From: Candidatus Tetragenococcus pullicola
Lineage (GTDB): Bacteria; Bacillota; Bacilli; Lactobacillales; Enterococcaceae
Direction of reading: 5' to 3'
Assembly (NCBI GenBank): GCA_019115705.1
Contig: DXDB01000136.1
Span: forward strand, 1 to 35,589
Length of the DNA: 35,589 bases
The position numbers were made by a program, and so were the translations under genes. This document shows, piece after piece, positions 1-35,589 of the stretch. How positions within the stretch are numbered: the stretch's first letter is position 1; each line of letters starts with the position of its first letter. The notes under the pieces are model-generated. The model did not search any database and was not told the origin of the DNA. It saw only the letters and a list, made by a program, of their open reading frames with translations.

Positions 1-83
1 TCGATATGACTTATTTTTTCCCCTTCGTTCAATAATTGTTCAATTTGAATTCGCTCTTCATAACTTAATTGTTTTTTCTTCAT
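1..83 (-). mobile_element. IS30-like transposase, N-terminal fragment (cut by window edge)
   Basis: The minus strand opens an uninterrupted frame with an ATG at 83-81 that runs off the left edge, giving 27 complete codons. The translation begins MKKKQLSYEERIQIEQLLNE, which resembles the N-terminal helix-turn-helix of IS30-family transposases (an L-S/T-xxER-xxIE-xLL-xEG pattern). No strong ribosome site precedes the ATG, and an in-frame stop lies just upstream, so the start is bounded. Only the DNA-binding start is visible, so I cannot say whether the element is complete, nor see the DDE catalytic residues. A stand-alone HTH regulator is the main alternative. Confidence 0.45.
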
Positions 84-396
84 CAATTTTTAGTCGCCGT
101 TCATCGTCTTTTAAGCATAATAAATAACAAGGGAAAAAGCTAATAGGACTTACAAAAGGCATGAGATTAGGACACGTTTGCTTCTGCAAATCAAAAAGTC
201 ACGTGCACCTCTGCAAAGTGCCGTTATGTAACGTTTGCGATTTCATTTAAGGAAACTAAAAAAAACACTAAAATTGTTCTAAAACTGTTGTACTTTATGG
301 GGAAATAAAATACACTAAGAATAATCAGAAAGTTTTTTACTTTTATATGAGTAAAAAGTTTTCAATAAATAAAAATTCAAAGGAGGGAAGAAGCCT
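84..396. other. Intergenic region with a short imperfect direct repeat
   Basis: No gene is visible here. An imperfect 20-nt repeat occurs at 171-190 and 198-217 (27-bp period), sharing CACGT and TCTGCAAA. The stretch ggcatgagatt near 159-169, read on the minus strand, resembles part of the type B 41-bp repeat found elsewhere in the window, but the match is short. The right half carries the promoter of the Mga-like gene. Part of the left end may belong to the IS-like element; no terminal inverted repeat could be identified. Confidence 0.4.
288..316 (+). promoter_or_regulatory. Sigma-A promoter of the Mga-like regulator
   Basis: TTGTAC (288-293) and TACACT (311-316) are separated by exactly 17 nt and lie about 80 nt upstream of the ATG at 397. 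An A/T-rich leader follows, ending in a strong AAAGGAGGG ribosome site. Confidence 0.6.
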
Positions 397-1809
397 ATGT
401 TTGGATTATCAAAAGAAATGTTGTTAAAACGCCAAATCATGCTGTTTTTGGATAAACAGACAGAAAGTGTGCCCAGTCAAGCTGTAACAAATGATGTACA
501 AAGCGTGACAAACCAAACGATTCGAAAGTACCTGCAGGAGCTTCAAGTAAGTATTGAAAAATTATATTCAAGTGAAAAGATGGAGTTACAAATTAATCGG
601 CGTAGTGGAATCGAGCTGATTCGAAGGGATACCAATTTTGATGCTTTATTTGAAGAAATATTGAGTCAAGATATTATATATGCCGTTTTTCAAAAACTGA
701 TTTTATCACGAAGCTTTTTTACCAAACCATTTTGTGAAGAACAAGATGTTAGTCTTTCGAAATTGCGCCGAAAAATCAATAATCTCAATCATTTTTTAAA
801 CCCATTTGGCTTGTATGTCACAGTGGGGAAAAAGGTGACTATGAATGGTGAAGAATCACATATTCGTTTTTTATTCTTTTCCTTTTTATATTTTATTCAT
901 CGCAGGCTTACTTCTATTCCTTGGGTGAATGAGAAAAAATATTTAGATTTAGCGGAACAAGTTTGTTACCTTCTTTATATTGAGCCACGTTGTTCCAAGG
1001 TAGAAATGATTGGCTTATGGCTATTTGTCAATATGCAAGCGCACAAAGAAAATCGGTTACTTGAGACACTCTCACTCCAAGAAGATTTTCTAATTGAAAT
1101 ACCACGACCGAACTTTTTAACGTCCTTTGAAGACGAGGATTGGCAATTTTTCATTGCTGTTTTATATGCTACTGATTTAATCGATATTGATCCCAATATT
1201 AATTTTGATAGAATTCATCACAATGATTTTTCTGAAGCGACCCGGGATTGGATCGAAGAGTTTGAATGTAAGTTTAAGGATTTATCCATCCAAGAGAAAA
1301 AAGAAGTGACATTGATGATGTACAAGTGTGATTTATTAAATAAAATCATGCCGTTAAATGATACATTAGGTGTCGTTTTCAATTCAGTCGATAGCGAAAG
1401 TATCAAGCAACAGTACCCGATATTTGGTCAGACATTTGATGAATTTTGGACGGCTTTTTCTGAAAAAAATCCATTATTGGTCGATACCTATATTAAAAGT
1501 AAAAGTTTTATGTTGGCCTTAAAATTATCACCAGCTAAACTTTTATTTACAGCCATCGATTTTAGTTTGGTATCTAGTTTGACACTAGATGATCAAGAGC
1601 GCATCAAACAACAGTTGACCAATTATTTTTATAATAAAGCCAAAATTAGTTTTATTCATAATCCGAAAAAAGCTGAAATCATCGTGACTACTGAAGCGTT
1701 TGAAGACAAAGAAGTTTTTGATGGAGAAATGGTGGTCATTAATCCTGTCTTGACTCAAAACGATTTGAATTATTTAGAAGAAACCATCGAAAAAGTAGCA
1801 ACGAATTGA
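397..1809 (+). CDS. Mga-family (AtxA/Mga type) transcriptional regulator
   Basis: This 470-residue cytoplasmic protein has the layout of Mga/AtxA virulence and metabolism regulators. An N-terminal HTH lies within about residues 10-65 (including QTIRKYLQEL), a long helical PRD-like central region spans about 70-340, and a C-terminal EIIB-like segment covers about 385-465. Such proteins bind DNA, and in studied members their activity is tuned by phosphotransferase-system phosphorylation. That is family knowledge; phosphorylatable histidines were not assigned here. The start is set by AAAGGAGGG about 8 nt upstream. The gene is monocistronic with its own promoter. Its target is unknown. The nearby DUF1576 gene and RNF-like cluster are possible targets, but nothing in the sequence proves this. 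Confidence 0.8.
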   Translation: MFGLSKEMLLKRQIMLFLDKQTESVPSQAVTNDVQSVTNQTIRKYLQELQVSIEKLYSSEKMELQINRRSGIELIRRDTNFDALFEEILSQDIIYAVFQKLILSRSFFTKPFCEEQDVSLSKLRRKINNLNHFLNPFGLYVTVGKKVTMNGEESHIRFLFFSFLYFIHRRLTSIPWVNEKKYLDLAEQVCYLLYIEPRCSKVEMIGLWLFVNMQAHKENRLLETLSLQEDFLIEIPRPNFLTSFEDEDWQFFIAVLYATDLIDIDPNINFDRIHHNDFSEATRDWIEEFECKFKDLSIQEKKEVTLMMYKCDLLNKIMPLNDTLGVVFNSVDSESIKQQYPIFGQTFDEFWTAFSEKNPLLVDTYIKSKSFMLALKLSPAKLLFTAIDFSLVSSLTLDDQERIKQQLTNYFYNKAKISFIHNPKKAEIIVTTEAFEDKEVFDGEMVVINPVLTQNDLNYLEETIEKVATN

Positions 1810-1841
1810 TTTTTACTAAATTCCAACATTTTCGTCATACT

Positions 1842-1870
1842 TTGTTCAAATTTTTCTTATACAGTATAAG
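1842..1870 (+). promoter_or_regulatory. Candidate promoter for a short transcript
   Basis: TTGTTC (1842-1847) and TATAAG (1865-1870) are spaced by 17 nt. No plus-strand gene follows. The only downstream signal is an intrinsic terminator about 50 nt further on. Confidence 0.4.
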
Positions 1871-1875
1871 TGTAC

Positions 1876-1953
1876 CAAGAAGAACAACCCTAACAAACAC
1901 TTTTTTCATTTTTAACTCCTTTCCCGCTAGTTGCTGCTAGCGGGTATTTTTTT
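1876..1953 (+). ncRNA. Candidate small RNA (about 75 nt)
   Basis: A promoter-like pair (1842-1870) is followed by about 45 nt of unstructured, A- and C-rich sequence and a strong intrinsic terminator, with no open reading frame of note. That is the minimal layout of a stand-alone small RNA. The alternative is that the terminator simply ends the Mga-like transcript, whose stop is about 115 nt upstream, and that the promoter match is chance in A/T-rich DNA. Confidence 0.3.
1923..1953 (+). terminator. Intrinsic terminator
   Basis: CCCGCTAG and CTAGCGGG form a perfect 8-bp stem around a 6-nt loop, followed within 2 nt by a T7 run. Confidence 0.85.
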
Positions 1954-2004
1954 AGAAAATACGGTGCCAGTGGATCGCCGATTTGATTCTCGAATAAAAC
2001 CATA

Positions 2005-2038
2005 GCTAATTGGCCAAGCAATCTCATGTCTAAGAATG
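2005..2038 (+). repeat. Lone, shortened type B 41-bp repeat unit
   Basis: GCTAATTGGCCA followed by ATCTCATGTC and AAGAATG matches the type B units of the 31363-31653 array, with about 7 nt missing from the 17-nt spacer and one change in the second hexamer (TGTCTA). It lies between two convergent genes and has the same strand orientation as all other units. Confidence 0.7.
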
Positions 2039-2045
2039 TCAAAAG

Positions 2046-2077
2046 AACCGATAGAAGATTGTCTGCTTCTATCGGTT
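2046..2077 (-). terminator. Terminator of the DUF1576 gene
   Basis: AACCGATAGAAG and its complement CTTCTATCGGTT form a 12-bp stem just after the minus-strand stop codon. On the minus strand it is followed by CTTTTG, a modest T run. Confidence 0.65.
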
Positions 2078-2081
2078 TGCT

Positions 2082-3419
2082 TCAGGAAAGTTCATTTTCA
2101 GTAAATTTAATATGGGCACTGATTCGTTTCATTACTTTGATTTCTAAGCTTTCTTGTCTTTGTTTGGACTTGCGTAAAGGTGGGTGTTTTTTAAAAAGTG
2201 GAAGATTCATTAGGAGAAAGAGTAACAGAACCGTCACGCCACCTGCAAAACCGCTATTGTATAAGTTGATGCCATTATGTGTCAAATTGAGTAGTTTTGA
2301 TACAAAGGGGAATAAAGTTCCTGATAAAAAGCCCCAAGTATTTCCGTAGTGATGGCAAAAGGGTGCCATGGTACTCACGAAAAAAAGAGCAATCAAGCCA
2401 CTTTCAGATGCCAGGCCGCCTAGAAAAAATTCATAAGAAAAAGCAACGCCGAGTGCTGGAAATAGAAAGTGAGAAAACCGATAATGATAAGCACTGAATC
2501 CGGTGAAAATTAAGATGGATCCTGCTAAGGGACCGGTTAGTGGTTCTTTAAGGAGATAAACAACTACTAAACCAATCAGGCCATAAATAGAAAATTTAAA
2601 GGTTTGTAAAATTTCTCTTAGCGATTGAGAAATTTTATTTTCTTCTTTTAAGATAAGGGTCATCTTTTTAAATTGGACAAAATGGTGGTTTAAAAAGAGA
2701 AAACCATAATAAATCAGTAAAATGGTAAAGAATAAAAAGAACAATAGGAACAATTCTTGGGAATGTTGTGGCGTTGTTGATAGGATATCTACGTCTATTT
2801 TTAAAATTTTGGTAATGAAAAAATTGACACCTAGGCTGACGATTCCTGCGACAAATCCCATGGTATAAAGGTTTAGTCCAAAGGTTAAATGAAGGGTTTT
2901 TTTGAAGATAGGAATCATAATAAAGCCCAGGATCACACCTAGTAAAAGGGCCATTGCTTTTATCCACAGACGATCTGAAGAAAAATAGACAATACTGACA
3001 GCCGGTGCTAAAGCGGTACCTAATAACCCACTGGAAAGATGCTTTTGTGACGTTTTATCAGATACTTTTATATAGAGGAAGAGCCCTAAAAAAATGGGGG
3101 CTGAATTAAATAGATTTTTTCCCCAGAAAGAATAACCAGCTAAAAGCATTAAATGTAAAAACGAACTTGGGGCAAAGTTATAATCATATTTTTTTAAAAT
3201 TTTCAGGCTGAGTAAGGTCATTAAGCCACTGTTAAGTAAAGCGGCCCCGACACCTCCAATGGAAACATAGTCTGTGACAAGATTGCCAGGTGATTGAATG
3301 ATTCGTATCATGCCGGATAAAATTTCAGACGGAGAGTCAAAAATGAAAGCTGTTATAATAAATAAAATTGCAATCAAGCGGGTGAATCGAAAAATATTAT
3401 TGGATGTTCGATGAGCCAT
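2082..3419 (-). CDS. DUF1576 family polytopic membrane protein
   Basis: This 445-residue protein consists almost entirely of hydrophobic segments, roughly ten to twelve transmembrane helices, with a short positively charged C-terminal tail. Gly-rich segments such as GGVGAALLNSG and NLYNSGFAGG are repeated-looking elements typical of the uncharacterised DUF1576 family, which I recognise by overall pattern only. Its substrate and function are unknown; a transporter-like role is inferred from topology alone. The start follows AAAGGAG, and a good promoter (TTGCAT-N17-TACAAT) lies just upstream. It is transcribed divergently from the RNF-like cluster across a 242-bp shared region, so co-regulation is possible. 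Confidence 0.75.
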   Translation of the reverse strand: MAHRTSNNIFRFTRLIAILFIITAFIFDSPSEILSGMIRIIQSPGNLVTDYVSIGGVGAALLNSGLMTLLSLKILKKYDYNFAPSSFLHLMLLAGYSFWGKNLFNSAPIFLGLFLYIKVSDKTSQKHLSSGLLGTALAPAVSIVYFSSDRLWIKAMALLLGVILGFIMIPIFKKTLHLTFGLNLYTMGFVAGIVSLGVNFFITKILKIDVDILSTTPQHSQELFLLFFLFFTILLIYYGFLFLNHHFVQFKKMTLILKEENKISQSLREILQTFKFSIYGLIGLVVVYLLKEPLTGPLAGSILIFTGFSAYHYRFSHFLFPALGVAFSYEFFLGGLASESGLIALFFVSTMAPFCHHYGNTWGFLSGTLFPFVSKLLNLTHNGINLYNSGFAGGVTVLLLFLLMNLPLFKKHPPLRKSKQRQESLEIKVMKRISAHIKFTENELS

Positions 3420-3456
3420 CTGGTCAACTCCTTTATGAATGAGAAGGCTTTCTTTT

Positions 3457-3485
3457 ATTGTAAAAAAGATTTATGTGAAATGCAA
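3457..3485 (-). promoter_or_regulatory. Promoter of the DUF1576 gene
   Basis: On the minus strand, TTGCAT (3485-3480) and TACAAT (3462-3457) are separated by exactly 17 nt. The -10 element lies about 38 nt upstream of the start codon. Confidence 0.6.
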
Positions 3486-3531
3486 AACTTTTTTAGAGTT
3501 TTTTTTCAAAAGTTTTATAGGACAACTTTTT

Positions 3532-3546
3532 TTGAAAACGATTGTA
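3532..3546 (+). promoter_or_regulatory. Candidate cre (CcpA) site before the RNF-like cluster
   Basis: TTGAAAACGATTGTA matches the catabolite-responsive element WTGNAAACGNWWNCA at all but one defined position. It overlaps a likely -10 hexamer, TATGAT (3545-3550). The -35 is poor (GACAAC-like), so promoter placement is uncertain. Binding by CcpA here would be expected to repress the cluster when preferred sugars are present. Confidence 0.45.
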
Positions 3547-3661
3547 TGATAAAATAAAGGTAACTATTTTCTCATGTTTTCATAGCAAGGTCGTTTTGAA
3601 AGAGCTGATAAATGACGTGTAGAATTTGATGCAATGTTTCAAATAAAAAAGGAGGCAACTT

Positions 3662-5008
3662 ATGGTAAACAAATTGATTGGTGGCATCTCCCTAAGTCCC
3701 CCATTACAAGCATTAAAGAAGAAGTTAACGATTGAACAAGAACATGTTTTGAGCTACGAACCCACAATGGTATTTATTCCTCTTGTCCAACACATCGGTA
3801 CGCCAGCACATCCAACTGTAAAAACTGGCGAAATTGTAAAAAAAGGACAAATTATTGGCCGAGAAGATGGTTTTATTTCGGCTCCTATTCATGCAAGTGT
3901 TTCTGGAAAGGTCGTGGACATCACGGATTGGCCGGATCAAAACAACCAAGAAGTAATGACAGTCATTATCGAAAACGACTTTAAACAAACCAGTGTACTG
4001 CCTACTGATTTTCATTGGCAAGAAGCCACAACTCAAGAAATCCTTCCCAAAATTCAACAAGCAGGGATTGTTGGAAAAGGTGGGGCTGCTTTTCCAACCC
4101 ACGTAAAATTTTCTTTAGATGAAAAGAAACAAGAAAAAATTGATCGCTTAATTATCAATGGTGCTGAATGTGAACCGTTCTTAAGAAGCGATGCCTTATT
4201 GATGACTGAACAAGCAGAGCAAATTATCCAAGGGGCACTCATCGCAAGAAAGCTACTTGGAGATCCAGATATTTTTATCGGAATCGAAGAAGACAAGCCA
4301 AAATCGATTGCGGCGATGAAAAAAGCCAGCAGTTCCTATCCATTTATTACTGTTTATTCTTTACCAGCCGTTTATCCTACCGGTGGAGAAAAGCAACTTA
4401 TCGCCATTTTAACCCAAAGAGAAGTTCCTCTAGGGAAATTACCGGCAGATGTTGGTGTTGTCGTATTAAATGTAGCGACCAGTGCTGCGATTGCTAACGC
4501 GGTGTGCCATGACCAACCGTTGATTGAGCGTTACACCACGGTCACAGGCGATGTAAAAGAACCGAAAATAGTAAAAAATCCTATTGGCACTCTTTCAGGT
4601 GAACTGATTGATTTTGCCGGTGGTTTTGAAGGAACACCAGCCAAAGTTATTTTAGGTGGGCCTATGATGGGAAAAACGATCGATACCTTACGAGTGCCCA
4701 TCACAAAAAATAGCAATGGCATTGTTGTTTTCAACCAAAAAAATGTACCGATTTTCACTGAAAACCCCTGTATTCGCTGTAATAAATGCGTCGAAGCTTG
4801 TCCGATGCGACTCATGCCAGCAAGCATTGATCAATATTTCCGAAATGGTGATTTTGATAAATGCGAAGAGCTTTTAGCGGATGCTTGTATCAATTGCGGT
4901 GCTTGTACCTTTGTTTGTCCGGCGCGCCGAGATTTAGCAGCAACGATTACTCAGGCCAAACAAAAGGTAATTACACTGAAAAGGGAGGCGGTCGCAAATG
5001 GCAAATGA
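3662..5008 (+). CDS. rnfC: RnfC-like NADH-oxidising subunit of an RNF-type electron transport complex
   Basis: This 448-residue protein is the right size for a short RnfC lacking the long C-terminal repeats seen in some Proteobacteria. The N-terminal barrel-like domain is followed by the NADH/FMN-binding Rossmann-type region with GKGGAAFPTHVKF (about residues 139-151) and NGAECEPF. Near the C-terminus are two 4Fe-4S motifs, CIRCNKCVEACP and CINCGACTFVCP. In known RNF complexes RnfC is the cytoplasmic peripheral subunit that exchanges electrons with NAD(H). It is first in a tight three-gene cluster and overlaps the next gene by 11 nt. The ATG follows AAAGGAGG. The usual partner RnfB, the ferredoxin-side subunit, is not in the window. 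Confidence 0.88.
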   Translation: MVNKLIGGISLSPPLQALKKKLTIEQEHVLSYEPTMVFIPLVQHIGTPAHPTVKTGEIVKKGQIIGREDGFISAPIHASVSGKVVDITDWPDQNNQEVMTVIIENDFKQTSVLPTDFHWQEATTQEILPKIQQAGIVGKGGAAFPTHVKFSLDEKKQEKIDRLIINGAECEPFLRSDALLMTEQAEQIIQGALIARKLLGDPDIFIGIEEDKPKSIAAMKKASSSYPFITVYSLPAVYPTGGEKQLIAILTQREVPLGKLPADVGVVVLNVATSAAIANAVCHDQPLIERYTTVTGDVKEPKIVKNPIGTLSGELIDFAGGFEGTPAKVILGGPMMGKTIDTLRVPITKNSNGIVVFNQKNVPIFTENPCIRCNKCVEACPMRLMPASIDQYFRNGDFDKCEELLADACINCGACTFVCPARRDLAATITQAKQKVITLKREAVANGK

Positions 5009-6071
5009 TTATAAAAAACCAGCAAGTGAAAAAATCTTTCAACAAGCTAAAACTGCTCACTCGATTGAAGCCAACCCACATATTAGACACGATAATACAA
5101 CCAAAAAGATCATGGTGACCGTCTTACTTTCTTTAGTACCAGCTGTCCTTTTTTCAGGCTATCTCTTTGGTTTCACCGTGTATGTCCGTTATTTGACAGC
5201 AATTTTGACCGCACTTATTTGTGAATATGTTTGGTTCAAAATTATTAAACGACCTTATCAGCTTGACTATAGTGTGATTGTCACAGCAGTGTTATTAACG
5301 ATGAGCCTGCCACCTTCTGCTCCGTGGTATTTTCCTGTGATTGCTACGAGTTTTGCTATTATTGTCATCAAAGAATTTTTCGGCGGATTAGGTTACAATT
5401 TTTTAAATCCAGCCTTAAGTGGCCGCTCTCTTTTGGTCGGATTATTTTATAATCAAATGTTTCTAGTCAGCTGGCCAGATCCACCGTTTAATAAAATCGC
5501 ACCGGATGTCGTCGCGGCCGCTACCGCAAATGATGCCATATCTGGAGCGACACCACTAGATATCATGCGGTCTGGCACAAGTTTAACCACGGCAGAATTA
5601 AGGGATTCTTTCTTTGGTGTGATTGGAGGTAGAATTGGGGAGACCAGTGCTTTGCTCTTAATTCTTGGCGGTCTTTTCTTGATCTACAAAAAAATTATTT
5701 CACCAAGAATTCCATTAATCATTATCGGCACGGTTGCTTTATTTGCCTTCATCCTGGGACCAGATGGCTTGTTTACAGGCTCGTTAACAAACGTGCTAGG
5801 GCATGTAATCAGTGGGGGCTTATTGCTAGGGGCTTTTTATATGGCCACGGATTATGCCAGCACGCCAGCGACCAAAATGGGAGAAAACATCTTTGCCTTA
5901 GGAGTTGGTTTACTGATTGTCTTGTTCCGTTTCTTCGGCATTACCAATGAAGGGGTTAGCTATGCCATTTTGATCATGAACTGCTTGACACCAACCATTG
6001 ATCGACTTTTACGTTTACGTGTTGTTGGTGAACCAGGAGCTAATTTTACAGATATAAAAATCAATCACTGA
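4998..6071 (+). CDS. rnfD: RnfD-like membrane subunit with covalent-FMN site
   Basis: A 357-residue polytopic membrane protein of the RnfD/NqrB family. Hallmarks include GGLGYNFLNPALSGR (about residues 129-143) and DAISGATPLD (about 179-188). In the latter, Thr185 sits in the Dxx(S/T)GAT context that the flavin transferase ApbE modifies with FMN in this family. No apbE is in the window, so the enzyme would have to be encoded elsewhere. The start overlaps the end of rnfC, with GGGAGG just upstream, which suggests translational coupling. In complete complexes RnfD passes electrons to RnfG, which also carries FMN; no RnfG homologue is seen here. Confidence 0.88.
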   Translation: MANDYKKPASEKIFQQAKTAHSIEANPHIRHDNTTKKIMVTVLLSLVPAVLFSGYLFGFTVYVRYLTAILTALICEYVWFKIIKRPYQLDYSVIVTAVLLTMSLPPSAPWYFPVIATSFAIIVIKEFFGGLGYNFLNPALSGRSLLVGLFYNQMFLVSWPDPPFNKIAPDVVAAATANDAISGATPLDIMRSGTSLTTAELRDSFFGVIGGRIGETSALLLILGGLFLIYKKIISPRIPLIIIGTVALFAFILGPDGLFTGSLTNVLGHVISGGLLLGAFYMATDYASTPATKMGENIFALGVGLLIVLFRFFGITNEGVSYAILIMNCLTPTIDRLLRLRVVGEPGANFTDIKINH

Positions 6072-6084
6072 GGAGGAATGAACC

Positions 6085-6654
6085 ATGATGATTGCCAACC
6101 GATTAGTGTTTTTTATCGCTACTTTAGTCACTTTTTATGCCTGCAACTCGTATCCATCGACCATTAAAAAAAAGCAACCCTTAGTTATCAAACGGGTCGC
6201 CTATATGAGCTTGCTTATTGGGATCGATTATGTTTTAAGTGGTTTAATTTTTTCCTGGTTGAGAAATAACGGGGGACACTATGGGAATCAAGTTGTCACA
6301 GATTTAGTAAGTGTTGCCATTATTTCGCTACTGGTTACTTGTCTGAGCTTCTTTGCGCCTGGCAATAAAATCTATTTAACCAATGAACTTAAAAAAAATA
6401 TGGTCTTTATCAGCTTGCTTCTGTCTTTAGCAACCTTCAGCCTCTTTTCAACTGAAGCCTTTATCAAAGAATTACTCGTTTTTTCTGGGATGTATGTTGT
6501 CTTTACGATTTGTTTTGCAGGTATAAAAGACCGAATGCAAATCGCTCCAATTCCCAACTTTATCAAAGGCTTGCCGTTAGATCTACTGACGTTATTCTTG
6601 ATTCTTTTGAGTTTTTCATTTTTAAATGGCGTATTTTTCGATCAATTATTTTAA
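6085..6654 (+). CDS. Divergent RnfA/RnfE-type membrane protein
   Basis: This 189-residue protein has about six hydrophobic segments. Its C-terminal third (KDRMQIAPIPNFIKGLPLDL) aligns by eye with the conserved end of RnfA/RnfE/NqrD/NqrE proteins, and its length is right. Cys20 in FYAC corresponds to the first conserved cysteine of RnfA (the GLCPF region). The second family cysteine, in the TNCAVLG region, appears to be replaced by Ser-Leu-Ala. In canonical complexes paired RnfA and RnfE jointly hold a 2Fe-2S cluster in the membrane, whereas here only one copy is encoded. It is the third gene of the cluster, 13 nt after rnfD, with its own GAGGAGG. Assignment as an RnfA/E relative is fairly secure; the electron-transfer role is inferred. 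Confidence 0.65.
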   Translation: MMIANRLVFFIATLVTFYACNSYPSTIKKKQPLVIKRVAYMSLLIGIDYVLSGLIFSWLRNNGGHYGNQVVTDLVSVAIISLLVTCLSFFAPGNKIYLTNELKKNMVFISLLLSLATFSLFSTEAFIKELLVFSGMYVVFTICFAGIKDRMQIAPIPNFIKGLPLDLLTLFLILLSFSFLNGVFFDQLF

Positions 6655-6686
6655 AAAAAGACATTCTATCGTTAGAAGAATCAAAG

Positions 6687-6745
6687 AGAACCGCCACTTG
6701 GCTAAAGAGTTTAGAATCTTTTGGCTAAACGGCGGTTCTTTTTTT
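6687..6745 (+). terminator. Terminator of the RNF-like cluster
   Basis: AGAACCGCC and GGCGGTTCT form a 9-bp outer stem enclosing a long loop that itself contains TTGGCTAAA and TTGGCTAAAC as a direct repeat. A T8 run follows. Confidence 0.75.
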
Positions 6746-6827
6746 AAACTGAAAAATAAGTTTCCTTGAAGAAGAAATGACTATAAAATGGCTAATCACT
6801 CGTACACCTCGAATAAATTAGAGATTC

Positions 6828-7175
6828 TTAGTGGAAGAATCGGGTCAAGTTTAGTTGAAATGATTGATCTTCATACGTCATTTCTACATGGTCAAGGGCC
6901 ATTCCTAATAACCGATAGTCCTGAGCGTTGAGCGTTTCTTTGCCACTACCAAGCAATTCATCGTAGTACCCTTCGATGGACGTATCTCGCGGTGTATTTA
7001 AGAGATCAAGAAATTCATTTATATTCGCTGGTAGTTTCTTACTAATTCCCTGTAACTGCAGAGATAGTTGTGTTTCTTCGTAGGAAATATCTAATTGGAC
7101 GGAGGTTATATCATTTTCCAAACAATAAAACAAGAGGGCATTGACAATGTGTCGCGTACGTTTTTTTTCATTCAT
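6828..7175 (-). CDS. Unknown small cytoplasmic protein (115 aa)
   Basis: I do not recognise this protein. It is acidic overall with a basic start (MNEKKRTRH), has no signal peptide or transmembrane segment, and shows an alternating beta-strand pattern (VQLDISYEETQLSLQLQGI) followed by helical stretches. AAAGGAG precedes the ATG at normal spacing, and codon use resembles neighbouring genes, so it is probably real. It is transcribed alone. Upstream, GGTCAGT occurs twice as a direct repeat 16 bp apart (7198 and 7214), a possible operator. It converges on the RNF-like cluster terminator, with no obvious functional link. Confidence 0.65.
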   Translation of the reverse strand: MNEKKRTRHIVNALLFYCLENDITSVQLDISYEETQLSLQLQGISKKLPANINEFLDLLNTPRDTSIEGYYDELLGSGKETLNAQDYRLLGMALDHVEMTYEDQSFQLNLTRFFH

Positions 7176-7822
7176 TGAAGGACTCCTTTTTTTGATAGGT
7201 CAGTCTAAAGTGCGGTCAGTTGTTAATGGTGTATTTTTCTAAAGTATTTGGTTTTTCTTTCACCAAAGAATAGCATAGTCATTAGAATCTATCAAGTGAA
7301 AACATGATCAAAAACAAGTAAGTAACTATTCATGCATTCATGGTTGAATCAGAGGCTTTACTTTGCGATTGGCTTGTTTCAATCCTTTTGTGGTATCGCT
7401 AGGACCCTATTCGTTTTTCGCGTTTGAGAATGTAGGCGACGTTCTGGGCATTTGTTTCATCGAATAATGTTCACGAGTAACGCCGTGGCCAAAGAAATCA
7501 AAAAGAAACGTCCACGAATGCAACCGTGGCCAAAAGAATCGAAAAGCAACGGCCACGGATAGAACCGTGGTCAAAAGAATTGAAAAGCAACGTCCACGGA
7601 TAGAACCGTGGCCAAAAAAAATGAAAAGAAATGTCCACGGATTGAACGGTGGCCAAAAGAAATCCCAATTCAAGAACGGCTACTTGGCCATGCGAAAAGG
7701 AATGAACAAGGAATCTATTTTTTCCCTGAATTTCTACAAATCGTTCCTATGAATCAAGGGTTTTTAAGAATTTTCATGGCGAAAAAGAAAAAGATTGTGT
7801 ATGATGGGACTAGGTGAAAAAA
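7176..7822. other. 647-bp divergent intergenic region holding repeat array 1
   Basis: The stretch lies between two divergently transcribed genes. Its left part (7176-7468) carries GGTCAGT direct repeats and an inverted repeat, TTTGGT/ACCAAA, near 7247-7267, but no convincing gene. The middle holds the 41-bp tandem array described separately. The right part (7693-7822) must contain the promoter of the glycosylase gene; no -35/-10 pair stood out. The ORF-track frames at 7407-7817 are products of the stop-poor repeat and are not considered genes. Confidence 0.6.
7469..7692 (+). repeat. 41-bp tandem repeat array 1 (type A, ending in a type B unit)
   Basis: Four full units of exactly 41 bp start at 7469, 7510, 7551 and 7592. 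A fifth, partial unit begins at 7633. Each contains G(T/G)CCACG, then 12 nt between the GTCCA and TGGCCA blocks, then an A/G-rich tail such as AAAGAATTGAAAAGCAAC. Units 3 and 4 contain a perfect CCACGG-ATAGAA-CCGTGG hairpin; the others keep 4-5 bp. The array then passes into CAAGAACGGCTACTTGGCCA (7671-7690), which is the type B sequence found at 31363-31653, placed 35 rather than 41 bp after the previous TGGCCA. No coding potential is likely because 41 is not a multiple of three. Confidence 0.9.
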
Positions 7823-8452
7823 ATGAGAGAAACAAAGCAATTTTTTGAAACAAAAACAACAGAAGAGATCGCTTCTTTTCTTGTGGGAATGTATCTCGAA
7901 TATGAAACGTCTGCTGGAAAATTAGGAGGGTATATAGTTGACTGTGAAGCTTATTTAGGTCCTGATGACAAAGCCGCTCATAGTTATGGAATGCGCGATA
8001 CACCAAGACTTCAGGCGATGTATCAAGAACCAGGCACCATTTATCTTTACACGATGCATACCCATTTGATTTTGAATATGATTACCCAACCAGTTGGCAT
8101 ACCTCAAGGAGTGATGATTCGCGGGCTAGAACCAGTCGAAGGCATTCAAGCAATGGAAGAAAATCGGAGCAAGTTTGGCGTTGAATTATCTAACGGGCCT
8201 GGCAAATTAGTTGCTGCGTTAGGAATTACTCCTGATCTTTATGGCCAATCTATTTTCACAAGTGCTTTACATTTAGTGCCAGAAAAGAAACGAACACCCA
8301 AAAAAATCGAAAGACTACCAAGAATTGGCATCCCCAATAAAGGAATTTGGACAGACAAGCCACTACGTTTTGTAGCCAGTGGCAATCCTTATATAACGAA
8401 AATTAGAAAAAAAGATATTGACTCTGACTTTGGTTGGAAAAGCTTAGAATAG
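7823..8452 (+). CDS. 3-methyladenine DNA glycosylase, AAG/MPG family
   Basis: This 209-residue protein belongs to the alkyladenine glycosylase family, which excises alkylated purines in base-excision repair. VDCEAYLGPDDKAAHSYG contains the catalytic Glu (about residue 42) and the EAY and AAHS landmarks. RGLEPVEG and LSNGPGKL are further family signatures. The region usually reading YxxYGxHxxxN is shortened and changed to YTMHTHLILN, so the usual base-stacking Tyr is absent there. I chose the ATG at 7823 because AGGTGA precedes it; the ORF track begins at GTG 7814. Ten nt separate it from the next gene, so glycosylase, DUF3013 and prmA probably form one operon. Confidence 0.85.
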   Translation: MRETKQFFETKTTEEIASFLVGMYLEYETSAGKLGGYIVDCEAYLGPDDKAAHSYGMRDTPRLQAMYQEPGTIYLYTMHTHLILNMITQPVGIPQGVMIRGLEPVEGIQAMEENRSKFGVELSNGPGKLVAALGITPDLYGQSIFTSALHLVPEKKRTPKKIERLPRIGIPNKGIWTDKPLRFVASGNPYITKIRKKDIDSDFGWKSLE

Positions 8453-8461
8453 GAGACTAAA

Positions 8462-8941
8462 ATGGCAAAAGAAACCATGCTTACGTATTTAGATGCCCAA
8501 CTTTCAAAGAATTTAACGGACTATGAAGTAGCCATTGATTGGGATACGAAAAATCATACCATTGAATTGATCATTCGATTGTGGGCTGAAAATAAGGATC
8601 AGTTATTACTCGACGACTTTGCTGGCATCGAATCTGAAGAAGAAGTCATTGAATTTGAAGACGGCATTTTACTTTATGATCCCAAGAAGTCGCAGTTTGA
8701 TCCAGATGATTATTTAGCGACACTGGCTTTTGAAGGCAAAAAAGGAATGAAAGCCGAACAACTAGCAGGTCTAGTGGATTATTTAAAAGAAGTATTAGAT
8801 GACGGTCAAAGCGACTTGCTTGATTTTTTGGATTTAGATAATGAAGAGGCTGTGTTCGAATTACATTTTGATCAAAAACGTTTGGAAGAATACATTTTAA
8901 AAAATGCCAACCCACGATATATTCCTTACCCAAGTTACTAA
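8462..8941 (+). CDS. DUF3013 family protein
   Basis: This is a 159-residue, strongly acidic soluble protein without a signal peptide or membrane segment. Several D/E-rich helices (GIESEEEVIEFEDG, FLDLDNEEAVFEL) and the C-terminal NPRYIPYPSY are visible. By overall appearance and its position directly upstream of prmA, it matches the uncharacterised DUF3013 family of Lactobacillales. I infer the family name rather than prove it, and the function is unknown. A GGAGA ribosome site lies 8-9 nt before the ATG. Its tight spacing with both neighbours supports co-transcription and possibly a translation-related role, but that is guilt by association only. Confidence 0.7.
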   Translation: MAKETMLTYLDAQLSKNLTDYEVAIDWDTKNHTIELIIRLWAENKDQLLLDDFAGIESEEEVIEFEDGILLYDPKKSQFDPDDYLATLAFEGKKGMKAEQLAGLVDYLKEVLDDGQSDLLDFLDLDNEEAVFELHFDQKRLEEYILKNANPRYIPYPSY

Positions 8942-8965
8942 CAAGGATTGAAAAGAGGAGAAACA

Positions 8966-9925
8966 ATGAAATGGAATGAAGTCAAAGTTGAAACATCTAG
9001 TGAAGCAGTAGAAGCTGTCGCAAATTTGTTAATGGAAGCTGGCGCCAGTGGGGTTGCCATCGAGGATTCGTTAGATGCCCAATTTTTCCAAACAGATAAG
9101 TTCGGAGAGATTGTCGATCGAACAGCCTTTACAGAATTAACCCAAGGGGCTTATGTCATGGCCTATTTTCCAGAAACAACTTTTTTACCTGAATTATTAC
9201 CAACTATCAAAGAGCAAATTGACAAATTGCCTTCTTTTGGTCTTTCAATAGGTAAAAATGAAGTGACCATTGAAGAAGTTACAGAGGAAAATTGGGCGAC
9301 GGCTTGGAAGAAATATTATCATCCGGTACGTGTAACCCGCTTTTTGACCATCGTACCTCGTTGGGAAAATTATGAGCCAAGACTTACAGATGAAAAAATC
9401 ATATCATTGGATCCAGGAATGGCCTTTGGTACCGGGACGCACGCCACAACAAGACTGACTTTACAAGCACTAGAAACCATTTTAAGAGGTGGTGAAACAC
9501 TCCTTGATGTTGGGACTGGTTCAGGCGTCCTCAGCATTGCCGCCAAATTATTGGGAGCTCGTCGTGTTTTTGCTTACGACCTTGATGACGTTGCTGTAAA
9601 AGCCGCTCAAGAAAATATCGCTTTAAATCCTGTCGCCAAAGATGTGACGGTCAGTGCCAATGATTTATTAGAAGACATTAATCATCCGGCAGATGTGATT
9701 GTGGCCAATATTTTAGCAGATATTATCGTCCGAATGGTTGCGGATGCTTGGCGTTTATTAAAACCAGAAGGACATTTTATTATTTCTGGCATCATTGAAG
9801 ATAAAAAAGATTTTGTCTTAGAAACGATGTACGAACAAGGCTTTGAGATCGAACAAGTTTTACAAGAAACGGATTGGTATGCCTTTATTTTAAAAAAACC
9901 TGCCACAGAAGAAAACAAAGTGTAA
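8966..9925 (+). CDS. prmA: Ribosomal protein L11 methyltransferase
   Basis: A 319-residue cytoplasmic enzyme that trimethylates ribosomal protein L11 using S-adenosylmethionine. The N-terminal substrate-recognition domain (about 1-100) contains GASGVAIEDS and EENWATAWKKYY. The SAM-binding Rossmann domain carries MAFGTGTHATTRL, LLDVGTGSGVLSIAA and VIVANILADI, all typical of PrmA. Length matches the family. The ATG at 8966 is chosen because GAGGAG sits 8 nt upstream; the ORF-track start at TTG 8948 has no ribosome site. It is last in the glycosylase operon and is followed by 251 bp before relA. Confidence 0.95.
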   Translation: MKWNEVKVETSSEAVEAVANLLMEAGASGVAIEDSLDAQFFQTDKFGEIVDRTAFTELTQGAYVMAYFPETTFLPELLPTIKEQIDKLPSFGLSIGKNEVTIEEVTEENWATAWKKYYHPVRVTRFLTIVPRWENYEPRLTDEKIISLDPGMAFGTGTHATTRLTLQALETILRGGETLLDVGTGSGVLSIAAKLLGARRVFAYDLDDVAVKAAQENIALNPVAKDVTVSANDLLEDINHPADVIVANILADIIVRMVADAWRLLKPEGHFIISGIIEDKKDFVLETMYEQGFEIEQVLQETDWYAFILKKPATEENKV

Positions 9926-10028
9926 ATGAAGATTTACTAGATGAATAGAAGCAATCAAACTAAAATTCACAGGATTCATTTTTTTAAATGAAAAAATACA
10001 ATTTTCTGAACAAAAAAACGTGAGCTAT

Positions 10029-10057
10029 TTGAAAAATACGTAAAATCTTAGTATAAT
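10029..10057 (+). promoter_or_regulatory. Strong sigma-A promoter upstream of relA
   Basis: TTGAAA (10029-10034) and a perfect TATAAT (10052-10057) are separated by exactly 17 nt. Transcription should begin near 10064, leaving a leader of about 113 nt before the relA ATG. No second promoter was seen between the leader terminator and relA. Confidence 0.8.
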
Positions 10058-10063
10058 TAAAGA

Positions 10064-10144
10064 AGAAAGTTCGAGTGGTCCAATTGCTATTCGTAAAAAA
10101 ATATGGCAAAAGTGTCTGGGCAAAGGATGACCCAGACCTTTTTT
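10064..10144 (+). ncRNA. Structured relA leader: possible attenuator or independent small RNA
   Basis: The predicted transcript holds two consecutive hairpins. The first is UUGCUAU (10084-10090) with AUGGCAA (10103-10109), 7 bp including one G-U pair. The second is the terminator GTCTGGG/CCCAGAC at 10114-10137. No T-box, known riboswitch core or leader peptide was recognised. Because relA lies just beyond the terminator and has no other visible promoter, conditional read-through is plausible. A constitutive small RNA of about 80 nt with partial read-through is the alternative. Confidence 0.45.
10114..10144 (+). terminator. Intrinsic terminator inside the relA leader
   Basis: GTCTGGG and CCCAGAC form a perfect 7-bp stem with a 10-nt loop, followed by CTTTTTT. 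It ends 32 nt before the relA start codon. Confidence 0.75.
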
Positions 10145-10176
10145 AAATCAAAAAGGAAGTCAAAGGAGGGTTAGCG

Positions 10177-12396
10177 ATGGCAAAAGAAAGTGTTGTATCC
10201 GGTCCAACTGTCATCAAAATCGTTTCCCATTATATGAGTGAAGAACATACGGCTTTTGTAAAAAAGGCGCTTGATTATGCAACAAAAGCCCATGATGGAC
10301 AGTTCAGAAAATCGGGAGAACCCTATATTATTCATCCGATTCAAGTCGCAGGAATCCTAGCCGAACTACACATGGATCCTCACACGGTAGCTACCGGTTT
10401 TTTACATGATGTGGTAGAAGATACTGAGGTGACTTTGGCTGATTTGACCGAGGAATTTGGTCCCGACGTCGCGATGCTAGTGGATGGAGTGACCAAACTA
10501 GGAAAAATAAAATACAAATCCCATGAAGAACAATTAGCAGAAAATCACCGCAAGATGTTGATTGCTATGGCACAAGATTTACGAGTGATCATGGTGAAAT
10601 TAGCCGATCGCCTGCACAATATGCGTACCTTACATCATTTAAGAGATGATAAACAACGGCGCATTGCCCGTGAAACCTTGGAAATTTATGCACCCTTAGC
10701 CGATCGCTTGGGGATTGGACAAATCAAATGGGAATTAGAGGATTTATCTTTACGCTATCTGAATCCCCAACAATATTATCGTATCGTCCATTTAATGCAA
10801 GCGAAAAGAGAAGAGCGCGAAGCTTATGTGGCTGAAGCGGTCGAAGAAATCCGTATCGCTACTGAGGATTTGGAAATCTATGCAGAAATTTATGGACGTC
10901 CCAAACATATTTATTCGATCTACCGTAAGATGGTCGATAAGAAAAAACAATTTAATGAAATTTATGATCTGTTAGCTATTCGTGTCATCGTGGATTCGAT
11001 CAAAGACTGCTATGCGGTTTTAGGAGCTATTCATACCAAGTGGAAACCTATGCCTGGTCGCTTCAAAGATTACATTGCCATGCCCAAAGCGAACATGTAT
11101 CAATCCATTCATACCACTGTTATCGGGCCTCATGGAAATCCTGTCGAAATTCAAATCCGAACGCATGATATGCATGAAATTGCTGAATTTGGGGTTGCTG
11201 CTCACTGGGCTTACAAAGAAGGACACACAGAAAAATTAAAACCAGACAAAATGTCGCAACAAGTCAGTTGGTTCCAAGAAATTTTGGACCTTAAAGATGA
11301 AAGCTATGATGCTTCTGAATTTATGGAAAGCGTCAAAGGGGATATTTTTAGTGACAAGGTCTACGTCTTTACTCCAAAAGGGGATGTATCTGAACTTCCT
11401 AAAGGATCCGGCCCCCTAGATTTTGCCTATCATATCCATACTGACATCGGCAATAAAACGGTGGGAGCTAAAGTCAACGGGAAAATGGTTCAACTTGATT
11501 ATAAGTTGAAAAATGGCGACATCATTGAAATCATGACTTCGCCTAATTCATTTGGACCTAGTCAAGACTGGCTGAAATTAGTAGCTACCAGTAAAGCACG
11601 AAATAAAATCAAACGTTTCTTCAAAGCACAATCACGTGATGAGAATGTTGAAAAAGGGCACGAAGACGTTGTAAAAGCTTTGACTGACATGGGCTTTGTT
11701 CCCAAAGAGATGATGACAAAAGACAAGCTAGAAGAAGTTTTAGAACGGTTTAATTTCCATAATGAAGAAGATCTTTTTGCCAATGTCGGCTACGGAGAAG
11801 TCAGTGCCAGCACGGTTGCCAATCGCTTGACTGAAAACGAGCGACGGGAACAACAAAACGAAAAAGAAAAGCAACGTCTCCAAGAGTTAATCGAACCGAC
11901 CTCTGAGAAAAAAACCGAAAAAATGAAAATCCGTCATGAAGGCGGGATTATTATTCAAGGCGTTGATAATTTATTGATTCGGTTGAGTCATTGTTGTAAT
12001 CCGGTTCCCGGCGATCCGATCGTGGGCTATATTACCAAGGGTCGAGGTATCTCGATCCACCGTAGCGATTGTCCCAATGTCAATGTAGAAAACGATCCTG
12101 AAATGGCGAATCGTTTGATTGAAGTGGAATGGGAAGATGCGGCGAACACCAACAAAGAATATGATGCTGATTTAGAGATCCACGGCTATGATCGCAACGG
12201 GTTATTAAATGATGTCTTACAATCAGTCAATACACAATCAAAACGCATTGCAAGCGTGGAAGCTAGATCCAACAAAGATAAGCAAGCAACGATTCGGATG
12301 ACTCTTTCGATTCGAAATTTGTCTCATCTACAAACAATCGTTGATAAAATAAAACAAGTACCAGACGTTTATAGCGTCCATCGTGTGAAAGGATGA
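10177..12396 (+). CDS. relA: Bifunctional (p)ppGpp synthetase/hydrolase (RSH)
   Basis: This 739-residue long RSH enzyme makes and degrades the stringent-response alarmones. The N-terminal HD hydrolase domain has HD at residues 77-78 within [12 protein letters not shown], so hydrolysis should be intact. The synthetase domain has [16 protein letters not shown] (295-310); the RFKD form is the one found in bifunctional enzymes. A TGS domain (about 390-455), a Cys-containing zinc-finger-like region ([16 protein letters not shown]; about 600-640) and a C-terminal ACT domain (about 665-739) follow. The ATG follows AAAGGAGGG. It is co-transcribed with dtd 4 nt downstream. Expression may be governed by the leader terminator. 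Confidence 0.96.
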
Positions 12397-12400
12397 AAAA

Positions 12401-12847
12401 ATGCGAGCTGTCGTGCAACGTGTTAAAAAAGCAAGTGTGGCCATTGATGACACTGTCGTAGGAGCTATTGATCAAGGCTTTATGATTTTATTAGGAATTC
12501 ATGAAGAAGATAGCCAGTCAGATGTCGATTACTTAGTAAAAAAAATCAGTAAACTGAGAGTTTTTGAAGATGATAATGGCAAGATGAATCAAAGTATCGA
12601 AGCTGTTTCTGGAAGTATTTTGAGTATCTCTCAATTTACTTTATATGCGCAAACAAAAAAAGGCAACCGCCCCAGTTTTATCGAAGCGGCTCGACCAGAA
12701 GTGGCTATTCCTTTGTATAACGCCTTTAATGAAGGCATCCAAGCAGCTGGAATTCCCCTTCAAACAGGAGAGTTTGGCGCAGAAATGCAAGTCTCCATAA
12801 CAAATGATGGGCCAGTAACGATTTTATTTGATACCAGAGAAAAATAA
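12401..12847 (+). CDS. dtd: D-aminoacyl-tRNA deacylase
   Basis: A 148-residue homodimeric enzyme that releases D-amino acids (and glycine from tRNA-Ala) from mischarged tRNAs. [13 protein letters not shown] at the start, SQFTLYA (about 79-85) and GNRPSF with the catalytic Gly-Pro element (about 89-94) are all conserved, and length is normal. It begins 4 nt after the relA stop codon, so the two genes form an operon, an arrangement common in Bacillota. The ribosome site (AAAGGATG) overlaps the end of relA. Confidence 0.95.
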
Positions 12848-12849
12848 TC

Positions 12850-12888
12850 AAACGCTTGATGAGTAGAAAAGCTCATCAAGCGTTTTTG
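12850..12888 (+). terminator. Terminator of relA-dtd
   Basis: AAACGCTTGATGAG and CTCATCAAGCGTTT form a 14-bp stem with an 8-nt loop ending in a T run. It starts 2 nt after the dtd stop codon. Confidence 0.92.
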
Positions 12889-13275
12889 TCTATCAAGAAT
12901 ATAAATCTTTTAAAAAATTGAAGAGGATTGTCTTGTGATGTTGCCGTATGAAAAATTCAACGGCAGACTTTAACCAAGTAAATTACCAAGGTAAGCTCTG
13001 ATTGTACCGTGTATGGTAACCGAAAATTATTTTATTTTTTAGGCTAAAATTCTCTTGCATTTGTAATTATATTTCATTATACTAAAGCCGAGTGTGCTAC
13101 TAGTATTAGTTCACTTGTTTTTATCTATTTAAAATGATCAAATTGCGCCTAATTTTACACTTGGGCATGAATTTGTATCGTTCAGGACAAAAATAAAAAT
13201 ATAGCGCTTAACTATGGTAGAATAAAGCGTAAATTTTTAAAAGTAAAAAATGAAAAAGAGTGGAGGAGAGTAGCT
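12889..13275 (+). promoter_or_regulatory. Promoter and long leader of the ABC/PASTA operon
   Basis: The 387-bp gap contains no gene. A good promoter lies at 13055-13083: TTGCAT, 17 nt, TATACT. It predicts a leader of about 185 nt. Upstream are two dyads that could be operators, TGCCGT/ACGGCA near 12942-12965 and TTACCA/TGGTAA near 12980-13020. A second weak -10 (TAGAAT) lies close to the gene, about 13216-13221. The start codon is preceded by GTGGAGGAG. No riboswitch was recognised in the leader. Confidence 0.5.
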
Positions 13276-14814
13276 ATGAATTTTATGCAACGCGCATTAA
13301 AAAGTGTGACCAGAAAAAAGGGCCGTTCCATCATATTATTTCTTGTGATTTTTGTGCTTGGTAATGTGATTGCGGGATCAGTCGCCATTGAACAATCAAC
13401 AAAAAATGTCGAAAAAGAGACCAAGCGACAAATGGGGGCTGTCGCAACAGTCGATATGGATTATGAACGATTAGATAAAGATCAACAAAAAGATCCAGAT
13501 AAATTTATGGACAACGAGGATATTTACAAATCTCCGACAGCAAAAGAATATGAAGCCATTGGGAAATTACCTTATGTGAAATATTTTGATTATTCAATTT
13601 TGGGGTATATGGGGACTAAAAAATTTAAAATGTATACACCAGAAGATAATAGCGTCTCTTATGGAGGAAGTTTAGACAACTATCTTAATTTAAAGGGTGT
13701 TAATCGTAAAGAAGTCGTTGATATGGAAGAAGGATTGATCAAATTAGAGGAAGGCGAAACCTTTAGTGACAAGGATATTTCAGAAGGTTCCGCTAATATT
13801 TTGGTTAGTAAAGAAGTGGCGGAAGTCAACAATCTTTCTGTTGGTGATCAAGTCGTTTTAGATGTCAGTGAAGAAGCGGATCAAATGTTAAGTGCTGATG
13901 AAGAAAATGCCACCGAAGAAGAGTCCGAAGAAAATGGCGGTCCCGAACTTTTAACGTTTGATTTTCCAGTGAAAGTCATTGGGATTTTTTCGGTCATTAG
14001 AAAAGACGATTCGGCACAAAAAAACCCAGAAGAAATGGGTTATTCTGAAGCCGATTGGATGGCAACTGAACAGATCAATACCATTTATGCACCCAATCAA
14101 ACAGTCAAACAAATCAATGATCAAATGATGGAAAAAAGATTGCAAGCTTCTGGTATGACCGCAGAAGAATACGGCTATGACGATGAAGACTATTATAATG
14201 CGACCTTTGTCTTAAACTCGCCAGATGATATCGAAGCTTTTCGAGAAGAAGCCGATGCCTTGATTTCTCAAGAATATTATCACGTTGTTGCAGCTAGTGA
14301 TCAATATGATGAAGTAGCTGGAGGAATGAAAAAATTAGGAACGATCTCTAAGTATGTAGTAATTATTGCTGTCGTGGCAACTATCATGATCATTACACTG
14401 GTCGTTTTACTGTTTCTACGCGATAGAAAGCATGAACTGGGGATTTATCTTTCGTTGGGAGAAGGACGAGGAAAGATCATTGGACAAATTGTGATTGAAT
14501 TATTAGTGATTAGTGCCTTTGCGCTTGTCCTTTCATTGGTTAGTGGCAAGTTTTTAGGCGGCATGGTTTCAGACTCTTTGCTACAAACAGATTGGTTGAG
14601 TAATGCTTCTGACATGGGCGGAATGTCTTATGGGATGAACAATTTGATGAATACTGATATTTCCTATCAAGATATTCAAGACGCTTATCAAATCAACTTT
14701 TCTGCTGGCTACATCCTTTCGTATTTAGGCCTAGGATTAGCTACTGTCTTGGGTTCAGCTATCTTGCCGCTATTGTATATTTTGCGTTTGAATCCGAAAA
14801 AAATCATGATGTAA
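13276..14814 (+). CDS. FtsX/MacB-type ABC transporter permease
   Basis: This 512-residue membrane protein has one N-terminal helix (about 17-36), a large extracytoplasmic region (about 37-350) rich in Asp and Glu, and three C-terminal helices (from YVVIIAVVATIMIITLVV onward). That is the FtsX/MacB topology, used by transporters that transmit ATP-driven motion across the membrane rather than carry small solutes. The extracellular domain has an acidic run of Glu residues near 205-220. It is first in an operon with its ATPase 18 nt downstream and a PASTA protein after that. The substrate is unknown. The PASTA partner suggests a cell-wall-related function, which is inference. Confidence 0.82.
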   Translation: MNFMQRALKSVTRKKGRSIILFLVIFVLGNVIAGSVAIEQSTKNVEKETKRQMGAVATVDMDYERLDKDQQKDPDKFMDNEDIYKSPTAKEYEAIGKLPYVKYFDYSILGYMGTKKFKMYTPEDNSVSYGGSLDNYLNLKGVNRKEVVDMEEGLIKLEEGETFSDKDISEGSANILVSKEVAEVNNLSVGDQVVLDVSEEADQMLSADEENATEEESEENGGPELLTFDFPVKVIGIFSVIRKDDSAQKNPEEMGYSEADWMATEQINTIYAPNQTVKQINDQMMEKRLQASGMTAEEYGYDDEDYYNATFVLNSPDDIEAFREEADALISQEYYHVVAASDQYDEVAGGMKKLGTISKYVVIIAVVATIMIITLVVLLFLRDRKHELGIYLSLGEGRGKIIGQIVIELLVISAFALVLSLVSGKFLGGMVSDSLLQTDWLSNASDMGGMSYGMNNLMNTDISYQDIQDAYQINFSAGYILSYLGLGLATVLGSAILPLLYILRLNPKKIMM

Positions 14815-14832
14815 AAATAGGAGGGACTAGCC

Positions 14833-15507
14833 ATGACACTTTTAGAAACACAACATATCAATTATTACTATCAAGATGGAGACCAACGTCGCTATATTTT
14901 AAAAGATACGTCGGTCAGTTTTGAAAAAGGAACGTTTTATGCTATTTTAGGTCAATCCGGATCGGGAAAAACAACCTTTTTATCAATGATTAGTGCCTTA
15001 GATACACCCCAAGAAGGAACCGTTTTGCTTAATGGAACAGATATAAAAACCATTGGCTATGAAAAATTTCGCAGAGATGACATCAGTATCATTTTTCAAA
15101 GCTACAACTTGATCCCTTATTTATCCGCCGTTGAAAATGTGATGGTACCAATGTCAGTAACCAAAAATGAACTTCCCAAAGATCATAAAGAAGTTGCTTA
15201 TAATTTGTTAGACTATATTGGGATCACGCGCGATAAAGCGGGACGTTTAGTGAATCGCTTGTCAGGTGGCGAACAACAACGGGTCGCTATCGCCCGTGCT
15301 TTAGCCACTAATGTAGATATTATCTTGGCCGATGAACCAACAGGAAATTTAGATGAAGAGATGGAACAAGAAATTGTCGATATTTTTAAAGAATTGGCTC
15401 ATAGCCATGACAAATGCGTTATCGTGGTGACCCATTCCAGTGAAATTGCCGAGCAAGCCGATGAGATTTTAAAACTGCGTAAAGGTGTGTTGAAACCTTA
15501 TGAGTGA
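14833..15507 (+). CDS. ABC transporter ATP-binding protein (LolD/MacB/FtsE type)
   Basis: A 224-residue cytoplasmic ATPase with all nucleotide-binding motifs intact. Walker A is GQSGSGKTT (about 39-47), the signature is [15 protein letters not shown] (about 141-155), Walker B is [12 protein letters not shown], and the H-loop is VVTHS. The sequence type is that of ATPases paired with FtsX-like permeases. A GGAGG ribosome site lies 9 nt before the ATG. Its last 8 nt overlap the start of the PASTA gene, which implies translational coupling among the three products. Confidence 0.9.
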
Positions 15508-16999
15508 TTTTTTATCCAATTTTACCAATGATAATTATGACGGCAAGAAAAAAGATCCTTCTGAAAATAAAAAAGAAACAGCTCCTAAAAATGAGTCAGA
15601 AACTAAAGTAAACGAGCCGCAACTAGAAGACCAAGAGGCTAAAGAAGAGACAAGTTCAGCCAACACTCGTGTAGGACGCAAAGAAAATAAAGCGCCGGTC
15701 AGCCGCTACCAGACTGAAGAAACCGAGTTTGATCCGACCTTTAAAAAGCGACAACGGAAAAAATATCTGCTCATAGCCGCACTTATAGGACTCCTTCTTG
15801 TTATTGGATCAGTCACTTATTATCAATTGACGCATGTTAAGGTTCCTGATTTTGTTGGAAAAGAGCTGTCTGAAGCACGAACTTGGGGAAGTGAAGAAGG
15901 CGTCCGCATCGAAGCCGAGCAAACTTATGATTTTGATACGGAGGTCAACCATGTAATTTCTCAAAATGTACCTTCTGAAAAGAAAATTAAAAAAGGAAAG
16001 ACCTTAACCATCAAAAGCAGTTTAGGCGCTGATCCTGAAGAAGCAATCCCCTTACCTGAATTTAAAGAGTTAGATAAAGAAGCAGCACAAGAGTGGATCA
16101 CAGAAAACAAGGCGGAAAATATTTCCTTAGTGGAATCTTTTGATGATAAAGTGGCTCAAGGGGCTTTTATTAAGCAAGAAGCAGCAAATAAAGAGTTGGA
16201 TTTAAGCCAATACAAGCGCAAAGACCGTCTAAGCGTCTATTATTCAAAAGGAAAAGAAACCTTTGAAAAAAACATTGAAGTTCCAAATTTTCAGGGCAAG
16301 ACTAGTAGTGATGTCTCTGACTGGGCCAAGAAAAACGAAGTAAAAATTAAGACAGTAAAAGATTTTTCTGAGAAGGTTACAAAAGACAGTGTGATTTCCC
16401 AGGAAATTGAAAAAGGTCAAAAAATTGCCAAAAATGATGAGTTTGTCATTCATGTATCCAAAGGGAAACCAATCGTTGTTCCTGATTATTCTTTGTATAC
16501 CATGGAAGAGGCAACCAGTATCGAAGAAGCCAAGATTCCTGTTGTCATTAAAAATTTGTATTCTGCCGATTTTGCTTACGGTCAATTTATCAGTCAATCG
16601 GTTGAAGCTGGTAAAAAATATGATGAAGAAGCTGATTTACCGACTGTTGAAGTGGTCTATTCGCAAGGACAACCGTATATGAAAGATTTGCGTGGTGCCA
16701 TGACAGAAGGCGATTTGCCGAAACTTTTCTTTGATGACTACCAATCCAAAGGGGCTCAAATCTATTACTCGGTCTATTATGTCGATTCAAGCCAACCCAA
16801 AGGCACGGTTGTTGAGATGAGCAATTATGGCCAATTTCTACCAATGGAAGCCACTATTTCAATCGGGATCAGTCTAGGGAATTTAAAAGGGACGCCGGTT
16901 GGAGATCCAACAGTTGGAAACGAGGAGGATGGCGATAACGAGACGACAGTGGTAGCACCTGAAGCAGAGGTGGATACGAAAACCAGTCAAGAGGAATAA
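15500..16999 (+). CDS. Membrane-anchored PASTA-repeat protein
   Basis: This 499-residue protein has no kinase or penicillin-binding domain. It begins with a charged, low-complexity cytoplasmic tail (about 1-87), then one transmembrane helix (YLLIAALIGLLLVIGSVTYY, about 89-108), then four recognisable PASTA-like repeats starting VKVPDF, IPLPEF, IEVPNF and IVVPDY. A degenerate fifth stretch (YMKDLRGAM) and an acidic C-terminal tail follow. PASTA domains in PrkC-type kinases and some PBPs bind muropeptides or lipid II. Here the protein overlaps an FtsX-type ABC ATPase gene, so it may act as a wall-sensing or scaffold partner of that transporter (inference). No catalytic domain is present. Confidence 0.82.
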   Translation: MSDFLSNFTNDNYDGKKKDPSENKKETAPKNESETKVNEPQLEDQEAKEETSSANTRVGRKENKAPVSRYQTEETEFDPTFKKRQRKKYLLIAALIGLLLVIGSVTYYQLTHVKVPDFVGKELSEARTWGSEEGVRIEAEQTYDFDTEVNHVISQNVPSEKKIKKGKTLTIKSSLGADPEEAIPLPEFKELDKEAAQEWITENKAENISLVESFDDKVAQGAFIKQEAANKELDLSQYKRKDRLSVYYSKGKETFEKNIEVPNFQGKTSSDVSDWAKKNEVKIKTVKDFSEKVTKDSVISQEIEKGQKIAKNDEFVIHVSKGKPIVVPDYSLYTMEEATSIEEAKIPVVIKNLYSADFAYGQFISQSVEAGKKYDEEADLPTVEVVYSQGQPYMKDLRGAMTEGDLPKLFFDDYQSKGAQIYYSVYYVDSSQPKGTVVEMSNYGQFLPMEATISIGISLGNLKGTPVGDPTVGNEEDGDNETTVVAPEAEVDTKTSQEE

Positions 17000-17077
17000 G
17001 ACTGAAGGAAATGTTTGAAATTAAGGCTTTTTGTGCAAACCATTAAGTATAAACTTTTGATAAAAATATTGGGAAAC

Positions 17078-17119
17078 GCTAGTTAGAAGTCTTGACGAAA
17101 AAAGACTTCTAGCTTATTG
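17078..17119 (+). terminator. Terminator of the ABC/PASTA operon
   Basis: AGAAGTCTT and AAGACTTCT form a 9-bp stem inside a broader GCTAG/CTAGC dyad. The 3' side continues TTATTGTTTG, an imperfect T run. Confidence 0.6.
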
Positions 17120-17147
17120 TTTGCAAAAAGGAAACGAGGTGGATTGG

Positions 17148-17648
17148 ATGACCCAATTGTTGCTTTCAAAAAAAGAAATTGCCAACCACGAATTTTTGTT
17201 TGGTCGAACGGCTCAAGGACTGGCTTTTTTTGATACGTTGGCAAATAAAAAGTATCTTCCGAAATATTTTAAAGGCTATGAATTTGTTCCAGACTCATCC
17301 CCTGATGAAGAGTTTATTTCTCAGTTAGAGGACTACTTTCAAGGAAAAAAACCAAATTTCTCTGTAACACTCGACTTGATTGGGACTGACTTTCAAAAAG
17401 AAGTTTGGCAAGAGTTAGTTAAAGTTCCCTATGGACAAACAACGTCCTATCAAGCCTTGGCGATTGCCATCAACCGGCCCAAAGCAATACGTGCTGTTGG
17501 TGGTGCGGTTGGAAGAAATCCCGTTATGTTAGTGGTTCCTTGTCATCGTGTGATAGGAAAAAATGGCCAATTGACAGGCTTTCGTGGGGGCATTCCCTTA
17601 AAAAAAGAATTGTTGGCAATTGAAAATCAACAGAACCCCAAGGACTAG
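17148..17648 (+). CDS. ogt: Methylated-DNA--protein-cysteine methyltransferase
   Basis: A 166-residue suicide repair protein that transfers the methyl group from O6-methylguanine to its own cysteine. The acceptor is Cys132 in VVPCHRVIGKNG. The helix-turn-helix with the arginine finger is NRPKAIRAVGGAVG, and LTGFRGG follows the active site as in the family. I chose the ATG at 17148 because GAGGTGG lies 5-6 nt upstream; the TTG at 17121 in the track lacks such a site. The gene is single. A dyad (CAACAGAACCC/GGGTTTTCTGTTG) spans its stop codon but has no T run. With the glycosylase at 7823 it gives this window two alkylation-repair functions, in separate operons. Confidence 0.93.
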   Translation: MTQLLLSKKEIANHEFLFGRTAQGLAFFDTLANKKYLPKYFKGYEFVPDSSPDEEFISQLEDYFQGKKPNFSVTLDLIGTDFQKEVWQELVKVPYGQTTSYQALAIAINRPKAIRAVGGAVGRNPVMLVVPCHRVIGKNGQLTGFRGGIPLKKELLAIENQQNPKD

Positions 17649-17690
17649 GGTTTTCTGTTGATAATTAGGCCAAAGATGCTTCCGTTAAAA

Positions 17691-17728
17691 TGTAACCGCT
17701 TTTAATAAACGGAGAACTGGTGTATAAT
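17691..17728 (+). promoter_or_regulatory. pckA promoter region with candidate cre site
   Basis: TGTAACCGCTTTTA (17691-17704) matches the cre consensus TGWAANCGNTNWCA at all but one defined position. It covers the -35 area of a promoter whose -10 is a perfect TATAAT (17723-17728); the -35 itself is weak. The cre lies within a larger dyad, TCCGTT/AACGGA. Repression by CcpA during sugar growth would suit a gluconeogenic gene. Confidence 0.55.
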
Positions 17729-17777
17729 CAAATTATAAACGGTTCGTGAAAAAATTATTAAGAAGGAGAGACTGTGT

Positions 17778-19430
17778 ATGTCAACTATCAAAACCTTTAA
17801 GAAAGATCAAGTCAATGAAGAAAACAGCTTGTTTTCTAGCTTGAAAACGATTGTTGAAACGACATTTTATGGAAACAATGTGTCTGAAGTAGACGATTTA
17901 AAAAAAGCTTATGAACTAGCTAGACAAGCACCTGGTGTCATTGTGACGGATTTACCAGTCAAGCATACTAAAGAGTTGGGCTTGCCCGAAGATGCGAAAC
18001 AATTAGTTTTCAACGATGGAAAAGTTGTCGGTCGTACTTCAGCAGCTCGTGTGGTCATTGGCGATCCTGGTGTTGATAAAAGTTATTATGAAGGCATTTT
18101 GAGAGAAGCAATCTTTGAAACGACGCAGAAAAAATTTTACTCAGGTAATTGCTTTGTTGGCCTAGATGAGCATTTTATGGTCAATAGTCATTTGATGATA
18201 ACAGCTGGTTTTGAGGTGAATTTATATTCTTATTTATTGAACTTTCAAATCGAAACAACTGAATGGGAAAAGCGCTATGCCAATTCAGAGCCTCTGGAAG
18301 AAACCGATATTTATATCGTGGCTGATCCGACTTGGCACCACCCCGATTTTCCTAATGGTTTGGCTTTGTTTGATCCAATGCATAATGTGGCAGCCATCTT
18401 AGGCTTGCGTTATTTTGGTGAATTGAAAAAAGCAACCTTGACTTTGGCTTGGGCGACTGCGCATCGTAATGGCTTTGTTTCTTGTCATGGTGGCTTGAAG
18501 CAATACCACTTACCTGATAAACAATATACCATGGCTTCATTTGGATTATCTGGCTCAGGGAAATCAACTATTACCTTAGCCAAACACGGCGATAAGTATC
18601 AAGTGGATGTTTTACATGACGATGCTTTTGTCATCGATCGAACGACAGGAGAAACCATCGCTTTAGAGCCAGCTTATTTTGATAAAGTCAAAGATTATCC
18701 GTTAGATGATGATTCCGTTGCTTATTTTTTAACCATGCAAAATGTGGGAGTCACCATTGATAATAATGGAAAAAAAGTTCCGGTTTTACAAGATATCCGA
18801 AACGGCAATGGACGAACGGTCAAATCACGCTATGTGACACCAAATCGTGTCGATCATGTGGCTGAGCCCTTGGATGCTATTTTTTGGATCATGAAAGACG
18901 ATAGCTTACCACCAGTTGTTAAAATTACTGATCCTATTTTAGCCGCTGTTTTTGGTCTGACCTTGGCAACCAAACATACCAATGCTGAAAATCTAGTCGG
19001 CGATGTTGACATGGATGAGCTGGTTATTGTTCCTTATGCAGATCCATTTCGAATTTTTCCTTTAGGAGAAGATTATGAGAATTTTCGTGATTTATTCCAA
19101 AAAAATAAAATTGCTTGTTATGTCTTAAATACCGGGAATTTCAATGGCAAAGACATTTCCCCTCAAGTAACCTTAGGAAGTATTGAAAAAATCATTGAAA
19201 AATCAGCGAACTTTTTACCCTTTAAAAATAGTGAGGCGATGAGTTATCTAGAAAATGAAGCCTTTCCTGTTGATTTCAAAGATCAAAGCTACCTAGATAA
19301 GATTAACTCGCGGATGAAAGATCGCTTAAACTTTATTGTGGAGCAAAAAACTATTCGACAAGGAGTCGATGCCTTACCAGAAGAAGCCGAAAGTGTTATG
19401 CAAAAAGTTATTGCTGATTTGAACAAATAA
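17778..19430 (+). CDS. pckA: Phosphoenolpyruvate carboxykinase (ATP)
   Basis: This 550-residue cytoplasmic enzyme interconverts oxaloacetate plus ATP with phosphoenolpyruvate plus CO2 and ADP. The kinase-1a P-loop is FGLSGSGKST (about 255-264), the metal/Mg site is HDDAFVID (about 280-287), and CHGG and the substrate-binding region around YSGNCFVG are present. Length is in the family range. The ATG follows AAGGAGAG. The gene is monocistronic with a candidate CcpA site in its promoter. The enzyme acts in gluconeogenesis or, in some anaerobes, in CO2 fixation toward succinate; the sequence does not tell which. Confidence 0.95.
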   Translation: MSTIKTFKKDQVNEENSLFSSLKTIVETTFYGNNVSEVDDLKKAYELARQAPGVIVTDLPVKHTKELGLPEDAKQLVFNDGKVVGRTSAARVVIGDPGVDKSYYEGILREAIFETTQKKFYSGNCFVGLDEHFMVNSHLMITAGFEVNLYSYLLNFQIETTEWEKRYANSEPLEETDIYIVADPTWHHPDFPNGLALFDPMHNVAAILGLRYFGELKKATLTLAWATAHRNGFVSCHGGLKQYHLPDKQYTMASFGLSGSGKSTITLAKHGDKYQVDVLHDDAFVIDRTTGETIALEPAYFDKVKDYPLDDDSVAYFLTMQNVGVTIDNNGKKVPVLQDIRNGNGRTVKSRYVTPNRVDHVAEPLDAIFWIMKDDSLPPVVKITDPILAAVFGLTLATKHTNAENLVGDVDMDELVIVPYADPFRIFPLGEDYENFRDLFQKNKIACYVLNTGNFNGKDISPQVTLGSIEKIIEKSANFLPFKNSEAMSYLENEAFPVDFKDQSYLDKINSRMKDRLNFIVEQKTIRQGVDALPEEAESVMQKVIADLNK

Positions 19431-19462
19431 ATGCTCGTTTTGCTTCAGTCTTTTATAGTAAA

Positions 19463-19506
19463 AAAACAAGTCCCTGATTCATTTAAAAAGTCAGGAACTT
19501 GTTTTA
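19463..19506. terminator. Bidirectional terminator between pckA and the AraC gene
   Basis: AAAACAAGTCCCTGA and TCAGGAACTTGTTTT form a long stem with one mismatch, A-rich on one flank and T-rich on the other, so it serves both convergent genes. It includes the last codons of the AraC-type gene. Confidence 0.85.
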
Positions 19507-20339
19507 TTTTTTTGTTGGAATTCTTGACGAATCTTGGAAGGCGATTGCCCGTATTGCTTTTTAAAAGATTTACTAAAGTGATAGGCATCTTCATAACCGA
19601 CTGCTTTGGCAACTTCTTTAATGGAATATTCATCTGTTTCAAGTAGTTGAAAGGCTTTTTCCAGCCGAATTTGGATCAAATAATTGATGGGTGAGACGCC
19701 GGTCACTTCTTTAAATATCTTTGAAAGATAAGTCGGGCTAATAAAATGAGTCGTGGCCAATTGTTCAATGGAAATATCTTGGGCATAGTTATTTTCCATA
19801 TAGGCAATGATTAACTGAATCACTTGGTTGAAGCGGTCACTTTTAGAAAGTGAGCTCTGCGCTTGTTGCTGCCTTTTCACTAAGCAACGCCAAGTTAAGC
19901 CCATAATTTCAAGCACCAATCCTTTACTAATCAAATCAAAAGAAGAAGGGTGTTGTTGAAACTCATTGAGCAACTGCCAAGCTTTATCAAAAATTTTGAC
20001 TTGATCTTCTTGAACGGGGAGTAAAACTTGGTCATTGCCAAAAGAATCGGCAGGCTGATTTTCAAATTGAAAATGCTCGATTCCAATATGTAGTTGATGC
20101 GAGAAGGTATTTGCCAATTGTTTTTCACAGTGTTCGACACCTGGATCAAATAATAAAATCTGTCCACCACGTACCGTTTGCCAATTCTGATTAAAGAAGT
20201 ATTCGACTTCGCCTTCTAAAATGATGGACATTTCAAAAAAGTCATGATGGTGTTTTTCGCCATGATTGCCAGCATGATTCCAAGCATCAAAGGCATACAA
20301 GATCGTGGGATTAAATTCTTGAATAGTTTTTGAATTCAT
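19491..20339 (-). CDS. AraC-family transcriptional regulator with cupin sensor domain
   Basis: A 282-residue protein. The N-terminal cupin-like ligand domain includes HHHDFFEMSIILEGEVEYFF (about 30-50) and GGQILLFDPGVEH. The C-terminal double helix-turn-helix (about 180-278) has ISPTYLSKIFKEVTGVSP and VGYEDAYHFSKSFKKQYG, the classic AraC/XylS signature. Such proteins usually activate transport or catabolic genes on binding a small ligand. The start has AAGGAGAAC upstream. It is divergent from the ABC exporter pair across 382 bp, so it may control that pair. Ligand and target cannot be deduced. Confidence 0.88.
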   Translation of the reverse strand: MNSKTIQEFNPTILYAFDAWNHAGNHGEKHHHDFFEMSIILEGEVEYFFNQNWQTVRGGQILLFDPGVEHCEKQLANTFSHQLHIGIEHFQFENQPADSFGNDQVLLPVQEDQVKIFDKAWQLLNEFQQHPSSFDLISKGLVLEIMGLTWRCLVKRQQQAQSSLSKSDRFNQVIQLIIAYMENNYAQDISIEQLATTHFISPTYLSKIFKEVTGVSPINYLIQIRLEKAFQLLETDEYSIKEVAKAVGYEDAYHFSKSFKKQYGQSPSKIRQEFQQKNKTSS

Positions 20340-20721
20340 AAGTTCTCCTTTTTCCTTCTTTAATTATAACGCAGTTTCCTTGAAAATTCGTATAAAAAAT
20401 CGCTTTTTTATTCTTTTTTCCACTTTCTATCTATGGAAAGGCTTTTTTTCGGAAAATTTCTTTTCAGACAACAAAGAAAATAGAAAATAAAATGAAAGAA
20501 ACGCTTATTCAAAAGTTTTTGTGCAAAAAGTTCATTATTTAAAGGATTTTTCTGTTTCTAAATCATAAAAATATCCATCTTTATTTTAGATTTTTCCATT
20601 CTATTTGAAAATAGAGAGGGTATCATAGGTATGAATTCAAATGTGGAGAAGGAAAAGAGCACTTATTTATCGATTTGTCTACCTTTTCTTGCTTTGAAAA
20701 AAATTGAATGGAGGGTTGTCA
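20340..20721. other. Divergent intergenic region between AraC gene and ABC exporter
   Basis: No gene is seen. A TATAAT on the minus strand at 20368-20363 probably belongs to the AraC gene, although its -35 is poor. Near 20600-20616, CTATTTGAAAATAG forms a short palindrome upstream of the exporter genes and could be an operator. No convincing plus-strand -35/-10 pair was found. Confidence 0.4.
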
Positions 20722-22476
20722 ATGAATAATTTCCAATGGATATGGACCTATTGCAAGCAATATAAGACAAAAGGCGTGCTTGCGGTTGTCTTTATTTTAT
20801 TAAGTTCAGTTTTGATTATCGTAAATCCTATGATCACAGGACTATTGGTCGATCAGGTGATTGCCAAAGGAAAAATTGAATTGTTACTACCGTATCTCGG
20901 AATCATGATTGCTACGACTGTTTTACGGACCGTGTTGCGTTATACTTATCAGATGATTTTTGAAAGGATCGGACAAGATGTGTTATTTGGAATACGTCAA
21001 GATCTGTATAAAAAATTACAGGAGTTAGACTTTGATTATTTTAATCACAACCGTGTAGGCGATATCATGGCACGAATGACAGGTGATACTGATGCAATTC
21101 AACATTTCGTCGCTTGGGTCACTTATCAAGTTGCCGAATGTATTTTGTACTTTGTGGCTGCCTTAATTATGATGTCGACCATTGACTTTCGTTTGATGCT
21201 AGCTTTGTTGGCTGTTACGCCAATCATTGGGTTTTTGACTATTAAAATGTCGAAAGAAGCACAGCCAGTCTTTTTTGACATACGGGAAAGTTTTTCACGA
21301 CTAAATTCCATGGTTGAAGAAAATATCAGTGGAAATCGCGTAGTAAAAGCGTTTGTTCGTGAAGACTATGAAATTGAAAAATTTAATCGTCATAACGAGG
21401 ATTATAAAAACCAAAATATGAAGTCCGCTCGTGTTTCCGCAAAATATTTACCAAGTTTGGATATGTTGGCTGGAAGCTTGACCTTGATTACCTTGATCTT
21501 AGGTGGTTGGTTAGTGATTCGTGGCAATATGACCATTGGGAACTTAGTCACCTTTAATGGTTTCTTGTGGATGTTAAATCAACCGATGCGTATGAGTGGT
21601 TGGTTGGTCAATGATATTCAACGATTCTCTGCTTCTTGTATCAAAATTCGACAAATGCTCAATACACCGGCTCAAATTCCAACTGATAGAAACGAAGAAA
21701 ACGTGAAATTAAAAGGAACCGTCGAATTTGACCATGTTTCTTTCCACTTTTCTGATGATCCAACGACCAACGTTTTGACCGATATTTCCTTCAAGGTTGA
21801 GCCAGGACAAACCATTGGGATTTTAGGAGAAACCGGTTCTGGAAAAACAACGTTAGTCAATTTGGTGTCACGTTTTTATGATCCTTCACAAGGACAAGTG
21901 TTAATCGACGGCAAAGATGCCCGAAAATTCCCTGTGCGTCAATTGCGTGATGGCATTTCTATGGTCATGCAAGATGTCTTCTTATTTTCCAATACCATTG
22001 AAGACAATATTGCGTTTGGGAATCCTTATGTTGATAATACTTACATTCAACAAGTTGCTGAAATTGCCGACGCGCATAGTTTCATCATGCGTATGCCAGA
22101 AGGGTACGAAACGATTGTTGGAGAACGGGGCGTTGGCTTATCTGGTGGTCAAAAGCAACGGATTTCTCTGGCGCGAGCTTTAGCCAAAGACCCTTCAATA
22201 TTGATTTTGGATGATACGACATCAGCTGTGGATATGGAGACTGAATCAAAAATTCAAGAAGAGTTAGAAAAAATCACCGGTGATAAAACGACCTTTATTA
22301 TCGCCCATCGAATTTCTTCCGTTCGTGAAGCAGATGAAATTTTGATGATGCAAAAAGGTCATGTCGTCGAACAAGGAACCCATGATGAATTAGTTGCCAA
22401 AAAAGGTATGTACTATGATGTTTATCGCAAACAATTAGGTTTAACACAAGGAGGTGAAGAAAATGGCGCGCAATAA
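20722..22476 (+). CDS. Heterodimeric ABC exporter, subunit with degenerate catalytic site
   Basis: This 584-residue half-transporter has an N-terminal six-helix domain followed by an ATPase domain. Walker A is GETGSGKTT, the signature is LSGGQKQRISLARAL, and Walker B is ILILDDTTSAVD. In Walker B the usual catalytic Glu is Asp, the change known from the degenerate-site subunit of heterodimeric exporters such as TM287/288 and LmrCD/EfrCD-type pumps. I chose the ATG at 20722 because GGAGGG lies about 8 nt upstream; the TTG at 20704 precedes that site. The next gene overlaps it by 14 nt, so the two should form one transporter. The substrate is unknown; multidrug or lipid-like compounds are typical. 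Confidence 0.9.
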   Translation: MNNFQWIWTYCKQYKTKGVLAVVFILLSSVLIIVNPMITGLLVDQVIAKGKIELLLPYLGIMIATTVLRTVLRYTYQMIFERIGQDVLFGIRQDLYKKLQELDFDYFNHNRVGDIMARMTGDTDAIQHFVAWVTYQVAECILYFVAALIMMSTIDFRLMLALLAVTPIIGFLTIKMSKEAQPVFFDIRESFSRLNSMVEENISGNRVVKAFVREDYEIEKFNRHNEDYKNQNMKSARVSAKYLPSLDMLAGSLTLITLILGGWLVIRGNMTIGNLVTFNGFLWMLNQPMRMSGWLVNDIQRFSASCIKIRQMLNTPAQIPTDRNEENVKLKGTVEFDHVSFHFSDDPTTNVLTDISFKVEPGQTIGILGETGSGKTTLVNLVSRFYDPSQGQVLIDGKDARKFPVRQLRDGISMVMQDVFLFSNTIEDNIAFGNPYVDNTYIQQVAEIADAHSFIMRMPEGYETIVGERGVGLSGGQKQRISLARALAKDPSILILDDTTSAVDMETESKIQEELEKITGDKTTFIIAHRISSVREADEILMMQKGHVVEQGTHDELVAKKGMYYDVYRKQLGLTQGGEENGAQ

Positions 22477-24244
22477 ATTTGACGTAGATGAAGAGTTAGA
22501 ACAAGAGTTTAATTGGTCGTATTATAAACGAATGGGTCAATATGTCGTTCCTTATAAAAAGCCCATGATCAAAGTATTGGTCGTAATTTTATTGGCCAAT
22601 GCTGCCACGATGTTAGGCCCTTATTTTACTAAGATTGCCATTGATGAAGTGATTCCGCAAAAAAATATGCGCTTATTGGCAATTATCGGAGTTATTTTCT
22701 TCCTTTCCTTACTTGTGATTGCTTGGTGCATGCGCTATCGAATCATCGCCATAACCGAACTTGGCCAAGATATCTTAAAAGATATGCGGTTTAGTATCTT
22801 TGAACATTTGCAAAAGTTGCCGTTTTCTTATTTTGATAACCGTCCGCATGGGAAAATTTTGATCCGTGTCGTAAATTACATCAATACCTTGAGTGATTTA
22901 TTGAGTAATGGGTTAATCAATTTGATTTCTGATGTTTTTAAAGTAATCATTACCTTAGTTTTCATGTTTTTCATCGATGTTCGGTTAACCCTTTATAGTT
23001 TGGCTCTTTTGCCCGTTTTATTTGTATTAGTGATGTTTATTAAAAATAAACAACGAAAAGCCTACCAAGAATTAAGTAACAAACAATCAAACTTGAATGC
23101 CTATATTCATGAAAGTATTGCCGGCATCAAAATCACCCAGTCCTTTGCTCGTGAAAAGGAAAATTATCAAATTTTTAACGATGTCAGTGGAGAAACTCGT
23201 AGCTCGTGGATGAAAGCAGTCAAGATTCAATTCTTGATGTGGCCAGGTGTTCAAAATATTTCTGTTTTGACAACCAGTTTAATTTATTTTGTTGGTATTC
23301 GTCAATTAGGCGTAGATGTGACAACGGGTACCTTGATTGCCTTCATCGGTTATGTCAATAACTTCTGGGATCCAGTGATCAATATCGGGAATTTTTACAA
23401 CTCATTGATTACCGCAACGGCTTATCTCGAACGAATTTTTGAAACCATGGATGAAGTTCCGGAAATTCAAAATCATCCCGACGCCAAAGAACTACCAGCT
23501 ATTTTAGGACATGTTGATTTTGACCATGTGACCTTCCGCTATGAGGAAGGCAAAGATATTTTACACGATGTCTCCTTTCATATTGATCCAGGCCAAACAA
23601 TTGCTTTGGTTGGTCCAACAGGTGCTGGCAAAACAACAATCATTAACCTATTGAGTCGCTTTTATGATGTCAATGAAGGCACTGTGAAAGTCGATGATTA
23701 CGATGTGCGCGATGTTACTTTAGAATCGTTACGAAAACAAATGGGGGTCATGTTACAAGATACCTTTGTCTTTTCAGGAACGATTATGGAAAACATTCGC
23801 TATGGACGATTGGATGCTACTGAAGAAGAAGTGATTGCAGCGGCTAAAATCGTGCGTGCTCACGACTTCATAAAGGACTTAAAAGATGGCTATAACACAG
23901 TCGTTGAAGAACGAGGGAGCACTTTATCAGCAGGTCAACGCCAATTGATTTCCTTTGCTCGAGTCTTGTTGGCAGATCCGAAAATCTTAATTCTCGATGA
24001 AGCAACTTCTAGCATTGATACCAAGACAGAAGAACTTCTTCAAGAAGGATTGCAAGAACTATTAAAAGGTCGGACCTCCTTTATCATCGCTCACCGGTTG
24101 TCGACAATTAAAAACAGTTCAAAAATCTTTTATATCGATGCCGGAGAAATCGCTGAAGCCGGTACTCATGATGAATTAATGGCCCAAAAAGGTCTCTACC
24201 ATCATCTCTACCAATCTCAATACGATTTAATCCGTGCCCAATAA
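22463..24244 (+). CDS. Heterodimeric ABC exporter, catalytically competent subunit
   Basis: A 593-residue partner of the preceding gene, with a six-helix membrane domain then an ATPase. Walker A is GPTGAGKTT, Walker B is canonical (ILILDEATSSID), and the signature is LSAGQRQLISFARVL with Ala for Gly. Pairing Asp in one Walker B with an altered signature in the other is what heterodimeric exporters show: one consensus and one degenerate ATP site. The ATG at 22463 is preceded by AAGGAGGTGA inside the upstream gene, indicating translational coupling. A strong terminator follows the stop. The AraC regulator upstream is a candidate controller. Confidence 0.9.
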   Translation: MARNKFDVDEELEQEFNWSYYKRMGQYVVPYKKPMIKVLVVILLANAATMLGPYFTKIAIDEVIPQKNMRLLAIIGVIFFLSLLVIAWCMRYRIIAITELGQDILKDMRFSIFEHLQKLPFSYFDNRPHGKILIRVVNYINTLSDLLSNGLINLISDVFKVIITLVFMFFIDVRLTLYSLALLPVLFVLVMFIKNKQRKAYQELSNKQSNLNAYIHESIAGIKITQSFAREKENYQIFNDVSGETRSSWMKAVKIQFLMWPGVQNISVLTTSLIYFVGIRQLGVDVTTGTLIAFIGYVNNFWDPVINIGNFYNSLITATAYLERIFETMDEVPEIQNHPDAKELPAILGHVDFDHVTFRYEEGKDILHDVSFHIDPGQTIALVGPTGAGKTTIINLLSRFYDVNEGTVKVDDYDVRDVTLESLRKQMGVMLQDTFVFSGTIMENIRYGRLDATEEEVIAAAKIVRAHDFIKDLKDGYNTVVEERGSTLSAGQRQLISFARVLLADPKILILDEATSSIDTKTEELLQEGLQELLKGRTSFIIAHRLSTIKNSSKIFYIDAGEIAEAGTHDELMAQKGLYHHLYQSQYDLIRAQ

Positions 24245-24251
24245 AAAATGC

Positions 24252-24296
24252 CCCGCAAAACTTGGTGAGCCAGGTTTTGCGGGCTTTTCTTTTTTT
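24252..24296 (+). terminator. Terminator of the ABC exporter pair
   Basis: CCCGCAAAAC and GTTTTGCGGG form a perfect 10-bp stem, followed by CTTTTCTTTTTTT. Confidence 0.93.
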
Positions 24297-24308
24297 ATGA
24301 AAAGAAAA

Positions 24309-24489
24309 GTCCACGGATCCAACGGTGGCCAAAAGAAACGAAAAGAAAAGTCCACGGATCCAACGGTGGCCAAAAGAAATGAAAAGAAATGTCCACGGAT
24401 CAAACCGTGGACAAAAGAAACGAAAAGTAACGGCCACGAACGCAACGGCGGCCAAAAGAATCGATGGTAGAACGGTGCTATTTCTTTGG
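24309..24489 (+). repeat. 41-bp tandem repeat array 2 (type A, ending in a decayed type B unit)
   Basis: Units of exactly 41 bp start at 24309, 24350 and 24391, with a fourth, partial unit at 24432. They match the array at 7469: GTCCACGGATC, then CGGTGGCCA or CCGTGGACA, then AAAGAAA-GAAAAGAAA tails. Only the third unit keeps a perfect CCACGG/CCGTGG stem; the first two retain 4 bp. After the last unit, AGAACGG-GCTA-TTGG (24469-24489, with small insertions) recalls the type B sequence, so this array closes the same way as array 1. It begins within about 15 bp of the exporter terminator. Confidence 0.88.
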
Positions 24490-24612
24490 AGAAACAACCA
24501 GGCACTGAATTTTGCTGTTTTTTTCTTGTTTACACTTATAAAAAGATAAAAAAATTCAAGAGCATTTCCAATCATAGTTTGTTATAATCGAAGAAAAAGG
24601 GTGGGGGACACA

Positions 24613-26121
24613 ATGGAAAAGTTATTAAAACTACAAAATGGTTCTGACATCAGAGGGGTTGCCATTTCAACCGATAAACAAGACGCAATGCTTACTGGCG
24701 AGGCTGTTTCAGCGATTGCAATCGGGCTTGTGAATTGGTTGCGCCAAAAAACAGAGAAGTCTCATTTTAAAATAGGCGTTGGTCGTGACAGTCGTCTCAG
24801 TGGTCCCAAGCTTAAAAAGATATTTTGTGAAACTCTGGTAGATTATGGCTGTGAAGTCATTGACTTTGGCTTAGCTACGACACCAGCTTTATTTATGAGT
24901 ACGCAATTTGAGGCTTTTTCTTGTGATGCTTCGGTGATGCTGACAGCTAGTCATTTGCCTTATGAGTACAATGGAGTGAAGATATTTAGTAAAGATGGCG
25001 GGGCTGAAAAAGAAGATATTCGCTTTATTTTGACCCATAGTCAAAAAGAAGATTCACTGACAAAAGGCAAACTTGCGCAAGCGGATTTGCTAACGCCTTA
25101 TGCCAATCATTTAGTAAACAAGATTTCCCGGAAAAAGGTAGAGACGCCTCTTTCAAACATGAAAATAATTGTTGATGCTGGAAATGGTGCAGGAGGATTT
25201 TTTGCTGAGAAGGTTTTACAACCTTTAGGTGCTGATACATCGGGTTCACAGTTTTTAGAACCAGACGGACATTTTCCCAACCACGTTCCTAATCCAGATA
25301 ATAAAGAGGCCATGGCAAGTATTCAAAAACAAACATTGGCAACAGGAGCTGATCTGGGTATTATTTTTGATACAGATGTCGATCGAGCGGCTGTCGTTAC
25401 TAAGACGGGAGAAATTCTCAATCGAAATAATTTAATTGCCGTTTTAAGTCAGATTGTACTTTCGGAACATCCTGGAACCAGTATCGTAACTAATTCGCCG
25501 ACTAGTGATCATTTGAAGGCTTTTATTGAAGCAAAAGGTGGTCATCAAGTGCGCTATATTTCGGGATATCGGAATGTAATCAATAAGGCTATTTCTTTAA
25601 ATGAACAAGGAATCGATTGCCAACTAGCCATTGAAACGAGTGGACATGCGGCATTTAAAGAAAATTACTTTTTAGATGATGGCGCCTATGTGATTGCTAA
25701 AATACTGATGTTGTTGCCTCAATTACAAGAAAAAGGCGAAAGCTTGGATCACTTGATTGCGGATTTAAAGCAGCCCGAAGAAACACAAGAAGTTCGTTTC
25801 TTTTTAGACGAAGAAAATTTCCGTGGCTTAGGAGAAAAAGTGATTCAAGACCTCGCAAAATGGCCAGTCAAGGGATGGATTGTCGATAGGGAAAACGAAG
25901 AAGGCGTTCGGTTTAAAACTTCAACTCCATTTGGAACTGGGTGGTTTTTATTACGATTAAGTTTGCATGAACCGTTACTTGTGTTGCAAGTGGAAATGGA
26001 TGAGTCTGGAAAGATAAGACAAGTGCTAGAAAAAATCCACCTATTTTTAAAGACCTATCCCACAGTTGACCAGAAAAAGTTAGAGATTTTACTAAATGAA
26101 ATAGAAAGTGGCAAAAATTAA
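24613..26121 (+). CDS. Alpha-D-phosphohexomutase (phosphomannomutase/phosphoglucomutase type)
   Basis: A 502-residue cytoplasmic enzyme that moves phosphate between C6 and C1 of a hexose. The phosphoserine loop is TASHLPYEYNG with Ser113, where the common form is TASHNP. The metal-binding loop is DTDVDRA (usual DGDxDR). The sugar-specificity loop is ETSGHAAF (usual GExSGH), and a C-terminal phosphate-binding domain follows. The sugar preference cannot be fixed from sequence. I selected the ATG at 24613 because a G-rich GGGTGGGGG lies about 7 nt upstream; the GTG at 24601 lies inside that run. It is probably co-transcribed with the amino-acid permease that follows 1 nt after the stop. Confidence 0.85.
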   Translation: MEKLLKLQNGSDIRGVAISTDKQDAMLTGEAVSAIAIGLVNWLRQKTEKSHFKIGVGRDSRLSGPKLKKIFCETLVDYGCEVIDFGLATTPALFMSTQFEAFSCDASVMLTASHLPYEYNGVKIFSKDGGAEKEDIRFILTHSQKEDSLTKGKLAQADLLTPYANHLVNKISRKKVETPLSNMKIIVDAGNGAGGFFAEKVLQPLGADTSGSQFLEPDGHFPNHVPNPDNKEAMASIQKQTLATGADLGIIFDTDVDRAAVVTKTGEILNRNNLIAVLSQIVLSEHPGTSIVTNSPTSDHLKAFIEAKGGHQVRYISGYRNVINKAISLNEQGIDCQLAIETSGHAAFKENYFLDDGAYVIAKILMLLPQLQEKGESLDHLIADLKQPEETQEVRFFLDEENFRGLGEKVIQDLAKWPVKGWIVDRENEEGVRFKTSTPFGTGWFLLRLSLHEPLLVLQVEMDESGKIRQVLEKIHLFLKTYPTVDQKKLEILLNEIESGKN

Positions 26122-26122
26122 A

Positions 26123-27505
26123 ATGGATATATTTCGGAAAAAACCGATACAAAAAAGTCCTATGAGTGGCTTAAAAAAAGATTTAAAGTTAAAAGATTTG
26201 ATTTTATTAGGAATTGGCGCCTGCATTGGTACGGGAATTTTTGTAGTCACTGGGCAAGCTTCAGCGGACTATGCCGGTCCGGCCTCGGTCTTTTCATTTT
26301 TGATTGCGGCCGTCGTTGTGGTTTTAAATGGCTTATGTTTTGCGGAATTTGCTTCACGAGTTCCTGTGACAGGTGGGCCTTATAGCTATATGTATGTTGT
26401 TTTTGGTGAGTTTGCCGCTTGGTTGGCGGGCTGGTTTTTGATTTGTGAGTATATGCTAGCTGTTTCATCAGTGGCCTCAGGGTGGTCTGGCTATGTACAA
26501 GGCTTTTTGAAAAGTTTAGGGATTAGCTTGCCACAAGTTTTAAGGGGAGGCTTTAACCCTAGTCAGGGAACCTATGTGGATCTGATTGCTTGTTTGGTCA
26601 TGATTTTTATTACCTTATGGGTCAATCAGGAAGCAAAGAAAGCCTTAAGTTTAAACAATGTGATGGTTTGGGTTAAATTTGCTATTATTGGTTTATTTAT
26701 TGCAGTTGGTGTTTTTTATATCAAACCAAGTAATTGGCAACCGTATATGCCCTATGGAATCAAAGGCGTTTTTGATGGTGCTGCCTTAGTGTTTTTTGCC
26801 TTTTTAGGATTTGATGCGATCTCAATGGCTGCAGAAGAAGTCAAAGAACCACAAAAAGATGTTCCACGTGGTATTATTGGCTCCATTTTAATTGCCACCA
26901 TTCTTTATGTTGCTGTCACTTTAATTTTAACGGGCATGGTTCCTTTTGAAAAGCTAGGAATAGGAGATCCTGTTGCTTTTGCGATGCGTTTTGTGGACAA
27001 AGGCTTGATTGGCTCGATTATATCAGTGGGTGCCATTTTGACGCTTTTGACTGTATCAATTTCAATGTTATATTCATTGGCACGGTTGGTTTATGCCATT
27101 AGTAAAGACGGTCTACTGCCGTTGTCTTTAGCCAAAGTTGACGATAAGAAGCACACACCTCAAAATGCTACCTATGTCACTGGAGTCATCGCTTTATTTT
27201 TTGCAGCGGCTTTTCCATTGAATATTTTAGCCGAGTTGACCAACATTACCGCTTTGTCCTGTTTAATCATGATGTCTTTAGGGGTTTTACGGTTGAGAAA
27301 AGTTCAAGGAAAACCCAAAAAAGGCGAGTTCAGCGTTCCCTTAGTTCCACTGTTTCCGATATTATCTGCTGTGACAAGTTTATTTTTGATGACTCGTTTG
27401 CAAAAGGTCACTTGGATCGTTTTTGCTGTTACCGTACTTATCGGTACTGTTATTTATTTTACTTACGGCTACAGGCATAGTTTATTGAATGACAAAAAGA
27501 ATTAA
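26123..27505 (+). CDS. APC-superfamily amino acid permease
   Basis: This 460-residue membrane protein has about 12 transmembrane segments. The first helix contains GIGACIGTGIFVVTG, the substrate-backbone-binding motif of APC transporters. CFAEFASRVPVTGGPYSY and FFAFLGFDAISMAAEEVKEP are diagnostic of the cationic amino-acid transporter-like (YfnA/CAT) branch. Exact substrates are unknown. The ATG at 26123 begins 1 nt after the stop of the upstream gene, with only a weak AAAGTGG, so translational coupling is likely. The track start GTG 26108 has no ribosome site. A convergent terminator follows. Confidence 0.88.
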   Translation: MDIFRKKPIQKSPMSGLKKDLKLKDLILLGIGACIGTGIFVVTGQASADYAGPASVFSFLIAAVVVVLNGLCFAEFASRVPVTGGPYSYMYVVFGEFAAWLAGWFLICEYMLAVSSVASGWSGYVQGFLKSLGISLPQVLRGGFNPSQGTYVDLIACLVMIFITLWVNQEAKKALSLNNVMVWVKFAIIGLFIAVGVFYIKPSNWQPYMPYGIKGVFDGAALVFFAFLGFDAISMAAEEVKEPQKDVPRGIIGSILIATILYVAVTLILTGMVPFEKLGIGDPVAFAMRFVDKGLIGSIISVGAILTLLTVSISMLYSLARLVYAISKDGLLPLSLAKVDDKKHTPQNATYVTGVIALFFAAAFPLNILAELTNITALSCLIMMSLGVLRLRKVQGKPKKGEFSVPLVPLFPILSAVTSLFLMTRLQKVTWIVFAVTVLIGTVIYFTYGYRHSLLNDKKN

Positions 27506-27512
27506 TCCCATA

Positions 27513-27552
27513 AAAAAACGGACCGATTTCTATAAGAAACGGTTCGTTTTTG
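27513..27552. terminator. Bidirectional terminator between permease and telA
   Basis: AAAAACGGACCGATTTC and GAAACGGTTCGTTTTT form an imperfect stem with a 5-nt loop, flanked by A and T runs, serving the two convergent genes. Confidence 0.8.
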
Positions 27553-27564
27553 TAAGAATCAATT

Positions 27565-28755
27565 TTAAGATTTGTCACTAGTTAGTTCTAACAATTTATG
27601 CTTCAAGTCTTCTTCCATGGAAGCTAGTTCGAATTCGGCACTTTGGCGTTTTTCTTTTCCTTCTCTTTGGATACGTAAGGTTTCTTGAAGAGTTTCGACC
27701 AAATCGTTCTGAGTCTTTTGTAAAGTTTCAATATCAACAATGCCACGTTCATTTTCTTTGGCTGTTTCAATCGCTGAAACTTTCAACATTTCTGAGTTTT
27801 TCTTCAAAAGATCATTGGTTGTTTCGGAAACTTGACGTTGTGCCGTGACAGCATCTTTTTGGCGCAATAAGGTTAAGGCGATTACGACTTGGTTTTTCCA
27901 AAGCGGAATTGCAGTATTGATAGATGCTTGAATTTTTTCGGCTAATGCTTGATTGGTATTTTGAATCAAGCGAATTTGTGGTGCTTGTTGGATCGTAATT
28001 TGACGGGCTAAACGTAAGTCATGCGTGCGCTTGTCTAAACGATCTAAAAATTGGGCATAATCATTCACGATTTGAACATCCATTTGATCGCCCGTTTGTT
28101 GGGCTTTTTTGTTGGCTTCTGGAATAATCGTTTGCTGCAATTCTTCCATTTTTAGTTCGCCAGCCGCAATATAAATATTTAAGGCATCAAAATAATCTTT
28201 ATTTTTATGATAAAGTTGTTCGAGCATTTGATTATCTTTCATCAAGCCATTTTTTTCTTTATCAAGTTTGACCGCTACTTTATCGATTTCGGCGCCAATT
28301 TTTTGATATTTCGCTGTAATTTCAAAAACCGATTGTTTGACCTTACCAAACATTCGCTTAAAGACATTCCCTTCGCCAACGCGTAAGTCGTCAGGATTGG
28401 CTTCTTGCAACCGATACATCAAATCGGTCAACGAATCACCGATAGGTCCGATATCTGCAGCTTGAACATGTGTTAACATCGATTCGGAAAAATCACTGAG
28501 TTTACTTTGGGCTGTCGCTCCATAAGTGATGACAGCTTGTTGATCAGTGGCATCGATTTTTTCCGCAAGCGCTTGGGCCTGTTCTTTGCGTTCGTCAGAT
28601 AGTTGATCAAACAAGCGCGGTGCTGTATTTTGTTTTTGTAATTGGTTGATTTCATTTTGTTGCGTGGTTGTCAACTCGTCCAGATTAGTATCAAAAGGAT
28701 TACTTAATAAATCTTCTAGTGTATCGTTGACATCTTTGCTTTCATTTTCATTCAT
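27565..28755 (-). CDS. telA: TelA family protein (toxic anion/tellurite resistance)
   Basis: This is a 396-residue, helix-rich cytoplasmic protein of the TelA/YceH family. Features include [20 protein letters not shown] and a long coiled-coil-like C-terminal region ([18 protein letters not shown] through [16 protein letters not shown]). The family is tied to resistance to tellurite, some antimicrobials and envelope stress, but its mechanism is not established. The ATG at 28755 is preceded by AAGGGGGAG; the track start at 28833 has no such site. It follows xpaC by 55 nt on the same strand, and the xpaC-telA pair is conserved in Bacillota. Confidence 0.85.
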
Positions 28756-28810
28756 TTCAAATAACTCCCCCTTTTTCATTTTTAGATAAGAAGCGAGAAA
28801 GGTATTTTTC

Positions 28811-29488
28811 CTATCTCGCTTCGTGTTGTCCATATTTTGTTTGGTCTCTAGTCAAACTCTTTTTTGCGATTGATAATTCAACATCCATATCGTCCAAATC
28901 GTCTGAGACAAAACGCTGGTAATCTTGGCTAATCAATGCGGCCACTTGATCGATGATTTGGATACTTTCTTCCATTTTATCATAAGCTTCGCGAGATTTG
29001 ATCTCATGGGCATTGATTTCAAGATATTTATCCGTTAATTCGACCATATTTGGCAAATGAGTATATAAAAATTGACTGGCTTCATGCATCCGCAAAGGTT
29101 CATTGACCATTTCTTTGAATAAAGCTTTGGAAGCTCGTAAGGTGTCATATTTTAAATCAATGGCTTTTAGTTTAGCATTTTTCTTTACATTGTTTTGTAA
29201 ATGCTCAATTTGTAAGCGAGTTTGATTTAAGGTTTCGCGAAAGATTTCTACTTCGTGTTCGGACAGTCCACGATCCCGATAGTTTTGTTCCCGTTCTCTG
29301 GATAAAGGTGGAATAGCTGCATCATTTTTGATTGTATCTAGGCTACGACCCTTAAAGCCATAAATGATCAATAAGACGCCAGCCAAAAACAAGAAAATCG
29401 CATACCAATCTCCTGTTCCAGAACCAAAAAGAAAACCTCCTAGCCCTAAGATCACGAGAATTCCAATGATCCATTTTAATTTTTTCAT
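28811..29488 (-). CDS. xpaC: XpaC family protein
   Basis: A 225-residue protein with two closely spaced N-terminal hydrophobic segments (about 5-23 and 28-45), followed by a long helical, charged cytoplasmic domain (about 60-225). This matches XpaC, described in Bacillus as 5-bromo-4-chloroindolyl phosphate hydrolysis protein; that name reflects a screen phenotype, not a proven enzyme. Its gene sits next to telA, as is usual. GGAGGAAG precedes the start codon. An extended -10 (TGCTAAAAT) lies upstream on the minus strand near 29550-29543. Its role is probably envelope-stress related (inference). Confidence 0.82.
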
Positions 29489-29597
29489 AGATAGCTTCCT
29501 CCCATATAACCGATTGAATCTTTTTTAACTGTTTACGAATTTATTTTAGCATGTTCATGAAAAGAAAAGAATCAGTCTTGCGGTGGATTTTTATAAT

Positions 29598-29626
29598 TTA
29601 CGAAAAAATTATAATGTAGTTATGAT
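29598..29626 (+). promoter_or_regulatory. Promoter of the nudF operon
   Basis: TTTACG (29598-29603) and TATGAT (29621-29626) are spaced by 17 nt, 60 nt upstream of the start codon. Two overlapping TATAAT-like hexamers occur nearby, so the exact start is uncertain. Confidence 0.45.
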
Positions 29627-29685
29627 AAACTAGTAGACGAAAGGCTTTAAATCAGGTAAATTAGATAAGAAAGTAGGAGGTAGTC

Positions 29686-30252
29686 ATGTTAGAGTTTGAA
29701 GATTTTGAAGAAAAAACCATCCATCGTCAAGAATTGTACCACGGGAAAATCATCGACGTCGCTTTAGATGATGTGCTATTGCCCAGTGGAGAAACGACCA
29801 AACGGGAATTAGTTTTCCATCCAGGTGGGGTGGGTTTGATTGCATTGACTGATGAAAATAAAATGGTTTTTGTGAAGCAGTTTCGCAAACCTTTAGAACG
29901 AGTGATTTTAGAAATCCCTGCTGGAAAAATAGAAGCTGGAGAAACCGATCCGGCAGCCACTGGTTTACGAGAATTAGAAGAAGAAACAGGCTATCGAGCT
30001 AGCTCTGTGGAACTGATTACGTCCATGTATCTATCCCCAGGTTACGCAAACGAACGCTTGTATCTTTATCAAGCCAAAGGAATTCAAAAAGTAGAACATC
30101 CCCTGGCTCAAGACGAAGATGAAGTAATTGAAGTGTATGAATTAACGTTAGAAGAAGCCAAAGAAGCTATCAAACAAGATGTGATTTGTGACGCAAAATC
30201 TATCTATGCGGTTTTATATTGGGAATTACAAATGGAAAAAGGGAGGATCTGA
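29686..30252 (+). CDS. nudF: Nudix hydrolase, ADP-ribose pyrophosphatase type
   Basis: A 188-residue cytoplasmic enzyme that hydrolyses ADP-ribose to AMP and ribose 5-phosphate. The Nudix box GKIEAGETDPAATGLRELEEETG (split here: GKIEAGE, then RELEEETG) fits GX5EX7REUXEEXGU exactly. VKQFRKPLERVILEIPAG upstream and YLSPGYANERLYLYQA downstream are typical of the ADPRase subgroup. Start is supported by GTAGGAGG. The gene opens a three-gene run (nudF, small membrane protein, mtnN) conserved in Lactobacillales. The next ATG follows the stop by 1 nt. Confidence 0.92.
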   Translation: MLEFEDFEEKTIHRQELYHGKIIDVALDDVLLPSGETTKRELVFHPGGVGLIALTDENKMVFVKQFRKPLERVILEIPAGKIEAGETDPAATGLRELEEETGYRASSVELITSMYLSPGYANERLYLYQAKGIQKVEHPLAQDEDEVIEVYELTLEEAKEAIKQDVICDAKSIYAVLYWELQMEKGRI

Positions 30253-30253
30253 A

Positions 30254-30550
30254 ATGGCAAAAGGGCCTTTAGTAACACGGTCTGAGTTGCGCAGACATCA
30301 AAAAGCTGAAGAAAAACGATTAGAAAAAGAAGCAGATACTGTTTTAAAACAATCAAAAAAAGAATTTAAAGAAGAAGAAAAGCGGATTGATAGTTTTTAT
30401 CGGAAAGAAGCTAAAAAAAATCAACCCATCACTAAAACTCGTTCAGGCCAAAATCAACGATCACGGCAAATGGATCGCTTTTTAGCCAAATGGATCGTGA
30501 TTGTTCTTTTGCTACTAGTTGCTGTTTTATTGATGGTTTTCTTTTTGTAG
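30254..30550 (+). CDS. Small single-pass membrane protein, possible MacP-like PBP activator
   Basis: This 98-residue protein has a highly charged Lys/Glu-rich N-terminal cytoplasmic part (helical, about 10-75) and one C-terminal transmembrane helix (KWIVIVLLLLVAVLLMVFFL). The PLVTRSELRRHQ start and its position between nudF and mtnN match the genomic setting of MacP, which in Streptococcus pneumoniae activates the class A penicillin-binding protein PBP2a and is phosphorylated by StkP. Homology is inferred from layout and context, not from a detailed alignment. The true start is the ATG at 30254 with GGGAGG upstream, not the 30188 track start, which lies inside nudF. Confidence 0.6.
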   Translation: MAKGPLVTRSELRRHQKAEEKRLEKEADTVLKQSKKEFKEEEKRIDSFYRKEAKKNQPITKTRSGQNQRSRQMDRFLAKWIVIVLLLLVAVLLMVFFL

Positions 30551-30571
30551 TTCAATGTGAGGAGAATTAGT

Positions 30572-31267
30572 ATGAAAATCGGAATTATTGGTGCCATGCC
30601 ACAAGAAATTAAAATTTTGACTGAAACCCTTCAACAATTAACCACTTGGGAAAAGGCCGGGGCTCTTTTTTATTCTGGCGTTTTAGGAGAACATCAGGTG
30701 ATTGTGGTTGAATCAGGAATCGGAAAGGTATTAGCCGCACTTACCGCAAGTCTTTTGATACAAGAATATGCGGTTGATTGTTTGATCAATACCGGTTCGG
30801 CTGGTGGCATAGGAGAAAATCTAGCGGTAGGCGATGTCGTTATTTCAGAAAAACTAGCCTACCACGATGTTGACGCGACAGGCTTTGGCTATGAGTATGG
30901 TCAAGTTCCTGGGGGCATGCCATTATATTATGAAGCGGATGCGAACTTGATTTATGCCTTTGAAAAAGCGGCTGAACAAACTGGACAAACGGTGAAAAAA
31001 GGATTAATCGTTACCGGCGACTCCTTTATTGATGCCCCTCAAAAAATTAAAACAATCCTCACTCAATTTCCAAAAGCTTTAGCCTGCGAAATGGAAGGAG
31101 CGGCCATTGCTCAAACAGCTTATCAATTTAAAGTTCCTTTTTTAGTGATTCGTGCTATGAGTGATAATGCCAATCATGAGGCTACTGAAAGTTTCGATGA
31201 TTTCATTGATGAAGCTGGCATTCGTTCGGCCAAAATGGTCTTATCTTTTATAGAAAATTATAAATAA
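30572..31267 (+). CDS. mtnN: 5'-methylthioadenosine/S-adenosylhomocysteine nucleosidase
   Basis: A 231-residue cytoplasmic enzyme (Pfs) that removes adenine from MTA and SAH, recycling methylation by-products and feeding LuxS/AI-2 production. Conserved parts include MKIGIIGAMPQE with Glu12, INTGSAGGI, ACEMEGAAIAQ with the catalytic Glu, and RAMSDNA with the catalytic Asp. Length is typical. The ATG at 30572 follows GAGGAG; the ORF track starts 15 nt earlier. It is the last gene of the nudF operon and is followed by a terminator. Confidence 0.95.
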   Translation: MKIGIIGAMPQEIKILTETLQQLTTWEKAGALFYSGVLGEHQVIVVESGIGKVLAALTASLLIQEYAVDCLINTGSAGGIGENLAVGDVVISEKLAYHDVDATGFGYEYGQVPGGMPLYYEADANLIYAFEKAAEQTGQTVKKGLIVTGDSFIDAPQKIKTILTQFPKALACEMEGAAIAQTAYQFKVPFLVIRAMSDNANHEATESFDDFIDEAGIRSAKMVLSFIENYK

Positions 31268-31270
31268 AAA

Positions 31271-31304
31271 AGTCTCGAAGTCGATGGATTTCGAGGCTTT
31301 ATTT
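31271..31304 (+). terminator. Terminator of the nudF-mtnN operon
   Basis: AGTCTCGAA and TTCGAGGCT form a 9-bp stem with one G-U pair, followed by TTATTT; an A run precedes it. Confidence 0.8.
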
Positions 31305-31362
31305 AAATAGTATGGATGCAACAGGTCTTCTCAGACAAAGGATAGTTTTATATTCAAGAAAA

Positions 31363-31653
31363 GCTAAAATTGGCCATGAAAATTGAAATCTCATGTCCAA
31401 AAAGAGCTAATTGGCCAAGGGAACTGAAATCTCATGTCCAAGAAGAGCTAATTGGCCATGAAAACTGGGATCTCATGTCCAAAAACGGCTAATTGGCCAT
31501 GGAAACTGGAATCTCATGTCCAAGAAGAGCTAATTGGCCATGGAAACTGAAATCTCATGTCCAAGAACGGCTAATTGGCCATGGAAACTGTGATCTCATG
31601 TCCAAGAATGGCTACTTGGCCATGAGAACTGGTGATATCTTATGACCAAGAAA
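31363..31653 (+). repeat. 41-bp tandem repeat array 3 (type B)
   Basis: There are seven units. The first is 43 bp, and exact 41-bp units start at 31406, 31447, 31488, 31529 and 31570; a decaying last unit begins at 31611. Each reads GCTAATTGGCCATG, an A-rich spacer ending AATCTCATGTCCA, then AGAACG or AGAAGA. TTGGCCATG and CATGTCCAA form a 9-bp stem with a single C/T mismatch. It is kept in most units and broken in the 31406 unit, where ATG becomes AAG. The hexamers TGGCCA and TGTCCA have the same 12/17-nt spacing as in type A. There is no coding potential and no unique spacers. Confidence 0.93.
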
Positions 31654-31685
31654 CGAAATAGCAAGCATTCAGTGAATCTTTAAGA

Positions 31686-31724
31686 AAAATAAAAAAGCTC
31701 TTGCATTCTAGAATACAAGAGCTA
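31686..31724 (-). terminator. Terminator of pepO
   Basis: On the minus strand, AGCTCTTG and CAAGAGCT end a long stem centred on ATTCTAGAAT, followed by TTTTTTATTTTT. Confidence 0.9.
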
Positions 31725-31730
31725 AAACTA

Positions 31731-33635
31731 TTACCAAATATGCACGCGATCTTCTGGTGCCCGATACATCGGATCATCTTCACCAATCGCATAAGTCGTA
31801 AAGAAATCATCCAAGTTTTGTAACTGAACATTTGCTCGCAGTTTAGCGGGAGCATGGACATCAATAGAAAGCAATAATTGTTGGTATTGTTCTTTGGCTT
31901 TCGTTCGCCAAATCCGTGCCCAATTTGTGAAGAAGGCGTCCAGATCTACATCGTCTTCTTTTTTGGCAGCTTCCAAGGCACAGCTTAGACCTCCAGCATC
32001 AGCAATATTTTCTGAGACAGTAAGTTTGCCATTGACCTTGCTACCAGCAATCGGAAGTCCTTCAAATTCGCTAATCATGTCTTCAGCTAATTTTTCAAAA
32101 TGTGCTAAATCGCCGTCTGTCCACCAATTATTCAAGTTACCATATTCATCAAATTTGGCCCCATTATTATCAAACGCATGGGAAATTTCATGGGCGATTA
32201 CCGCACCGATTCCTCCATAGTTGGCACTAGAAGATTGGTCAAGACTGTAAAAAGGAGCTTGTAAGATAGCGGCTGGAAAGACAATGATATTTAGTGAACC
32301 ACTGTAATAAGCATTTACCATGCAAGCAGGCATTTCCCATTCGTCACGATCGACGGGTTGCTTGAATTTTTTATAATTGGCTTCGATAGCTAAACGAGTA
32401 AAGTGACGGATATTTCCAACTAGTGTTCCGCCTTGTTCGGCTGTTTTTGTTAGATAAGAATCATAAACAGCAGGAATTTTATCTGGATAACCAACATGGA
32501 CTGCAATTTTATTTAATTTCAAAATAGCTTTATCGCGTGTTTCTTCAGTTAACCATTCATTGTGGGACAAGCGATTTTTGTAAACATCGACCATGGTAGA
32601 AACCATATGTTTGACATCTTCTTTTGCAGTTTCTCCAAAATAGGTTTTCCCATAGAAAAGACCGACCACTTGGCTGAAGGCATTTAACGCAAGGTGATAC
32701 GCAGCTTTTTCTTGTGAAGCCGCTTCGTCGATACCGGATAAGTAACGCGAATAAGTTCCACCCATCTGACGCAAATCTTCTGTCAGATATTTTGTATAAG
32801 CCAAGATTGTTTGAATGTACATCCAGCTTTTCATTAAAGGTAGATAATCTTCTGAGACAAATTCATGGAAGGCTTCAAAATAAGCTGGTTCGGTCACGAT
32901 GACTTTTTCAACGGGTAAGGAGACAATCCCGTCCAAAGCTTTTTGAAAATCGAATTGATCCGAATAAGCCAACACATCTTTTATGTCACGAGGATTGTAC
33001 ATCAGGCTGTAATCGGCGCTTTCTTCGGCACTTTTGACATGAGGAGCCAAGGCACGATCGAAAGCTAGGGCTTGTTCAGCGATTGTTTCAGCTTCTGAAC
33101 GAGTATGTCCCATTTTTTTCATGACTTGGACAGCCATATCAAAAAAGACTTGCAACATCGCTTCGGCTTGTTCGTTTTCTCCTTCATAATAGGTTTTGTC
33201 TGGTAAAATCAAAGAAGTCGGGTCTAAATACAAGGCATTTTCACTTGTGTTTTTCATATCCGCATCGACATAAAAATGAAAAGGTAACGGCAAACCTTCT
33301 TTGATCCATTCTGGTAATTGATTGTTTAAATCTTCAAAATTTTCCAAAGAAATGATGCGTGTCAATAAATCTTGAATCGGTTGTGCCCCTTGTTCTTGGC
33401 GACTTTCATAGTCTTGGGCTAATCGATAAAATTCAACAGCATCTTGCATTCGGCCTTCAGGAATTTCCTTGGTACCACTTGCCATTTCTTTAAAGTCACT
33501 CATTAAGAGAGTGTCAATTTCTTCAACTAAATCTTGAAAACCACCCGTCGCAGGCTTGTCACTTGGAATGACGGCTGTTTTCACCCAGTCTCCATTAATT
33601 GCTTCATAAAAATCTTGTTTTTTCAAATCTGTCAT
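31731..33635 (-). CDS. pepO: M13-family zinc endopeptidase PepO
   Basis: This 634-residue neprilysin-type oligopeptidase has the zinc motif HEISH (482-486) within AHEISHAFDNNGAKFD, the third ligand in ENIADAGG (542-549), the substrate-binding NAYY, and the C-terminal VHIW ending typical of M13 enzymes. No signal peptide is present, as for cytoplasmic PepO of lactic acid bacteria, so it probably trims imported oligopeptides. The ATG at 33635 is preceded by GGAGTG; the longer track start (33686) runs into the upstream gene region without a ribosome site. It lies 47 nt after the GNAT gene on the same strand and may be co-transcribed. Confidence 0.95.
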   Translation of the reverse strand: MTDLKKQDFYEAINGDWVKTAVIPSDKPATGGFQDLVEEIDTLLMSDFKEMASGTKEIPEGRMQDAVEFYRLAQDYESRQEQGAQPIQDLLTRIISLENFEDLNNQLPEWIKEGLPLPFHFYVDADMKNTSENALYLDPTSLILPDKTYYEGENEQAEAMLQVFFDMAVQVMKKMGHTRSEAETIAEQALAFDRALAPHVKSAEESADYSLMYNPRDIKDVLAYSDQFDFQKALDGIVSLPVEKVIVTEPAYFEAFHEFVSEDYLPLMKSWMYIQTILAYTKYLTEDLRQMGGTYSRYLSGIDEAASQEKAAYHLALNAFSQVVGLFYGKTYFGETAKEDVKHMVSTMVDVYKNRLSHNEWLTEETRDKAILKLNKIAVHVGYPDKIPAVYDSYLTKTAEQGGTLVGNIRHFTRLAIEANYKKFKQPVDRDEWEMPACMVNAYYSGSLNIIVFPAAILQAPFYSLDQSSSANYGGIGAVIAHEISHAFDNNGAKFDEYGNLNNWWTDGDLAHFEKLAEDMISEFEGLPIAGSKVNGKLTVSENIADAGGLSCALEAAKKEDDVDLDAFFTNWARIWRTKAKEQYQQLLLSIDVHAPAKLRANVQLQNLDDFFTTYAIGEDDPMYRAPEDRVHIW

Positions 33636-33682
33636 TGTTTTCACACTCCATTCAATTTTTAATGATACACCAACCCGTCTTG

Positions 33683-34216
33683 TCAATCAATTTTACTTCG
33701 CCATTCGGACTGTAAAAGGCCGTAATCATAAATGTCATACCATGTTCCCTCATGAAAAAAAGCTTGACGATTAATACCTTCACGAATAAAACCAAGAGAT
33801 TCATAGACATGAATAGCTGGCATATTGTTTGCATTAACGGACAAATTAATTTTGTGTAATCCGAGATGGTCAAAAGCAAAGCGCAATAAACATTGGATAG
33901 CTTCACTACCATAGCCTTTTCCCCGGTTTTCTTTTGCAGGAATGCCAATTCCTAATTCTCCGCGACGGTTTTTAAGTAAAACGTCAGACAAGGAAATAAA
34001 ACCAATAAGGGAATCGTCTGAAATTTTACGAATCGTATAATGAAAGTCTTCATTACTTTCAGAGTTGTCAAACATCTTTTCCCAATCTTTTTTTTGGAAA
34101 GGGTGAAAAACATCATAACTGATGCCTTCAGCAAAAGCTTCGTCCCATTGCCATTTAGTAAATAAATCGCTATCACCCTCGCGAAGTTCTGCCAGATAAA
34201 CTTTCTTTTCTTTCAT
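33683..34216 (-). CDS. GNAT-family N-acetyltransferase (RimJ/RimL type)
   Basis: A 177-residue cytoplasmic enzyme. The acetyl-CoA-binding loop is ENRGKGYGSEAI, with GELGIGIPA before it and VYESLGFIREGINRQAFF after it, the pattern of the RimJ/RimL and SpeG-like branch. The acceptor substrate cannot be deduced. The ATG at 34216 is supported by AAAGGGAG; the track start at 34249 has none. It is followed 47 nt later by pepO with no terminator between, so one transcript is likely. Confidence 0.85.
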   Translation of the reverse strand: MKEKKVYLAELREGDSDLFTKWQWDEAFAEGISYDVFHPFQKKDWEKMFDNSESNEDFHYTIRKISDDSLIGFISLSDVLLKNRRGELGIGIPAKENRGKGYGSEAIQCLLRFAFDHLGLHKINLSVNANNMPAIHVYESLGFIREGINRQAFFHEGTWYDIYDYGLLQSEWRSKID

Positions 34217-34336
34217 AAGTATCTCCCTTTTAATAAGTCGCTTTCTCAAATTGTAGCATACGGAAAATAAAAAGGAACAGTAAATTGGAGAAAGTCGTTT
34301 TTGAATGTCTTTTTTTCGCAGAACTATACGACAGAT

Positions 34337-34373
34337 CTATTTGACCAAACAAACGAAATCCCATGTCCAAGAA
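34337..34373 (+). repeat. Lone, decayed type B 41-bp repeat unit
   Basis: CTATTTGACCA, then GAAATCCCATGTCCAAGAA, aligns with type B units of array 3 with a single-nucleotide length difference and a few substitutions. It lies on the same strand as all other units. Confidence 0.65.
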
Positions 34374-34500
34374 AAAATTCCAATAACTGAAATAGCCGAT
34401 AAGCTTTTAACTTGAATTTTCTGATAGAACTTAATTAGTTGATTAGAAAACGAACGGTGACCATAAGACGTAAGGTGCAGTTTACCTCACTCGTTATTAG

Positions 34501-34529
34501 TTGACCTTACAACAAATGTTGGTTATATT
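34501..34529 (+). promoter_or_regulatory. Promoter of the C39-like gene
   Basis: TTGACC (34501-34506) and TATATT (34524-34529) are spaced by exactly 17 nt, 31 nt upstream of the start codon. Confidence 0.7.
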
Positions 34530-34560
34530 AAAATTACTAGAAAGGGACGGTGGGTAAAAA

Positions 34561-35106
34561 ATGATAACGAAAAAGGACCGATGGATTGGTATTTCTGAAG
34601 ATCGTTTTAAAAATTATCAAAACTGGACCACACCAAGTGGCTATTTATGTGGTACGCATGCGGCGACCGTTTTATTGGCTTATTATCAAGATTTTATTGA
34701 CGAGTCACTTATTCCTAACTATATCCGTAAGAAAAATAGTCGCCAGTATCAAACGCTTAGTCATTTTTTACAAGCTTTTATTCAGCCATACGATTTCCCG
34801 ACGACTTCTTTTCAAGTCAGCCATGGCTTATCCAAGTATTTTTGTCTAACTAAAAAACCATTAAGAGCGCGTATGACCATGGTTGGTGGTTGGCAACGAG
34901 CAGTAAAACGCATAGATGAAGGAAAGCCGGTCATTGTGGGTGTTTTAAAAATTTTAGGGAGCACTTATGGCAATCATTGGGTCACAGCTTACGCCTATAT
35001 GGAAACGTCAAATGGCCAACGTTACTTAAAAGTTCACGATAATTGGGGGAATTATAATAAAATCATTCCAGCCAAGTGGATCAACGGGACTGTTTCTTTG
35101 CCTTAA
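34561..35106 (+). CDS. C39-like papain-fold protein without secretion signal
   Basis: This 181-residue protein carries a probable papain-like catalytic set: Cys30 in SGYLCGTHAATVLLAYY, His139 in GNHWVTAYAY and Asp160/Asn161 in KVHDNWGN. This matches peptidase C39-like proteins (bacteriocin-leader and similar proteases), but as a stand-alone domain. No signal peptide, membrane segment or ABC partner is present, so it should act in the cytoplasm or be released by another route. The middle region (about 45-105) is unusual and unrecognised. The ribosome site (AGAAAGGGACGG) is moderate. The gene is single, and its substrate is unknown. Confidence 0.65.
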   Translation: MITKKDRWIGISEDRFKNYQNWTTPSGYLCGTHAATVLLAYYQDFIDESLIPNYIRKKNSRQYQTLSHFLQAFIQPYDFPTTSFQVSHGLSKYFCLTKKPLRARMTMVGGWQRAVKRIDEGKPVIVGVLKILGSTYGNHWVTAYAYMETSNGQRYLKVHDNWGNYNKIIPAKWINGTVSLP

Positions 35107-35174
35107 TACGAAAAAAAATAAACGAAAGGCAAAAAATGTGCTAAAATAAAGGAAAAGTGAATGGGGAGGCTAAC

Positions 35175-35589
35175 ATGGTTGAGAAAAAAGCACCAATAAA
35201 ATTTTTTAGTTTAAATGGAAATCATCCTTTGGCAGAAAATATTGCACATGCCTTTGGAACAGAATTAGGAAAATGCGGGATCAAAAAATTTAGCGATGGG
35301 GAAATCGCTATTAATATAGAAGAAAGTGTTCGTGGGGTTCATACTTTCTTGATCCAATCAACCAATCAGCCTGTCAATGATTATTACATGGAGTTACTGA
35401 TTATGATCGATGCCATGAAACGAGCAAGCGCTGCGACAGTCAATGTTGTTTTGCCATACTATGCCTATGCTAGACAAGATCGTACTGCACATCCGCATGA
35501 ACCAATCACGGCTAAGTTGATTGCCAATATGCTGCAAGAAGCAGGGGCAACACGTATTTTGACGCTTGATTTACATGCGGTACAAGTTC
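35175..35589 (+). CDS. prs: Ribose-phosphate pyrophosphokinase, N-terminal part (cut by window edge)
   Basis: The first 138 codons of a PRPP synthetase, open to the right edge and therefore missing from the ORF track. [43 protein letters not shown] and [10 protein letters not shown] are family landmarks. The ATP-site stretch [12 protein letters not shown] and DLHAVQ differ from the commonest RKARSREPITAK and DLHAGQ, as in the second prs paralogue carried by many Lactobacillales. So this may be that paralogue rather than the main enzyme (inference). GGGGAGG precedes the ATG. Confidence 0.9.

Follow-up and report, generated by a model that had tools for sequence, protein, structure and literature searches.

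Electron flow through the RNF complex (RnfABCDGE) has been inferred from cryo-EM structures and from mutants. In the A. woodii complex, the cofactors run from NAD to the FMN and 4Fe–4S centers of RnfC, the riboflavin and FMN of RnfD, the FMN of RnfG, the 2Fe–2S cluster held between RnfA and RnfE and finally RnfB, and electrons trace a U-shaped path from ferredoxin via RnfB to NAD (PMC11889175). N123 and D249 are the riboflavin ligands of A. woodii RnfD, the FMN of the same subunit opens to the periplasmic side, and the RnfA cysteines ligate the membrane [2Fe–2S] cluster together with RnfE (PMC11889175). A one-way NQR/RNF-like pair consists of an RnfD/NqrB protein fused to an NqrF-type NAD domain and an RnfG/NqrC-like FMN protein (PMC8238504, 2021; PMC10979944, 2024), and the RnfD threonine is not conserved in this pair (PMC8238504; PMC10979944). 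In the flavin-based extracellular electron transfer (EET) system of Listeria, EetB is the FAD-export S subunit (PMC9973259).

The window analyzed here, a stretch of 35,589 nucleotides from Candidatus Tetragenococcus pullicola, contains an operon of three genes in which the start of rnfD overlaps the end of rnfC and a third gene, denoted X, follows (the C-D-X trio). This unit probably serves to move electrons from NADH out to the cell exterior. Our preferred reading of the sequences, to which we assign a probability of about 0.58, is that RnfC, RnfD, and X form a “half RNF,” that is, the NADH arm without the ferredoxin arm, with electrons passing from NADH to the outside. The features on which this reading draws are as follows.

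3662..5008, + strand: RnfC, NADH/FMN subunit with two 4Fe–4S sites, 448 aa (TIGR01945, 469 bits; 9eri_C, E 1e-109, residues 19-442)
4052..4495, + strand: Nuo51-type FMN/NADH-binding domain of RnfC, residues 131-278 (PF01512, 160.9 bits)
4769..4804, + strand: first 4Fe–4S motif of RnfC, CIRCNKCVEACP (kept in 20/20 trio RnfC)
4886..4921, + strand: second 4Fe–4S motif of RnfC, CINCGACTFVCP (kept in 20/20 trio RnfC)
4998..6071, + strand: RnfD, membrane flavin subunit, 357 aa (PF03116, 330 bits; TIGR01946, 273 bits; 9eri_D, E 1e-65)
5406..5408, + strand: RnfD Asn137, equivalent to N123, which binds riboflavin in A. woodii RnfD (25/25 aligned RnfD have Asn here)
5541..5552, + strand: RnfD flavinylation motif SGAT, residues 182-185 ([ST]xAT in 20/20 trio RnfD)
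5550-5552 (codon), + strand: RnfD Thr185 within SGAT, predicted FMN attachment site
5850..5852, + strand: RnfD Asp285, equivalent to D249, which binds riboflavin in A. woodii RnfD (25/25 aligned RnfD have Asp here)
6085..6654, + strand: X, six-helix membrane protein, 189 aa, divergent RnfA/NqrE homologue without the [2Fe–2S] cysteines (homology, cysteine columns, model)
6686..6745, + strand: intrinsic terminator at the operon end (−28 kcal/mol, z −5.66, followed by a T run)

The terminator with which the initial annotation had closed the cluster is real and strong; it was found downstream of X by folding, a pattern scan having missed it. The trio is flanked by genes for a DUF1576 membrane protein (2082-3419, − strand) and a 115-aa orphan (6828-7175, − strand), both of which have paralogues in the same genome (29% and 50% identity, respectively; locus L005, 11022-12534) that adjoin each other and lie within a few kb of Ndh2-PplA-FmnB-DmkA genes; this DUF1576–orphan pairing was seen beside none of the other trio loci. 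Upstream of the DUF1576 gene is a gene for an Mga/MafR-like regulator (397-1809, + strand; PF05043, 40 bits) that scores below the cut-off for the AcpB/EbpR/MafR subfamily. A 41-bp tandem repeat (7483-7664, 4.4 copies, 85% matches) sits between the orphan gene and a 3-methyladenine glycosylase gene.

RnfC, for which the TIGR01945 cut-off is 246 bits, harbors Complex1_51K and RnfC_N domains as well as both CxxCxxCxxxCP motifs, and aligns along its length with A. woodii RnfC. RnfD likewise scores far above its family cut-offs and aligns with its A. woodii counterpart such that T185 matches the FMN threonine; PF03116 is its only domain, with no fused PF00175 NAD domain. As judged from sequence, all of the cofactor features checked in RnfC and RnfD are thus retained, in keeping with the earlier reading of an intact NADH/FMN region, two 4Fe–4S motifs, and a flavinylation motif.

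X has no meaningful match in Pfam or NCBIfam, even at E ≤10, and none to PF02508, and its designation as “RnfA-type” therefore cannot be read from domain libraries. A profile of 13 X sequences, when compared with a profile of 59 RnfA sequences by hhalign, aligns with 96.7% probability (E 3e-10) and matches nothing in RnfE; an identity of X as RnfE was rejected on this ground. Among PDB sequences, X matches only four with E <0.01, namely three RnfA proteins and an NqrE (9eri_A at 4e-5, 7zc6_A, 7xk3_E, and 8ahx_A), and an AlphaFold model of X (pLDDT 84) recovers RnfA 8ahx_A, NqrE 7xk3_E and 8a1v_E, and RnfA 9eri_A as its top folds in Foldseek, with probabilities of 0.99-1.00 and TM scores of 0.51-0.61 but E-values of only 0.07-0.22. 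Weaker matches to the X profile (E 1e-10 to 1e-3) occur in 134 of 398 other Bacillota genomes and are mostly of RnfA-frame length; in Enterococcaceae, each such match whose locus was read proved to be the RnfA of an RNF operon. The profile, PDB-sequence, and fold comparisons together rule out an unrelated membrane protein and establish X as a divergent RnfA/NqrE homologue, which retains the fold and the C-terminal motif of RnfA. A plasmid-borne origin of the gene was also considered and rejected, with no match in PLSDB.

What X does not retain is the metal site. The two cluster cysteines, present without exception in 59/59 RnfA sequences, have both been lost from X. Across 20 X proteins, Cys reaches at most 6/20 in any alignment column, and three of these proteins carry one Cys in total, so a homodimer could not provide four Cys ligands. 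With the [2Fe–2S] ligands gone, X is most readily understood as a structural relic of RnfA, and the term “RnfA-type” stands as a statement of homology and falls in its redox sense. These residues bear directly on a second reading, in which the trio pumps ions (Na+/H+) by a new route, with X, perhaps as a homodimer, replacing RnfA/E, or else runs in reverse and passes outside electrons to NAD+. X is under purifying selection (see below) and so does something, and its retained fold and C-terminal motif are consistent with such a role; however, the proposed RNF pump cycles via the A/E [2Fe–2S] cluster (PMC11889175), for which an X homodimer falls short of four ligands, and we consider a pumping or reversed trio improbable.

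The other subunits are missing well beyond the window. Genome-wide searches of the source assembly (2.6 Mb, 98.2% complete, 211 contigs) returned no Rnf-Nqr family (PF02508) protein, hence no RnfA or RnfE over the family model, no RnfB FeS domain (PF04060), and no RnfG as such, FMN_bind being confined to a PplA-like lipoprotein with two such stretches; controls (E. coli, T. maritima, and others) behaved as expected. The initial annotation, which described only RnfC, RnfD, and one RnfA-type protein and reported RnfB, RnfG, and a second RnfA/E as absent, is therefore borne out in the window and genome-wide, and a standard complex completed by subunits encoded elsewhere is ruled out by these domain searches. 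The companion search for apbE found two copies, one of them of the lipoprotein type and located in an EET locus. A subtler variant holds that remote subunits unseen by RNF models, for example an RnfB substitute, complete a ferredoxin-linked complex. Distant homologues can indeed escape Pfam, as X itself illustrates, but the sole candidate subunit has lost the A/E cluster connecting RnfB with RnfG, and the genome lacks an RnfB FeS domain, which makes this variant very improbable. With RnfB, RnfE, and RnfG absent and X lacking the RnfA cysteines, exactly the second half of the RNF path is gone, and a module that would transfer electrons from NADH to an outer flavin without ferredoxin fits both the kept and the lost parts. 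The interpretation offered by the initial annotation, a plausible module of this kind, is thus supported, with the two amendments on X and on the acceptor given in this text.

The same unit is present in 21 of the 106 Enterococcaceae species surveyed, among them, by named record, E. casseliflavus, E. innesii, and E. nangangensis, and is therefore not a deletion in one assembly. A first contig scan with X as query found no relative, and it was RnfD as query that located them. The order in the trio loci read is C-D-X, with no adjoining G/E/A/B and no RnfG/NqrC-like FMN partner. Fifteen of the 21 genomes harbor no PF02508 protein over the cut-off (no RnfA/E), and the remaining six (G043, G401, G402, G406, G408, and G427) additionally encode a complete CDGEAB operon at another site, in which case subunits may be shared with the complete RNF. 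The distribution is patchy, as eight other species of the window's genus in the survey are without X, and no convincing match to X was found outside Enterococcaceae among the sampled genomes of the order or phylum.

Phylogenetic analysis places the trio RnfD proteins in one clade (support 100/100) and, in a tree of their own, the trio RnfC proteins likewise (94/88), each apart from complete enterococcal RNF; on the basis of these separate clades, and of the six genomes that hold both systems, a local loss from an enterococcal RNF operon is rejected. Values of dN/dS (NG86) in measurable pairs span 0.04-0.10 in RnfC, 0.02-0.10 in RnfD, and 0.05-0.13 in X, with dS high or saturated in several pairs. 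All three genes are under purifying selection, and C-D-X is a conserved three-gene module. These data largely refute the idea that the trio is merely what is left, without function, of a complete RNF operon in decay, to which we give almost no credence: the missing subunits and an internal stop in X of G225 and G416 are what decay would leave, but the occurrence in 21 species, the deep monophyly, the low dN/dS of three genes, and the lack of G/E/A/B remnants at the loci read all oppose it, and in G416 RnfD and a neighboring ATPase gene are also split, which suggests assembly errors.

Two Planctomycetaceae MAGs (loci L045 and L060) carry an RnfC-RnfD pair that, like the trio, has no adjacent G/E/A/B and that groups as sister of the trio in the RnfD tree (99/94) as well as in the RnfC tree (100/100); unlike the trio, no X adjoins this pair. 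The grouping is tentative because the planctomycete branch is long. The pair does not represent the sole RNF genes of these genomes, which encode RnfA/E and a separate, fuller E-A-B-C-D cluster on other contigs. The trio may belong to an older RnfCD-only lineage that is present also in Planctomycetota beside complete RNF.

Where the electrons would go is suggested by the genomic context. In the source genome, the lipoprotein-type ApbE (FmnB) is encoded beside Ndh2, PplA, and DmkA on one contig (C48) and EetA-EetB-DmkB on another (C23), so that the trio coexists with a flavin-based EET set. The outside acceptor, which had been called unknown, is in this genome not wholly so, given the encoded PplA-like FMN lipoprotein. 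In G225, a divergent apbE adjoins eetA-eetB-rnfC-rnfD-X (L027). This genome encodes no FMN_bind protein, hence no PplA, and no EET-type Ndh2, the nearest relative being a 32% generic match with in-frame stops. With the trio adjoining apbE and eetA-eetB and FMN_bind proteins absent, RnfD is likely the ApbE flavinylation target in G225; by the same token, PplA cannot be the universal acceptor. The X gene of G225 (about 8806-9369 of L027) contains an in-frame TGA at codon 15 and is otherwise intact, which may mean that G225 can do without X or that the TGA is a base error. In most trio genomes, no acceptor gene adjoins the trio. Genes for small lipoproteins and S-component-like proteins close to the trio in L025, L026, L040, and L042 were considered as candidates for EetA/EetB and rejected, with no match to the EetA/EetB seeds in L025, L026, and L040. 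Elsewhere in the source genome (L006, G000:C44), an FMN reductase + PAS_10 protein that ends in DAVSGAS, a flavinylation-like motif, is encoded near an ApbE with no obvious signal sequence at its N terminus (5858-7147 and 7760-8716), and is possibly a cytosolic flavinylated protein.

Gene content, cofactor residues, the homology of X and the loss of its cysteines, conservation, and selection are shown by the present analysis, and complex formation, electron direction, acceptor, and flavinylation are inferred. The observations are compatible with a mechanism in which RnfC would oxidize NADH at its FMN and pass the electrons through its two 4Fe–4S clusters to RnfD, where they would reach first the riboflavin and next the covalent FMN. 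Because the latter faces outside, electrons would leave the cell at this point and would not return via RnfG, an RnfA/E cluster, RnfB, and ferredoxin; X, as an RnfA descendant without the cluster, would be retained as a structural partner of RnfD. ApbE/FmnB would attach FMN to RnfD using FAD exported by EetB, and the likely acceptor in the source genome would be PplA, the FMN lipoprotein of enterococcal and listerial EET, or else free flavin or Fe(III). Several findings run against this scheme: the source genome also harbors a complete Ndh2-PplA EET set, which leaves no obvious need for a further NADH entry; most trio loci have no acceptor gene beside them; G225 lacks PplA and has an interrupted X frame; and six trio genomes hold a complete RNF. 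The source genome encodes the quinone genes DmkA/DmkB, which accords with a different assignment, namely that RnfC-RnfD-X is a membrane NADH:demethylmenaquinone reductase that, like Na+-NQR, delivers electrons to quinone at its RnfD-type subunit, any outward transfer being a side effect. NQR, which reduces quinone, is derived from RNF, and its NqrB subunit, the RnfD counterpart, binds quinone (PMC11889175). A riboflavin-to-quinone path could do without the outward-facing FMN threonine found in 20/20 trio RnfD; moreover, RnfC retains its cofactors, unlike NqrA, and the co-location with apbE and an FAD exporter in G225 points outward. We therefore regard a quinone reductase as unlikely, if worth keeping in mind, and favor the NADH arm operating alone. 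From such a half RNF one would expect an outside flavin to be reduced at the expense of NADH, with neither ferredoxin nor pumping, and a natural complex of RnfC, RnfD, and a cluster-free RnfA would test which RNF arm does what; the trio is present in a cultured species, E. casseliflavus. A bolder formulation, which we put forward tentatively and at slightly below even odds, is that the trio represents a third RNF/NQR-derived machine, in which the NADH arm on a cysteine-free RnfA fossil scaffold would serve as a one-way conduit from NADH to the outside, with no ferredoxin, quinone, or ion pumping.

A literature search on RnfC/RnfD in Enterococcus, incomplete RNF, and Rnf with EET found no description of the trio, although it covered open-licence papers only and is weak evidence. 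Compared with the RNF complexes of A. woodii and C. tetanomorphum, the trio shares full-length homology and cofactor residues in RnfC and RnfD, and X is homologous to RnfA; it differs in the absence of RnfB, RnfE, and RnfG and in an RnfA-like subunit without [2Fe–2S] cysteines. The RnfA/RnfE pair with its four-cysteine [2Fe–2S] cluster, a feature of RNF, has no equivalent here, and no ferredoxin link is expected. Na+-NQR shares the NqrB/RnfD and NqrE/RnfA folds, whereas the trio lacks NqrF, NqrC, and NqrD and its RnfC holds the redox cofactors that NqrA lost. Gram-positive flavin EET (Ndh2-PplA-FmnB-DmkA/B-EetA/B) probably has the same destination, extracytosolic FMN or Fe(III), along with FAD export and ApbE maturation, but in the trio NADH would enter through RnfC-RnfD and not through Ndh2 and quinone; the trio would be a second NADH entry to EET in enterococci, independent of both. 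The nearest published relative is the two-subunit NQR/RNF-like system, with which the trio shares the proposed one-way transfer from NAD(P)H to an extracytosolic flavin through an RnfD/NqrB membrane domain. It is differently built: the NADH module of the trio is RnfC, not an NqrF domain, and its operon has no RnfG-like partner, keeps the RnfD threonine, and adds an RnfA remnant.
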